From assembly GCA_013823855.1 (NCBI GenBank), contig PNMW01000058.1, forward strand, positions 62,001 through 126,000: a DNA stretch of 64,000 nt, given 5' to 3'. The notes beneath the pieces are model-generated. The model did not search any database, was not told the origin of the DNA, and saw nothing but the letters and a program-made list of their open reading frames with translations. Positions 1 through 64,000 of this stretch are shown here, one piece after another. The stretch is from Lysobacteraceae bacterium (GTDB taxonomy: Bacteria; Pseudomonadota; Gammaproteobacteria; Nevskiales; Nevskiaceae). The position numbers were made by a program, and so were the translations under genes. The number at the start of each line of letters is the position of its first letter. Positions within the stretch are counted from its first letter, which is position 1.

Positions 1-3000
1 GCAAGCCGGTCGGGGTGACCGATGCGAACGGCCGGCTGAATTTCAGGGCGGTCGGTGGCCTGCATCGCGTGGTGCTGAACCGGGCCGGCCAGACGGTAGC
101 GTTCACCGAGTTTCGCCTCGGCGATGCCGATGCCGCCGAAATCGCGGTGACGCTGGCCACCGACAACGGCGACCCGCGGATCGAGCGCGACGTCTTCGAT
201 ACCCGTGCCGCGGCACTGGCCGACATCCGCGGCACTGTGGCTGACAGCCTCGGCAAACCGCTGGCCGGTGTTGCCGTGTCGGCGGCCGCTGCCGGCGCCA
301 CCACCACCACCGACGCCAGCGGCGCCTTCAACCTGCGGGTACCGCGCGGCGAATACACGGTGAAGATCGCACCCGGCGGCGCGGCCGCGCAGGACATCGC
401 CGGCGTCCGCGCCTCGCCGCTGCTGGGCGGGCCGCTGCTGGTCAGCGTGGCCGCGACGGCCCCGGCGGCCGATGCGCCGAGCGCCGGCAGCAAGGCCGGC
501 GGCAGTACCGCCACGCTGGGCACGGTCACCGTCAAGGGCGTGGTCAAGCGCCAGTCGGCGGTGACCAAGGAGCGGGTCGCCACCTCGGTGATCGATTCGA
601 TCTCGGCCGAGGAAATCTCCGCCGCGGGCGACTCGAATGCCGGCGAAGCGATCCGCCGCGTCACCGGCGTCAGCGTGCAGAACAATGTCGTGGTGGTGCG
701 TGGCCTGGGCGATCGCTACTCGACGACCCTGGTCAACGGCGCCGAGATTCCCAGCTTCAACCCGAGCCGCCGCGTGGTCTCGGTCGACGCCTTCCCGAGC
801 GAGTTCCTCGGCGGCCTGACCGTGCAGAAGACCTACTCGGCCGACCTGCCGGGCGAGTTCTCCGGCGGTGTCGCGCTGATCGAGACCCGGCCGACGCCGG
901 ACTACGAGACCGGTGCGGTGCGCCTGAATGTCGGCGGCAACACCAAGACCACGGCCTCGCCGGTGCTGACCTACCAGGGTTCGGACTTCGACTACCTCGG
1001 CTTCGACGGCGGCCAGCGCGACCTGCCGCATGCCTACCGCGACGTCACCAACAACGGCGCCAACACGCTGGGCGGCGCCACCCTCGCCGATCGCCTGAGC
1101 CTGCTGCAGTCGCTGCCGAACCTGTTCGACCTGCAGCGCATCGACAAGGCGCCGGCCGACTTCGGCGGCTCCCTGAGCTATGGCAACGTCTATCCGCTCG
1201 GTGGCGGCCAGAAGTTCGGCTTCCAGGTCACCGGCCTGTACGACACCAACTTCCGCTTCCGCCGCGAGCGTCGCGGCGTGTTCACCGCCGGCGGCGGTGG
1301 CGGCCAGGACGTGTCGCGCCAGGACGTCGAGGAACTGCAGCGCTCGGAGCAGACCTTCGAGACCGGCGGCACCCTGGGGCTCGGCTACGAGTACTCGAAG
1401 CAGCACAAGGTCGACTTCGTGACCCTGCTGAGCCGCCAGACCCAGAAGGGCGCGTTCTTCGGCCGCGCGGTGGCCAGCGACGCCGGCTTCACCACCGATC
1501 AGGAACGCATCACCCTCGACTACGTCGAAGGCCAGCTGATCACCAACCAGCTGACCGGCAAGCACCAGTTCGCCGACGCTGGCGGCCTGAGGGTGAAGTG
1601 GCAGGCCGGCTACTCGATCGCCGACCGCGACGTGCTCGATCGCCGGACCTACGGCCGCTTCCGCGCCGCCGGCACCGATGATCCGTTCCTGATCGGCTTC
1701 GGCCAGTCCGGCGAAGCCTCGGAGCCGCGCCGCACCTGGGAATTCCTGACCGACAAGACGCTCGATCTCGGCGTCGATCTCAGCCTGCCGTTCGAGTTCA
1801 CCGACAGCCTGCGCGGCGACTTCAAGTGGGGCGCCCGCGGCACCCGGCGCAACCGCGACTTCGAATCGGTGCGCTTCGCCTACTCCTCGCAGGCCACGCA
1901 GCGCAGCGAACTGTTCCGCACCCTGCAGTACGTGCCGTCGCTGGAAAACGTGCTGACGCCGACCTTCTTCGGCCCGGGCGGCTTCGATCTGACCGACCTC
2001 AACGTGTCGATCCGCGGCGGCGGCAACGCCAACGTCTATGACGGCGCGCAGGACGTCAACGCCTTCTATCTGCTGACCGATCTGTTCGTCGGCGACCTGT
2101 TCGAGATCCAGGCCGGCGCCCGCATCGAGAACTCGACGATCAATGTCGAGACCGGCGATCCCGCCGGCGGCGCGACGGTGAAGTCGCAGCTCACCGACAG
2201 CGACGTGCTGCCGAGCCTGAACGCCACCTGGTTCATCAGCCGCCAGACCCAGGTGCGCCTCGGCGTCTCGCAGTCGCTGAACCGTCCGCAGTTCCGCGAG
2301 CTGGCGGAAGTCGACTTCCTCGATCCGGAAACCCGCTTCCTGACGGTCGGCAACTCGCAGCTGGTGTCGGCGAAGCTGACCAACTACGACCTGCGCTTCG
2401 AACAGTACTGGAGCAACACCAAGGCGGCGTCGATCGGCGTGTTCTACAAGGACATCAAGAACCCGATCGAATTCAACATCGACGCCTCGTCGGGCAACCA
2501 GGTGGTGCGGTCGTTCCAGAACGCCAACGGTGCCAAGGACTACGGCATCGAGCTCGACGCCCGCTACGACCTCGGCATCCTGAAGTCGATCGCGCCGGTT
2601 CTGCAGTTCGCCTACCTCGCCGGCAACTTCTCGCGCATCGAGTCGGAAGTGACCTTGCCGAACGGCTCGAAGCGCCAGCTGCAGGGCCAGTCGAACTACC
2701 TCGCCAACGCGACACTCGGCTACACCAATCCGGCCAGCCGCACCGACGCGACCTTGCTGTTCAACATCTTCGGCGACCGCCTGGCCGAAGTCGGCATCAA
2801 CGACCTGCCGAACTCCACCGAAAAGTCCTACCCGGTGCTCGATTTCAACATCCGGCAGGGCATCGGCCAGCACTGGCAGATCGGCGTCAAGGCCCGAAAC
2901 CTGTTGAACCCGCGCATCGACATCGAGCAGGGCGTGTTCAACGGCCAGGCCGCCCTGCAGCGCAGCTACAAGCTCGGCCGCTCCGGCCAGATCAGCGTCC

Positions 3001-3014
3001 AGTACCAGTTCTGA
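1..3014 (+). CDS. TonB-dependent receptor with carboxypeptidase-regulatory-like N-terminus, 5'-partial
   Basis: Outer-membrane TonB-dependent transporter; the substrate cannot be read from sequence. The frame is open to the left edge, so the true start and signal peptide lie outside; the GTG at 15 is only the first possible start inside the window. In order: a carboxypeptidase regulatory-like domain (nt 1-450, with GVTDANG and a TTTTDASGAF turn), a TonB-box-like TVTVKG at nt 522-539, a plug domain (nt 560-900, with NNVVVVRGLGDRYSTTLVNG), and a long beta-barrel ending in the aromatic YQF typical of outer-membrane proteins. A lipoprotein gene follows 112 nt downstream in the same direction, probably as a functional partner. 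Confidence 0.93.
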   Translation, partial: KPVGVTDANGRLNFRAVGGLHRVVLNRAGQTVAFTEFRLGDADAAEIAVTLATDNGDPRIERDVFDTRAAALADIRGTVADSLGKPLAGVAVSAAAAGATTTTDASGAFNLRVPRGEYTVKIAPGGAAAQDIAGVRASPLLGGPLLVSVAATAPAADAPSAGSKAGGSTATLGTVTVKGVVKRQSAVTKERVATSVIDSISAEEISAAGDSNAGEAIRRVTGVSVQNNVVVVRGLGDRYSTTLVNGAEIPSFNPSRRVVSVDAFPSEFLGGLTVQKTYSADLPGEFSGGVALIETRPTPDYETGAVRLNVGGNTKTTASPVLTYQGSDFDYLGFDGGQRDLPHAYRDVTNNGANTLGGATLADRLSLLQSLPNLFDLQRIDKAPADFGGSLSYGNVYPLGGGQKFGFQVTGLYDTNFRFRRERRGVFTAGGGGGQDVSRQDVEELQRSEQTFETGGTLGLGYEYSKQHKVDFVTLLSRQTQKGAFFGRAVASDAGFTTDQERITLDYVEGQLITNQLTGKHQFADAGGLRVKWQAGYSIADRDVLDRRTYGRFRAAGTDDPFLIGFGQSGEASEPRRTWEFLTDKTLDLGVDLSLPFEFTDSLRGDFKWGARGTRRNRDFESVRFAYSSQATQRSELFRTLQYVPSLENVLTPTFFGPGGFDLTDLNVSIRGGGNANVYDGAQDVNAFYLLTDLFVGDLFEIQAGARIENSTINVETGDPAGGATVKSQLTDSDVLPSLNATWFISRQTQVRLGVSQSLNRPQFRELAEVDFLDPETRFLTVGNSQLVSAKLTNYDLRFEQYWSNTKAASIGVFYKDIKNPIEFNIDASSGNQVVRSFQNANGAKDYGIELDARYDLGILKSIAPVLQFAYLAGNFSRIESEVTLPNGSKRQLQGQSNYLANATLGYTNPASRTDATLLFNIFGDRLAEVGINDLPNSTEKSYPVLDFNIRQGIGQHWQIGVKARNLLNPRIDIEQGVFNGQAALQRSYKLGRSGQISVQYQF

Positions 3015-3126
3015 CCCCCCCGGAGTGCCGGCCATGGACTCCATCCCCCTGATCACGACCCGGGCCCGCGATGCCGGCCCGGGCTCGCAGCAGCAATCGC
3101 AACACGAACCCTGTAGGAGAATAGAG

Positions 3127-4989
3127 ATGCAGCTCAAGAAAACCGCAGTCATCGCGGCCGCCCTGATCGGTAGCGGACTTCTCGCCGCCTGCGACGGCAC
3201 CGACCTGAACCCGAACACCACCGTCATCAACATCGGCACCACCGGCGGCACCGGCGGCGGCACCACGGGCGGCACGACCGGCGGAACGACCGGCGGCACC
3301 ACGACGGGTGGCACCGATCCGAACGCGCCGGCGGCGAACGCATTGCGCGGCTCGATCGGCACCGGCGTCGGCACGACGTCGGTCGGCACCGGCCTGATGG
3401 ATCCGTTCTCGATCGCCACCTACTTCGCGCTGTCGGGCTTCAACAACACGACCAGCGTCGTCGGCCGCATCGATACCACCGGCTACCCGGTCACCGGCAC
3501 CACCGGCCTGGCCGGCACGTTCACCGCGCCGGCCGTCTGGCCGCCGGCCACCGCCACCGACGCGACCTCGCTGCCGGTGCCGTCGACGATCGTCAGCACC
3601 AGCTACATCGGTGCCTTCGATCCGGCGGTCACCCGCGCCAATGCCTGGACCGCCGGCTGGACCGTGCGCGTCAACGGCAACGAGGACGTCTGGCGCTTCT
3701 TCGGCGGCACCGCCGGCACCGCGCTGGCCGGCGCCTCGGTCCCGGTGGCCGACGGCAACTGCCCGGTCGGCACGACGCGCGTCAACGACTTCGTCACGCT
3801 GTTCGGCCCGCTGTCGCGTGACGAGACCAGCCTGTTCGGCGGTACCGCCGCGACCGGCAACTACGACGTCTGCCGCCTGCCGGCCCGCTTCGGCGCCGCC
3901 GGCACGCTGACGCTGACCAACGACAACGTCTACGAGATCGAAGCCGACAGCTTCCCGGGTGCGGTGATCGGCAACGGCGACCTGCAGCGCACGGCGGTCG
4001 GCTATGCCGAAACCCCGTCGGTGCTGTCGATCGAGCCGGGCACGCTGCTGTACGCCTCGGGCCGCTCGGCGCTGGTCATCGGCCGCGGCGCGCAGATCAT
4101 CGCCAACGGCACGGCCGCTGCGCCGATCGTGCTGACCTCGCGGGCCCAGATCGCCAACCGCTTCGATGGCAGCAGCGCAACGTCGACCGACGCGCCGGCC
4201 GGCGGCTGGGCGGGTCTCGCCCTGCTGGGCCGCGCGCCGGACAGCCAGTGCGCCGGCACCCCGCCGACCAGCTTCGACAGCTGCGACGTACTGATCGAAG
4301 GCAATGTCGGCCGTTACGGCGGCAACTCGCCGAACGACAGCTCGGGCAGCCTGCGCTACGTGATCGTGCGTTCCACCGGCTCGATCATCGCGGAAGGCAA
4401 CGAGCTGCAGGGCATCACTGCCGGCGGCGTCGGCCGCGGCACGACGATCGACTACGTGCAGGTGCACCGCTCCAACGACGACGGCATCGAGTTCTTCGGC
4501 GGCAACGCCTTCGCGACCCACATGGTGTTCACCGGCGCCCAGGACGACTCGATCGACCTCGACAACGGCTTCACCGGTGGCGTGCAGTTCGCGCTGGTGA
4601 TCCAGGAGAACGATCTGCCGAACTCGGGCTTCGAGATGGACGGCCGCTTTGCCCGCACGCCGATCACCTTCCCGCTGTTCGCCAACATCACCGTGCTGGG
4701 GCCCTCGAACCGTCCGCTGCCGGCCGCGGGTGACCGCCTCGGCATGCTGGCCCGAGAAGGCATGCGCTTCTCGATCAACAACACCATCATCACCGGCGAC
4801 TTCCCGTTCGGCTGCATCGACATCGATGACAACGACGGCAACGCCACGGTCGAGAACACCTTCAACCGCGTCAACGAGGCCGGCGGCTCGTCGACCACCG
4901 GCGGCCCGCACCTGCTGTTCCGCAACGTGATCGCCGACTGCTCGGCGGTGAACTTCCGCGAGAACGACGAAGTGCCGCCGGCGCCGTAA
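3127..4989 (+). CDS. predicted surface lipoprotein with parallel beta-helix, partner of the upstream TonB receptor
   Basis: A 620-residue lipoprotein. The start at 3127 is set by AGGAGA just upstream and by the signal peptide directly after it; the frame is open further 5' but that extension is not signal-like. Lipobox GLLAAC gives Cys22, followed by Asp23. A Gly/Thr-rich linker (TGGTTGGT-type repeats, about residues 38-60) precedes the folded part. From about residue 300 the chain resembles right-handed beta-helix proteins: repeated IEPGTLLYASG, ALVIGRGAQIIANGTAAAPI and GGWAGLALLG turns, then GRGTTIDYVQVHRSNDDG and EFFGG. I recall this motif set in proteins encoded beside TonB receptors in Bacteroidetes and Proteobacteria. 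Function unknown; cargo binding for the receptor is inference. Confidence 0.85.
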   Translation: MQLKKTAVIAAALIGSGLLAACDGTDLNPNTTVINIGTTGGTGGGTTGGTTGGTTGGTTTGGTDPNAPAANALRGSIGTGVGTTSVGTGLMDPFSIATYFALSGFNNTTSVVGRIDTTGYPVTGTTGLAGTFTAPAVWPPATATDATSLPVPSTIVSTSYIGAFDPAVTRANAWTAGWTVRVNGNEDVWRFFGGTAGTALAGASVPVADGNCPVGTTRVNDFVTLFGPLSRDETSLFGGTAATGNYDVCRLPARFGAAGTLTLTNDNVYEIEADSFPGAVIGNGDLQRTAVGYAETPSVLSIEPGTLLYASGRSALVIGRGAQIIANGTAAAPIVLTSRAQIANRFDGSSATSTDAPAGGWAGLALLGRAPDSQCAGTPPTSFDSCDVLIEGNVGRYGGNSPNDSSGSLRYVIVRSTGSIIAEGNELQGITAGGVGRGTTIDYVQVHRSNDDGIEFFGGNAFATHMVFTGAQDDSIDLDNGFTGGVQFALVIQENDLPNSGFEMDGRFARTPITFPLFANITVLGPSNRPLPAAGDRLGMLAREGMRFSINNTIITGDFPFGCIDIDDNDGNATVENTFNRVNEAGGSSTTGGPHLLFRNVIADCSAVNFRENDEVPPAP

Positions 4990-5023
4990 GCCGCCTGCAG
5001 CACCGCCGTCCCGCTGGACAGCA

Positions 5024-5056
5024 ACGGGGGCCGCGCAAGCGGCCCCCGTTTTTTTT
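5024..5056 (+). terminator. intrinsic terminator after the beta-helix lipoprotein
   Basis: A perfect 11-bp stem (5024-5034 with 5039-5049) closes a GCAA tetraloop and is followed by eight T residues at 5049-5056. It lies 35 nt after the lipoprotein stop and ends the receptor/lipoprotein transcription unit. Confidence 0.95.
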
Positions 5057-5509
5057 GGGGGCCGGCCGCCCGAGACGGGCCCGCCGCGTTCAGCCGCTCG
5101 CGGCGATCCGGACGTGCCGGGCCGATCCTGCCGGGGCGGCCATCGACCATCGGCCCGCGCGGCGACCCCGGCCACGTCATGAAGAAACGGAGATACGGGC
5201 AGGCACTGCCCGCGGCGGTGACCGGGAAAACTTCGGGATGAAGGGATCAGTACCCTGATGCGCATCCGCGGCAACCGTGGCGTCGACGGCAGCAGCCGGC
5301 CGGCGGCGCATCGACGGGCACAGATCGGGCGAGGCCGCGACGATCGGTATCGCAACCAGCGCGGGACGATCAGACCGGCCTGCAGACGCCCCCATCCACA
5401 GCCCCCGGAAGGGCCGTGCGCCCGTCAGTGACAGCCGGCACGGCTGGATGCGCCGCAAACCCGCGTCGAGCCCGGCGCCCTGGGCTCAACCGGGCATCGG
5501 CGCCGACAT
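5057..5509. other. gene-free gap of about 450 nt with several stem-loops
   Basis: No frame here has a credible start, ribosome binding site or protein-like composition. The gap lies between the terminator of the lipoprotein and the 3' end of the DUF475 gene. It holds three stem-loops: 5118-5126 with 5149-5157 (9 bp, perfect), 5196-5202 with 5206-5212 (7 bp, 3-nt loop) and 5246-5250 with 5255-5259 (5 bp, loop TACC). None has a T-tract on either strand. They could be part of a small RNA or the untranslated tail of the minus-strand operon. Confidence 0.5.
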
Positions 5510-6583
5510 TCAGCCCTTCAGCCGCCGCTGCTTGCGGTTGTAGCGGATCGAGCTCCAGATCGACGCGGCGATGAACGCCACGCCGAGGACGCCGGTGACC
5601 ACTTCCGGCACATGCACCACGGTGCCGGCGATCATGATCACCGCCAGCAGGCCGATCGCGTAGTGGGCGCCGTGTTCCAGGAACACGTATTCGTCGAGCG
5701 TGCCCTTGTTGACCAGGTAGACGGTCATCGAACGGACGAACATCGCACCGATCGCCAGCCCCAGCATGATGATCACCACGTCGCGGGTGATCGCGAAGGC
5801 GCCGATCACGCCGTCGAACGAGAACGAGGCGTCGAGCACTTCCAGATACATAAACGCCGCGAAGCCGCTGCGCTTGACGCCGTCGGCGGCCGCTTCGCCG
5901 GCTTCCCCGAACAGGCTGCCAAGCGCATCGACGGCGATATACAGGATCACGCCGGCCAGCCCGGCGACCATCACCCGCTCCTCGAGGATGTCGGGCAGGA
6001 ACCAGCGGGTGCCGAACAGGGTGACCAGCGACACCAGCACGGCGACGCTCTCGATGCGGCCGAGGCTGGCCAGCCAGCGTTCGCTGCGGCCCAGCCAGTG
6101 CAGCTGGCGCTTGTCGTTGAACAGGAAGTTCAGGAACACCAGCAGCAGGAACATGCCGCCGAAGGCAGCAATCGCCGGGTAGGCGTGGGTCAGCACGGCG
6201 CTGTATTCGTCCGGCCGCTGGAGCGCCATGTCGATCACCGGCACCGGCCCCAGATCCGCAGCGACCGCGACGATGACGATCGGAAACACCAGGCGCATGC
6301 CGAACACCGCGATCAGGATGCCGACGGTCAGGAACAGCCGCCGCCAGTAGACACTCATGTCCTTCAGCACGCCGGCATTGACCACCGCGTTGTCGAACGA
6401 CAGCGACACTTCGAGCACCGCCAGCACCACCGTCAGCCACAGCGCCGACAGCAGGCCCAGCTCGGTCTGGTGGCCCCAGAGGCCGGCGGCGATCAGGCAG
6501 ATCGCGCTGATCAGGAAGGAACCGCGGAAATCACGCACTGCGAATCTCGCTTGAGGTAAAGCCGCCGACGCGGGCCACATCAC
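5510..6583 (-). CDS. DUF475 / TerC-like integral membrane protein
   Basis: A 357-residue polytopic membrane protein of the DUF475 group in the TerC/LysE-like superfamily, implicated in metal ion export or tellurite resistance; the actual substrate is unknown. Many hydrophobic helices span the protein, and the paired acidic motifs LSFDNAVVNAG (near residue 62) and SFDGVIGAF (near residue 230) are typical of the family. The annotated ATG (6583) gives a 15-residue leader not expected in the family; an in-frame GTG at 6538 opens directly at RDFRGSFLIS and is the more likely start. It is last in a probable dsbB-rraA-DUF475 unit. Confidence 0.85.
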   Translation of the reverse strand: MMWPASAALPQARFAVRDFRGSFLISAICLIAAGLWGHQTELGLLSALWLTVVLAVLEVSLSFDNAVVNAGVLKDMSVYWRRLFLTVGILIAVFGMRLVFPIVIVAVAADLGPVPVIDMALQRPDEYSAVLTHAYPAIAAFGGMFLLLVFLNFLFNDKRQLHWLGRSERWLASLGRIESVAVLVSLVTLFGTRWFLPDILEERVMVAGLAGVILYIAVDALGSLFGEAGEAAADGVKRSGFAAFMYLEVLDASFSFDGVIGAFAITRDVVIIMLGLAIGAMFVRSMTVYLVNKGTLDEYVFLEHGAHYAIGLLAVIMIAGTVVHVPEVVTGVLGVAFIAASIWSSIRYNRKQRRLKG

Positions 6584-6633
6584 TGTGGCGACGGATGATG
6601 AACATCAGCAGATGGCGGCTGCCGAACGGCGGC

Positions 6634-6668
6634 CCGGAACAGACCGGGACCGCGTCCGGGCGTTCCGG
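6634..6668. other. stem-loop between rraA and the DUF475 gene
   Basis: CCGGAAC (6634-6640) pairs with GTTCCGG (6662-6668) around a GC-rich loop that can itself fold. It lies directly after the rraA stop on the minus strand. No T-run follows, so it may stabilise or attenuate the message rather than end it. Confidence 0.4.
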
Positions 6669-6674
6669 TCCGGC

Positions 6675-7172
6675 TTACTTGCCGTGGACCGGTTGATCGG
6701 TGACGACGATGCCGTCGACATCCGCATAGAGATACGCACCCGGCTTGAAACGGACGCCACCGAATTCCAGCAGCTTGTCGGCGACCGCCGAATGCAGCCC
6801 CTTCTCGCTCTTGCGCGGATGGGTCCCGAGCGCCTTGATGCCGATGTCCTGCTCGGACAGTTCCTCGGAATCGCGGACATAGCCGTAGACGACGATGCCG
6901 GCCCAGCCGTTCTTGACGCCGAGCATGCCGAGATTGCCGCCGACCAGCGCGCAACGCGGCGAGCCGCCGCCATCGACGACCAGCACCTGGCCCGAGCCCT
7001 TCGTTTCCAGCAGCGCGCGGACCTGGGCGTTGTCCTCGAACACCTTCAGCGTCTTGATCGGGCCGTGGAAGCTGAAACGGCCGCCGAAGTCATTGAAGAT
7101 CGGCTCGGCGACCTGGGCTTCGGGATGGGCGTCGGAAATATCGGTGGTGGCGATGGCAATCGGAGCGGGCAT
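6675..7172 (-). CDS. rraA: RraA family protein (RNase E activity regulator / HMG aldolase-like)
   Basis: A 165-residue protein that matches RraA over its full length, starting MPAPIAIATTD. RraA binds RNase E and the DEAD-box helicases of the degradosome and lowers their activity; close relatives are 4-hydroxy-4-methyl-2-oxoglutarate aldolases, and the two cannot be told apart without comparison. The conserved core is visible: VVDGGGSPRCALVGGNLG, then GWAGIVVYGYVRD. The frame remains open far upstream of 7172, but that part is a shadow of the dsbB gene. It lies 26 nt downstream of dsbB on the same strand. Confidence 0.92.
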   Translation of the reverse strand: MPAPIAIATTDISDAHPEAQVAEPIFNDFGGRFSFHGPIKTLKVFEDNAQVRALLETKGSGQVLVVDGGGSPRCALVGGNLGMLGVKNGWAGIVVYGYVRDSEELSEQDIGIKALGTHPRKSEKGLHSAVADKLLEFGGVRFKPGAYLYADVDGIVVTDQPVHGK

Positions 7173-7198
7173 GGGCGTGCGTCGGGTGTCAGGAAAGG

Positions 7199-7708
7199 TC
7201 AGGAAAAGATCGAGTAGCGGCGCGCCAGCTTGGGAATCAGCAGCGCGTACAGGCTCAATCCGATGAAGGCGATCAGCGTCCAGCCTGGCAGGCTGATGCC
7301 GAGGAACGCGGCGTCGATCTTGGCGCAGTTGCCGTCGCCCTTCAGCACCAGGGTGACGACCTCGCCGACCGGCAGCATGTCCAGCAGGTAGCCGAGCGTC
7401 GGCCCGCAGGCCGGCACCTGATCCGGCGGCAGGCCCTGCAGCCAGACGTGGCGGCCGGCGATCGCCGCGCCGGCCAGGGCGCCGAGCACCGCGATGCCGA
7501 TCCACGCGCCGCGGCCGGCCGCTTTCGGCACGAACAGCGCGCCGCCGAGGAAGCCGAATCCGGCGAAGGCCATGGCGACGCGCTGGAAGATGCACATCGG
7601 GCAGGGTTCGAAACCGAAGCCGTGCTGCAGCACCAGCGCGAACGCCAAGCCCGCAACGCAGCCCGCGAAGCCGACGAAGCACAGGCTGCGATAGGTCAGA
7701 CGGGTCAT
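7199..7708 (-). CDS. dsbB: disulfide bond formation protein B
   Basis: A 169-residue inner-membrane oxidoreductase that reoxidises DsbA and passes electrons to quinone. The expected four-helix layout is visible. Loop one holds the redox pair Cys36-Pro-Met-Cys39 (EPCPMC). Loop two holds a second pair, in PACGPTLGYLL and GDGNCAKID. The start at 7708 (MTRLTYRS) puts the first helix at the N-terminus as in the family; an upstream in-frame extension of 28 residues is not hydrophobic. It is first in the minus-strand unit with rraA and the DUF475 gene and is divergent from the quinone oxidoreductase gene 151 nt away. Confidence 0.93.
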   Translation of the reverse strand: MTRLTYRSLCFVGFAGCVAGLAFALVLQHGFGFEPCPMCIFQRVAMAFAGFGFLGGALFVPKAAGRGAWIGIAVLGALAGAAIAGRHVWLQGLPPDQVPACGPTLGYLLDMLPVGEVVTLVLKGDGNCAKIDAAFLGISLPGWTLIAFIGLSLYALLIPKLARRYSIFS

Positions 7709-7859
7709 GGCTGCTCGATGAAGGGAAGGGAGTACTGGGACCGTCTTGCGGCACGGACGTTCTGCGGGTTCGGCGAGATCATCGGGGGTCAACCGGTACG
7801 GGTGGCGCCATTACACTGCGGCTTCCCGGCCCCCGGCCAAGCACTCGCATTCTAGCCCG

Positions 7860-8834
7860 ATGTCCCTGACCATCCGCGTCACCCGCCACGGCGGCCCCGA
7901 AGTCCTCGAGCCGGTCGAGGAAACCCTGCCGCCGCCCGCCGCCGGCGAAGTGCGCCTGCGCCACACGGCGATCGGCCTGAATTTCATCGACACCTACTTC
8001 CGTGCCGGCATCTACCTGGCGCCGTTCCCGCACGGGCTCGGCCAGGAGGCGGCCGGCGTCGTCGAAGCGCTGGGCGACGGGGTCGTCGACTTCGCGATCG
8101 GCGATCGCGTCGCCTACGGCACCGGACCGCTCGGGGCCTATGCCGAGCACCGCAATTTCGCCGCCAGCCGGCTGGTCAAGGTGCCGGACACGGTGTCGGA
8201 CGAGGCCGCCGCGGCACTGATGCTGAAGGGCATGACCGCCTACTACCTGCTGCACCTGACCCACCGGGTGGTGCCTGGCGAGACCTTGCTGGTCCACGCC
8301 GCGGCTGGCGGCGTCGGCTCGGCGCTGGTGCCCTGGGCCCGGCACCTCGGCGCCCGGGTGATCGGCACTGCCGGCTCGCCGGACAAGGCCGCGCTGGCCA
8401 GGGCCGCCGGCTGCGACGCGGTGATCCTGTACCGCGAGCAGGATGTGGCCGGCGAAGTGCGCCGCCTCACCGGGGGCCGCGGTGTCGACGTCGTCTACGA
8501 CTCGGTCGGCAAGGACACCTTTGCCGGCTCGCTGGACAGCCTGAGGCCGCGCGGCCTGTTCGTGTCCTACGGCAACGCATCGGGCAAGGCGCCACCGTTC
8601 GAGCCGGTGCTGCTGGCCGAGAAGGGCTCGCTGTTCTTCACCCGCCCGACGCTCGCCCACTACACCGCCACCCGCGCCGAACTCGATGGCGCGGCGCAGG
8701 CGGTGTTCGCCGCGATCGCCGCCGGCATCATCGAGCCGCAGATCCGCCAGCGCTGGCCGCTGCGCGAAGCCGCCAGCGCCCACCTCGCGCTGGAATCGCG
8801 GCAGACCCGCGGCGCCTCGGTGATGCTGCCCTGA
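7860..8834 (+). CDS. qor: NADPH:quinone oxidoreductase, zinc-free MDR family
   Basis: A 324-residue medium-chain dehydrogenase/reductase of the quinone oxidoreductase (QorA) type. It reduces quinones with NADPH. The sequence opens with MSLTIRVTRHGGPEVLE and has the GLNFIDTYFRAGIY signature, then the Rossmann dinucleotide site HAAAGGVGSALVPWAR. The zinc-binding cysteines of alcohol dehydrogenases are absent, as expected. The start at 7860 gives the normal family length; the frame extends further 5' into a region that codes for nothing recognisable. Confidence 0.93.
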   Translation: MSLTIRVTRHGGPEVLEPVEETLPPPAAGEVRLRHTAIGLNFIDTYFRAGIYLAPFPHGLGQEAAGVVEALGDGVVDFAIGDRVAYGTGPLGAYAEHRNFAASRLVKVPDTVSDEAAAALMLKGMTAYYLLHLTHRVVPGETLLVHAAAGGVGSALVPWARHLGARVIGTAGSPDKAALARAAGCDAVILYREQDVAGEVRRLTGGRGVDVVYDSVGKDTFAGSLDSLRPRGLFVSYGNASGKAPPFEPVLLAEKGSLFFTRPTLAHYTATRAELDGAAQAVFAAIAAGIIEPQIRQRWPLREAASAHLALESRQTRGASVMLP

Positions 8835-8992
8835 GCAATCGGGCCGGCGATGTGACGCTGCGATGAAATCGAGCGGATCGATGCCGATCGGCGCAACCGC
8901 TATGGGGGTTCGGCGCATCTGAAGGACGGGAAGCACAAGACCGAATCCTCGGCGGCCTCCCCTTGCCCCTTCCCCGATCCGGAGAGACACCG

Positions 8993-9538
8993 ATGCGCCT
9001 GAACCCGACGCTGCTGCGCCCCTCGCTGAGCCTGCTGCTTGCCGCCTCGATCGCTGCCGCCCTGCCGGCGGCGCATGCCGATGCCGCGCTGAACCTGGCC
9101 ACCAGCTCGTACACCGAAACCGCCGACGGCGCCTTGCTGCTGAACGCCGAGCCGGTGCGCCTGAGCCACGTGCCCACGCTGGTCGCCAGCGATTGCATCA
9201 AGGTCGAATCCGGCGGCCTCGCCCGGCAGCGCGACCGCACCCAGCTGGTCAACACCTGTGCGCACGCCGTCAAGCTGTCGTACTGCATCGCCAGCGACGG
9301 CAACGGCAACGGCGCGATGCGCTGCGACCGCATCGGCCGGCGCGGCTTCGAGGCCGCGACCATCGCCGCCGGGAAGCGCCTGACCGTGGCGACGACGGTG
9401 CCGGTCGACGCCGACATCCGCTGGGTCGCCTGCCGCGCTGGCGAGCATCACTACAGCACCTTGATCGACGATGGCACGCGCGGCGAATGCCTGGTCGCCG
9501 AAGGGCCGACCGCCATCGCCGCCGCCGATCCACGCTGA
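8993..9538 (+). CDS. secreted protein of unknown function
   Basis: A 181-residue exported protein I do not recognise. A ribosome binding site (GGAGAG) 6 nt upstream selects the ATG at 8993. Residues 1-30 form a classical signal peptide ending near AAHADA. The mature part has six cysteines in the C-terminal two thirds (SDCIKVES, NTCAHAV, SYCIAS, RCDRIG, VACRAG, GECLVA), suggesting a small disulfide-stabilised periplasmic or extracellular domain. It stands alone between qor and the convergent gene at 9593-10033. Confidence 0.8.
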   Translation: MRLNPTLLRPSLSLLLAASIAAALPAAHADAALNLATSSYTETADGALLLNAEPVRLSHVPTLVASDCIKVESGGLARQRDRTQLVNTCAHAVKLSYCIASDGNGNGAMRCDRIGRRGFEAATIAAGKRLTVATTVPVDADIRWVACRAGEHHYSTLIDDGTRGECLVAEGPTAIAAADPR

Positions 9539-9563
9539 GCGCGCCGTCGCGCTGAACTGCGGC

Positions 9564-9588
9564 CGCCGCAGGCGCAAGGCCTGCGGCG
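9564..9588. terminator. hairpin between convergent genes
   Basis: A perfect 10-bp stem (9564-9573 with 9579-9588) with loop GCAAG lies midway between the stops of the secreted-protein gene (9538) and the minus-strand gene (9593). Neither side has a T-tract, so termination in either direction is possible but not certain. The outer CTGAGC (9535-9540) and GCTCAG (9591-9596) also pair and hold both stop codons. Confidence 0.5.
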
Positions 9589-9592
9589 CCGC

Positions 9593-10033
9593 TCAGTGCT
9601 CGCGGGCCGGACGCCGCGCGAGGGTCAGCTCGTAAACCCCCTTGGCGACCAGCGGCTGTCCGCCGGCAGCGCAGCGATAGGGATCGAGATACTTGTTGCG
9701 CGCCGGGTCGAACACGAAGTTCAGGTCCAGCGCTTCGAGCAGCCTGACCAGGGTCGGGCCATCGGCCTTGCGGATCACCAGATAATCGACCTCGCCATGC
9801 GCCGCCGCGCGGAACATCAGGTCGATCGGCCTGCCGACGTCGCTGCCTTCGGCGAACACCCAGCCGGTATCGGCGTAGCGGCTCCAGCGCAGCGGTTCGG
9901 CGTACAGGTTGCGGATCGCCATCGCGACGATCTCGACCTTGCCGAGCGGGTCGAAATGCGGCGCGTCCCAGGTGTTGAACGGGCCGAATTCGGGCGAGGC
10001 GCGGTACAGCATCAGTTCTGCAGGTCGGGTCAT
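9593..10033 (-). CDS. conserved-looking protein of unknown function downstream of fumC
   Basis: A 146-residue soluble protein I do not recognise. No signal peptide or membrane segment is visible. Segments such as LMLYRASPEFGPFNTWDAPH and DYLVIRKADGPTLVRLLEAL look like a small alpha/beta fold. The start is 11 nt after the fumC stop, so the two genes are very likely co-transcribed. Composition and codon use match its neighbours. Confidence 0.75.
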   Translation of the reverse strand: MTRPAELMLYRASPEFGPFNTWDAPHFDPLGKVEIVAMAIRNLYAEPLRWSRYADTGWVFAEGSDVGRPIDLMFRAAAHGEVDYLVIRKADGPTLVRLLEALDLNFVFDPARNKYLDPYRCAAGGQPLVAKGVYELTLARRPAREH

Positions 10034-10044
10034 GTCGTCGATGT

Positions 10045-11445
10045 TCAGCCGCCGGTTCCGCCCGGCCCTTTGATACCGCCTTCGGTCAAGGCCGAAGGGT
10101 CCAGCAGCACGGCCAGTTCGGCCGCGCCCAAGGTCGTCTGTTCCAGCGCCACATCGAGCACCGCCCGGCGTTCGCGATAGGCCTGCTTGGCGATTGCCGC
10201 ACCTTTCTCGTAACCGATCACCGCGTTCAGTGCGGTGATCAGGATCGGGTTCTTCGCGAGCGCGGCCTTGATCGCGGCTTCATCGACCTCGAAGCCGGCG
10301 ATCGCCTGGTCGCCGAGCAGCCGCGCCGCATTGGCCAGCAGCGCGATCGCCTGCAGCAGCTCGTGGGCGATCAGCGGCAGCATCACGTTGAGCTGGAAGT
10401 TGCCGCTCTGGCCGGCCAGCGTGATCGTCGTGTCGGCGCCGATGACCTTGGCGCAGACCATCGCCACCGCCTCCGGAATCACCGGGTTGACCTTGCCCGG
10501 CATGATGCTCGAACCCGGCTGCAGCGCCGGCAGGCGGATCTCGCCCAGGCCCGCCAGCGGCCCGGAGTTCATCCAGCGCAGGTCGTTGGCGATCTTCATC
10601 AGGCTGACCGCCAGCGCCTTGAGCTGGCCGGACATTTCCACCGCCGCATCCTGGGCCGACATCGCGGCAAAGAAATCCGGCGCCGGCTTGAACGGCACGC
10701 CGCTGCGCTTCGCCAGCCGCTTCGCGAACTTCGCGGCGAACTTCGGATGGGCGTTGATGCCGGTGCCGACCGCAGTGCCGCCCTGCGCCAGCCGCTCCAG
10801 CCGTGGCAGGCTGGCCTTGATCCGGGCGCTGCCATCGCGGATCTGCGCTGCCCAGCCACCCAGCTCCTGATCGAAGCGCAGCGGCATCGCGTCCATCAGA
10901 TGGGTACGACCGGTCTTGGTGATGCCCTTCAGCGCCTTTGCCTTGCGGTCGATCTGCTTGGCCAGGCCTTTCAGCGCCGGCAGCAGCGCTTCCCGCAGTT
11001 CCAGCACGGCGGCGACGTGGATCGCGGTCGGGATCGTGTCGTTCGACGACTGGCCGAGGTTGACGTGATCGTTCGGGTGCACCGGCTGACCGGCTGCCAG
11101 GGTTGCCAGATGGGCGATCACCTCGTTGGCGTTCATGTTGCTGGAGGTGCCCGAGCCGGTCTGGAACACATCGACCGGAAACTGCGCATCGTGGCGGCCG
11201 CCGGCGACATCGAGGCTGGCGGCGACGATCGCCTGCGCCAGCGCGCCATCGAGCAGTTCCAGTTCGGCATTGACCTCGGCGGCGGTCGCCTTGATCAGGC
11301 CCAGCGCACGAATGAACGGCCGCGGCAGGGCGATGCCGGAGATCGGGAAGTTGTCGATCGCCCGCTGGGTCTGCGCGCCCCACAGGGCATCGGCCGGAAC
11401 GCGGACCTCGCCCATGCTGTCGCGTTCGATGCGCTGTCTGGTCAC
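10045..11445 (-). CDS. fumC: fumarate hydratase, class II
   Basis: A 466-residue iron-independent fumarase that converts fumarate and L-malate in the TCA cycle. Family landmarks are in order: GSGTSSNMNANEVIA, the NDHVNLGQSSNDTIPTAIH block, GRTHLMDAMPL, and the superfamily signature GSSIMPGKVNPVIPE. The length equals the normal class II enzyme. The start is a GTG (11445) giving MTRQRIERDSMGEV, which aligns with the usual N-terminus; the internal ATG at 11415 would remove conserved residues. Confidence 0.97.
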   Translation of the reverse strand: MTRQRIERDSMGEVRVPADALWGAQTQRAIDNFPISGIALPRPFIRALGLIKATAAEVNAELELLDGALAQAIVAASLDVAGGRHDAQFPVDVFQTGSGTSSNMNANEVIAHLATLAAGQPVHPNDHVNLGQSSNDTIPTAIHVAAVLELREALLPALKGLAKQIDRKAKALKGITKTGRTHLMDAMPLRFDQELGGWAAQIRDGSARIKASLPRLERLAQGGTAVGTGINAHPKFAAKFAKRLAKRSGVPFKPAPDFFAAMSAQDAAVEMSGQLKALAVSLMKIANDLRWMNSGPLAGLGEIRLPALQPGSSIMPGKVNPVIPEAVAMVCAKVIGADTTITLAGQSGNFQLNVMLPLIAHELLQAIALLANAARLLGDQAIAGFEVDEAAIKAALAKNPILITALNAVIGYEKGAAIAKQAYRERRAVLDVALEQTTLGAAELAVLLDPSALTEGGIKGPGGTGG

Positions 11446-11531
11446 GGCGGCTGCCTGGGTCCGGGAAGAATGCGGCGGACGGTACCGAATCGGGCTCGCG
11501 CATGCGAGCCGGGGGTGCCTCGGAAGCCCGG

Positions 11532-12287
11532 TCAGCCCGGCAGCTGCAGCGCGGTCCGGATCAGCACCGGGCCGGTCGGGCCATCGGTCGGCGAGCCGTA
11601 GGCCGGCTCGCGGGTGATCACCAGCCGGCTGGAGGCGCTCAGCGCCAGATGGCGCGGCAGGCTGCGCTGCCAGCTGCCTTCACGCGGCAGCAGGCCGATC
11701 GAGATCATCTCGCCGTCGCCCTCGCCGACCCACCACAGCTCGTAGTCCTCGTCGGCGTCGAGCATCGGATAGCCGACCGAGCGGACGCGAAGCATGCGTT
11801 CTTCCGGAATCAGGCTGATCTCCCAGCGCACCGCGGTTTCCTTCGGCAGTTCCAGCCAGGCGGCGTAGCCGGCATCGCGGACGTGGGCGGCGAACGGCAG
11901 CTCCGGCAATGGCCGGGCGAGGTCATCGCCGCCCGCCGATGGCTGCCGGAACAGCAGCACCGTCAGCAGCAGCGCCGCAGCGCTGGCGAGACCGGTGGCC
12001 GCCTGCCAGATGCGCAGCGCGCGACGGCTGACCCGGGCCTCGCGGCGCGCCGGCCGCTGCAGGCGATCCAGTTCGCGACTGATCCGCGTCCAGACCTCCG
12101 GAGGCGGCTCGACCGTGGCAGCAGGCGCCAGACAGTCCAGCGACTGATGCCAGACCTGCACCTCGGCCTGCAGCGCCGGATCCGCTGCCGCCTCGCGCTC
12201 GAAGCGGCGGCGCGCAGCCGCGCCGAGATTGCCGAGCACGTACTCGGCAGCAAGCGCCTGGCGCAACAGGGGGGAACGCAGCTTCAT
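11532..12287 (-). CDS. anti-sigma factor, RskA-like
   Basis: A 251-residue membrane-anchored anti-sigma factor. The N-terminal domain (residues 1-90) faces the cytoplasm and should bind the sigma factor encoded just upstream. One transmembrane helix (ALRIWQAATGLASAAALLLT, about 95-117) leads into a periplasmic RskA-type C-terminal domain with the DADEDYELWWVGEGDG stretch. It lacks the zinc-binding HxxxCxxC motif of ZAS anti-sigmas. The ATG at 12287 (MKLRSPLLRQ) is preferred; an in-frame ATG at 12326 would add 13 residues. Loss of the periplasmic domain by regulated proteolysis is the usual way such factors release sigma. Confidence 0.88.
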   Translation of the reverse strand: MKLRSPLLRQALAAEYVLGNLGAAARRRFEREAAADPALQAEVQVWHQSLDCLAPAATVEPPPEVWTRISRELDRLQRPARREARVSRRALRIWQAATGLASAAALLLTVLLFRQPSAGGDDLARPLPELPFAAHVRDAGYAAWLELPKETAVRWEISLIPEERMLRVRSVGYPMLDADEDYELWWVGEGDGEMISIGLLPREGSWQRSLPRHLALSASSRLVITREPAYGSPTDGPTGPVLIRTALQLPG

Positions 12288-12390
12288 GATGAACGCTAGA
12301 TCCTCGGCAGCATTGTCTTCAAGCACTTACGCCGCCGGATGCCGGCCGGATACGACGAACGGTCGTTCGCCGGAAAGAATTCTCGCAGGC

Positions 12391-12969
12391 TCAACCGCGG
12401 ATGCCGATCACGCCGCGCAACCGCGCCAGGCCACGGCGGATCCGGGCTTTCACGGTGCCGAGCGGGATTTTCATGATCACGGCCAGTTCCTCGTGCGTGT
12501 AGCCGTCGAAATAGGCGAGTTCCAGCGCCCGGCGCTGGGCGGCGTCCATATGCTTCATGCAGCGCTGCAGGCGTTCCAGCGCCTGGTCTTCCTCGGCCCG
12601 GTCGCCCGGGCTGGCGCACTCGTCGATGAAGGCACGGCTCGGCAGCCGCGATTCGCGGTCGTCGCGCTCGGCGTCCGGCAGGGATTCCTCGGGATGACCG
12701 GCGCGCAGCAGGTCGAGCGCGCGATGGCGGGCGACGCTGGTCATCCAGGTCAGCGCGGTGCTCCGTTCGCGGTCGAAGCTCGCCGCCTTCAGCCAGATCC
12801 GCACATAGCTGTCCTGCAGCGCCTCCTCGGCCAGCTCGCGGCGGATCAGCACCCGAAGCAGCACGGCGAACAGGCGGCCGCTGGTTGCCGCGTACAGCTT
12901 CGCGAAGGCCTCGCGGTCACCGGCTGCGACGGCGGTCAGCCAGTCATCAAGCTGCTGGGCGGGAGGCAT
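12391..12969 (-). CDS. ECF-type RNA polymerase sigma factor
   Basis: A 192-residue extracytoplasmic-function sigma factor. Sigma2 is at about residues 10-85 (YVRIWLKAASFD, TALTWMTSVARHRALDLLR). Sigma4 is at about 130-185, with the helix-turn-helix ELAYFDGYTHEELAVIMKIP followed by LGTVKARIRRGLARLR. The start ATG at 12969 matches the family N-terminus. The frame is open further upstream, but that part is not sigma-like. The RskA-type anti-sigma gene follows on the same strand, and purB diverges. Confidence 0.93.
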   Translation of the reverse strand: MPPAQQLDDWLTAVAAGDREAFAKLYAATSGRLFAVLLRVLIRRELAEEALQDSYVRIWLKAASFDRERSTALTWMTSVARHRALDLLRAGHPEESLPDAERDDRESRLPSRAFIDECASPGDRAEEDQALERLQRCMKHMDAAQRRALELAYFDGYTHEELAVIMKIPLGTVKARIRRGLARLRGVIGIRG

Positions 12970-15138
<2,169 letters not shown>

Positions 15139-15141
<3 letters not shown>

Positions 15142-15159
15142 GCCGGACCGCCCGGCTCA
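15139..15159. terminator. palindrome holding both stop codons of a convergent gene pair
   Basis: TGAGCCGG (15139-15146) pairs perfectly with CCGGCTCA (15152-15159) around ACCGC. The left arm begins with the stop of the purB-coupled gene; the right arm ends with the complement of the thioesterase stop. It could act as a bidirectional terminator without a T-tract. Confidence 0.45.
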
Positions 15160-15606
15160 CATCTCCGGCGCGATGACCTCGCGGGCGATGATCGCGGCGC
15201 GGACGTGGTCCGGCACCGGCGCCGCCTTCTGGCTGGCGTAATCGAACCAGACCAGGGTGCCGCGCGCGGCCAGCACCAGCTGTTCGCCGAGGAACACGCC
15301 GTTCAGCAGGCCCAGGCTGCTGCGGCCGATCTTGGTGATCCGGGTGCCGACGACCAGCTGCGCCGGATAGCGCACCTGACTGATGAAATCGGCGCCGATC
15401 GACGCCAGGATCACGCTGCCGGCGTCGCGCCGCGCGCCGTCGACGGCACCGAGCGTCTCCAGGTAGTCGATGCGGCCGGATTCGACATAGGTGAAGTACT
15501 TGGCGTTGTTGACGTGCCCGAACATGTCGACGTCGCCCCAGCGGACACTGAGCGCGATGCGATGGGCGAAGTCGGCAAGGCGGATGGTCTTGTTGTCGGT
15601 GCTCAT
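15157..15606 (-). CDS. acyl-CoA thioesterase, hotdog fold (4HBT)
   Basis: A 149-residue hotdog-fold thioesterase of the YbgC/4-hydroxybenzoyl-CoA thioesterase group, hydrolysing an acyl-CoA of unknown chain. The active-site region RWGDVDMFGHVNNAKYFTYV has the conserved Asp and HVNN. The start ATG at 15606 overlaps the stop of the DUF1289 gene (ATGA), so the two are translationally coupled. It is the last gene of a seven-gene minus-strand run. Confidence 0.92.
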   Translation of the reverse strand: MSTDNKTIRLADFAHRIALSVRWGDVDMFGHVNNAKYFTYVESGRIDYLETLGAVDGARRDAGSVILASIGADFISQVRYPAQLVVGTRITKIGRSSLGLLNGVFLGEQLVLAARGTLVWFDYASQKAAPVPDHVRAAIIAREVIAPEM

Positions 15607-15791
15607 GAGGTTCCGGGCGGTGGGGAAGCCAGGTCGGCGCGGCGCTGGGCCGCACGCTCGACGACGAGTTGCTTGCGGCTGTCGCTGGCCTGCGACCACT
15701 CGGCGATCTCCGCCAGCGTCCGCCCGCAGCCGGTACAGACCGACTGCGGGTTCAGCGCGCAGATGCCGACGCAGGGCGACTCGACGGTCAC
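15603..15791 (-). CDS. DUF1289 small cysteine-rich protein
   Basis: A 62-residue protein of the DUF1289 family. The four-cysteine pattern SPCVGICALNPQSVCTGCGR fits an Fe-S or zinc site; DUF1289 proteins are proposed to bind a metal cluster. The start is GTG at 15791, overlapping the OmpA-like gene stop by 4 nt, and its own stop overlaps the thioesterase start. Such small genes are easily missed; here the overlaps on both sides support it. Confidence 0.92.
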   Translation of the reverse strand: MTVESPCVGICALNPQSVCTGCGRTLAEIAEWSQASDSRKQLVVERAAQRRADLASPPPGTS

Positions 15792-17026
15792 GGTGCCGCC
15801 GGCGCCGGGGTCAGCTGCAGCTTGAAATCGACCCGGCGGTTGATCGCCCGGTTGGCGTCGCTGTCGTTGGCGACCAGCGGCCGGGCTTCGCCGTAACCAC
15901 GCGTCGTCAGCCGGGCGCCGTCGATGCCGCGGCCGATCAGATACTGGCGCACGGCTTCGGCGCGCAGCTGCGACAGCTTCAGGTTGTAAGCCTCCGAGGC
16001 CGTGTCATCGGTATGGCCGCCGATTTCCAGGCTGACATTGTCCTGCCCGTTCAACGAGGCCGCGATGCCGTTCAGCACCTCGGTGGCGACCCCGGTCAGC
16101 ACCGCCGAACCGGATTCGAAGCTCACCGCCTGCAGGCTCAGCGTCTGCTCGATGGCACAGCCCCTGGCATCGATCTTGAGCCCCACGGCAGTCGCCGGAC
16201 AGGCATCGTCAGGGTCGGCGATCCCGTCGCTGTCGGCGTCGCCACCGGTCACCAGGCTGCAGCCGCGGGCATCGACGCGATCGCCGTCCGGCGTCGCCGG
16301 GCAGGCGTCGCTGTCATCGACGACGCCGTCGCGATCGGCATCGTTCAGGCAGTCGCGGCGGCCGGTGACCGGATCGACGACCGACAGCGCGCACTCGCGG
16401 CTCGGTGGCAGCGCCGTCGAGCGTCCGGGATTCCACACCAGCGGAATGTTCAGGCCGATCTGGAAGTGCACATCGGCCAGGAAATCCTTGTTGGCCGGCT
16501 CGGACTCGCGATCGTTGTACTGGACCAGGCCCTTGACCTCGGTGCGCAGCCCCCAGCCCCAGTCCCAGCTGCCGAGGCGCAGCGGAAACAGCAGGCCGGC
16601 ACCGAGATTGAGCGCCGGGTGCAGGTGCTTGTCGCCCCGCACGTCTTCGAGCACGCCGCCGATCGAGCCGAGCAGATACGGCTTCACGTCCGGCAGCAGG
16701 GCCGGCTGGAAGCGCTGCAGGCCGAAGTCGCGGACGTAGTCGAGCGAGAACACGCTCTTGTAGTCGGCGCGACCGTCGATGTCGCGATCGCGCTTCAGGT
16801 TCAGGAACGACAGTTCCAGCGCGTTGTGCTCGCCCAGCGCACGGCCCAGCGTGACCTGGAAGCCGCGGCCGTTGTCGGCATCGCGGGCGCCATCGGCCAG
16901 TTCGTAGTTGGCGAAGCCGGCGAAGTAGTAGCCGCGGTGGTCATCGGCGGACAGCGCCATCGCCGCAGGCGCGGCGAGGAGGGTCGCCAGCAGCAGGGCG
17001 CGGGGCATCGGGAATCGGCTTGTCAT
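15788..17026 (-). CDS. OmpA-family outer-membrane protein with thrombospondin type 3 repeats
   Basis: A 412-residue outer-membrane protein. It has a signal peptide (1-25, ending near AMALSA), an eight-stranded OmpA-like barrel (about 30-205), two calcium-binding TSP3-type repeats (DADRDGVVDDSDACP and DADSDGIADPDDACP, about 225-290), and a C-terminal OmpA peptidoglycan-binding domain (about 300-405) with GGHTDDTASEAYNLKLSQLR and NRRVDF. It tethers the outer membrane to the cell wall. It follows pyrD by 27 nt and overlaps the DUF1289 gene. Confidence 0.93.
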   Translation of the reverse strand: MTSRFPMPRALLLATLLAAPAAMALSADDHRGYYFAGFANYELADGARDADNGRGFQVTLGRALGEHNALELSFLNLKRDRDIDGRADYKSVFSLDYVRDFGLQRFQPALLPDVKPYLLGSIGGVLEDVRGDKHLHPALNLGAGLLFPLRLGSWDWGWGLRTEVKGLVQYNDRESEPANKDFLADVHFQIGLNIPLVWNPGRSTALPPSRECALSVVDPVTGRRDCLNDADRDGVVDDSDACPATPDGDRVDARGCSLVTGGDADSDGIADPDDACPATAVGLKIDARGCAIEQTLSLQAVSFESGSAVLTGVATEVLNGIAASLNGQDNVSLEIGGHTDDTASEAYNLKLSQLRAEAVRQYLIGRGIDGARLTTRGYGEARPLVANDSDANRAINRRVDFKLQLTPAPAAP

Positions 17027-17053
17027 GAATCTCGGGGGCTTGAAATGGGGAAA

Positions 17054-18109
17054 TCAGGAAGCGACATCGGCGACGCCGCGCGGCAGCGCCGACACCGCGC
17101 CACGCAGTGCGCGGGCACATTCGCCGACCAGCGCCGGACCGCGATAGATCAGGCCGGTGTAGATCTGCACCAGGTCGGCACCGGCCGCGCGCTTGGCTGT
17201 GGCATCGGCGCCCGACAGGATGCCGCCGACGCCGATCAGCGGGAAATCCGGGCCGACCCGTTCGCGCAGCTTGGCGAGGATGGCGTTCGAGGCATTCAGC
17301 AGCGGTGCGCCGGACAGGCCGCCGGTCTCGTGGGCGTGCGGCAGGCCGGCGACGGCCTCGCGCGACACCGTGGTGTTGGTGGCGATCAGGCCGTCGATGC
17401 CGTGCTTGCGGGCGGCATCGGCGATGCTGGTCAGGCCTTCGTCGTCGATGTCCGGAGCGATCTTGACCAGGAGCGGCCGGCGCGCGCCGTAGCGGGCGGT
17501 CAGCGTTTCACGGGCGTCGGCGAGCGAGGCGAGCAGCGAGTCGAAACGGCCGGCCTGCTGCAGGTCGCGCAGGTTCTTGGTGTTCGGCGAGGAGATGTTG
17601 ACGGTGATGTAGTCGGCCACCGCATAGACCTTGTGCAGGCAGGCCAGGTAGTCGAGTTCCGCCTGCTCCATCGGCGTGTCGGCGTTCTTGCCGATGTTGA
17701 TGCCGAGCACCGCGCGGCGGCGCACGCAGGCGGCGCGCTTGACCAGCGCATCGACGCCCTGGTTGTTGAAGCCGAGCCGGTTGATCAGCGCCCGCTCCGA
17801 CGGAATGCGGAACATCCGCGGCCGGTCGTTGCCGCGCTGCGGCCGCGGCGTCACGGTGCCGACCTCGATGAAGCCGAAGCCCATGCGGTCGAAGGCCTCG
17901 ATCGCCTCGCCGTTCTTGTCGAGCCCGGCCGCCAGCCCGACCCGATTGCGGAACTGCAGGCCCATCAGCCGCACTGGATCGTCGGCCGGCCGGCCGGCAA
18001 ACAGGCCGCCGGACGCCGGATGGCGCGACAGCCAGGCCATGGTCAGCTCATGGGAACGCTCGGCATCGAGCGTGAACAGCGCATTGCGCGCCAGTCGGTA
18101 ACCTTTCAT
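17054..18109 (-). CDS. pyrD: dihydroorotate dehydrogenase (quinone), class 2
   Basis: A 351-residue membrane-associated FMN enzyme of pyrimidine synthesis that passes electrons from dihydroorotate to quinone. Class 2 markers are the N-terminal membrane-binding helices (LFTLDAERSHELTMAWLSRH), VGLAAGLDKNGEAIEAFDRMGFGFIE-type core, the VNISSPNTKNLRDL active-site segment with catalytic Ser, LVKIAPDIDDEG, and GVGGILSGADA. Length and start agree with the family. It sits 36 nt after the ABC1 kinase gene. Confidence 0.97.
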   Translation of the reverse strand: MKGYRLARNALFTLDAERSHELTMAWLSRHPASGGLFAGRPADDPVRLMGLQFRNRVGLAAGLDKNGEAIEAFDRMGFGFIEVGTVTPRPQRGNDRPRMFRIPSERALINRLGFNNQGVDALVKRAACVRRRAVLGINIGKNADTPMEQAELDYLACLHKVYAVADYITVNISSPNTKNLRDLQQAGRFDSLLASLADARETLTARYGARRPLLVKIAPDIDDEGLTSIADAARKHGIDGLIATNTTVSREAVAGLPHAHETGGLSGAPLLNASNAILAKLRERVGPDFPLIGVGGILSGADATAKRAAGADLVQIYTGLIYRGPALVGECARALRGAVSALPRGVADVAS

Positions 18110-18145
18110 CGGAACTCGTTCAACTCGGCGATACGGAAAATCGGG

Positions 18146-20218
18146 TCAGACACTGGCCGGCAGCACGCCGGGCGGCGGGCCGGCCCGTTGCGGCAGCGCC
18201 TTCATCATCGGCACCGGTACGGCGGGCGGCTTGCGATCGCGGCGGGCGAAACGGTCCTGCAGGCCGCGCAGCTCGTGGCCGAGGTAATCGCGGCCCAGGG
18301 TCAGCGGCAGGCGCGCCATCATCCTGGCCAGGTCGCCGAACAGCGTCGCCCGGCTGTCGCCCTCGTACAGCGAGCCGTAGCTGCCGGCCAGCGCCATCAG
18401 CGAGCGCGACAGGTGCAGGTAGTCGCGCTGCAGGACGAGCCCCGCCTGCTGGGTGTTGGCCATCAGCTGCAGCACGGTCTGGCCGCGCCGATGCAGGCCG
18501 GCGACGCCGCCGCGGCGGAGTTCGCGGATGAAGCTGCGCCGGGTCAGCGGCGCGACATCCTTCTTGCGCAGCGTCTCGTCGAGCAGCTGGCGGATCAGCT
18601 CACGGCGACCGGCGTTCTCTTCCGGGTGCGTGGAGATGCGGATCAGCGCATCGGTCAGCAGGTCGGTATCGGCGAGGATGCAGCCGGCAAGATAGTCCCA
18701 GACCGGCCGCCACTTGCCGTTCAGATCGACGACGTTGCCCCAGTCGATCAGGTTCAGGCGCCCCTGGGCGTCGATCATCACGTTGCCCGGATGCAGGTCG
18801 CCGTGGATCTCGCGGTAGGCAAAGGCGTGAAAGAGCACCGTGGCACTGAGCTGCTCGACGACCTTGTTCTGGAATTGCCGGCGCTCGCGGCGCGGCAGCC
18901 GGGCCAGCGCCTTGCTCAGGCTGACCGCGTCGCCGAGGAATTCCATTTCCAGGATCCGTCGCGAGGCGCCGTACAGCTCCGGCACCCGGAACAGGTGGCC
19001 GCGCAGGCTGCGCTGGTAGAAACGCTGGTGGTTGGCCGCTTCGGCCTCGAAGTCCAGCTCCTCGACGAAACCGGCAACGAATTCATCGACCTGCTCCTGC
19101 ATCGCGCGCAGGAACGGTGCGAGACGCGAATGTGGCGCCCAGTACTGGGTCGACATGATCGCCAGGCCGAGCACCAGCTTGCCGATCTCGAACTCGCGGT
19201 CGATGTTGTGGCGGCCGACCTTGATGATCACCGGCCTCAGGATTTCGCGGTTGTTCTCGTAGAACGGCTTCTTGGCGAGGTAGACCGAGCCGATCGAGCC
19301 GGACTTCAGCGGCTTGTCGGCCTCGAAGCCGAGATAGAACTTCTCCGGCGGCTTGCCGTAGCACTCGACGAACGCGGCGCGCACTTCGTTGGCGGTCATC
19401 GGCGCCACGTCCTCGTGGAAGACGCTGAGTTCGCGGGCGATTTCCTCGGGCAGGAAATCGGCATTGGCGGCCGCGACCTGGGCCATCTTGACGAAGAACG
19501 GACCGAACTCGTTGACCATCTGGGCGATGATCCTCGCCTGCGCCTTGTAGTCCTTCGGATCGGCAGCGAAGAACGGCTTGATGTAGCGCAGCGCCCGGAT
19601 CTGGCGCCGGACGATGCCGGCATCGGTCTTGATCTGGGCGGCGCGCTTGAGCAGTTCGTTCAGCTGCCACTGGTTGAAGCGCCGTCCCGCCTTCAGCAGG
19701 TTGACGATCTCCAGCAGCAGCGGCTCGTAGCTGCGCACCACCAGCCGGACCATGTCCAGGGTCATCTCGCCGAGGCCCTTGAGTTCCGGGGCGGCGAACA
19801 GCTCGTTGAAGAAGTTCCAGAACTCGTTGACCAGCGCTTCCGGCACCGGCATCGGGCTGCGCGCCACGGCCTGCTCGACGACGAAGCGGATCAGGTCCTC
19901 GGTCGATTGCTCGTCCGGAATCAGCTTGCGGCGCCGCAGCGCCTGGGTCAGGCGGCCGGTGTGCTTGAGCAGCGGATGCCGGTACAGCGCCGCGAACAGC
20001 GTGTCGATCGCCTGTTCGAGGTCGTCGCGCGAGCTGTCCTGCTCGTCGGCGATCAGCGCCAGCAGCGGCACCAGGCCGCGGGTCAGGCGGACGGTGGACA
20101 CGCCGAGGGTCGCGATCTCTCGGACCATGCCGCGCACCTTCGCCGTGGTCCCTTCGACGGGCAGCGTCGCCGCTTCAGCCGGTGACGGAACCGGAACCTG
20201 CGGCGGCGGCTCGCTCAC
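18146..20218 (-). CDS. atypical ABC1/AarF (UbiB-like) kinase-fold protein
   Basis: A 690-residue protein with an ABC1/UbiB atypical kinase domain (about residues 230-520), a long helical N-terminal region and a C-terminal tail. The GTG start at 20218 overlaps the ribA stop (GTGA). The catalytic loop HGDLHPGN (from His472) and the metal-binding DWG (Asp492) are intact. Two ABC1 hallmarks are changed: KxGQ is KMAQ (244-247), and the alanine-rich loop (normally AAASxGQV) is SGSIGSVY (306-313), closer to the glycine loop of ordinary kinases. UbiB proteins support ubiquinone synthesis or lipid transport. The variant may be a distinct, possibly phosphotransfer-active clade; that is inference. Confidence 0.88.
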
Positions 20219-20820
20219 GGCTCGCCCCGGGCTCCGATCAGATGACCCATGCGGGTCATCTTGGTGTCGAGGTATTCGGCGTTGTACGGATTGCGGCCGC
20301 GCTCGATGGCGACCCGCTCGGTGACCTCGACGCCATCCTTGACCAGCGCGTCGAGCTTGGCCGGATTGTTGGTCATCAGCCGGATGCGGCACAGGCCGAT
20401 GTCGCGCAGCAGCGACACCGCCAGCCCGTAGTCGCGGTCATCGGCCGGGAAGCCGAGCTGGTGGTTGGCGTCGACGGTGTCGGCGCCCTGGTCCTGCAGC
20501 GCATAGGCGCGGACCTTGTTGGCCAGCCCGATGCCGCGGCCCTCCTGGCGCAGGTAAAGCAGCACGCCGCGACCTTCCGCCGCGATCTTCTCCAGCGCCG
20601 CGTTCAGCTGGAAGCCGCAGTCGCAGCGCAAGGAGAACAGCGCGTCGCCGGTCAGGCACTCGGAATGCACGCGGACCAGCGGCGGCGCGCCGGCGGCGGC
20701 CAGATCGCCGAGCGTCAGCGCAAGGTGCTCCTTGCCGTCCGCGGAGCGGTAGGCACGCATCGTGAAAACGGCAAACGGCGTCGGCAGCTTCGCCGTCGCG
20801 ATCAGCTTGGGTTGAGGCAT
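20215..20820 (-). CDS. ribA: GTP cyclohydrolase II
   Basis: A 201-residue enzyme that opens GTP for riboflavin synthesis. The zinc ligands Cys55, Cys66 and Cys68 are in [18 protein letters not shown], one residue shifted from the E. coli enzyme. [14 protein letters not shown] and NNPAKLDAL are also conserved. The start at 20820 gives the family length; the longer frame upstream is not conserved. It is a stand-alone RibA rather than a RibBA fusion. It starts 19 nt after the fabG-like gene and overlaps the kinase-fold gene. Confidence 0.96.
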
Positions 20821-20839
20821 CGAGGTTCCGGAATACGGT

Positions 20840-22264
20840 TCAGGCGCCGACAAAATTCTGTCCGCAAACGCGAAGCGTACGCCCGTTGACCGCACGAGCG
20901 AGCGGGCTGGCCAGGAAAGTCACCGCTTCGGCGATGTCGATCGGGAGTCCGCCCTGGCCCAGACTGGCCAGACGACGGCCGACTTCGCGCGGTCCGGTCG
21001 GCATCTGGGCGGTCATCGCGGTCTCGATGAAGCCCGGCGCGACGGCGTTGATCGCGCCACCGCGGCGGGCCAGCAGCGGCGCCATCGCCTCGACGTAACC
21101 CATCACGCCGGCCTTGGTCGCGCCGTAGTTGGTCTGTCCGGCATTGCCGGCGATGCCGCCGATCGACGAGATGCAGACCATCCGGGCACCGTCGTTCAGG
21201 CCTTCGGTCAGCAGCGCGTCGTTGATTCTCAGGATGGCGCCGAAATTGACGTCCAGCACCATGTCCCAGAGATGCGGCGCCATGTTCTTCAGCATCTTGT
21301 CGCGGGTGATGCCGGCGTTGTGGACGACGATGTCGACGCCACCGAAGCGCCCGACCAGTTCCCGGGCGATGCGCTGCGGCGCATCGGCGGCGGTGATGTC
21401 CAGCGCCAGGCCGTAGCCGCCGAACGCGGAAAGGGTTTCACCGAGCGCGCCTTCTTCCTGCGGCCGGTCGATGCCGACCACCTGCGCGCCTTCGCGTGCC
21501 AGGGTCGCGGCGATCGCCGCACCGATGCCGCGGGCAGCGCCGGTGACCACGGCCACCTTGCCGGCCAGCGGCGCGAAATGGCGATCGGCGGCATCGCCAC
21601 TGGGGGCGGTCAGGGCCAGGGTCTGGCCGGTGATGTAGGCGGCGTGCTCGCTGAGGAAGAAGCGCAGCGGACCGGCCAGCGCGTCGTCGGCACCGCGGCC
21701 GACCTCGAGCAGATTGACGGTCGCGCCCTTCTTGCCGATCTCCTTGGCGAACGAGCGGGTGAAACCGCGCAGCGCCGTCGCGGCGGCCGTCGCCGAGGCA
21801 TTGCCGGCGTCCGCCGGCGCGCGACCCAACAGCAGCACGCGGCCGTTGGCGGGAATCCGGCCGACTCTCGGCTGCATGAAGTCGTACAGCTCGCGCAGCT
21901 GGGCCGGGCCGGTCAGGCCGGTGGCATCGAAGACGAAGGCCGACGGCGCCGCCGCCCGGTCTTCCGGGTTCGGCTCGGTCTTCAGCGCGATGCCGGTGGC
22001 AGCCGACGCCGCCTTGATGACCGGCAGGCCGACCAGCGAGGTCGCGACCTGCACGGCCGCCCCCGCCTCGTTGAGCGCCACCAGCAACGGCGCGGCCAGC
22101 TCGCCGAGGCCGCTGCTGCCCAGCATCACCGCCCGCCCTTCGAGCGGACGCGCGGCATAGGACGCCCCGGCACGCTTCAGCCGCGGCGGCTGGGGCAGGC
22201 CCAGCAGACTGCTCAGGGACTTGCCGAAAGCCGATTGGGTGAAATCCAGGTACCGGTCGCTCAT
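20840..22264 (-). CDS. fabG: 3-oxoacyl-ACP reductase, high-molecular-weight FabG4 type
   Basis: A 474-residue short-chain dehydrogenase with two Rossmann domains, like mycobacterial FabG4. The N-terminal domain (about 1-235) is a degenerate flavodoxin-like half. The C-terminal domain is the active ketoreductase: [12 protein letters not shown] cofactor site, [10 protein letters not shown], catalytic Ser in [14 protein letters not shown] and Tyr/Lys in NYGATKAGV. The start at 22264 is supported by GGAG 8 nt upstream. It is first in the minus-strand run that continues into ribA. A 7-bp hairpin at 22293-22311 lies in its leader. Confidence 0.92.
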
Positions 22265-22658
22265 GCCTGCTCCATCGATCATCGCTGCGGGCCGACGGCG
22301 GTATGCCGTCGTCGGACCTGCATTATCGCAGTGCATCAAGACGGATGCGCATGGAAAAACGCATTCAGTCAACAAGTGTTTCTTTTCCGGATGGTTTGTC
22401 GCCCCGCCGGGCCGCGGACACCGCGACGGACAGCGTATCGCGACGATCCGACAAGGCCGTCGTCAGGCGCCACCGGACGGGCGACTTGTTCAGGCGTGCA
22501 AGCCCAACCCCCGCTGCGCATGACGCGGCGTGCAAGTATCGGTCCTGCAAGGTAATTCCTCATTGACGCGCTTCGTCCGGCTTGCGCATAGTTCAGGCGC
22601 GCGCAGCCGGTGTCCATGATGCTGCGCCAAACTGGTGCGCACTCGGGGAGTTCAGGAC
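22265..22658. promoter_or_regulatory. divergent intergenic region with a plus-strand promoter
   Basis: About 394 nt without a gene. On the plus strand TTGACG (22563-22568) and CATAGT (22587-22592) are spaced by 18 bp and can drive the small gene at 22659. On the minus strand GATAAT (22327-22322) is a possible -10 for the fabG-type operon, without a good -35. The 7-bp hairpin CGACGGC/GCCGTCG (22293-22311) lies in the fabG leader. The stretch is visibly less GC-rich than the genes. Confidence 0.55.
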
Positions 22659-22937
22659 ATGTCGAAAAAAACCATGCTCGCAGCAGCGATCGCGGCTGCG
22701 CTTGTTGGAACCGTCGCCTTTCTGGGGCAAGCGCGAATTGCCGTCGCCGCCGTCAAGCCGGTGATTCCGGAAGCGCCGGCCGTCGCCGCCTCCGAACCCG
22801 CAACCGCGCCGAAACAGCTCAGTCGCCGCGCCCGGATGGCACGGATCGTCGCCGAACAGGCGGCGATCACTGCCGAAGCGAGCGCCCGTCGCACGATGGC
22901 CAGAAAAGCGGCCGAGAGGGACACGGCAATGCGCTGA
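22659..22937 (+). CDS. small exported protein of unknown function
   Basis: A 92-residue protein with an N-terminal signal peptide (MSKKTMLAAAIAAALVGTVA, cleavage near residue 30). The mature part is an Ala/Arg-rich helical tail (SRRARMARIVAEQAA, ARRTMARKAAE). The ATG at 22659 has a GGAG box 11 nt upstream and a plausible promoter 66 nt before it. No known family. Its base composition is a little lower in GC than its neighbours. Confidence 0.6.
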   Translation: MSKKTMLAAAIAAALVGTVAFLGQARIAVAAVKPVIPEAPAVAASEPATAPKQLSRRARMARIVAEQAAITAEASARRTMARKAAERDTAMR

Positions 22938-23126
22938 CGCAGTGCGGCAAGTGGCATAAACTTCAGCGGCTTCGCATCCAATCGAAGCCGAATTGCAGGT
23001 GGAAACGCCGTGTCGCATCCCTGTCGGGTGCTGTTGGCATTCTGCATGCAACATCGAGACGAGTGCATGTCGTGACTCGTCCAGACCAATAAATCTCAGG
23101 CTTTCTGCCTAATCTCGGGGCTTGCA

Positions 23127-24119
23127 ATGAATCTCAGTCGTGTCGTTGTCATCGTTACCGTGACTGCTGTCATCGTTTACGCCGGCTTGAATTTCCTGCT
23201 GCCGCGCGGCGGAAAGTCGCCGGCTGCGGAAGCCGCCACGACCGAATCAGCCGCAACCAGCGAAGCGCCGGCCGCCGCTGAATCCGGCGCCGAGAGCGCC
23301 AGCGCCGAAGCCGCCGGCGCACCGGCGTCGGAAGCGCCCGCCGAGGAAAGCGCTGCAACCACCGCGGCCGAAGATCCGGCGCTGACCGAAGACGAAGCGC
23401 GCCGCATCGCGGCCAACGTCGCCAGCGAAGTCGCCACCCGCGTCGCCAGCGAAGGCGCCGCACCGGCGCCAGCACCGGAAGCCGATAGCGCCGTCGCCGA
23501 ACCTGCCGCTGAAGTGCCGGCCGCCAGCGCCGATGCCGGCGCCGACGAATTGACCGACGATCAGAAGCGCCGGATCGCTGCCAACGTCGCCAACGAATCC
23601 TCCGGCGCCGCGGACGCAGCCGTCGAGGAAGAAACGCCTGCCCCGGCGCCGAAGCCCGCCGCAGCACCGAAGCCGAGCCAGGTCGCCACTGCCGAGCCGG
23701 CCACCGCACCCGCTGCCAGCGCACCGAAGGCTGCCAAGCCCGCCGCCAAGGCCGCCCCGTCGGCGGCGCCGACCGGCAAGCTCGGCAACGGCCAGGATGT
23801 GATCAGCGCCTGGTGGAAGAAGGCGCCGAGCAGCGAGCACCTGAACCTGATCTACGCCGGTGAAGCGTCGTCGGAAAAGGCCGTGGTCCTGCTGTTCGAC
23901 AGCGCGGTCGACGCCGCCGCCGCCGGCAGCCAGATCAAGCTGATCGACGCCAAGGGCGCGTCGCCGTCGGGCAGCTGGAGCAACGGCAGCAACCCGCGCC
24001 TGATCGCCTTCAAGGGCGTTCCGTCGGGCCGTTACACGGTGATCGTCTCGCCGGGCCTCGCCGACACCAGCGGCAAGTCGGTTGGCACCGAGCTGGTCGG
24101 CCCGGTCTACGTCCGCTGA
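23127..24119 (+). CDS. membrane-anchored Ala/Pro-rich protein with a duplicated helix motif
   Basis: A 330-residue protein I do not recognise. One N-terminal transmembrane helix (VVVIVTVTAVIVYAGLNFLL) is followed by about 190 residues of Ala/Glu/Pro-rich low-complexity sequence. Embedded in it are two near-copies of one motif: LTEDEARRIAANVASE and LTDDQKRRIAANVANE. The C-terminal 110 residues form a compact beta-rich domain (HLNLIYAGEASSEKAVVLLF, GRYTVIVSPGLADTSGKSVG) resembling bacterial Ig-like folds. The layout suggests a periplasmic domain held away from the membrane by a flexible stalk. Confidence 0.82.
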   Translation: MNLSRVVVIVTVTAVIVYAGLNFLLPRGGKSPAAEAATTESAATSEAPAAAESGAESASAEAAGAPASEAPAEESAATTAAEDPALTEDEARRIAANVASEVATRVASEGAAPAPAPEADSAVAEPAAEVPAASADAGADELTDDQKRRIAANVANESSGAADAAVEEETPAPAPKPAAAPKPSQVATAEPATAPAASAPKAAKPAAKAAPSAAPTGKLGNGQDVISAWWKKAPSSEHLNLIYAGEASSEKAVVLLFDSAVDAAAAGSQIKLIDAKGASPSGSWSNGSNPRLIAFKGVPSGRYTVIVSPGLADTSGKSVGTELVGPVYVR

Positions 24120-24141
24120 GTCGACCGGCCCGCGCGGGTCC

Positions 24142-24837
24142 GTGACCACGATTGTCCTGGTCCGCCACGGCCAGGCATCGTTCGGCACGTCGAATTACGA
24201 TCGCCTGTCGCCGCTCGGCGAGCGGCAGGCGGTCGTCCTCGGTGAACACTGGCAACGCGGCGGCTTCGGCGCCGAACGGGCCCTGTCCGGGTCGCTGCAG
24301 CGACAGCGGCACACCGCAGAGCGGGCCTTGCGCCCCCTGGGCGCCGGCGCCCCGGCACTGGCGACCGAAACAGCCTTCAACGAGTTCAACCACACCCAGC
24401 TGGTGCAGGCCTACCTGCCGCTGGTGATCGCCGATGATCCTGCACTGCGGGCCGCCGGCCCCGCGATGCTGCACGACTCCGCGCTGTTCCGACCGATGTT
24501 CGGTCGCATCGTCAGCGCCTGGGCCGAAGGCCGCACGCCGAGCCTGCCGGTCGACGAAAGCTGGGGAGACTTTTGCGCCCGCTGCGTCGCCGGCGTGAAA
24601 CGCGCTGCGGACGGGGTCGAGCGGGTGGTCATCTTCACGTCCGGCGGCGTCATCACCGCCGTGCTGCAAGCGGCGCTCGGTCTCGACAACGCCACGGCAC
24701 TGCGCCTCAACTGGCGGATCTGCAATGCCTCGGTCCACGAGTTCCAGCTGCACGACAAGGGCCTGAATCTGGCCGGCTTCAACGACGTGTCGCATCTGCG
24801 GCTGATGCGCGACGAGCCGCTCATCACCCGGCTCTGA
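24142..24837 (+). CDS. histidine phosphatase family protein (phosphoglycerate mutase-like)
   Basis: A 231-residue histidine phosphatase. The phosphohistidine motif LVRHGQASF is at the N-terminus, and the second catalytic histidine position is replaced by the FTSGGVITAV segment typical of the family's C-terminal half. The start is GTG at 24142, directly before TTIVLVRHG; the frame is open upstream but overlaps the previous gene. The substrate is not predictable. It converges on the 2OG oxygenase gene. Confidence 0.88.
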   Translation: MTTIVLVRHGQASFGTSNYDRLSPLGERQAVVLGEHWQRGGFGAERALSGSLQRQRHTAERALRPLGAGAPALATETAFNEFNHTQLVQAYLPLVIADDPALRAAGPAMLHDSALFRPMFGRIVSAWAEGRTPSLPVDESWGDFCARCVAGVKRAADGVERVVIFTSGGVITAVLQAALGLDNATALRLNWRICNASVHEFQLHDKGLNLAGFNDVSHLRLMRDEPLITRL

Positions 24838-24858
24838 AGCCGTGGCCCGCCAGTGCGG

Positions 24859-25512
24859 TCAGGGCAGCGAGAACCAGGCGTTGAAAGCCACCGTGATTCG
24901 TTCGCCGTCGCCGGCGAACGGCGTCACCTGGTGCATCAGCCAGGACGGGAACAGCAGCAGCTGACCCGGTTCCAGCCGGAACTCGCGCGTGACGTAGTTG
25001 TACGGCAGCTTCAGCGCGCGACTGGCGGGATCGACGAACATCGCCCCGTCCCGTGCCGGGTGCGGAAAACTCAGCAGGCCGCTGTCACGCCGGCCGCCAT
25101 CTCCGCGACCGGCGTCGACGCAGTAGACGCCGGACCACGACGCCATCGGGTGGTTGTGCAGGCCGAACCAGCCGCCGCGCCGGGTGATGTGAAACCAGGC
25201 GTCGGCATGACCGACCAGCTTGCGCAAGGTCGCCGCGTCGTGGCTGGTGGTCTGGCCGACCATCGCGTAAAGGTTTTCCCAGCAGAACTCGCGCAGCCGG
25301 CGGATGACCGGCTCCGGCCACTTGAACAGGTCGAAGCGGCTTTCGAACAGCGACGGATTGATGGCCATCGTCGGCCGGGCGTTCGCATAGGCCTGGCCCT
25401 CGGCTTCGCGCGCCAGGAACAGGGCGCGCAGCTCGGCATTCAGACTGGCGCAGTCCGGCAGCGTGTCGAAGCCGAACGGCACCGCGAACGGCGTCGACAG
25501 GGTCACGGCCAT
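24859..25512 (-). CDS. putative 2-oxoglutarate/Fe(II)-dependent oxygenase
   Basis: A 217-residue protein similar to the putative 2OG-Fe(II) oxygenase family (TIGR02466 type). The likely iron site includes the histidines of FGLHNHPMASWSGVYCV and of LLLFPSWLMHQVTPF, with the 2OG-binding arginine in GERITVAFN. Substrate unknown. It begins 6 nt after the stop of the saccharopine dehydrogenase-like gene and is probably co-transcribed with it. Confidence 0.85.
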   Translation of the reverse strand: MAVTLSTPFAVPFGFDTLPDCASLNAELRALFLAREAEGQAYANARPTMAINPSLFESRFDLFKWPEPVIRRLREFCWENLYAMVGQTTSHDAATLRKLVGHADAWFHITRRGGWFGLHNHPMASWSGVYCVDAGRGDGGRRDSGLLSFPHPARDGAMFVDPASRALKLPYNYVTREFRLEPGQLLLFPSWLMHQVTPFAGDGERITVAFNAWFSLP

Positions 25513-25518
25513 CGACGC

Positions 25519-26751
25519 TCAGCCCAGTCGTTCGAAGCTCAGTCCGGCATGCGCACGGAGGCGCTCGATCAGCTTGTCGCCGAGCGCCGTCGCCGGCGTC
25601 CAGAAGCCGCCCGGCAGGTCGTGCTTCGGCAGATCGAAGGCCAGGCAGGCGACCGCTTCGCCGAGCATCTTGGCGGTCGAGCCGTAGCCGGGGTCGCGGT
25701 CGCCGGTGACCTTGCAGCGCAGCGTCTCGCCGCTGGCGGTGAGGCCGATGAAACGCAGGTCGAAGAAGCCGGTTTCCTGCTCTTTCGGTGACGGCCCCTC
25801 GCCCGGCTTGGGCACCACGTAGCGCTCGAGCAGCTGGCGCGTCGGCCCGATCGCGCTGGCCAGCATGAAGCCGCCAAGGCCGACGGCGATGCCGGCGGCG
25901 GTCAGGCGGCCCTTGAGGCCGGTGCCGGTCATCATCGCCTCGTCGTAGGCGAAATCAGCACCGTAGGCGTGGCCGGACAGGCCATTGGAGCGGTGGACGA
26001 TCCGGGTATTGATCGCCGCCATCACGAACGGCGCCAGCCAGCCGCCGGTGTCGGCATCGAACTGGGCGAACTGCACGTCCGGCTGGCGCGGGCGCTGCGC
26101 GGCGGTCGGCGGCGCGATCGCGTACGGATTGCCGAGCTGCTTGCGCAGCGAGGGATCCGCCGACACTTCGCGCAGCACGTTCATCAGGCTGGCCACGGTG
26201 CCGCCGGAGAAGCCGCCTCGGAAGGCCTTGATCCGCAGCTTGACGCGCCGCGCCGGCTGCCCGAACGAGGCTACGGCCTCGCGCTGCAGGAAGTGCACGC
26301 CGAGGTCGCTGGGGATCGAATCGAAGCCGCAGCAGTGGATGATCCGCGCGCCGCTGGCCTTGGCGGTGGCCTCGTGGGCGTCGATCATCCGCTTGATCCA
26401 TTGCACCTCGCCGGTGAGGTCGCAGTAGTCGGTGCCGGTCTCGGCGCAGACCTTGACCAGCGTAGAGCCGTGCAGCGCGTACGGGCCGACGGTCGACACC
26501 ACGGCGCGGGTGGTCCGGCACAGTTCGCGCAGCGCGGTCTCGTCGGCGGCGTCGCAGACAATCATCGGCAGCTTGCGGCCGTCGGCGCCCAGGGTCTGGC
26601 GGAGCTGGTCGAGCTTGGTCGTCGAGCGGCCGGCGATCGCCCACTTCACCTCGCCGCCGGCGCCGTGGCGCTGATACAGGTAGCGGGTCAGGATCTGGCC
26701 AACGAAGCTGGTGGCGCCGAAGACGACGAAATGGTGGGCCTGGGTAGGCAT
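25519..26751 (-). CDS. saccharopine dehydrogenase-like / trans-acting enoyl reductase family protein
   Basis: A 410-residue NAD(P)-binding protein. The Rossmann motif VVFGATSFVGQILTRYLYQR is at the N-terminus, followed by VSTVGPYALHGSTLV, GTDYCDLTGEVQW and CCGFDSIPSDLGVHFLQ, all typical of the saccharopine dehydrogenase-like oxidoreductase group that includes trans-acting enoyl reductases. Despite the family name lysine metabolism is unlikely; lipid modification is the better guess. The ATG at 26751 is the only start that fits; upstream frame extension is spurious. Confidence 0.9.
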   Translation of the reverse strand: MPTQAHHFVVFGATSFVGQILTRYLYQRHGAGGEVKWAIAGRSTTKLDQLRQTLGADGRKLPMIVCDAADETALRELCRTTRAVVSTVGPYALHGSTLVKVCAETGTDYCDLTGEVQWIKRMIDAHEATAKASGARIIHCCGFDSIPSDLGVHFLQREAVASFGQPARRVKLRIKAFRGGFSGGTVASLMNVLREVSADPSLRKQLGNPYAIAPPTAAQRPRQPDVQFAQFDADTGGWLAPFVMAAINTRIVHRSNGLSGHAYGADFAYDEAMMTGTGLKGRLTAAGIAVGLGGFMLASAIGPTRQLLERYVVPKPGEGPSPKEQETGFFDLRFIGLTASGETLRCKVTGDRDPGYGSTAKMLGEAVACLAFDLPKHDLPGGFWTPATALGDKLIERLRAHAGLSFERLG

Positions 26752-26870
26752 CGGGGCGGTATCCGCATCGGGGTGGGTGCGCGAAGCGTAACCCGCGACC
26801 CGCCCGCTTGCCCCGCGGGACCGCCGCACGACGCTTGACGCCCCGGCGCGCGGTCCCGTCAACTTCGCCG

Positions 26871-27077
26871 ATGAGCACGCCACTGCCGCCGAAGCCCGAG
26901 CCCCCGAACCCCCAGGATTGCTGCGACAGCGGCTGCACGCAGTGCGTGTACACGATCTATGACGAGGAACTGCAGCGCTGGCGCGACGCCGTGAAGCAGG
27001 CTGCCGCAGCAGCCGCCACGGCAGCGGCCGAGCCGCCTTCCAAGCCGCCTTCCAAGCCGCCTTCCAAGCCGAGTTAG
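26871..27077 (+). CDS. oxidoreductase-like domain protein, small, cysteine-rich
   Basis: A 68-residue protein with the oxidoreductase-like N-terminal signature (PF09791): PKPEPPNPQDCCDSGCTQCV followed by YTIYDEELQRW. The four cysteines (CC, C, C) suggest metal or Fe-S binding. An alanine run and a tail of PSKP repeats follow; the tail is encoded by three perfect 12-bp copies of GCCGCCTTCCAA (27032-27067). Start at 26871 (MSTPLPPKP). Confidence 0.85.
   Translation: MSTPLPPKPEPPNPQDCCDSGCTQCVYTIYDEELQRWRDAVKQAAAAAATAAAEPPSKPPSKPPSKPS
27032..27067 (+). repeat. 12-bp tandem repeat, three perfect copies
   Basis: Three identical copies of GCCGCCTTCCAA (27032-27043, 27044-27055, 27056-27067) encode the PSKP tail of the oxidoreductase-like protein. 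The number of copies could vary between strains by slippage without breaking the frame. Confidence 0.95.
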
Positions 27078-27144
27078 GATCGCGCTCCGGCGCCCATCGC
27101 ATCATGGCGCCGTCATAACGACAAACCACTTCGAGGAGAACCGC

Positions 27145-28083
27145 ATGCCGCTCAATCCCCAGGTGCAGGGTTTCCTGCAATCGCTGGCCGCCGCCGGCGC
27201 CCCGGCGTTCCACACGCTGCAGCCGGCGCAGTGCCGGCAGGCGATCAACGCGCTGATGAGCATGATGCCGCCGAGCAAGGCGGTGCTGGCCGGCGTCCGC
27301 GACACCCACATCCCCGGCCCGGCCGGCGAGATCAAGCTGCGCATCTACACGCCGACCGGCAACGGTCCGTTTCCGATCCTGATGTACTTCCACGGCGGCG
27401 GCTTCGTGATCGGCGATCTCGACACCTTCGACAAGCTGTGCCGCGAGACCTGCGGCGGTGCCGGCGTGGTGGTGGTGTCGGTCGACTACCGGCTGGCCCC
27501 CGAGCATCCGTTCCCGGCCGCCGCGGACGACTGCCTTGCGGCAACCCGCTGGGCCGCCGCCCATGCCGCGGAAATCAGCGGCGATTCCAGCCGGATCGGC
27601 GTCTCCGGCGACAGCGCCGGCGGCAACCTGGCCGCGGTCACCGCGCTGCGCCTGCGCGACGAGGGCGGCCCCGCGCTGAAGGCTCAGCTGCTGGTCTATC
27701 CGGTCGCCGATGCCGATCCGGACGCCTACCCGTCGATGACCGACAACGCCGAGGGCTATCTGCTGAGCCGCGCCGACATGAACTGGTTCTTCGAGCACTA
27801 CGTGAAGGATCCCGGCGCCGTCGGCGATCCGCTCCTCTGCCCGATCAAGGCCGCTTCCCACGCCGGCCTGCCGCCGGCGCTGGTGATCACCGCCGAATTC
27901 GACCCGCTGCGCGACGAAGGCAATGCCTACGCGAAGAAGCTGGCCGACGCCGGTGTCGTCGTCGAACACCGCTGCTACGACGGCGCGATCCACGGCTTCT
28001 ACACCTTCTTCGGCGCGCTGAGCCTGGGCCGCGAGGCGGTCGATCAGGCAATCGGCTGGCTGAAGCGCACGCTGGTCGCCTGA
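27145..28083 (+). CDS. alpha/beta hydrolase, hormone-sensitive lipase family esterase
   Basis: A 312-residue esterase/lipase of the HSL (family IV) type. The oxyanion motif YFHGGGFVIGD, the nucleophile elbow GDSAGGNLA, the acid in EFDPLRDEG and the His in AIHGFYTF make a complete catalytic triad. No signal peptide, so cytoplasmic. AGGAGA lies about 6 nt before the ATG. The acyltransferase gene starts within a few nucleotides of its stop; the two probably form an operon. Confidence 0.95.
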   Translation: MPLNPQVQGFLQSLAAAGAPAFHTLQPAQCRQAINALMSMMPPSKAVLAGVRDTHIPGPAGEIKLRIYTPTGNGPFPILMYFHGGGFVIGDLDTFDKLCRETCGGAGVVVVSVDYRLAPEHPFPAAADDCLAATRWAAAHAAEISGDSSRIGVSGDSAGGNLAAVTALRLRDEGGPALKAQLLVYPVADADPDAYPSMTDNAEGYLLSRADMNWFFEHYVKDPGAVGDPLLCPIKAASHAGLPPALVITAEFDPLRDEGNAYAKKLADAGVVVEHRCYDGAIHGFYTFFGALSLGREAVDQAIGWLKRTLVA

Positions 28084-28097
28084 GCGTGGCGAGCGGC

Positions 28098-28700
28098 ATG
28101 ATGCCTGCGGTCGGGCCGCGGGTGCCGCGTCGTGGCGGCCGCTGGTCAACAGGCCTGGGCCGACTGTTCCTGCGACTGCTCGGCTGGCGCGTCGACGGCG
28201 TCATTCCGGATTTGCCGAAGATGGTCTGGATCGGCGCCCCGCACACCACCAACTGGGATGGCGTGCTGGGGCTGGCGACCTTGATGGCGCTCGGTGTCGA
28301 TGCCTCGACGATGGTCAAGGACAGCGCCTTCAAGGGGCCGCTCGGCTGGCTGCTGCGCGGCCTGGGCGCGATTCCGATCAATCGCGCCAGTCCCAAGGGT
28401 GTGGTCGAGCAGAGCATCGACCAGTTCACGTCGCGCCAGCAGTTCATCCTCCTGATCGCGCCGGAAGGCACGCGCGACGGTGCCGATGACTGGAAGCGCG
28501 GCTATTACCGGATCGCCGAAGGGGCCGGCGTGCCGGTGCTGCCCGCCGCCATCGACTACCCCGCCCGACGCATCACCTTCGGCCCGCCGCTGACTCCCGG
28601 CGGCGATTACGAGGCCGATTTCGAGCAGTTGCTGGGCTTCTATCGCCGCGTTGGCGTCGCCCGTCACCCGCACCGGCTTTCGAAACCACTGCGTCGCTAA
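28098..28700 (+). CDS. lysophospholipid acyltransferase-like protein
   Basis: A 200-residue PlsC-like acyltransferase. The catalytic HX4D motif is in GAPHTTNWDGVLG and the glycerol-phosphate-binding motif in IAPEGTRDGADDWKRGYYRI. The protein lacks the usual N-terminal membrane helix, as in the short 1-acylglycerol-3-phosphate acyltransferase relatives. Starts at 28086 (GTG), 28098 or 28101 (ATG) are all possible; 28098 is chosen. It follows the esterase gene directly and ends at a hairpin shared with the convergent gene. Confidence 0.88.
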   Translation: MMPAVGPRVPRRGGRWSTGLGRLFLRLLGWRVDGVIPDLPKMVWIGAPHTTNWDGVLGLATLMALGVDASTMVKDSAFKGPLGWLLRGLGAIPINRASPKGVVEQSIDQFTSRQQFILLIAPEGTRDGADDWKRGYYRIAEGAGVPVLPAAIDYPARRITFGPPLTPGGDYEADFEQLLGFYRRVGVARHPHRLSKPLRR

Positions 28701-28723
28701 AAGCGCGCCGGCCGCAACGGAAA

Positions 28724-28756
28724 CGGCCCCGCCATCCGGGGCGGATGGCGGGGCCG
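28724..28756. terminator. 14-bp hairpin between convergent genes
   Basis: CGGCCCCGCCATCC (28724-28737) pairs perfectly with 28743-28756 around GGGGC. On the minus strand the stem is followed by TTTCCGTT, giving a weak T-tract for the gene at 28783-30087; the plus side has none. Confidence 0.75.
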
Positions 28757-28782
28757 CGATCAGCGCGCGGCAGCTGGATCGT

Positions 28783-30087
28783 TCAGAGGCCGAGCAGGCC
28801 GCCGACCAGCGTGAAGTTCTTGCGGCAGGCATCGACCAGGGCCGCGCCACCGGAGGCGGCGAAAGCGGTGAAGGTCGCCCGGTCGCAGTAGGTGATGTCC
28901 GGCGCAAAGCGGCCGAGCGTGTTGCTCAGCGGCTGGGTCGGCCGTGCCACCGCCTTCGCGAAATCGCCTTCGAATCCGGGCTTCGCGAGGATCTGGCGCA
29001 GCACCGTCAGGCCGTTCAGCTGATCGCCGAACGGCAGCCAGTTGTAGCCGAACTCCGGACGCGCGAGGTTCGGGCGGTTGGCCGGCGTCGAGATCACGGC
29101 GGTGAAGCTGCCATCGGCCTGCACGCGCAGATCGCGATCGGTCAGGCAGCCGACATTGCGCGACGTGTTGAGATCGTTCTGGCACAGCGAGTAGTAGCGG
29201 ACATCCGGATCGGCCACCAGCAGCGGCGGCTGTACCGGCGCGACCGGGAGGCGGGCGCGGACGACGATCAGCGGCGCGTACAGCCGGCCGGTCTGGGCAC
29301 GCAGGTAGTTGCTGTCGCCATTCGGATAGAACACGCCGGCGCCGCGGCCACTCACCGGCCGGAACGCGATCCGCGCCTGGTTCTGACCGACACCGGGGAC
29401 CGGGAAGGTCCGCAGCAGATCGTTGCCCAGCCGCGCGGCGGCACAGCCCTGCGTGTCGGGGGTGTTGCCGAGGTCGATCCGGCCTTCCGGTCCTTCATAG
29501 ATCAGATCGGGCAACTCGGTGCTGCCGAAGCCGCGGGAACCGGTATTCGGCAGGTAGGTGCGGTACAGCAGCGTCTTGTTGAACACGCCGAGCGGCGCGC
29601 CAACGCCGGCATAAAGCGTGTTCGGCAGGCGATTCGCCGGATTGGCGGGCGGATCTCGATAGATGACCTGCAGTTGGTAAGTCGCCGTGTAGCCGTTGTC
29701 GAGCGGCAGCACCGCCGGATTGGCGGACGGCGCGCCGCCGCCGGTCGGCGTGATGATGGCGTCGGGGACCGAGTCGACGAAATTGCCGGGCCGGAAGCCG
29801 TCGTAGATCTGGAACGAGAAGTAGCGCACCCGCGGGAACGTGCCGCGGATCAGGATCCGCGAACGATTGCCGGGATTCACCGGCAACGTGGTCACCGTGT
29901 AGGTGGCCGTCGAGTCGAGGAATCCGGTGTTGTTGCTGCTGGTGTCGGTGGTGTTGGTCCAGTCGCAGCCGTAGCGCACGGTCTGCAGTGGATTGCCGCC
30001 CGGTCCCAGCTGGGCTTCGGCGATCAGCGAGGTTGCCGATAGCAGCGCGAACAGTCCCGCTGCCCGCAATGGCATGCCAAGATTCAT
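28783..30087 (-). CDS. secreted protein of unknown function
   Basis: A 434-residue exported protein. The start at 30087 has a strong GGGGGAGAG box; residues 1-25 form a signal peptide ending near AEAQ. The mature chain has the segments RVRYFSFQIYDGF, YQLQVIYRDP and LLYRTYLPN, a layout I associate loosely with DUF1254/DUF1214-like proteins, without confidence. Five or more cysteines lie in the C-terminal half. It diverges from the thioesterase gene at 30249. Confidence 0.82.
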   Translation of the reverse strand: MNLGMPLRAAGLFALLSATSLIAEAQLGPGGNPLQTVRYGCDWTNTTDTSSNNTGFLDSTATYTVTTLPVNPGNRSRILIRGTFPRVRYFSFQIYDGFRPGNFVDSVPDAIITPTGGGAPSANPAVLPLDNGYTATYQLQVIYRDPPANPANRLPNTLYAGVGAPLGVFNKTLLYRTYLPNTGSRGFGSTELPDLIYEGPEGRIDLGNTPDTQGCAAARLGNDLLRTFPVPGVGQNQARIAFRPVSGRGAGVFYPNGDSNYLRAQTGRLYAPLIVVRARLPVAPVQPPLLVADPDVRYYSLCQNDLNTSRNVGCLTDRDLRVQADGSFTAVISTPANRPNLARPEFGYNWLPFGDQLNGLTVLRQILAKPGFEGDFAKAVARPTQPLSNTLGRFAPDITYCDRATFTAFAASGGAALVDACRKNFTLVGGLLGL

Positions 30088-30248
30088 GTGCTCTCCCCCT
30101 CGAATATGCTCCGCGCCGTCCGGCTTGGAGCTTGTTGCAGTGATCTGCGTGCTGGACCGTCGCACTCAAGGTCCTGCGCTAAGGTTAGACAATTTCGGTA
30201 TCGCGCGTGATCGATGCAAAACTCGCCCACCTACCTTGACCACGCCTG

Positions 30249-30689
30249 ATGCCGCCGGCCTTCCGCTACCGACTTCGCGTCCGCTATGCCGAGTGCGATG
30301 CCCAGAAAGTCGTTTTCAATGCCCGCTATGGTGATTACATCGACCTGGCGGCCACCGAGTTCATGCGCGCGCTCGGTTACGGCGAAGCGCTGCTCGACGG
30401 CCGGCTCGACTACCAGCTGGTGCGACAGACCATCGAATGGCGAGCGCCCGCGCACTTCGACGACGTGCTGAGCATCAGCGTCAGCAGCCCGCGGCAGGGC
30501 AATACCTCGTTCAGCCTCGCCTTCGAGTTCCGTCGCGCCGGTGACGATGTCGTGCTGGCCAGCGCCGAGACCGTCTATGTGCTGGTCTCGCCGGCGCTGG
30601 TCAAGACCGCGATTCCCGATGCGCTCCGGGCCAGCTTGATCGCCGGCGCCGGTGATGTCGTCACCTGTCATGCCGGATGGCAGCCGTGA
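30249..30689 (+). CDS. acyl-CoA thioesterase, YbgC-like hotdog fold
   Basis: A 146-residue thioesterase. The active-site block RYAECDAQKVVFNARYGDYI matches the hotdog family, with Asp in the usual position. FRRAGDDVVLASAETVYVLV is the conserved C-terminal strand pair. It lies 22 nt before the diguanylate cyclase gene on the same strand. Substrate unknown. Confidence 0.9.
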   Translation: MPPAFRYRLRVRYAECDAQKVVFNARYGDYIDLAATEFMRALGYGEALLDGRLDYQLVRQTIEWRAPAHFDDVLSISVSSPRQGNTSFSLAFEFRRAGDDVVLASAETVYVLVSPALVKTAIPDALRASLIAGAGDVVTCHAGWQP

Positions 30690-30711
30690 TCCTGAGTCGA
30701 CCGGGACGACC

Positions 30712-31923
30712 ATGATTCGCAAGTCCGAGTTGGCGCAGCTGCCGGACCAGGACCAGAAGCGCCAGCTGTTGTGGCTGCGATTCGATACGCCGCTGGAACG
30801 GCAGTTCCAGGCCGGCTACGAATCGGGCGCGCGCGCTTCGCGGGCCACCATCATGGTGATCGGCATGCTGATGATGGGGGTGACGCCGCTCTACGACAGC
30901 AGCCTGCTGCGCGCGCCGCCGGCTTTCCTGCAGGCATCGCATTTCCTCCAGTTCGGAGTGCAGATCCCGGCGATCTCGGTGGCGCTGCTGTTCACCCTGC
31001 ATGCGCGGCTGCTGCGCTGGTCGGTCCCGGCGACGATCGGGGCCACCACCGTGACGGCGTTCAGCCTGACCGCCCAGCATGTCTTCGGCTACCAGAACCA
31101 GTTCACCGTGCCGCACGATTTTCCGGCGATGACCGTTGCCGCGATGCTGATCCTCGGCCGCCTGCGCTTCCGTACCGCCCTGCCCTGGGCGCTGCTGACG
31201 ATGGGCGCGGTATCGACGGCGCAGATCGGGTTCATCGGCCTGCCGGCAGTCTATGACGCGATCGCCTCGTGGATGCTGACGGTGATCGCGGCGATCGCCG
31301 CCTATCTTCTCGAATACTCGGCGCGCCAGAGCTGGTATCGCGGCCGGCTGCTGGAATTTCTCGCCTCCCGCGACGGCCTCACCGGCCTGCCGAACCGTCG
31401 CCACTTCGATCTCGAACTGCGCCGGCTGGTCCGCGAAGCCGTCCGCCAGCAGCGCAACGTGGCGGTGATGGTGCTCGATGTCGACCACTTCAAGGCCTAC
31501 AACGATCGCTACGGCCATCCCGCCGGCGATCGCTGCCTGAGCGTCGTCGGCGAATGGCTGGGCAGTTCGATGCGTCGCCCGCAGGATTTCTGCGCCCGGA
31601 TCGGCGGCGAGGAGTTCGCGGCCGTCTGGTATGACGCGAGCCCGGAAATCGCAGTCCAGCTGGCCGAGTCCCTGCGCGAAGGCATCAACGGGCTGGCGCG
31701 CGAGCGCGGCATCACCGGAGCCGAGCAGGTCAACGCCTCCGGCGGCTTCGCGCAGGTGATCGCGCCGTCGCCGGCGGTGTCGCCCGACCGCATCACCGCC
31801 GATCTGGTGCAGCGCGCCGACACTGCGCTGTATTCGGCCAAGCGGGCCGGCCGTGGCCGTCTGGTGTTTGCCGATTCCGATCACTACACCGATCTCAAGA
31901 CCGGCAAACGGATCGATGGCTGA
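30712..31923 (+). CDS. membrane-bound diguanylate cyclase
   Basis: A 403-residue protein with about five or six transmembrane helices in residues 35-215 and a C-terminal GGDEF domain (about 230-400) that makes cyclic di-GMP. The active site reads GGEEF (298-302), which is compatible with activity. An inhibitory I-site RPQD (289-292) lies exactly five residues upstream, so product feedback inhibition is expected. The start ATG at 30712 (MIRKSELAQL). The membrane part is not one I can name; it may be a MASE-type sensor. Confidence 0.94.
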   Translation: MIRKSELAQLPDQDQKRQLLWLRFDTPLERQFQAGYESGARASRATIMVIGMLMMGVTPLYDSSLLRAPPAFLQASHFLQFGVQIPAISVALLFTLHARLLRWSVPATIGATTVTAFSLTAQHVFGYQNQFTVPHDFPAMTVAAMLILGRLRFRTALPWALLTMGAVSTAQIGFIGLPAVYDAIASWMLTVIAAIAAYLLEYSARQSWYRGRLLEFLASRDGLTGLPNRRHFDLELRRLVREAVRQQRNVAVMVLDVDHFKAYNDRYGHPAGDRCLSVVGEWLGSSMRRPQDFCARIGGEEFAAVWYDASPEIAVQLAESLREGINGLARERGITGAEQVNASGGFAQVIAPSPAVSPDRITADLVQRADTALYSAKRAGRGRLVFADSDHYTDLKTGKRIDG

Positions 31924-32001
31924 GGCGCCGGTCGGCCGGTCGATGACAGGCAGCGCCCCGGATTCGCCCGTAAGCTGCATCGCCGTCAGGAGCTTGCCGA
32001 C

Positions 32002-33960
32002 GTGAGCCGCCCGATACGATCCCTGAGCCACCGCATCCGTGACCTGTCGATCGGCGCCAAGCTGGGCGTCATGGTGGCGATGTTCCTGGCCTCGGCGACG
32101 GCGGCGCTGGCGATCGTCGCCCTGTCGTTCACCGTGTCTTCCGGCGTGCGCGCCTACGTCGGCGCCGAAAGCCAGTGGTCGAAAGGCCAGAAGGACGCCG
32201 TCTACGGCATCACCCGCTACCTGCACACCGGCGATCGCCAGGCGCTGGCCGTGTTCACCTCGGCGATCGCGATGCCGCTCGGTGATCGCCGCGCGCGGCT
32301 GGAAATGCTCAAGCCGGATTACGACGAGGTGGTGGTCTACCAGGGCTTCCTCGCCGGCGGCGTGCAAGCGGCCGACATCCCGGAAATGATCTTCCTGTTC
32401 CGCAATTTCCGGAGCATCGGTTTCCTGGCCCGGGCGATCGCCATCTGGACCGACGCCGATGCCTGCGTGCAGGAACTGCTCACCGTCTCCGAGCAGGTCG
32501 CCCGTGCCGAGAGCGCCGGCACGCTCGACAACGCCCGGCGGCGGCAGTTCCTGGCCCGCATCGACGACATCAACCGCCGCGTCACGCCGCTCGAGCAGTC
32601 GTTCTCCGCCGTGCTGGCCGAGGGTTCGCGGCGGCTGCAATGGCTGCTGCTGGCCATCATCCTCGGCGCCGCCGGCGTGCTGCTGACCCTGTCGCTGACC
32701 GTCGCCTGGCTGGTGACCCGTGACCTGCGCAGCAGCATCGACAGCCTGCGCGACGGCACCAACCGGGTCGCCGGCGGCGATCTGAACACCCGCATCGAAG
32801 TGCGCTCCAACGACGAGCTCGGCGTGCTGGCCACCGATCTCAACGAGATGATTGCGCGCCGGCGCGAGGCGGAAGTGGCGCTCAAGGCGGCCAACGAGTT
32901 CCGCGAGAAGATCATGGAGAACGCCACCAACGCGATCTACACGATGGACCGCGACGGCCGCTTCATGACCGCCAACCGCCGCACCTGCGAGATCACCGGC
33001 TACACGCTCGACGAACTGCTCGGCATGCGCTGGTTCGCGCTGATCGCCGAGCGCGCCCAGCTCGACATCCTGACGCCGAAGTACCGCGACACGATGGAGG
33101 GCGGCAGCCCGATCACCGACCACGTGGTATCGATCACCCGCAAGGACGGCCGGGTGGTGGTGATCCAGTTCTCGACCGCAGCCCTGCGTCGCGACGGGCA
33201 GATCTTCGCCGTCGTCGGCGCCGCCGAGGACATCACCGCGCGCAAGCGCGACGAAGCCGAGCTGAAGGCGCGTGCCGACGAACTGATCCGCTCCAACCAG
33301 GAGCTGGAACAGTTCGCCTACGTGGCCTCGCACGACCTGCAGGAACCGCTGCGGACCGTCTCCGGCTTCGCCCAGCTGTTGCAGCGCCGCTACGAAGGCA
33401 AGCTCGGCCCGGACGCCGACGAATACATCGGCTACGTCACCGCCGGCGTGCAGCGCATGAAAAGCCTGATCGAGGATCTGCTGGCCTATTCCCGGGTGTC
33501 GCGCGGCAGCGAACCGGCGCAGCCGGTGGAGCTGAAACGGGTCGTCGATACCGCGCTGGCCAACCTGCAGGGGGCGATCACCGCCGCAGCGGCGGTGATC
33601 CGGGTCGGCGAACTGCCGACCGTGCCGGGCAACGAGCGGCAGCTGGTGCAGCTGTTCCAGAACCTGATCGGCAACGCGGTGAAATTCCGCACCGAGGAGA
33701 CGCCCAGGATCGAGATCGGCGCCCGGCCGTCAGGCAACGAGTGGATCATCAGCGTCCGCGACAACGGCATCGGCATCGAGGCCAAGCATGCCGATCAGGT
33801 GTTCGTGCTGTTCCAGCGCCTGAACGGCCGCGACAAGTACCCGGGCAACGGCATCGGCCTGACCATCTGCAAGAAGATCGTCGACCTGCATCGCGGCCGG
33901 ATCAGCGTCGAGCCCGGCCTGCCCGGCACGGTGTTCAGGATCGTGCTGCCGGCCGCCTGA
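32002..33960 (+). CDS. orphan hybrid-free sensor histidine kinase (sensor-HAMP-PAS-HisKA-HATPase)
   Basis: A 652-residue sensor kinase. Transmembrane helix 1 (about 22-45), a periplasmic helical sensor (45-210), transmembrane helix 2 (about 213-237), HAMP (238-290), PAS (300-420), HisKA with phosphoacceptor His444 in ASHDLQEPLRT, and HATPase_c with NLIGNAVKFR, RDNGIGIE and GNGIGLTIC. The periplasmic part (QWSKGQKDAVYGITRYLHTG) recalls a sensor also seen before GGDEF/EAL proteins. GTG start with AGGAG upstream. No response regulator is nearby; it lies 78 nt after the diguanylate cyclase. Confidence 0.94.
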   Translation: MSRPIRSLSHRIRDLSIGAKLGVMVAMFLASATAALAIVALSFTVSSGVRAYVGAESQWSKGQKDAVYGITRYLHTGDRQALAVFTSAIAMPLGDRRARLEMLKPDYDEVVVYQGFLAGGVQAADIPEMIFLFRNFRSIGFLARAIAIWTDADACVQELLTVSEQVARAESAGTLDNARRRQFLARIDDINRRVTPLEQSFSAVLAEGSRRLQWLLLAIILGAAGVLLTLSLTVAWLVTRDLRSSIDSLRDGTNRVAGGDLNTRIEVRSNDELGVLATDLNEMIARRREAEVALKAANEFREKIMENATNAIYTMDRDGRFMTANRRTCEITGYTLDELLGMRWFALIAERAQLDILTPKYRDTMEGGSPITDHVVSITRKDGRVVVIQFSTAALRRDGQIFAVVGAAEDITARKRDEAELKARADELIRSNQELEQFAYVASHDLQEPLRTVSGFAQLLQRRYEGKLGPDADEYIGYVTAGVQRMKSLIEDLLAYSRVSRGSEPAQPVELKRVVDTALANLQGAITAAAAVIRVGELPTVPGNERQLVQLFQNLIGNAVKFRTEETPRIEIGARPSGNEWIISVRDNGIGIEAKHADQVFVLFQRLNGRDKYPGNGIGLTICKKIVDLHRGRISVEPGLPGTVFRIVLPAA

Positions 33961-33986
33961 GCGCGGAGCCGGCGCGCCAGACGGCC

Positions 33987-34637
33987 TCAGGTCGCGCCCG
34001 GGGCGGCCGCAGGCGGCGGACTGGCCGAAGTCCCGGCGTCCTCGGCCTCCTCGTCAACGTCTTCGAAGCAGTCGCGCACCTGCTCGGCTTCCAGTACGGC
34101 GTAGGGCCGGAATGCCGGTACGGCGGCCGCCGCCGCCTGCTGGGCGGCGAGCACGGCATCCATCCGCGTGCAGAGATCGCGAAGGCTGGCCACCAGGTTC
34201 TGCGCGCCCTCGCCGGCCCGCTGGCCGACCTCGTTCATCCGCTTCTCGTCGAAGAAGCCGCGCACCACGTCCTTGAGCACGTCGACCCCGAATTCGGCAC
34301 CAGTACGGCCGATGGCGATGGCATGGGTTTTCATCGCGACCGCCGCCGCGTCGTAGGCCTTCAGTGCCGTCTGCCCGGCGGTGCCGGTGTCGATCACCGT
34401 GCCACCGATGGTCAGGCTGCCGTCGGGGCCGATGACCGCCTTGTCCCGGGTGCCGCCTGCCTCGATCACCACCCGGTCGCCATCCATGCCGATCGAGCCG
34501 TCGCCGCGATCGAAATGCACGACGCCCGAATGGCGGCCGTGCGATTCGCCCTCGCCATGATCGTGATCGTCGTCATCGCAGGCGGGCAGCAACAGCAGTG
34601 CGGACAGCGCCATGACAGCGAGCGGAAGCCTGTTCAT
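33987..34637 (-). CDS. lipoprotein with acidic/His-rich N-terminus, DUF2884 (YggN)-like
   Basis: A 216-residue lipoprotein. Lipobox LLPAC gives Cys20, followed by DDDDHDHGEGESHGRH, a possible metal-binding patch. Asp right after the cysteine would favour inner-membrane retention by the E. coli rule. The following VVIEAGGTRDKAVI, GPDGSLTIGGTVID and helical region resemble the DUF2884/YggN family; this is recall, not a search. The start at 34637 is the only one that gives a signal peptide. Divergent from the GST gene. Confidence 0.82.
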   Translation of the reverse strand: MNRLPLAVMALSALLLLPACDDDDHDHGEGESHGRHSGVVHFDRGDGSIGMDGDRVVIEAGGTRDKAVIGPDGSLTIGGTVIDTGTAGQTALKAYDAAAVAMKTHAIAIGRTGAEFGVDVLKDVVRGFFDEKRMNEVGQRAGEGAQNLVASLRDLCTRMDAVLAAQQAAAAAVPAFRPYAVLEAEQVRDCFEDVDEEAEDAGTSASPPPAAAPGAT

Positions 34638-34769
34638 CGAATGGAACTCCTGGATTGCGGTGGGCGGGCCGCCACGCCTGTCGGCGGCGCGCGGCCTTGA
34701 GATGCGGCCCGGGCTGCGTCCGGATGCAGCGGCGGCTACGCTGTCGGCCCATCTCCGAGGCCGCCCGCC

Positions 34770-35441
34770 ATGATCATCGTCCACCACCTGGAAAACTCGC
34801 GCTCGCAGCGCGTCCTCTGGCTGCTCGAGGAACTCGGCGCGCCCTACGAGGTACGCCGCTATGCACGCGATCGCAAGACCATGCTGGCGCCGCCGGAGCT
34901 GAAGGCCGTGCATCCGCTCGGCAAGTCGCCGGTGATCAGCGACGACGGCGAAGTGATCGCCGAAACCGGCGCGATCATCGAGCATCTGGTCGAACGCCAC
35001 GGCCAGGGGCGCCTGGCGCCGCCGCCCGGCAGTGCCGACCGTCGCCGCTACCGCTACTGGCTGCACTACGCGGAAGGCTCGCTGATGCCGCTGCTGGTGA
35101 TGAAGCTGATCTTCTCGAAGACCGCGACGGCGCCGACGCCCTGGTTGATCCGGCCGATCGCGAAGGCGATCGCCAACGGCGTCGGCCAGTGGTACCTCGA
35201 CCCGAATCTGAAGCTGCATCTCGGCGTCATCGAGCAGGAACTGGCCGCCACCGGCTGGTTCGCCGGCCCCGAGCTGAGCGCCGCCGACGTGATCATGAGC
35301 TTTCCGCTCGAAGCCGCCGTCGCCCGCGGTGGCGCGGCCAGCGGCCACCCGAACATCCAGGCCTTCCTCGCCCGCATCCAGTCGCGCCCGGCCTGGACCG
35401 CCGCACTGGCCCGAGGGGGCCCTTACCAGCTGATGCGCTGA
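34770..35441 (+). CDS. glutathione S-transferase
   Basis: A 223-residue GST. The N-terminal thioredoxin-fold domain contains SRSQRVLWLLEELGAPYEV and the GSH-binding PVISDDGEVIAETGAI; the C-terminal helical domain follows from about residue 90 and holds AGPELSAADVIMSFPLEAAV. Substrate unknown. It stands alone between the divergent lipoprotein and greB. Confidence 0.93.
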   Translation: MIIVHHLENSRSQRVLWLLEELGAPYEVRRYARDRKTMLAPPELKAVHPLGKSPVISDDGEVIAETGAIIEHLVERHGQGRLAPPPGSADRRRYRYWLHYAEGSLMPLLVMKLIFSKTATAPTPWLIRPIAKAIANGVGQWYLDPNLKLHLGVIEQELAATGWFAGPELSAADVIMSFPLEAAVARGGAASGHPNIQAFLARIQSRPAWTAALARGGPYQLMR

Positions 35442-35581
35442 ACGATGGCCCCGACCGATTGCAAGCGCCCCGCGATGACCTCCGCCGCGACCATTTCCGG
35501 CCCGCGCATCGGCGCCAGCGGTCAGCCGACGCGCGCAGCGCCGGACCGGGCCCCGGCGTTTCTGCGCGAGCGGCTGCAGCC

Positions 35582-36076
35582 GTGAGCCGCGCCCATGTCC
35601 GCGAAGTCGATGGTGACGAGCCGGAAGACCGGCCCGAGCTGCCGCTGAGTCCATATCCGAACTACGTCACCGCCCGCGGGCTGGCGCAGCTGCAGGCACG
35701 GCGCGAGGCCTGCGAGGCGGCGATCACCGCCTTGCCGCCGGACGCTGCCGATCGCCGCCAGCGCCGCGCTGCGCTCGACCGCGAGCTGCGCTGGCTGCAG
35801 GCGCGAATCGCCTCGGCCCAGCTGGTCGGTGGCGAACGGCATTCCGACAGGATCGCCTTCGGCGCCGAGGTCACCGTGGTCGACGAGGACGACCGCGAGT
35901 TCCGCTACCGGATCGTCGGCGAGGACGAAGCCGAACCCGACGCCGGCCGGATCAGCTGGACGTCGCCGCTGGCCCGCGCACTGATCGGCCTGAAGGTCGG
36001 CGAGGTCGCGACCTGGCCACGCCCGGCCGGCGATTGCGAGGTCGAGGTCCGCGCGATCGCCTTCCCGACCGACTGA
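35582..36076 (+). CDS. greB: transcription elongation factor GreB-like
   Basis: A 164-residue transcript cleavage factor that rescues backtracked RNA polymerase. The GTG at 35582 opens VSRAHVREVDGDEPEDRP, close to the standard GreB N-terminus, and SPYPNYVTARGLAQLQARRE follows. The coiled-coil tip region and the C-terminal FKBP-like half (GAEVTVVDEDDREFRYRIVG, SPLARALIGLKVGEVAT) are intact. The frame is open far upstream but that part is a shadow of the GST gene. Confidence 0.92.
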   Translation: MSRAHVREVDGDEPEDRPELPLSPYPNYVTARGLAQLQARREACEAAITALPPDAADRRQRRAALDRELRWLQARIASAQLVGGERHSDRIAFGAEVTVVDEDDREFRYRIVGEDEAEPDAGRISWTSPLARALIGLKVGEVATWPRPAGDCEVEVRAIAFPTD

Positions 36077-36094
36077 GCGGACCCGGAAACGAAA

Positions 36095-36117
36095 AACGCC
36101 CGCACTGGGCGGGCGTT
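36095..36117 (-). terminator. terminator between greB and grxD
   Basis: AACGCCCGC (36095-36103) pairs with GCGGGCGTT (36109-36117) around ACTGG. On the minus strand the stem is followed by TTTCGTTT, so it best serves grxD; it may also stop greB transcription from the other side. Confidence 0.85.
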
Positions 36118-36139
36118 CTCGTGAACCGACGAGGCAAGG

Positions 36140-36460
36140 TCAGGCGGTGACGGTCGCTTCCTTGAGCATCTTCTGCAACTCGCCGGACTGGTACAGATCC
36201 AGCGTGATGTCGCAGCCACCGACCAGTTCGCCCTTCACGTAGAGCTGCGGAAAGGTCGGCCAGTTGGCGTACTTCGGCAGTGCGCGGTAGACCTCTTCGT
36301 CCTCGTAGATATTGACGTAGGCGTACTCGGCACCGCAGGCATTCAGCGCCTTGACCACGCGCGACGAGAAGCCGCACTGCGGAAAATCGGGGGTCCCTTT
36401 CATGTACAGGATGATCGGGTTCTGCGTGACCTGCTGCTTGATTCTTTCGAGTGCGTCCAT
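36140..36460 (-). CDS. grxD: monothiol glutaredoxin, Grx4 family
   Basis: A 106-residue monothiol glutaredoxin with the CGFS active site (Cys29 in TPDFPQCGFSSRV). It carries and delivers [2Fe-2S] clusters. WPTFPQLYVKGELVGGCDIT is the conserved GSH-binding region. It diverges from sodB 193 nt away, a pairing that suits iron and oxidative stress functions. Confidence 0.96.
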   Translation of the reverse strand: MDALERIKQQVTQNPIILYMKGTPDFPQCGFSSRVVKALNACGAEYAYVNIYEDEEVYRALPKYANWPTFPQLYVKGELVGGCDITLDLYQSGELQKMLKEATVTA

Positions 36461-36557
36461 TGACTTGTCCCGTGATCGATACCGCGGAGGATGACGGATT
36501 TTACCATCCGGACGGATCCGCTACATTCAAGATGTCCGGCCGGCGGCATAGCGATGC

Positions 36558-36569
36558 TAAAATCGCGCC
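36558..36569 (+). promoter_or_regulatory. -10-like element upstream of sodB
   Basis: TAAAAT (36558-36563) with the following CGCGCC is identical over 12 nt to the element at 13219 upstream of purB. It lies 95 nt before the sodB start. No clear -35 is present. Confidence 0.45.
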
Positions 36570-36652
36570 ATCGGACGTGACGCCGCTTGCCGGTCGGGAT
36601 CTGACGCACGCACCGAACTCGACTTTTCGCCTATCGACTCAAGAGAGACACC

Positions 36653-37228
36653 ATGACCTTTGCCCTGCCGGAACTCCCGTATGCCCGCGAAGCGCTCGAA
36701 CCGCACATGTCGCGCGAGACCTTCGAGTACCACTACGGCAAGCATCACAAGGCCTACGTCGACATGGCCAACAAGCTGATCGTCGGCACCGAATTCGAGA
36801 ACGCCTCGATCGAAGACGTGATCAAGAAGTCGTCCGGCAAGCTGTTCAACAACGTCGCCCAGATCTGGAACCACACGTTCTTCTGGCACTGCCTGACGCC
36901 GAGCCAGACCGCCCCGGGCAAGAAGCTGACCGACGCGCTGGTCAAGACCTTCGGTGGCGTCGAGGATTTCAAGAAGCTGTTCACCGAGGCCGCGATCGGC
37001 ACCTTCGGTTCGGGCTGGGCCTGGCTGGTCAAGAAGGGTGATGGCACGCTGGCGATCGTCTCGACCACCGGCGCCGGCAACCCGATGACCAACGGCGACA
37101 CGCCGCTGCTGACCGTCGACGTCTGGGAGCACGCCTACTACATCGACTACCGCAATTCCCGTCCGAACTATCTGGAACACTTCTGGGCGCTGGTGAACTG
37201 GGAATTCGTCGAGAAGAACCTGAACTGA
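36653..37228 (+). CDS. sodB: superoxide dismutase, iron type
   Basis: A 191-residue superoxide dismutase that converts superoxide to oxygen and peroxide. Metal ligands are His27 (YHYGKHH), His74 (WNHTFFW), and the Asp and His of DVWEHAYYID. Gln70 in FNNVAQIWNH is the position that marks the iron form. A ribosome binding site (AGAGAGA) lies upstream. A terminator follows at 37301. Confidence 0.97.
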   Translation: MTFALPELPYAREALEPHMSRETFEYHYGKHHKAYVDMANKLIVGTEFENASIEDVIKKSSGKLFNNVAQIWNHTFFWHCLTPSQTAPGKKLTDALVKTFGGVEDFKKLFTEAAIGTFGSGWAWLVKKGDGTLAIVSTTGAGNPMTNGDTPLLTVDVWEHAYYIDYRNSRPNYLEHFWALVNWEFVEKNLN

Positions 37229-37300
37229 TCGATGGCCGCGCCGGTCCCGGTCGCAGGCCGGGACATGGACGGCACACAGGCTGTTCATTTATGGTTCGAG

Positions 37301-37329
37301 GGGGTCGCGCTTGCGACCCCTTTTGTTTT
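37301..37329 (+). terminator. intrinsic terminator after sodB
   Basis: GGGGTCGC (37301-37308) pairs with GCGACCCC (37313-37320) around GCTT and is followed by TTTTGTTTT (37321-37329). Confidence 0.95.
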
Positions 37330-37409
37330 GGCGCCGACAATGCGCCGCGCGCCCATCGACCGCACGCCTTCCGCCGTGACCCGGATCGTGCCTCAACCGG
37401 ACCCCGAGA

Positions 37410-38306
37410 ATGACCCGTCACCTGCTCAAGCTCAGCGATTTCACGCCTTCGGAGCTGCGCGCCATCGTGCTGCGCGCCATCGAACTCAAGAAGGCTGGCC
37501 CGAACCGAAGCGGACCGATCGCGGGCAAGACGCTGGCGATGATCTTCACCAAGAACTCGACGCGGACCCGGGTCAGCTTCGAGGCCGGCATGGCCAAGTT
37601 CGGCGGCCACGCGCTGTTCCTGCATTCCAACGCCACCCAGCTCGGCCGCGACGAGCCGATCGAGGACACCGCCAGGGTGCTGTCGCGGATGTGCGACGCG
37701 ATCATGATCCGCAACGATTCCCAGGCCGATCAGGAAGCGCTGGCGGCGGCCTCGCGGGTGCCGGTGATCAACGGCCTGTCCGATCTGCATCACCCCTGCC
37801 AGCTGCTGGCCGACATGCAGACCTGGTTCGAGCATCGCGGCGACCCGAAGGGCAAGATCGCCGCCTGGGTCGGTGATGGCAACAACGTCTGCCATTCGTG
37901 GATCGAGGCGGCGCCGCTGTTCGGCTTCAGGCTGCGGATCGCCAGCCCCAAGGGTTTCGAACCAGCGCCGGCGATCGTCGAGGCGGCCGGAGACGCGGTC
38001 GAGCTGCTGCGCAGTGCCACCTTTGCGGCCAACGGCGCCGACCTGCTGGTCACCGACACCTGGACCAGCATGGGCCAGGAGGCGGAATACAACCGTCGGG
38101 TCATCGCCTTTGCCGACTACCAGATCGACGGCGCGCTGATGGCACGCGCCAAGCCGGATGCGATCTTCATGCACTGCCTGCCCGCCCATCGCGGCCAGGA
38201 AGTGGCGGCCGAGGTCATCGACGGCGCCCAGTCCGTGGTCTGGGACGAGGCCGAGAACCGCATGTGGGCGCAGATGGCGCTGCTGGAATTCCTGCTGACC
38301 GCCTGA
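37410..38306 (+). CDS. argF: ornithine carbamoyltransferase
   Basis: A 298-residue enzyme of arginine synthesis joining ornithine and carbamoyl phosphate. Carbamoyl-phosphate site [25 protein letters not shown] and the ornithine-site [11 protein letters not shown] are intact. Length and start are typical. nadC begins 8 nt downstream, so the two are co-transcribed. Confidence 0.97.
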
Positions 38307-38314
38307 TCGAACCG

Positions 38315-39175
38315 ATGCCGCTCCCCGCTTACGTTACCGACCTCGATCAGGTTGTCGCCCAGGCCATCGCCGAGGATGTCGGCATCTGTGACTGGACCGC
38401 CCAGCTGGTGCCGGCCGGCCAGCGCGCCTCGGCGCGGGTGATCTCGCGCGAGGCCGCAGTGATCTGTGGCAGCGCCTGGGTCAATGCCGTGTTCGCCCGC
38501 ATCGATCCGTCGGTGATCGTCGAATGGGACGTCGCCGACGGCGATCGCGTCGCCCCCGACCAGCAGCTGTACCGCCTGCATGGCGCGGCGCGCAGCCTGC
38601 TGACCGGCGAGCGCACGGCGCTGAACTTCCTGCAGTCGCTGTCCGGCACGGCGACCGCCGTGCGCCAGTACGTCGACGCCGTGGCCGGCACCGGGACGGC
38701 GATCGTCGATACCCGCAAGACCCTGCCCGGCCTGCGCAACGCGCAGAAGTACGCCGTGCTGTGCGGCGGCGGCCAGAACCACCGGATCGGCCTTTACGAC
38801 GGCATCCTGATCAAGGAAAACCATATCGCCGCGGCCGGCGGCATCGGCCTGGCGATCGCTGCGGCACGGGCGCTCGATGCCGGCGTGCCGCTGATGACCG
38901 AGGCGGAAACCCTGGACGAGGCCCGCGCCGCGCTGGCCGCCGACGTCGACCTGCTGCTGGTCGACGAGTTCAGCGACGCCGACATTCGCGAGGCAGTAGG
39001 ACTGACCCGCGCCCATCGCGCCGCGGGCGGCAAAACCCTGATCGAGTACTCAGGCGGCGCCACGCTGGCGACCGTCCGCCAGCTCGCCGATACCGGCGTC
39101 GACCGGATCTCGATCGGCGCCATCACCAAGCACGTCCGGGCCATCGATCTGTCGATGCGGGTCGGCGCGGCCTGA
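38315..39175 (+). CDS. nadC: nicotinate-nucleotide pyrophosphorylase (quinolinate phosphoribosyltransferase)
   Basis: A 286-residue NadC that makes NaMN from quinolinate and [39 protein letters not shown] and [20 protein letters not shown] are well conserved. Some usually strict positions differ: the acidic IEVEVE strand reads LMTEAE, LDNF reads VDEF, and SGNV reads SGGA. The overall fold and the PRPP-binding [18 protein letters not shown] are intact, so the call stands, though kinetics may differ. Confidence 0.9.
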
Positions 39176-39298
39176 CGCACGCCGCCGTCGCAAGCTACCC
39201 CCGGGCATCGCTCGCGATCGCCACAGCCTGCTAGCCTCGCGGCGGGGTGGAGCGCCGCCACGGCTCGTGCCCGAATCGAACCGCGACGGAGTCCCGAC

Positions 39299-40183
39299 TT
39301 GAGCCACGATCTGCAGCTGCTGCGCCGCGTACCGCTGTTCGCCGAGTTGCCGGACGAGGATCTGCACGGCATCGCCGAGCGGATGACGCCGCGCCGGCTG
39401 GCCGCCGGCGAAACTCTGTTCGTCCGCGGCGAGCCGGGCTCGGCGCTGTACGTCGTGGCGCGGGGGACGGTGCGCGTGCTGCTGCCGTCGGCGCGGCCCG
39501 GCTCGAAGCCGGTGGTGCTGGAGCAGCTCGAAGCCGGCGAGTTCGTCGGCGAGATGGCGCTGATCGACAGCGCGCCGCGCATGGCCAGCGTCGATTCGAC
39601 GGGCGGCGCGGAGCTGCTGGAACTGACCCGCGACAACTTCATGCGCCAGCTCGATGGCTCGCCGCGCGTCGGCATCGCGATGCTGGCGATCATGTCGAAG
39701 CGGCTGCGGGTGGCGGCCGACCTGCTCGGCTCGACCGCGTCCCGCGACATCAACAAGGAAGCCGATGCCCAGCTGACCTGGTCGCAGCGGCTCGCCGACC
39801 GGGTCGCCGAATGGAACGGCAGCTGGTCGTTCCTGATCCTGCTGTTCGTCGGCACCGGCATCTGGGCGGCGATCAACGCCATTCCCGCGCTGCAGTTCGA
39901 TCCCTACCCGTACCAGTTCTTCAACTTCTTCCTGGCCTTCCTGGTCGCCGTCCAGGGGCCGCTGCTGATGATGAGCCAGAACCGGCAGACCAAGAAGGAG
40001 CGCCTGCACGCCGACGCCGACTTTGCAGTGAACCTCAAGAACGAGACCGGCATCCACCGCATCCTGTTCGAGATCGCCGAACTGCGCGACGAACTGGCGA
40101 GCCTGCGCAACGCGCGGGCCGGCAGCGCAACGCAGGCCGTGAATGCAGAGGCGCCACGGATCGGCGAAAGCGAGAAGGCCTGA
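39299..40183 (+). CDS. cyclic nucleotide-binding domain protein fused to DUF1003
   Basis: A 294-residue fusion. Residues 1-135 form a CRP-like cyclic nucleotide-binding domain (RGEPGSALYVVARGTVRVLL, GEFVGEMALIDSAPRMASV). Residues 145-260 form a DUF1003 membrane domain with two transmembrane helices (SFLILLFVGTGIWAAINAI and FFNFFLAFLVAVQGPLLMM). The start is TTG at 39299 with GGAG upstream. Suggests a membrane protein gated by cAMP or a related nucleotide. A class II cyclic-nucleotide phosphodiesterase is encoded in the same window. Confidence 0.9.
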   Translation: MSHDLQLLRRVPLFAELPDEDLHGIAERMTPRRLAAGETLFVRGEPGSALYVVARGTVRVLLPSARPGSKPVVLEQLEAGEFVGEMALIDSAPRMASVDSTGGAELLELTRDNFMRQLDGSPRVGIAMLAIMSKRLRVAADLLGSTASRDINKEADAQLTWSQRLADRVAEWNGSWSFLILLFVGTGIWAAINAIPALQFDPYPYQFFNFFLAFLVAVQGPLLMMSQNRQTKKERLHADADFAVNLKNETGIHRILFEIAELRDELASLRNARAGSATQAVNAEAPRIGESEKA

Positions 40184-40220
40184 GCGGTCCGGGAGCGTTG
40201 CGGATCAGCAGCGCCTTCGC

Positions 40221-43255
<3,035 letters not shown>

Positions 43256-43266
43256 GCGACGGCGGC

Positions 43267-43734
43267 GTGATCCGGGGCTGGCGGCATTTCCGGAGCGCGC
43301 TGCCGAGCCTGCTGGCGCTGCTGCTGGCCGCCTGCAGCAGCTCCCCGGTGCTCGACAACCCGGCGATCCGCCAGCAGATCATCGAGACCGCGCTCGGCCA
43401 GCTGGGCCGGCCTTATGTCTACGGCGGTCGCGATCCCTCCGGCTTCGATTGCAGCGGTCTGGTGCAGTACGCCTACGGCGAAGCCGGCGTCATCGCGCCG
43501 CGCGATACCCGATCGCAACGCGAGGCGGGTCGGCGCATCGACTTCGATCAGGCCCAGCCGGGTGACCTGCTGTTCTATCGCTTCGAGCAGTCGGGCGGCC
43601 TGCATGTCGGCCTCTACCTCGGCGATGGCCGGATGATCCATGCGCCGGCCAGCGGCCGGCAGGTCAGCCTGGTCGCGGTCGAGATGCCGGTCTGGAAGCG
43701 TCGCTACCTGGAAACCATCCGCCTGCTGCGCTGA
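43267..43734 (+). CDS. NlpC/P60-family lipoprotein, cell-wall endopeptidase
   Basis: A 155-residue lipoprotein hydrolase that cuts peptide bonds in peptidoglycan. GTG start at 43267; lipobox LLLAAC gives Cys23 followed by Ser, favouring outer-membrane sorting. The catalytic Cys62 is in PSGFDCSGLVQYAYG and the histidine in GGLHVGLYLGDGRMIH. It is probably co-transcribed with trxB and converges on the next gene with an 11-nt gap. Confidence 0.93.
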   Translation: MIRGWRHFRSALPSLLALLLAACSSSPVLDNPAIRQQIIETALGQLGRPYVYGGRDPSGFDCSGLVQYAYGEAGVIAPRDTRSQREAGRRIDFDQAQPGDLLFYRFEQSGGLHVGLYLGDGRMIHAPASGRQVSLVAVEMPVWKRRYLETIRLLR

Positions 43735-43745
43735 GCGCCGACGGC

Positions 43746-44114
43746 TCAGTGGCAGGCTTCGGCCGCCTGCAGCACGTCGGGCTCGACCCGGCTGCCGTTG
43801 TGCAAGCCGTCGCGCAGCACCACGTGGCGGCAGCTGCCGCCCATCGCGCAGACATCGCCGCAGGCCCCGAAGGCGCGCGGCGGCGCTTCATCGCTGATCG
43901 GCAGGTGCAGCGATTCCAGGGTCCGGGCGATCTTCGCGTGCGGCGCCAGCAGTGCGAACTGCGAGATGACCGCCATCAGCGCGGCGGTCATCACCACGAG
44001 CAGCGGCGCGATCACCGAACCGCCCCGAACAAGGCGACGCCAGCGCGGAGCGCGCGAACGGGCGCGCGCGCGGGTACGCGACGTCGTCGGCTGTCGCGCC
44101 TCAAGCTGGCTCAC
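43746..44114 (-). CDS. small membrane protein of unknown function
   Basis: A 122-residue protein. GTG start at 44114 preceded by GGAGA at ideal spacing. An Arg-rich cytoplasmic N-terminus (RTRARARSRAPRWRRL) is followed by one transmembrane helix (about 34-60) and a C-terminal domain with four cysteines in ACGDVCAMGGSC and EACH. Orientation by the positive-inside rule puts the cysteines in the periplasm. No known family. Confidence 0.7.
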   Translation of the reverse strand: MSQLEARQPTTSRTRARARSRAPRWRRLVRGGSVIAPLLVVMTAALMAVISQFALLAPHAKIARTLESLHLPISDEAPPRAFGACGDVCAMGGSCRHVVLRDGLHNGSRVEPDVLQAAEACH

Positions 44115-44298
44115 CCTGTTCTCCGATCACGGTCCAGAACCCACGCTTCAAGTTCTGTTCCCGTGCAGCTACCGTCCGTCGGGGTTCGAAATGGCCATGC
44201 AGGCGCTTGATTCCACGAACAAAAAGGCCGATGGCCGACGTTCGGCGGCAGCGGCCTCGAAACCACGACTGCCGGCGCGACCGGCAACCGTCACCGAT

Positions 44299-44334
44299 GC
44301 CGGGCGCGGCGTCGACTGTCCGACGCCGCCCGGC
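44299..44334. other. large imperfect hairpin downstream of htpG
   Basis: GCCGGG plus CGGCGTCG on the left (44299-44314, with a 2-nt bulge) pairs with CGACGCCGCCCGGC (44321-44334). It lies 13-48 nt after the htpG stop on the minus strand. No T-tract follows, so termination is uncertain. Confidence 0.5.
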
Positions 44335-44346
44335 CGATCATCAGCC

Positions 44347-46248
44347 TCAGCCGACGATGATCCGGCTCGCCTCGCCAGCCGGCGGATTCGCGGACAGGAT
44401 CAGCGCATTGAGCCGGCGCACGAAGGCCGCCGGATCGTCGAGCTGGCCCCCTTCGGCGAGCACGCTCTGGTCGTAGAGATGGGCGGCCAGATCGTCGAAC
44501 TCAGGCTCGCCAGCGGTCTTGAGCCGAGCCACCAGCGGATGATCCGGATTGATCTCCAGCACTGGCGGCAAGGCCGGTGCGGCCTGTCCGGCCTGCTTGA
44601 GGATCTTCTCCAGGCGGCGGCTGAAGCCGAAGTCGCCGACCACCAGGCAGGCCGGCGATTCGACCAGCCGCGACGACAGCTTGGCGCTTTCGATCTTGCC
44701 GGCCAGCGACTTGCCGATCCGCTCCAGCAGCGGCGCGAAAGCGGTCTCGGTCTGTTCCTTTTCCGGCGTGGCGACCGCCGATTCCAGATCGGCGCCGCCG
44801 GCCGCACAGGATTCCAGCCGCTTGCCGTCGAACTCGTGCAGGTGCATGACCACCCATTCGTCGATGCGGTCGGACAGCAGCAGCACTTCCCAGCCCTTTT
44901 TCCGGAAGCCTTCGACATGCGGCACCGCGCGGGCCGCGGCCGGCGTGTCGGCGGTCACGTAATAGATCTTCGACTGGCCTTCCGGCATCCGGGCGACGTA
45001 GTCGGCCAGCGCCACCTTGGCGCCATCGGCCGAGGCCGTGGAGTCGAAGCGGCACAGCTTGGCGATCCGCTCGCGGTTGACCTGATCCTCGACCAGACCT
45101 TCCTTCAGCACGGCGCCGAAGATGTCGTAGAACCTGGCGTAGTCCTCCGGCTTGTTCTTGGCCATGTCGTCGAGCAGATCCAGCACGCGCTTGGTCAGCG
45201 CGGTCTTCAGCTTCTCGACGTTGCGGTTACCCTGCAGCAGCTCGCGCGAGACGTTCAGCGGCAGGTCATCGGAATCGACCAGACCACGGACGAAGCGCAG
45301 GTAGGACGGCAGCAGCTCCGCGCCGTGATCCATGATGAACACGCGCTTCACATACAACTGGAGACCGCGCGCCTTGTCGCGATCCCAGAGATCGAACGGC
45401 GCCGCGCTCGGGATGTACAGCAGCGAGATGTAGCTCAGATTGCCTTCGACCCGCTGGTGCGCCCAGGTCATCGGCTTGGCAGGATCGTGCGACAGGTGGG
45501 TGTAGAAGCCGGTGTAGTCGTCGTCGCTCAGTTCCGACTTCGGCCTCGTCCACAGCGCGGCGGCCTTGTTCAGCGTCTCGATCTCGGCCTCGTCGACCTT
45601 CAGCCGCACCGGCAGGCCAATGTGATCCGAATACTTGCGGACCAGATGGCTCAGGCGGCCGGCTTCGAGGAATTCCTTCTCGTCGTCGCGCAGGTGCAGC
45701 GTGATGTCGGTGCCGCGGCTGACCTTCTCGGCGGGTTCCAGCGAGTAGCTGCCCTCGCCGGTCGATTCCCAGACATGCGCTTCGGTTTCGCCAGCCTTGC
45801 GCGAGGTCACCGTGACCCGGTTGGCGACAATGAATGCGGAATAGAAGCCGACGCCGAACTGGCCGATCAGCTGCGCATCCTTCCTGGCATCGGCCGACAG
45901 CTGCTCCATGAACGCCTTGGTGCCGGAGCGGGCGATGGTGCCGAGGTTGTCGACCAGATCCTGCCGGCTCATGCCGACGCCGTTGTCGCGGATGGTCAAG
46001 GTGCCGGCCTTGCTGTCGACGACCAGATCGACCGCCAACTCGGCATCGCCATCGAGCAGCGCCGGATTCTGGATCGCCAGGAAGCGCAGCTTGTCGGCGG
46101 CGTCCGAGGCATTGGAAACCAGCTCGCGCAGGAAGATTTCCTTGTTCGAGTACAGCGAGTGGATCATCAGCTTCAGCAGCTGACGGGTCTCGGTCTGGAA
46201 TTCGTGCTGCTGGGCGTGCGGCGGCGGGGTGGCGGTTTCAGTGGTCAT
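44347..46248 (-). CDS. htpG: chaperone HtpG (bacterial Hsp90)
   Basis: A 633-residue Hsp90 ATPase that remodels client proteins. The GHKL ATPase N-domain has [34 protein letters not shown] and [13 protein letters not shown]; the middle domain holds [20 protein letters not shown] and [11 protein letters not shown]; the C-terminal dimerisation domain completes it. Length is typical. A heat-shock-like promoter lies upstream (46284-46311). Confidence 0.97.
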
Positions 46249-46283
46249 CGGAAGATCTCGGTGAAAGGGGCCAACCTCGGCTT

Positions 46284-46311
46284 GTTGGGTTGATCCTCTT
46301 GCGCTTTCAAG
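46284..46311 (-). promoter_or_regulatory. htpG: candidate sigma-32-like promoter for htpG
   Basis: On the minus strand CTTGAA (46311-46306) matches the sigma-32 -35 box; after 16 bp comes CCCAAC (46289-46284), a partial match to the CCCCAT -10. The distance of about 36 nt to the htpG ATG is reasonable. Confidence 0.4.
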
Positions 46312-46341
46312 AGTCCGCCGCAGGTGCCGACGACAGCCACG

Positions 46342-46370
46342 AAAAAGCCGGCATCGTTGCCGATGCCGGC
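46342..46370 (-). terminator. intrinsic terminator of the rpsP-rimM-trmD-rplS operon
   Basis: On the minus strand a perfect 10-bp stem (46370-46361 with 46356-46347, 4-nt loop) is followed by TTTTT (46346-46342), 31 nt after the rplS stop. Confidence 0.93.
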
Positions 46371-46400
46371 CCTGGGAAAAGCCGCGCGGGTCGCGTCGAC

Positions 46401-46751
46401 TCAGCTGAGCTTTTCCTTGATGCGCGCTGCCTTGCCCTGGCGGCCACGCAGGTAGTACAGCTTGGCGCGGGCGACGCTGCCGCGGCGCTTGACGAGAATC
46501 TCGGCGACCTGCGGGCTGTAGGTCTGGAACACGCGCTCGACACCTTCGCCGTGGCTCAGCTTGCGCACGGTGAACGCCGAGTTGACGCCGCGCGAACGCT
46601 TGGCAATGACGACACCTTCATAGGCCTGGAGACGCTCGCGGTCGCCTTCCTTGACCTTGACCTTCACTTCGACGGTATCGCCCGGGCGGAAGTCCGGAAC
46701 GATCTTGCCGGCCATCGTTTCTGCATCCAGCTGCTGAATGATCTTGCTCAT
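46401..46751 (-). CDS. rplS: 50S ribosomal protein L19
   Basis: A 116-residue L19 found at the 30S-50S interface. [40 protein letters not shown] and the [20 protein letters not shown] tail are canonical. It is last in the operon, 27 nt after trmD, and is followed by a strong terminator. Confidence 0.98.
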
Positions 46752-46778
46752 GTTTCTACACCTCGTTCAAGGATGACG

Positions 46779-47537
46779 TCATGTCGACGCCTGGTTTTTC
46801 TCGCCGGAGTGTTCGGAAAGAAACTCCCGAAGCAGCTCGGCATGGGTACGGCTCAAGGACAGCTTTTCAATCAGGTCAGGTCGTTTCAGGAAAGTGGCCC
46901 CTAACGCCTGTTTCAAACGCCAGCGCGCGATTTTCGCATGGTCACCGGACAACAGCACCTCCGGCACCGCGGCATCGCGCCACAACGGTGGCCGCGTGTA
47001 ATGCGGATGGTCGAGCAGGCCGGCGCTGAAACTGTCGGCATCGGCCGACCCTTCATGCCCCAGCACGCCCGGCAACAGCCGCGCCACCGCGTCCACCAGC
47101 ACCATCGCGGCGAGTTCCCCGCCCGACAGCACGAAATCACCCAGCGACACTTCGAGATCGATCTGCGGCGTGACCCGCTCGTCCAGCCCCTCGTAGCGCC
47201 CGCAGATCAGGATGAGTCCCGGCTCTGCGCTCAAGGCTTTCATCAGGTCCTGGGTCATCGGAATGCCCTGCGGGCTCATCGCGACAACCTTGGCCCCGAC
47301 ACCGATCGCCGTTTTCGCGGCGGCGATCGCATCACTCAACGGCCCCGGCTCCATCACCATCCCCGGGCCACCGCCGTAGGGACGATCATCGACCCGGCGG
47401 TCGGTACCGTCGCTGTAGTCGCGCAGGTCACGGGCGTTGAACTGCAACGCACCACTTTCGACGGCCTTGCGCGGGATGCCGACCTTGACCACCTGCTCCA
47501 CGAACTCGGGGAACAGGCTGATGACGTCCAGCTTCAA
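46779..47537 (-). CDS. trmD: tRNA (guanine-N1)-methyltransferase
   Basis: A 252-residue SPOUT-fold enzyme that makes m1G37 in tRNA. DVISLFPEFVEQVVKVGIPR, DDRPYGGGPGMVM, ILICGRYEGLDERV and the knot LGDFVLSGGELAAMVLVDA are conserved. The start is an unusual TTG at 47537, one nucleotide after the rimM stop (TGA-G-TTG), so translation is probably coupled. Confidence 0.97.
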   Translation of the reverse strand: MKLDVISLFPEFVEQVVKVGIPRKAVESGALQFNARDLRDYSDGTDRRVDDRPYGGGPGMVMEPGPLSDAIAAAKTAIGVGAKVVAMSPQGIPMTQDLMKALSAEPGLILICGRYEGLDERVTPQIDLEVSLGDFVLSGGELAAMVLVDAVARLLPGVLGHEGSADADSFSAGLLDHPHYTRPPLWRDAAVPEVLLSGDHAKIARWRLKQALGATFLKRPDLIEKLSLSRTHAELLREFLSEHSGEKNQAST

Positions 47538-47538
47538 C

Positions 47539-48063
47539 TCAGTAGTCCGGCGACCAGTCGGCGACGATGCGCCGCGCGTCGATATCCACGCTCAGGATGA
47601 TCGGCCCCTGCACGAATGGAATCAGTCGCTCGACCGTTCCATCGTTCAGCACCAGCACGTCCTGCACGCCGTTTTCCATCATCGCGGTGACCGTGCCGAG
47701 CGCTTCGTTCTCTTTCGAGACGACACGCATGCCGATCAGGTCCGCCCAGTAGTAGCTGCCCGGTGCTGCCGGCGGCAGTTCCGAGCGGTCCACCGAGATG
47801 TCCCTGCCGACCAGCCGCGCCGCGATGTCGCGATCGGTGATCGGCTGGCCATCGCGTCCGGAGACCTGGGCAATGATGCCGTTGACCTGTGCTTTCGCGT
47901 CGATCAGCGTCGCGAGGTAGCCCTCGTCAGCGCCCAGCCACCACTGCGGATACTTCAGGAGGTTGTCGACCGGGCGGGTGTTCGATACCACCTTGACCCA
48001 GCCCTTGACGCCAAACACGCCGGCGACGCGACCGAGCGTCACCCGGCGGGAGGACTCCGGCAT
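47539..48063 (-). CDS. rimM: ribosome maturation factor RimM
   Basis: A 174-residue 16S processing factor that binds S19. The N-terminal domain begins RVTLGRVAGVFGVKGWVKV and the C-terminal PRC-barrel holds SYYWADLIGMRVVS and PFVQGPIILSVDIDARRIV. Its ATG overlaps the rpsP stop by one base (TGATG). Confidence 0.96.
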   Translation of the reverse strand: MPESSRRVTLGRVAGVFGVKGWVKVVSNTRPVDNLLKYPQWWLGADEGYLATLIDAKAQVNGIIAQVSGRDGQPITDRDIAARLVGRDISVDRSELPPAAPGSYYWADLIGMRVVSKENEALGTVTAMMENGVQDVLVLNDGTVERLIPFVQGPIILSVDIDARRIVADWSPDY

Positions 48064-48317
48064 CAGGCTGCGGCGACGGCCGGCACGCCCTTGACGAGGA
48101 ACGCGACGCGCTCCGACACCTGCGCGCCGTTCGACTGCCAGTAGGCAACACGGGCGCTGTCGATGACCAGCTTCTGCTCGCCGCCACGGGCATTCGGGTT
48201 GTAGTAGCCGAGGCGCTCGACGAACTTGCCATCACGCGACGACCGGCTGTCGGTCGCAACGACGTGGTAGAACGGGCGCTTCTTGGCTCCGGCGCGGGCC
48301 AGACGAATCTTCATCAT
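48063..48317 (-). CDS. rpsP: 30S ribosomal protein S16
   Basis: An 84-residue S16, first in the operon. [20 protein letters not shown] and [20 protein letters not shown] are canonical. Two adjacent ATGs (48317 and 48314) can both serve. In most gammaproteobacteria ffh lies next to it; here ffh is 5.3 kb away. Confidence 0.97.
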
Positions 48318-48529
48318 GATCTTTTAAACTCTCGGGAAAAATGCTGCCGCAGGGTACGCGAAAGCGCGGGATTGTAATGGCAGCCCCCCCGAATTGAAAG
48401 ACTGGGCGCATCCCCGGGTTCAAATCCGGCTGCGATGGCGTGGAAAATGCTCGGTGTTACCGATCGTTCACACCAGCAGCCCTTATTTCCTTATGATGGC
48501 TGCCTTCCCCCGGATTCAGGAGCCCTCCC
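48318..48529. promoter_or_regulatory. divergent promoter region between rpsP and iorA
   Basis: On the minus strand TACAAT (48376-48371) is a likely -10 for the rpsP operon with no strong -35. On the plus strand TATGAT (48492-48497) with TTCACA (48467-48472, 19-bp spacing) may drive iorA, which has AGGAG before its ATG. Confidence 0.5.
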
Positions 48530-48988
48530 ATGACCGAACTGTCGATCAATGGCGTCAAGAAGACGCATGACGGCGACCCCGCGATGCCGCTGCTCTGGTT
48601 CATCCGCGACGAAGTCGGCCTGACCGGCACCAAGTTCGGCTGCGGCGTGGCGCAATGTGGTGCCTGCACCGTGCATCTCGACGGCAATGCGATCCGCTCC
48701 TGCGTCACGCCGGTGGCCGCCGCCGCCGGCAAGAACGTGGTGACCATCGAGAACGCCGTCACCGACAAGGTCGGCGCCGCCGTGCAGGCCTCGTGGCGCA
48801 AGCTCGACGTGGTCCAGTGCGGCTACTGCCAGTCCGGCCAGATGATGTCGGCCGTGGCCCTGCTGACCAGGAACAAGACGCCGAACGACGAGGACATCGA
48901 TGTCGCGATGAGCGGCAATGTCTGTCGCTGCGCGACCTATGTCCGCATTCGCGCGGCAATCCACGACGCCGCCAAGGCCTTGGCCTGA
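48530..48988 (+). CDS. iorA: isoquinoline 1-oxidoreductase-type molybdenum hydroxylase, 2Fe-2S subunit
   Basis: A 152-residue small subunit of the xanthine oxidase family. It carries two [2Fe-2S] clusters: the plant-type [16 protein letters not shown] with Cys further on (IRSCVTP), and the helical one with [12 protein letters not shown] and [16 protein letters not shown]. It passes electrons out of the molybdenum subunit encoded 20 nt downstream. The substrate is probably an N-heterocycle or aldehyde; the gene symbol reflects family, not proven substrate. Confidence 0.93.
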
Positions 48989-49008
48989 ACCTGACCGGAG
49001 CTAGACCC

Positions 49009-51285
<2,277 letters not shown>

Positions 51286-51301
51286 GTGGCGGTTACGAGC
51301 T

Positions 51302-51394
51302 GCGTTTCGCACGAAGTACACAAAGATTCATGAAGGAAAGCGTCCAACGATTCCTGAAGTTCTTGGTGTCCTTTGTGTACTTCGTGAGAAACGC
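51302..51394. repeat. 93-nt inverted-repeat element between iorB and xdhC
   Basis: Two 24-nt arms (51302-51325 and 51371-51394) are inverted copies with one mismatch and contain CGAAGTACACAAAG / CTTTGTGTACTTCG. The 45-nt spacer has a shorter imperfect repeat (GGAA/TTCC). It is much more AT-rich than its surroundings and codes for nothing. It has the form of a palindromic intergenic repeat (REP or MITE-like), and could also act as a transcript-stabilising hairpin in the operon. Confidence 0.85.
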
Positions 51395-51434
51395 TGTTTC
51401 TGATGAACTCAACCGGTCCGTCTGAATCCCGTCT

Positions 51435-52541
51435 TTGAACACCCCCCAGGAATTCGGCAGCCTGCTGGCCGGTCTGCGCGCGCTGGCCGACCGCGGCTTC
51501 GAGCAGGGCGGCGGCGCGCTGGCCACCCTCACCCAGACCAAGGGCTCGACCTTCCGCCGCCCCGGCGCGCGGATGCTGGTCTGCGGCGACGGCAGCGTCG
51601 TGCGCGGCCTGTCCGGCGGCTGCCCGGAAGCCGACATCATCGGCCGCGCCCGTGAAGTGATCGCGTCCGGCGAAGCACGGATCGTCCGCTACGACCGCGA
51701 ATCCGGCCTCGACGCCCTGCTCGAACTCGGCTGCGGCGGCGAGCTGGAAGTGCTGATCGAACCGCTGACCCGAGACCGCGACCTCGCCTTCCTCGACGCC
51801 GCCGCCCGCTGTCTCGACGGCCGCCGCAGCGGCGTGCTGGCCACCGTCTACCGCCGCGACGGCAGCGTGTTGGCGCCGAAGCCGCGGCGCATGGTGATCG
51901 ACGAAGGCCGGATCATGGTCAACGAGTTCGGCGCCGGCCTGATCAGCGGCGTGCTCGCCGATCTGGCGCTGGAACGCACGCCGGCCAGCCCGAGCGTCGA
52001 ACGCTTCACGCATGGCGGCAACGATTACGAGGTGCTGCTCGAAGCACTGATTCCGCCGTACGCGCTGTTCATCGTCGGCATCAACGCCGCTGCGGTGGCA
52101 CTGGCGCGGATCGCCGCCGTGCTCGGCTGGCAGGTCACGCTGGTCGATGACCGCGACGACCGCGTGCCGCCGGGCGTGCTGCCGGACGGCGTCCGCCGGG
52201 TCACGGCCACGGCGTCGACGATCCTCGACGCGATCGAGCCGGACGCCCGCAGCTTCGCCGTGGTGATGACCCACAACCTCGGCCGCGACATCGACTACCT
52301 GCGCGCGCTCGGGCCGGCACCGCTGGCCTATCTCGGCTCGCTGGGCTCGCGCAGCCGGGCGCGCCGCCTGCATGAAGGCTCGGGCCTGTCGGCCGCGCAG
52401 CTGCGTGCGCCGGCCGGTCTCGACCTCGGTTCGGAGACGCCGGAGGAGATCGCGCTGGCGATCAGCGCCGAAATTCTCGCCGTGACCAGCGGTCGACGGG
52501 CAGAATCGCTCAGTCAGACCACCGGACCGATCCACGCATGA
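51435..52541 (+). CDS. xdhC: XdhC-family molybdoenzyme maturation protein
   Basis: A 368-residue XdhC/CoxI chaperone that protects and inserts the molybdenum cofactor into xanthine-oxidase-type enzymes. The N-terminal XdhC motif (TKGSTFRRPGARMLVCGDGS, GLSGGCPEADI) and C-terminal Rossmann domain (LFIVGINAAAVALARIAAVL, VVMTHNLGRDIDYL, YLGSLGSRSRARRLHE) are complete. The start is TTG at 51435. It overlaps mocA by 4 nt (ATGA), tying both to the IorAB enzyme. Confidence 0.93.
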   Translation: MNTPQEFGSLLAGLRALADRGFEQGGGALATLTQTKGSTFRRPGARMLVCGDGSVVRGLSGGCPEADIIGRAREVIASGEARIVRYDRESGLDALLELGCGGELEVLIEPLTRDRDLAFLDAAARCLDGRRSGVLATVYRRDGSVLAPKPRRMVIDEGRIMVNEFGAGLISGVLADLALERTPASPSVERFTHGGNDYEVLLEALIPPYALFIVGINAAAVALARIAAVLGWQVTLVDDRDDRVPPGVLPDGVRRVTATASTILDAIEPDARSFAVVMTHNLGRDIDYLRALGPAPLAYLGSLGSRSRARRLHEGSGLSAAQLRAPAGLDLGSETPEEIALAISAEILAVTSGRRAESLSQTTGPIHA

Positions 52542-53140
52542 ACGCCGCGCACGCCTCGCCCGTGGTCATGGTCATGGCAGCGGGCGCGGCAACCCGCTTC
52601 GGCAGCGCCAAGCAGCTGGCCCGCTTGCCGAACGGCTGCACCCTGGTTCGCCACGCCGCGCTGACGGCGGTCGAAACCGGCCTGCCGGTGCAGCTGGTGA
52701 TCGGTGCGCACGGCGAACTGGTGCGCGCCGAGCTGGTCGGGCTCGATATCGCCATCGTCGATGCCAGCGAATGGTGGCGCGGCATCGGCAGGTCGATCGC
52801 GCAGGGCGTCGATGCGCTGCTGGCGCGTGGTGCAGCACCTTCCGGCCTGCTGCTGAGTCTCGCCGACCTGCCGCAGGTCACCGCAGACGATCTGCTGCGC
52901 CTGGCCGACCTGCATCGCCAGTCGCCGGATCGCCTGCTGGTCTCGGGTTTCGGCGACAACCGCGGGCCGCCCTGCCTGTTCCCGGCCGATTGCCTGCCGG
53001 CGCTGCAGGCCCTCGATGGCGATGACGGCGCCCGCACCGTGGTCAAGGCACAGGCTGCGCGGATGGTGACCGTGCCGCTGGCGGCGGCTGGCTTCGACAT
53101 CGATCAGCCGGCCGACCTGCTGAAGATGCCGCGCGCCTGA
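52538..53140 (+). CDS. mocA: molybdenum cofactor cytidylyltransferase
   Basis: A 200-residue MobA/MocA-like nucleotidyltransferase, predicted to add CMP to molybdopterin for the IorB active site. The GTP/CTP-binding start VVMVMAAGAATRFGSAKQLA (MocA has the G-x-GxSxRxG type loop, here modified), the LLLSLADLPQVTADDL metal motif and DNRGPPCLFPADCLPAL are conserved. ATG overlaps the xdhC stop. The gene completes a self-contained maturation unit. Confidence 0.92.
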   Translation: MNAAHASPVVMVMAAGAATRFGSAKQLARLPNGCTLVRHAALTAVETGLPVQLVIGAHGELVRAELVGLDIAIVDASEWWRGIGRSIAQGVDALLARGAAPSGLLLSLADLPQVTADDLLRLADLHRQSPDRLLVSGFGDNRGPPCLFPADCLPALQALDGDDGARTVVKAQAARMVTVPLAAAGFDIDQPADLLKMPRA

Positions 53141-53159
53141 GCGGCGCCGGCGCGGTGAC

Positions 53160-53642
53160 TCAGCCGAGCCGCTTCTCCATGAACAGGCTCAGCGGATCGG
53201 GCAGGTAGTCGCCGAACGGCGGGCGATCCCGATAGCCGAGCGCCCGGTACAGGCCGATCGCCTCCGGCTGGTGGATGCCGGTTTCCAGCCGGGCCAGACC
53301 GATCCCGGCGTCGCTCAGCGTCTGCTCCAGCACCGCCATGATCTGCCGGGAGACACCGCAGCCGCGGCAATCCTCGGCGACGAACAGCCGCTTGATCTCG
53401 CCATAGGCTGGCGGCCCGGGCAGCCGCTTGACCGCGCCGCAGCCGACCATCCTGTCGCCGAGCCACGCGGCGACGAAGCGCACGTTCGACTGGCGCAAGC
53501 TGTCGACGCCGTCGAAGTGATTGCTCTCGGCCGGATACAGCGCGCTCATGTAGGCGTCGCTGCGGGCGATCAGCGCGGCGGCCTCGGGATCGCCGGGGTC
53601 GCCGTCCGTGATCCGCAACCGCAAAAGCGTGCCCAGCGTCAA
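53160..53642 (-). CDS. GNAT family N-acetyltransferase
   Basis: A 160-residue acetyltransferase. VGCGAVKRLPGPPAYGEIKR and LFVAEDCRGCGVSRQIMAV hold the acetyl-CoA P-loop (here CRGCGVSRQ in place of RxxGxG/A), then GIHQPEAIGLYRALGYRDRP closes the fold. No ATG or GTG is available; the TTG at 53642 overlaps the ffh stop (TTGA) and fits the expected N-terminus. Co-transcribed with ffh. Confidence 0.82.
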   Translation of the reverse strand: MTLGTLLRLRITDGDPGDPEAAALIARSDAYMSALYPAESNHFDGVDSLRQSNVRFVAAWLGDRMVGCGAVKRLPGPPAYGEIKRLFVAEDCRGCGVSRQIMAVLEQTLSDAGIGLARLETGIHQPEAIGLYRALGYRDRPPFGDYLPDPLSLFMEKRLG

Positions 53643-55006
53643 CGCCCCGGCGGGCCGAAGCCCGGCGGCATGCGGCCGGCGAGCGCGCGCATCATCTTGG
53701 CCATGCCGCCGCCCTGGAGCTTCTTCATCATCTCCTTGGTCTGGTCGAACTGGCGCATCAGCTTGTTGACTTCCTGCACCTCGACACCCGCGCCCATCGC
53801 GATGCGCTTCTTGCGCGAGGCCTTGATCAGGTCCGGATAGCGGCGCTCCTGCCGGGTCATCGAGTTGATGATGGCGACGGCGCGCTTGATCTCCTTCTCC
53901 GGCTTCACGTTCTTCAGCTGCGACTGCAGCTTCGCCCCACCCGGCAGTTTTTCGAGCATCGAGCCCATGTCGCCCATGGCTTCCATCTGCGCCATCTGCT
54001 GGCGGAAGTCCTCGAGGTCGAAGCCCTTCTTGTTCTTGAGCTTGGTCGCGAGCTTGGCGGCGGCATCGTTGTCGACCTTGCGCGCGGCCTCCTCGATCAG
54101 GCCGAGCATGTCGCCCTGGCCGAGGATGCGCGCCGCGATGCGGTCCGGATGGAACACTTCGAGTGCGCCGCTCTTCTCGCCGACGCCGATGAACTTGACC
54201 GGCTTGCCGGTGACGTGGCGCACCGAAAGTGCGGCACCGCCGCGCGAGTCGCCGTCGGTCTTGGTCAGGATCACCCCGGTCAGCGGCAGGCGATCGGCGA
54301 AGGCCTTGGCGGTGTTGGCGGCGTCCTGGCCGGTCATCGAATCGACGACGAACAGCGTTTCGACCGGATTCAGCGCGCCGTGCAGGGCGGCGACCTCGGC
54401 CATCATTTCCTCGTCGATGCCGAGGCGGCCGGCGGTGTCGACGATCAGGATGTCGGCGAACTGCAGCTTGGCGTGCGCCAGCGCGGCTTTGGCGATGTCG
54501 ACCGGCTTGTCGGCGCCGGACGACGGAAACCATTCGACGCCGACCGATTCGGCGACCACGCGCAGCTGCTCGATCGCCGCCGGGCGGTAGACGTCACAGG
54601 ACACGACGATGACCTTCTTCTTGTCGACCTCGCGCAGGCGCAGCGCCAGCTTGCCGGTCGAGGTGGTCTTGCCCGAACCCTGCAGGCCCGCCATCAGGAT
54701 CACCGCCGGCGGCTGGGCACGCAGGTTCAGCGGCTCGGCACTGCCGCCGAGCGTGGCGGTCAGCTCCTGCTGGACCACGCGCAGCATCGCCTGACCGGGG
54801 GTCAGACTTTCGGTGACCTCGGCGCCGACGGCGCGCGTCTTGACCTTGTCGATGAAGTCGCGGACCACCGGCAGCGCGACATCGGCTTCGAGCAGCGCCA
54901 TCCGCAGTTCGCGGGCGGCGGTGGCGACCTGGTCTTCGGTCAGGCGGCCCTGGCCGCGCAGGGCGTCGAGCGTGCGGGTCAGGCGGGAACTGAGGTTTTC
55001 GAACAT
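53639..55006 (-). CDS. ffh: signal recognition particle protein Ffh
   Basis: A 455-residue SRP GTPase that takes signal-peptide-bearing ribosomes to the membrane. N domain (1-90), then the G domain with GLQGSGKTTSTGKLALRL, DTAGRLGIDEEMMAE and TKTDGDSRGGAALSVRH, and the Met-rich M domain ending GGGMAKMMRALAGRMPPGF. The canonical TKLDG is TKTDG here. The usual neighbour rpsP is displaced by the molybdoenzyme cluster. Confidence 0.97.
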   Translation of the reverse strand: MFENLSSRLTRTLDALRGQGRLTEDQVATAARELRMALLEADVALPVVRDFIDKVKTRAVGAEVTESLTPGQAMLRVVQQELTATLGGSAEPLNLRAQPPAVILMAGLQGSGKTTSTGKLALRLREVDKKKVIVVSCDVYRPAAIEQLRVVAESVGVEWFPSSGADKPVDIAKAALAHAKLQFADILIVDTAGRLGIDEEMMAEVAALHGALNPVETLFVVDSMTGQDAANTAKAFADRLPLTGVILTKTDGDSRGGAALSVRHVTGKPVKFIGVGEKSGALEVFHPDRIAARILGQGDMLGLIEEAARKVDNDAAAKLATKLKNKKGFDLEDFRQQMAQMEAMGDMGSMLEKLPGGAKLQSQLKNVKPEKEIKRAVAIINSMTRQERRYPDLIKASRKKRIAMGAGVEVQEVNKLMRQFDQTKEMMKKLQGGGMAKMMRALAGRMPPGFGPPGR

Positions 55007-55152
55007 GCGATCGGCACTGCCAGTGAAGGTTGCGGGGCGTGGCGATTATGCCGGAGTGCCGTGCCTCGACTGCTGGTTGTCGCGCGGCGCACGCCGCGTT
55101 CGCGAAGAAGGACCGGCGGCGCTTCTCGCGACACCGACGACTTCAGCGCAGG

Positions 55153-55917
55153 CTAGATCACGATCTGGTCGCCGGTGCGCAAGTGCCGGTACTGCCAGCC
55201 GCTCAGCGCCACCGCGCACTGTTCGGCAATCACCGCTTCGGTGCCCGGCTTGGCGTGGGTCAGGTGCAGCATCGGCCGGTGGCGCAGCTTGACCAGTTCG
55301 TCGCGCAGGCCGATCGGCGTGAAATGGCGGGACCGCTCGGCAAGGGCGTTCTCCTGGTTCGGGAAGGCCACCTCGATCATCAGGTGATCGAGCCTCGGCA
55401 GCGCGTTAAGCGCGGTCCAGATGCGCTCGGTCGCGCAAGTGTCGCCGGTGAAGGCGAACACGCCGTCGCCGGCATCGAGGATGTAGCCGACCGCCGGCAC
55501 CGTGTGCGACACGCGAAACGCGGTGGCCGTCAGTGCGCCGATGGAAAGCCTGGTGCCGGCGACCAGCGGCGTCAGCACGATCAGCGGGTGCTCGGCATCC
55601 GGCAGCACCGTGAAGTCGGGCCAGAGGCGCCAGTTGAAGACGTGCTCGCGCAGCACCGCCAGCGTTTCGGGAATCGCATGCACGGTCAGCGGATGGTCGA
55701 TCTCGCCGAACAGGTTGTCGGCCATGAAGGCCAGGCCGCAGACATGGTCGAGATGCGAATGGGTCAGCAGCACCGTGTGGATGGCCGCCAGTTCGCCAGC
55801 CGGCAGATCGCCGACGCCGGTGCCGGCATCGATCAGCACCGCGCCATCGACCAGCAGGCTGGTGGTGCGCAGGCCGGGGCCGATCCCGCCGCTGCATCCG
55901 AGAATCCTGATCTGCAT
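55153..55917 (-). CDS. class II 3',5'-cyclic-nucleotide phosphodiesterase, MBL fold
   Basis: A 254-residue metallo-beta-lactamase-fold hydrolase of the class II cAMP/cGMP phosphodiesterase type (CpdP-like). The zinc motif HSHLDH is in TVLLTHSHLDHVCGLAF, with GDTCATERIW and LHLTHAKPG supplying the remaining ligands. Absence of a signal peptide puts it in the cytoplasm. It is inserted between ffh and ypjD and may lower cAMP, for which the cNMP-DUF1003 protein is a candidate receptor. Confidence 0.88.
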   Translation of the reverse strand: MQIRILGCSGGIGPGLRTTSLLVDGAVLIDAGTGVGDLPAGELAAIHTVLLTHSHLDHVCGLAFMADNLFGEIDHPLTVHAIPETLAVLREHVFNWRLWPDFTVLPDAEHPLIVLTPLVAGTRLSIGALTATAFRVSHTVPAVGYILDAGDGVFAFTGDTCATERIWTALNALPRLDHLMIEVAFPNQENALAERSRHFTPIGLRDELVKLRHRPMLHLTHAKPGTEAVIAEQCAVALSGWQYRHLRTGDQIVI

Positions 55918-56053
55918 GGCCGTCAGCAGTTCGAGCGAGCCCGGAATGTAGCACGGGCATTTCGCAATCCGGCCGTGGATCGTGGCCGGCCGAACACCGA
56001 TGCGGAACCGCGCCGTCGCGATGCTATCGTTCCGCATCTTCGGTGATCGCTCC

Positions 56054-56839
56054 ATGTCCCTCGCCTACAGCCTGATCGCAGCCGCCCTGTACGCCTTTGC
56101 CGGCTGGCGCGCCCTGCGCGCGCGCTTCGATCGCGAGCACCTGGTACTCACGCTCGCGCTGCTGGCGCATGCCGCCGCGCTGGGCCAGCAGGTGATCAGC
56201 GGCCCGAACCTGGTGATCGGCATCGCCGAATCGGTGTCGATGCTCGGCTTCCTGTCGTCGCTGATGCTCTGGGTGTTCTGCTTCCGGGAGCCGCTGCATG
56301 CGCTCGGCGCCGTGCATTACCCGATCACCGCGGTCTGGGCGCTGGCGCCGGCGCTGTTCACCGATCACGGCCATCCGATCCCGTTCGCCGACTGGAAGAT
56401 CGGCCTGCACATCGTCTTCTCGCTGCTCAGCGCCGGCCTGCTGACCCTGGCCTCGATCCAGGCAGTGGCCACGCTCAGCCTCGACAACATGCTGCGCAAG
56501 CCCGCCAACATGATGCTGCTGCGCCGCCTGCCGCCGCTGCAGACGATGGAGCGGCTGCTGTTCCAGCTGATCTTCTTCGGTTTCTTCCTGCTGTCGCTGA
56601 CCCTGGTCAGCGGCCTGCTGTTCGTCGACAACCTGTTCGCCCAGCATCTGGTGCACAAGACGGTGCTGAGCTTCTGCGCCTGGCTGACCTTCGGCCTGCT
56701 GCTCTACGGCCGGCTGCGCCACGGCTGGCGCGGCCGTACCGCGGTGCGCTGGGCGCTGTCCGGGTACTCGGTGCTGGTACTCGCCTATTTCGGCTCCAAG
56801 CTGATCCTCGAACAGGTGCTCGGCCGCAGCTGGTACTGA
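56054..56839 (+). CDS. ypjD: YpjD-like membrane protein, CcsA/cytochrome c assembly family
   Basis: A 261-residue polytopic membrane protein with about eight helices. SMLGFLSSLMLWVFCFREPL and FADWKIGLHIVFSLLSAGLL match the CcsA/YpjD family; histidines in HIVFS and HLVHKTVLSFCAW are the conserved ones. It is divergent from ffh and followed by corB, the standard gammaproteobacterial order. Biochemical function not firmly known. Confidence 0.93.
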   Translation: MSLAYSLIAAALYAFAGWRALRARFDREHLVLTLALLAHAAALGQQVISGPNLVIGIAESVSMLGFLSSLMLWVFCFREPLHALGAVHYPITAVWALAPALFTDHGHPIPFADWKIGLHIVFSLLSAGLLTLASIQAVATLSLDNMLRKPANMMLLRRLPPLQTMERLLFQLIFFGFFLLSLTLVSGLLFVDNLFAQHLVHKTVLSFCAWLTFGLLLYGRLRHGWRGRTAVRWALSGYSVLVLAYFGSKLILEQVLGRSWY

Positions 56840-56933
56840 TCATCGGGACGCCCGATTCAGGTTCGGGGGTTGACATGGCACCCTGCCCGTCCGCTTTAAT
56901 GCCCGGACGGGGGGTCACGAGGCCGGTTTCCAG

Positions 56934-58202
56934 TTGGATGACAAGACACTAGTTGCGCTGCTGTTCCTGCTGGTTTTCCTGCTTCTGCTGTCGGCGTTCT
57001 TCGCCGGCTCGGAAACGGCGCTGATGGCGCTCAACCGCTATCGGCTGCGCCACATGGCGAAGTCGGGGCATCGGGGCGCCAAGCTGGCGGAGAAGCTGCT
57101 GGAGCGGCCGGATCGGCTGATCGGCATGATCCTGCTCGGCAACATCGCCGTGCATTCGGCGTCCACCGCGATCGCCACCATCATCACGCTGGACCTGTTC
57201 GGCAGCCCGTGGATCGCGGCGACCACCGGCGTGCTGACCATCTTCATCCTGATCTTCGGCGAGATCGCGCCGAAGACGCTCAGCGCCCTGCATCCGGAAA
57301 AGGTCGCGATTCCGTCGGCGTACATCTACACCACGCTGCAGTGGCTGGTGTACCCGGTGGTCTACGTGGTCAACGTGCTGTCGAACGGCGTGCTGCGCCT
57401 GTTCGGCGTCAGCCCGGAAGATGCCGCCGCGCACAGCCTGTCGAGCGAGGAACTGCGTTCGGTGGTCGCCGAAGCCGGGGCGATGATTCCGGAACGCCAT
57501 CAACGAATGCTGCTGTCGATCCTCGATCTGGAGAAGGCCACCGTCGAGGACATCATGATTCCGCGCAACGAGATCGTCGGCATCGACATCTCCGAGCCCT
57601 GGGAGAAGATCCGCGAGGTGATCGTCGCGTCCAGCCACACCCGGCTGCCGGTATTCGACGGCTCGATCGACGACCTGAAAGGCATCGTTCATCTGCGGAA
57701 AGTCCTGCGCCTGACCGTGCAGGACAATCTCGCGCTCGACACCTTGATGACCCTGGTACGCGACCCCTACTACATCCCCGAAGGCACGCCGCTGAACCAG
57801 CAACTGCTGAATTTCCAGGACCAGAAGCGGCGCATCGGTTTCGTGGTCGACGAGTACGGCGACATCCAGGGCCTGGTGACCCTGGAAGACATCCTCGAAG
57901 AGGTGGTCGGCGAGTTCACGTCCGACCCGGCAACGCGGGTCAAGAACGTCTACCTCGATGCCGACGGCAGCGTGCTGGTGCACGGCTCGGTGACCATCCG
58001 CAGCCTCAATCGAAGCTTGAGCTGGAAGCTGCCGACCGGCGGCCCGAAAACCCTCAACGGCCTGGTCATGGAGCAGTTGCAGGAGCTGCCGAAGCCGGGC
58101 CGCAGGCTGGCGATCGGCGACTACCAGATCGAGATCACCGATGTCCGCGCCAATGCGATCAAGAGTGCGCGGGTGCGGCCGGTGGTGGCTTCGGTGCCTT
58201 GA
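56934..58202 (+). CDS. corB: CorB-like CNNM/CBS transporter protein
   Basis: A 422-residue magnesium-transport-linked protein. DUF21/CNNM membrane domain (residues 1-190, AFFAGSETALMALNRYRLR), paired CBS domains (205-330, DIMIPRNEIVGIDI, GFVVDEYGDIQGLVTLEDIL) and CorC_HlyC C-terminus. The start is TTG at 56934, giving MDDKTLVALL; the ATG at 56938 is out of frame. It lies 94 nt after ypjD, as in E. coli. Confidence 0.95.
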   Translation: MDDKTLVALLFLLVFLLLLSAFFAGSETALMALNRYRLRHMAKSGHRGAKLAEKLLERPDRLIGMILLGNIAVHSASTAIATIITLDLFGSPWIAATTGVLTIFILIFGEIAPKTLSALHPEKVAIPSAYIYTTLQWLVYPVVYVVNVLSNGVLRLFGVSPEDAAAHSLSSEELRSVVAEAGAMIPERHQRMLLSILDLEKATVEDIMIPRNEIVGIDISEPWEKIREVIVASSHTRLPVFDGSIDDLKGIVHLRKVLRLTVQDNLALDTLMTLVRDPYYIPEGTPLNQQLLNFQDQKRRIGFVVDEYGDIQGLVTLEDILEEVVGEFTSDPATRVKNVYLDADGSVLVHGSVTIRSLNRSLSWKLPTGGPKTLNGLVMEQLQELPKPGRRLAIGDYQIEITDVRANAIKSARVRPVVASVP

Positions 58203-58341
58203 TCGGGCAAGAAGCTTTTCTCGCGCGGAGAACTGCTTCCGCCACCGGTAGACTTCGCGTCAGGGCTCACGCAGACGCCCTGCGCACCGACGATTTCCGT
58301 CCAAGATCTGCTCCATTCCGGGTCATGCCCGACGGAGCCTT

Positions 58342-59721
58342 GTGACCGCCATTCCTGAACCTTCGACCGTGACCGCCGAGACGCAGCCCCGCCCTGCCCC
58401 GGTGTCGTTTGCCCGGGCCTTCCGTTTCTGGCTGTGGCTCGGCTTCGTGTCGTTCGGCGGCCCGGCCGGGCAGATCGCGGTGATGCATGCCGAACTGGTC
58501 GAGCGTCGCCGCTGGATTTCCGAGCGCCGCTTCCTGCACGCGCTGAACTACTGCATGGTGCTGCCCGGACCGGAGGCGCAGCAGCTGGCGACCTACATCG
58601 GCTGGCTGCTGCACGGCACCCGCGGCGGCATCGCCGCCGGAGCGCTGTTCGTGCTGCCGTCGCTGGCGATCCTGATTGGCCTGACCTGGGCTTACCTTGC
58701 CTTCGGGCAGGTGCCGGTCATCGCGGGAATCCTCTATGGCATCAAGCCCGCCGTGACCGCGATCGTCGTCCATGCGGCCTGGCGGATCGGCAAGCGGGCG
58801 CTGAACAACGCAGCGCTCTGGGCGATCGCGGCGGCCGCCTTCGTGGCGATCTTCGTGCTGCACCTGCCGTTTCCGCTGATCGTGATCGGCGCGGCCGTGC
58901 TCGGTTTCGTCGGTGGCCGCATCGCCCCGGAGCGCTTCAAGACCGGCGGCGGCCACGGCAGGGCTAAGGCCGGCAGCGCGCCCAGCCTGATCGACGACGA
59001 CACCGTCGTCGCCCATGCCGGCTACCGCACCGCGCGACTGGTCTCGGTGCTGCTGGTCGGCCTCGCGCTGTGGGCCTCGGTGTACCTCGGGCTGGTCGCG
59101 AGCCTGGGGCTCGACAATCCGATCACCCGGATGGCCGGCTTCTTCTCCGCTGCCGCGCTGGTCACCTTCGGCGGCGCCTACGCGGTGCTGCCGTATGTAT
59201 TCGAATCGGCGGTCAACCAGTTCCGCTGGCTGAGCGCGACGCAGATGATCGACGGCCTCGCGCTCGGTGAAACCACCCCCGGGCCGTTGATCATGATCGT
59301 CGCCTTCGTCGGTTTCGTCGGCGGCTGGCAGACCGACGCGCTGGCCGCAGCACTCGGCCCGGGACACCGGCTGGCATCGGCGGCACTGGCCGCCTGCGTC
59401 GCGACCTGGTTCACCTTCCTGCCGTCGTTCGTGTTCATCCTGGCCGGCGGGCCGCTGGTCGAGGCGACCCGCGACTCCTTGAGCCTGACCGCGCCGCTGA
59501 CCGGCATCACCGCCGCCGTGGTCGGCGTGATCCTGAACCTGGCGCTGTTCTTCGCCTTCCACGTGCTGTGGCCCGCAGGCTTCGACGGCCGTTTCGAGTG
59601 GCCGGCGGCGCTGATCGGCGCGGCGGCGCTGGTCGCGCTGCTGCAGGCCCGGCTCGGCGTGCCGAAGCTGATCGGCCTCTGCGCGCTGGCCGGTCTGGCG
59701 ATCGAGTTCGGGCAGCGCTGA
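58342..59721 (+). CDS. chrA: chromate transporter, long two-domain ChrA
   Basis: A 459-residue ChrA-family efflux protein. Two homologous halves: SFARAFRFWLWLGFVSFGGP with AGQIAVMHAELVERRRW in the first, and FFSAAALVTFGGAYAVLPYV in the second, each with about six helices. Exports chromate or sulfate-like anions. GTG start at 58342. It stands alone; no chrB regulator is adjacent. Confidence 0.94.
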   Translation: MTAIPEPSTVTAETQPRPAPVSFARAFRFWLWLGFVSFGGPAGQIAVMHAELVERRRWISERRFLHALNYCMVLPGPEAQQLATYIGWLLHGTRGGIAAGALFVLPSLAILIGLTWAYLAFGQVPVIAGILYGIKPAVTAIVVHAAWRIGKRALNNAALWAIAAAAFVAIFVLHLPFPLIVIGAAVLGFVGGRIAPERFKTGGGHGRAKAGSAPSLIDDDTVVAHAGYRTARLVSVLLVGLALWASVYLGLVASLGLDNPITRMAGFFSAAALVTFGGAYAVLPYVFESAVNQFRWLSATQMIDGLALGETTPGPLIMIVAFVGFVGGWQTDALAAALGPGHRLASAALAACVATWFTFLPSFVFILAGGPLVEATRDSLSLTAPLTGITAAVVGVILNLALFFAFHVLWPAGFDGRFEWPAALIGAAALVALLQARLGVPKLIGLCALAGLAIEFGQR

Positions 59722-59751
59722 TCGGCACCCGGCGACGATCGGGCCGGGCCG

Positions 59752-61122
59752 TCAGACCGCGTCCAGCGCCTGGGTCAGCCGCTGCACCGCGACCACTTCC
59801 AGATCGAGCCTGACGCTTTTCCGCGGGCGATTGGCTTCCGGCACGATTGCCCGTTTGAAGCCGTGCTTGGCGGCTTCGAGCAGCCGTTCCTCGCCGTTCT
59901 GCACCGGGCGGATTTCGCCAGCCAGCCCGACCTCGCCGAACACCACCGTGTCGTTCGGCACCGGCTTGCCGCGGAATGACGACAGCGCGGCAAGCAGCAG
60001 CGGCAGGTCGGCTGCGGTTTCCTGGATGCGCATGCCGCCGACCACGTTGGCGAACACGTCCTGGTCGCCGAGCGCGATGCCGGCATGGCGGTGCAGCACC
60101 GCCAGCAGCATCGCCAGCCGGTTGCCTTCCAGCCCCAGCGCGACCCGCCGAGGATTGCTGCCCTGGGTGGCATCGACGAGCGCCTGCACCTCGACCAGCA
60201 GCGGGCGGGAGCCCTGCCGGGTCACGGTGATCACGCTGCCCGGCACCGGCTGCTCGTGGCGCGACAGGAACAGCGCCGACGGGTTGCTGACTTCCTTGAG
60301 TCCCGCGTCGGTCATCGCGAACACGCCCATCTCGTTGACCGCGCCGAAGCGGTTCTTGACCGCGCGGACGATGCGGTAGCGGGAACCGACGTCCTGCTCG
60401 AAATACAGCACGGTATCGACCATGTGCTCGAGCACCCGCGGCCCGGCGATCGCGCCTTCCTTGGTGACGTGGCCGACCAGCACGATGGTGCAGCCCTTGC
60501 CCTTGGCATAGCGCACCAGCTGGGCCGCGCACTCGCGCAGCTGCGACACCGAGCCGGGCGCAGCGTCGAGCGCGTCGGTGTACAGCGTCTGGATCGAGTC
60601 GAGCACGACGAAGCCGGGCGTGGAGCGGCTCAAGGTATCGAGGATGGTTTCCAGCCCGGTCTCGGCCAGCACCGGCAGATCCAGGCGCGGCAGGCCGAGG
60701 CGGCGGGCGCGCAAGGACACCTGGGTCAGCGATTCCTCGCCGGTGACGTACAGCGTGCTGACCCGGCCTTCGAGCGCCGCCAGCGCCTGCAGCAGCAGGG
60801 TCGACTTGCCGATGCCGGGCTCGCCGCCGATCAGGATCACCGCGCCCGGCACCATGCCGCCGCCGAGCACCCGATCGAGTTCGCTCAGGCCGGTCGGAAC
60901 CCGCTCGCTGTCCTCGCCGCTGATCTCGTCGAGCCGGCGCACGGCGCTGCGCTCGACCGAAAAACTGCCGGCGCGCGCCTTCGGCTTCGCGGTCGTGGTT
61001 TCGACCAGCGTGTTCCACGCGCCGCAGTCGGCGCACTGGCCGGCCCACTTCGGCGCGTCGGCACCACAGTTGTTGCAGACGTAGCGGAGCTTCGCGCTCG
61101 CCGGATTCAGGGACTTGGCCAC
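59752..61122 (-). CDS. radA: DNA repair protein RadA
   Basis: A 456-residue RecA-like ATPase acting in recombination. The zinc finger CNNCGADAPKWAGQCADCGA at the N-terminus, Walker A GGEPGIGKSTLLLQ, the KNRFGAVNEMGVFAM motif special to RadA, and a C-terminal Lon-protease-like domain are all there. The frame is open to 61204 but the zinc-finger start is at 61122. Confidence 0.97.
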   Translation of the reverse strand: MAKSLNPASAKLRYVCNNCGADAPKWAGQCADCGAWNTLVETTTAKPKARAGSFSVERSAVRRLDEISGEDSERVPTGLSELDRVLGGGMVPGAVILIGGEPGIGKSTLLLQALAALEGRVSTLYVTGEESLTQVSLRARRLGLPRLDLPVLAETGLETILDTLSRSTPGFVVLDSIQTLYTDALDAAPGSVSQLRECAAQLVRYAKGKGCTIVLVGHVTKEGAIAGPRVLEHMVDTVLYFEQDVGSRYRIVRAVKNRFGAVNEMGVFAMTDAGLKEVSNPSALFLSRHEQPVPGSVITVTRQGSRPLLVEVQALVDATQGSNPRRVALGLEGNRLAMLLAVLHRHAGIALGDQDVFANVVGGMRIQETAADLPLLLAALSSFRGKPVPNDTVVFGEVGLAGEIRPVQNGEERLLEAAKHGFKRAIVPEANRPRKSVRLDLEVVAVQRLTQALDAV

Positions 61123-61152
61123 GCGCGTTCGACGGGATCGGGCAGAAGGGAC

Positions 61153-61173
61153 GGCGCAGCTTCGGGCTGCGCC
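61153..61173. other. UUCG-type hairpin between the StyC-like gene and radA
   Basis: GGCGCAGC (61153-61160) pairs with GCTGCGCC (61166-61173) around TTCGG. It lies downstream of the StyC-like stop on the minus strand and upstream of radA. No T-tract follows; it may partly separate the two transcripts. Confidence 0.45.
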
Positions 61174-61274
61174 GCCGCTGCGTCAACGCGGCCCGCTTCC
61201 GCACCGGGGCACGACGCGACCCCTTCGGCCCGGTACCGCGACGCGTGCCGCCGCCACGGCGCAGCCGGTTCGTT

Positions 61275-61757
61275 TCAGTTCGACGCCGGCTTCAACGGCG
61301 CGCGCAGCAGCACGATCACCGCGGTGATCAGGGTCACCGCACCGACCACCGCCGGAACGAAGGCCAGCGCACCGGCCCAGTTGCCCTCGCCGAGGCGATT
61401 GCCGCCCAGGGTCAGGCCGTGGTTGTAGCCGAACATGCTGAACAGGTAGAAGCAGAAATTGCCCCAGATCGCGATCAGCACGCCCCAGCGCACGGTCCTG
61501 GCGCCGCCATCAGCGAGCGCGAACAGGCGCACCACCATACCCAGCACGATCGCCATCATGCCGTTCAGCAGCATGCCCAGGTGCACGGCGCGCCAGCCCG
61601 CAGCGGTGCCCGGCAGGTCGTATTCGATGAACAACGGCACCGGCGAGAACGAGATGCCGCCGAGCATCTTGAAGGTCAGCATGAAGCCGCCGAGCAGCGC
61701 CACCAGCAGCGCCGCCAGTCCGTGCTTGATCAGTGCCGCTGAAGTGATGCCGGTCAT
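61275..61757 (-). CDS. styrene oxide isomerase (StyC)-like heme membrane protein
   Basis: A 160-residue protein with four predicted transmembrane helices. It resembles StyC, the integral-membrane heme b enzyme that turns styrene oxide into phenylacetaldehyde: IEYDLPGTAAGWRAVHLGML matches the StyC helix-1/2 region, and NGMMAIVLG, IWGNFCFYLF and GGNRLGEGNWAGALAFVPA match further on. His59, Asn65 and Tyr104 fall exactly one residue beyond the StyC His58 (heme ligand), Asn64 and Tyr103 (catalytic) as I recall them. No styrene monooxygenase genes are near, so the natural epoxide is unknown. Divergent from the metal-dependent hydrolase gene 80 nt away. Confidence 0.8.
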   Translation of the reverse strand: MTGITSAALIKHGLAALLVALLGGFMLTFKMLGGISFSPVPLFIEYDLPGTAAGWRAVHLGMLLNGMMAIVLGMVVRLFALADGGARTVRWGVLIAIWGNFCFYLFSMFGYNHGLTLGGNRLGEGNWAGALAFVPAVVGAVTLITAVIVLLRAPLKPASN

Positions 61758-61774
61758 CCCCTGTTCCCCTTGAG

Positions 61775-61803
61775 TTGATTTCGCCAGAACGCTGGCCTAG
61801 ATT
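61775..61803 (+). promoter_or_regulatory. candidate promoter for the metal-dependent hydrolase
   Basis: TTGATT (61775-61780) and TAGATT (61798-61803) are spaced by 17 bp, 35 nt before the ATG at 61838. GTTAAC (61806-61811), a palindrome just downstream, could be part of an operator in this divergent region. Confidence 0.5.
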
Positions 61804-61837
61804 AAGTTAACACTGTTCTTCGATTGTGAGGGGCGCC

Positions 61838-62758
61838 ATGTCCGAGCACTCGCAGCACCCGATGGATCACTTTCCCGTTCGCCCGCTGCGCTTCCCGCTG
61901 GGGGCAGGACAGCGGGTCGACGTGGTCTGGAGCCGCACCCGGCCTGCATTCTCGGTGTTCCTCAATGCGCTGGCGATGCACGTCCCGCATTTCGAACGCT
62001 ATCTGGTGACGTCGCTGCGCAAGGCGCGCGAGCAGATCACCGATCCGAAGCTCAGGCGCGACGTCACCGCGATCATCGGCCAGGAAGCGAACCACTCGCA
62101 TAACCTCACCGCGTTCAACCAGCACCTGCGCGCCCGCTATCCGGACGTGGTGGCGATCGACGACGCCTCGATCGCCTGGTTCGAGCAGCATGCCGCGACG
62201 GACACGATGAAGCAGCGGATCGGCTTCACCGCCGGCTACGAGACCTTCACCTTCCTCGCCGGCATGATCATCCTGCAGCACCACGACCGCTGGTTCGCCG
62301 ATGCCGACCCGATGATGAAAGCGCTCTGGGTCTGGCATCAGGTCGAGGAGATCGAGCACGGCGCGGTCGCCTTCGAGGTCTGGCAGCACCTGTTTGGTTC
62401 GCACGAGTGGTACCGCAAGTGGATGATCCTCAAGGCCGCGCTGCACATCGCCGGGGAAACCATCCGCCTCTATCCACGCATGGCCCGCCATGAAGGCTGG
62501 CTGCGCTCGCCGTGGCAGGCGATCAAGACCTTGGCCTTCGGCGGCGAGATGCTCGGCCGCCTGTTCATCGCCGCCCTGCCGGTGTTCAAGCGCAATTACC
62601 ACCCGCGCCGGCATCCGATCGCGACCACCGAACAGAACCCGATCCAGATCGCCTGGCGGCGCTACGAAGCCGATGGCGGCGACGTGCTGGCGATCGACCA
62701 CGCGAAGCTGGCGAGGATGCTGCGGATCCCGCCGCAGGAAGCCCGCACGGCGGGCTGA
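61838..62758 (+). CDS. PF10118-type predicted metal-dependent hydrolase (ferritin-like diiron fold)
   Basis: A 306-residue protein of the predicted metal-dependent hydrolase family. Metal ligands are suggested by GQEANHSHNLTAFN (Glu, His), ETFTFLAGMIIL (Glu) and HQVEEIEHGAVAFEVW (Glu and His), as in di-iron ferritin-like folds. A GAGGGG box precedes the ATG at 61838; the GTG at 61826 is a weaker alternative. Reaction and substrate are unknown. It is divergent from the StyC-like gene, suggesting shared regulation. Confidence 0.87.
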   Translation: MSEHSQHPMDHFPVRPLRFPLGAGQRVDVVWSRTRPAFSVFLNALAMHVPHFERYLVTSLRKAREQITDPKLRRDVTAIIGQEANHSHNLTAFNQHLRARYPDVVAIDDASIAWFEQHAATDTMKQRIGFTAGYETFTFLAGMIILQHHDRWFADADPMMKALWVWHQVEEIEHGAVAFEVWQHLFGSHEWYRKWMILKAALHIAGETIRLYPRMARHEGWLRSPWQAIKTLAFGGEMLGRLFIAALPVFKRNYHPRRHPIATTEQNPIQIAWRRYEADGGDVLAIDHAKLARMLRIPPQEARTAG

Positions 62759-62783
62759 CATCAGCCCCGGGCGCGGCCATAAT
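62755..62783 (+). promoter_or_regulatory. mfd: strong promoter directly before mfd
   Basis: CTGACA (62755-62760) and CATAAT (62778-62783), each five of six to consensus, are spaced by exactly 17 bp. The likely transcription start near 62790 is within about two bases of the predicted mfd TTG start at 62792, implying an almost leaderless message. Confidence 0.65.
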
Positions 62784-62791
62784 CCGCGCCC

Positions 62792-64000
62792 TTGAGCAAG
62801 CCGCCCACCCTGCCGATCCTGCTGTCGCCGCCGCTGCCCGCGGAGGCCGGCGCGCGGCTGCACTGGACTGGCTTGCCCGGCGCTTCGGCCGCCCTCGCGA
62901 TCGCCGAAGCCGCCGCCCGCCATGATGGCCTGGTGATCGCCGTCACCAACGGCGAGCAGCACGCCTACAAGCTCGAAGAGGAACTGCGCTTCTTCGCCCA
63001 TCCGTCGATTCCGGTGATGCACTTCCCGGACGCGGAAACCCTGCCCTACGACCCGTTCTCGCCGCATCAGGAAATCCTGTCCGATCGGCTGGCAGCACTT
63101 TATCGACTGCCGTCGCAGACCCGCGGCGTGATGATCGTCACCGCCGGCACGCTGCTGGAACGGCTGCCGCCGCGCAGCTGGCTCGATGGCCGCGCGCTGC
63201 TGCTGAAGGCGGGCGACAAGCTGCCGCCGCACGCCTTCCGCGAACGCCTGATCGCCGCCGGTTACCAGAGCGTGTCCGAGGTGCAGACGCAGGGCGAGTT
63301 CGCGGTGCGCGGCGCACTGATCGACGTGTTCCCGATGGGCGCGTCGGAGGCCTACCGGCTCGACCTGTTCGACGAGGAAGTCGAGACCATCCGGGTGTTC
63401 GATCCGGACACCCAGCGCTCGTCGGCCAAGGTCGACGAGATCCGCCTGCTGCCGGCCCGCGAGTTCCCGACCGACAAGGCCGGCGTCGAGGTGTTCCGCC
63501 GCCGTTATCGCGAATACTTCCCTGGCGATCCGGCGCGCTCGCGCATCTATTCGGACGTGTCGAAGCACCTGATGCCGGGCGGCATCGAAGCCTACCTGCC
63601 GCTGTTCTTCGCGCCGGAAACGGCCGCTGCCGCGACGATCTACGACTACCTGCCGGTGCACGCGCTGATCATCGCCACCGATGATCTGGACACCGCCCTC
63701 GCCGCCGAGTGGAAGCAGATCGAGGAGCGCTTCGAGCGCTACTCCGGCAACCTCGAACGGCCGCTGATGCGCCCGGCCGACCTGTTCGTCACGCCGGCAA
63801 CCGCGCTCGAGGAATTGGGCTATTACCCGCAGGTGAGGATCGCGGCAGCTGCCGACGGTGCCGCCGATTTCGGCTGCATGCCGATCGCCGGCAGTGCCGA
63901 CGAACTGAAAGCCGTCCTGAAGGATTCGACCAGCCGCGCGCTGTTCGTCGCCGAATCGGCCGGCCGTCGCGAAGCGCTGATCGGCTGGCTGAAGGGCCTC
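62792..64000 (+). CDS. mfd: transcription-repair coupling factor Mfd, 3'-partial
   Basis: The first 403 codons of Mfd; the frame is open to the right edge and continues outside. Mfd removes stalled RNA polymerase from damaged DNA and recruits UvrA. This part covers the UvrB-homology module: FPDAETLPYDPFSPHQEILS, GVMIVTAGTLLERLPPRSWL, TQGEFAVRGALIDVFPMGAS and DPDTQRSSAKVDEIRLLPAR are typical. The start is a TTG at 62792 (MSKPPTLPILL); no ATG or GTG lies near. The translocase and RID regions are beyond the window. Confidence 0.95.
   Translation, partial: MSKPPTLPILLSPPLPAEAGARLHWTGLPGASAALAIAEAAARHDGLVIAVTNGEQHAYKLEEELRFFAHPSIPVMHFPDAETLPYDPFSPHQEILSDRLAALYRLPSQTRGVMIVTAGTLLERLPPRSWLDGRALLLKAGDKLPPHAFRERLIAAGYQSVSEVQTQGEFAVRGALIDVFPMGASEAYRLDLFDEEVETIRVFDPDTQRSSAKVDEIRLLPAREFPTDKAGVEVFRRRYREYFPGDPARSRIYSDVSKHLMPGGIEAYLPLFFAPETAAAATIYDYLPVHALIIATDDLDTALAAEWKQIEERFERYSGNLERPLMRPADLFVTPATALEELGYYPQVRIAAAADGAADFGCMPIAGSADELKAVLKDSTSRALFVAESAGRREALIGWLKGL

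Follow-up and report, generated by a model that had tools for sequence, protein, structure and literature searches.

What might a relative of styrene oxide isomerase (SOI, or StyC) do when it is encoded apart from the styrene genes? The question is raised by a gene in the window, by which we mean the whole stretch of 64,000 nucleotides analysed here. This gene lies on the minus strand at 61275..61757 (read from 61757 down to 61275), starts with an ATG at 61757..61755 and encodes a putative membrane protein of 160 amino acids (160 codons). An earlier note on this DNA rightly took it for a real gene and gave no strand for it. Its surroundings hold a chromate transporter gene (58342..59721, plus strand), radA (59752..61122, minus strand), the start of an mfd-like gene (62792..64000, plus strand) and, divergent from the SOI-like gene, a member of family PF10118 (61826..62758, plus strand).

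The resemblance to SOI runs along the length of the protein, as the earlier note had stated. Among PDB sequences, phmmer matches it to the SOI 8pnu with E 9e-20 over residues 9–154 of 160 and to a second SOI, 30tw, with E 4.5e-17. The StyC model NF045734 is its sole NCBIfam match (103.7 bits, E 8.6e-30); this score lies under the curated cut-off of 150 bits for that equivalog, so that by score the protein falls outside it. No Pfam family matches at E ≤ 1, and a search of plasmid sequences returned seven records, all below 60% identity. An AlphaFold2 model, the structure prediction that the note had called for (pLDDT 79.4, pTM 0.74; built from an alignment of 23 sequences as a monomer without heme), has four long predicted helices, in keeping with the four-transmembrane fold of SOI. 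Foldseek finds 8pnu as its sole PDB match at E ≤ 0.001 (8pnu_A, E 7e-9, TM 0.77/0.80, 35% identity in the alignment). The loops are low in confidence, and residues 38–41 and most of 114–124 are poorly modelled, so the placement of His113 is not confident. A chance resemblance to SOI is ruled out by the PDB sequence matches together with the Foldseek match. As judged from sequence and model, the protein is an SOI-fold superfamily homologue of StyC and not StyC itself.

For residue numbering we used StyC of Pseudomonas sp. VLB120, taken from its plasmid sequence. The earlier note had paired His59, Asn65 and Tyr104 with StyC His58, Asn64 and Tyr103, and the alignment bears this out; in addition, Asn100 aligns with Asn99. 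In VLB120 StyC, His58 is reported to bind the heme iron and to be held by the main chain and side chain of Thr20, N99A and Y103A mutants are inactive, N64A and D95A are substantially impaired, and Asp95 belongs to the substrate network (PMC11374702). The SOI-like protein thus keeps a predicted axial heme ligand (His59) and the Asn65/Asn100/Tyr104 part of the substrate network, and has Ala20, Ala96 and His113 at the positions of Thr20, Asp95 and the propionate arginine Arg112, changes which the note had overlooked. His59, Asn65, Asn100 and Tyr104 are kept in 20 orthologues at 51–94% identity, so the match goes far beyond chance. Position 58 is His in all 117 distinct SOI-like sequences, and it seems probable that the protein binds heme through His59.

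The gene belongs to a clade of its own. In our FastTree phylogeny the window clade (28 loci, which give 27 distinct sequences because L051 and L052 are identical) is monophyletic with support 0.965, and the StyC clade is separately monophyletic, apart from it, with support 0.989; two genes basal to the window clade (L058 and L059, support 0.80) are excluded from the 27. This analysis sampled 80 regions around genome-search matches, some shortened by contig ends, with gene calls from a simple script that miscalled a few (e.g. L048 and L038); SOI-like places at G069:C248, G032:C41, G070:C124, G063:C208, G039:C19, G010:C156 and G013:C7 were left out. Throughout the window clade Asn64, Asn99 and Tyr103 are invariant (27/27). 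Position 95 is Ala in 27/27 and position 112 is His in 25/27 and Arg in 2/27, and these replacements argue against an isomerase. The StyC clade has Asp95 and Arg112 in 14/14 each, Asp at 95 having also served to pick out those 14 sequences. The published effect of losing the Asp differs between enzymes and assays: against the impaired D95A enzyme of VLB120 stands the Rhodococcus opacus SOI (heme ligand His57), whose D94A variant is reported to retain whole-cell activity and whose R111A variant retains heme with several-fold lower activity in membrane fractions (PMC12502698). By alignment, Asp94 of that enzyme is the equivalent of VLB120 Asp95, so Ala at position 95 need not abolish catalysis.

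Several other features of the phylogeny can be recorded here. The basal gene in a Zhongshania bin (L059, 7983–8348) stops early, with 100 amino acids called, and DUF4345 proteins are encoded near both basal genes, L059 and L058. A third clade, mostly with Thr95 (L067, L069, L070, L075, L081, L083, L086 and L100), adjoins a gene for a protein of 440–474 amino acids; in L069 this protein gives an NAD/FAD-binding match (E 1.6e-6) at its N-terminus, and a member of the same cluster lies two genes from StyC in L034. SOI-like genes are hardly rare in these bacteria, as the note had called the StyC family: at least one occurs in 43 of 100 genomes (the window's own included).

The source genome (3.87 Mb, 88% complete, Nevskia-like, its closest loci being 82–95% identical ones in Nevskia and gammaproteobacterial MAGs) holds four SOI-like genes: the window gene on contig C7, a true StyC on C8 and a tandem pair on C12. 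The C8 StyC (NF045734, 244.6 bits) adjoins StyB (241 bits) and StyA (739 bits), all three above their cut-offs, with a StyD-like aldehyde dehydrogenase near them (643 bits against a cut-off of 800). All 11 aldehyde dehydrogenase (PF00171) matches in this 88%-complete genome lie on contigs other than C7. The earlier note was therefore correct that no phenylacetaldehyde dehydrogenase is nearby, and correct about styAB on C7 if not for the genome, which has styABC. A nearby styrene pathway is ruled out by these placements, and identity of the window protein with StyC by its score under the cut-off, its separate clade and the true StyC elsewhere in the genome.

The tandem pair on C12 forms part of an operon (C12:58493–61077, equivalent to 6494–9078 of L035) of a TetR regulator (by Pfam), a PF10118 gene and the two SOI-like genes, the first without Asn99 and Tyr103 (Leu and Ser instead) and the second with Phe103. 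Similar SOI-like tandems occur in L085, L087, L093, L097, L099, L101 and L102, and the two proteins of such a pair may possibly form a hetero-oligomer.

Could the window gene nonetheless be a second, divergent SOI that still takes part in styrene breakdown while encoded away from the cluster? Such an arrangement would agree with the retained His58, Asn64, Asn99 and Tyr103, with styABC elsewhere in the same genome and with the SOI-like StyC2 reported in R. opacus 1CP (PMC7910268). We nevertheless consider it improbable, given a score under the StyC cut-off, a separate clade in which position 95 is Ala and position 112 mostly His, and a gene linked to PF10118 rather than to StyA or StyB. Moreover, in three genomes (G006, G015 and G042) the window-type gene is the only SOI-like match and is thus independent of StyC. 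The distinct clade fits the earlier note's suggestion of a relative that acts on some other epoxide.

The PF10118 neighbour, which the note had passed over, scores 162.1 bits against a gathering cut-off of 33.2 and so belongs to this family, named "predicted metal-dependent hydrolase". It encodes 310 amino acids if read from the GTG at 61826, and the ATG at 61838 is the likelier start. The divergent intergenic stretch (61758..61837) measures 80 bp to the ATG and 68 bp to the GTG; by eye, purine-rich sequences resembling ribosome-binding sites precede both genes, and a promoter scan of this stretch found no consensus sigma-70 site. The neighbour has a ligand-like set of Glu57, Glu87xxHis90, Glu139 and Glu174/Glu175xxHis178. 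In an alignment of 61 PF10118 sequences E57, E87 and H90 are present in 60 (one has a gap) and E139, E174, E175 and H178 in all 61, and E57, E87xxH90, E139 and E175xxH178 each sit on a separate predicted helix. This E, ExxH, E, ExxH pattern is what we take to be the ferritin-like diiron carboxylate ligand motif. Fold matches to the model are weak (no match better than E 0.1, and none of the 368 at E ≤ 0.001). The first from the PDB are an R2-like oxidase of the ligand-binding type, the R2 protein of ribonucleotide reductase and CmlI, an arylamine oxygenase; most of the best 50 of the 368 are R2-like, desaturase, CmlI or other diiron types, with ACP desaturases and toluene monooxygenase further down and a small number of proteins of the TenA or heme-oxygenase type among them. 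The name "hydrolase" thus appears not to be borne out, the conserved residues fitting diiron carboxylate proteins, and the neighbour may well be a diiron oxygenase fed by a ferredoxin. We know of no tested activity for any PF10118 protein. In two loci (L042, 7008–7905, and L151 of G015, 9962–10883) the PF10118 reading frame breaks near the C-terminus into two overlapping frames, perhaps through sequencing error or damage.

How regularly do the two genes occur together? In the 100-genome set, which includes the window's own genome and several incomplete ones, 21 genomes carry an orthologue of the SOI-like gene (54–100% identity; other SOI-like matches are at most 36%) and 23 carry window-type PF10118, defined by E ≤ 1e-50 (54% identity or more). 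All 21 carriers have the latter on the same contig within 5 kb, at distances from about 70 bp up to 4.9 kb, and only 2 of 79 non-carriers have it at all (Fisher p 1e-19, a value that ignores the relatedness of the genomes). Of these two, G021 has no SOI-like gene in its fetched stretch of 18 kb, and G070 has its window-type PF10118 on a 5.6-kb contig that stops about 0.4 kb short of the SOI-like position in its relative G064. PF10118 genes of any type average about 3.6 copies per genome, with 3 to 14 in carriers, numbers at which chance proximity to the SOI-like gene would be a few per hundred at most.

Six further carriers lie beyond the 100 genomes, and four of them have window-type PF10118 (25 of 27 carriers altogether): Zavarzinia marina, Zhongshania aquimaris, Zhongshania sp. 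BJYM1 and Neomelitea, with the gene not within 8 kb of the SOI-like gene in Zavarzinia (L049) and Neomelitea (L052). It is absent from Spongiibacter marinus (G102) and was not found in the 81%-complete G129. A class-wide draw of 274 genomes contained the SOI-like gene in two, the window's own and G129, and window-type PF10118 in the window's own only. The genomes of the basal relatives L058 and L059 hold no window-type PF10118, and no PF10118 of any type lies in the stretches fetched around these genes; a second SOI-like copy in G018 (L129) also stands without PF10118 nearby. Overall, the window clade is tied to window-type PF10118 in nearly every carrier genome examined.

This tie could in principle be vertical synteny around a relic that binds no heme or is drifting without function. 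The whole neighbourhood, radA and mfd included, is indeed syntenic in the window's genus, nine loci of the Nevskia core sharing these genes, the chromate transporter and others, and the low confidence of the model loops would suit a decaying protein. However, the pair recurs in other genera with different flanks and orientations, and the residues are conserved across the 23 aligned relatives. In each of the seven genera with both carriers and non-carriers (g1, g3, g7, g8, g10, g11 and g12; g1 alone has 11 carriers and 7 non-carriers) every carrier and no non-carrier has window-type PF10118, the two PF10118-bearing non-carriers belonging to other genera (g5 and g19). A relic is thus very improbable. 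The gene trees of the two families are also correlated (Mantel r 0.79, 0 of 2000 permutations, 24 loci; r 0.60, 0 of 5000 permutations, for the 15 loci that remain without the Nevskia core), a correlation that is confounded by organism phylogeny and has differing deep branches.

The neighbourhoods of the relatives give some indication of a pathway. Across the 28 window-clade loci PF10118 is the commonest neighbour, with a LuxR/MalT-type regulator in 11, a dehydrogenase in 6 and a ferredoxin in 6. In G064 (L127) six genes on one strand encode PF10118, an SDR, an enoyl-CoA hydratase, an AMP-ligase, an aldehyde dehydrogenase and the SOI-like protein, with a LuxR/MalT-type regulator divergent from the run. 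In Zhongshania L050 the SOI-like gene is followed downstream by an aldehyde dehydrogenase and then an AMP-ligase, and an aldehyde dehydrogenase is also close by in L053 and Zavarzinia L049. A ferredoxin-like gene adjoins PF10118 in L050, L055 and L131, lies a few genes off in L047, and in L049 and L052 is found near the SOI-like gene, with no PF10118 there. The L055 copy matches putidaredoxin, and Pfam Fer2 recognises the copies of L131, L047, L049 and L052; the one of L050, from the same cluster, has no Pfam match at 0.001. None of the nine Nevskia-core loci contains the dehydrogenase, ligase or ferredoxin clusters. DUF1329 and DUF1302 proteins are encoded near the SOI-like gene in L131, and DUF1329 also in L049; as relatives of both have been linked to monoterpene use in Castellaniella (PMC6394551), this proximity is a weak hint, by analogy, at a monoterpene-type substrate.

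Our main reading, to which we give a probability of about one half, is that the SOI-like protein isomerises a non-styrene epoxide, made by the PF10118 diiron oxygenase, to an aldehyde or ketone. In the order of steps that we propose, the PF10118 enzyme, fed by a ferredoxin, would activate O2 and epoxidise, at the membrane, a hydrophobic alkene. The resulting epoxide would then enter the SOI-like protein, most likely a trimer of four-helix subunits that carries heme b at their interfaces, with His59 as axial ligand, where the oxygen of the epoxide would bind the ferric heme acting as a Lewis acid. Tyr104, Asn65 and Asn100 would orient this oxygen, with Tyr104 holding it, and ring opening with a 1,2-shift (the Meinwald rearrangement) would yield the aldehyde or ketone. 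Rather than styrene oxide, the substrate is probably the hydrophobic epoxide supplied by the PF10118 protein, and in some relatives the carbonyl product may pass to the aldehyde dehydrogenase, a CoA ligase and beta-oxidation enzymes, being oxidised and activated as a CoA ester. Several of the results above count against this reading: no aldehyde dehydrogenase lies on C7, the Nevskia-core loci have neither the dehydrogenase nor the ferredoxin clusters, some carriers and the basal relatives lack window-type PF10118 or have it away from the SOI-like gene, G021 has it without that gene, and the PF10118 fold matches are weak.

The strongest result against an isomerase comes from more distant SOI-like paralogues, some of which are linked to PF10118 and lack Tyr103. 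In the fetched loci 24/27 window-clade genes have a PF10118 gene, of whatever type, at most 5 kb away, against 0/12 scanned StyC-clade genes (the scan leaving aside two plasmid StyC references, among whose annotated neighbours no PF10118 appears by name). The corresponding counts are 6/30 for other Tyr103 genes, 11/20 for Phe103 genes and 20/26 for those in which position 103 is some other residue. The partnership may therefore not concern Meinwald chemistry, which leaves room for an SOI fold that passes electrons through its heme to the diiron enzyme, or anchors this enzyme in the membrane, and is no isomerase. The 20/26 and 11/20 counts speak for such a role, as do the heme-ligand His in 117/117 sequences and the changed Asp95 and Arg112 of the window clade, and SOI itself has been proposed to serve as a membrane anchor (PMC12502698). 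Asn64, Asn99 and Tyr103, kept in 27/27 window-clade sequences, are not obviously needed by an electron carrier, however, and in several relatives the ferredoxins near PF10118 could carry the electrons. We regard a carrier or anchor as rather unlikely for the window protein.

It is possible, and we suggest it only tentatively, that PF10118 is a family of diiron oxygenases that form a working module with heme membrane proteins of the SOI fold, the distant, Tyr-less pairs using the heme for another role. The window clade would then be a styrene-independent route of the StyAB–StyC type that evolved with a different oxygenase, and in the distant pairs, which include the TetR–PF10118–SOI–SOI operons, the heme of the partner would serve the diiron enzyme otherwise.

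If epoxide isomerisation by the window protein is correct, it would widen the chemistry of SOI to other epoxides, make the window clade a set of natural variants for the roles of Asp95 and Arg112, and offer a lead to the function of a widespread family labelled hydrolase; the linkage points to a two-enzyme step in the breakdown of another greasy molecule. SOI-like paralogues have been reported before (StyC2), and the PF10118 linkage is new here. Among the literature matches listed, mostly judged from their listings, none gives a published link of PF10118 to SOI-like genes. Our searches also found none naming SOI together with "paralog" and none joining "predicted metal-dependent hydrolase" with diiron; PF10118 was named only in work on lanthipeptide proteases, and COG3687 was not named.

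How do these proteins compare with known systems? The PF10118 Metal_hydrol neighbour appears unlike its family name, since its conserved residues and weak fold matches are of the diiron carboxylate type. SOI is the enzyme in which the Meinwald rearrangement by ferric heme as Lewis acid was worked out, and the same account reports that a DALI search with it found no substantial structural relatives (PMC11374702). StyC2 of R. opacus 1CP, known here by description, is similar in being an SOI-like paralogue that shares a genome with a true StyC, and differs in that the excerpted description mentions no PF10118 link (PMC7910268). Closest is StyC itself (NF045734; 8pnu/8pnv, Pseudomonas sp. VLB120), with which the window protein shares the four-helix membrane fold, a length of about 160 amino acids and aligned His58, Asn64, Asn99 and Tyr103. 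Unlike StyC, it is 35% identical to 8pnu, scores under the cut-off and has Ala, His and Ala at Asp95, Arg112 and Thr20, and its gene stands outside the styAB cluster and beside PF10118.
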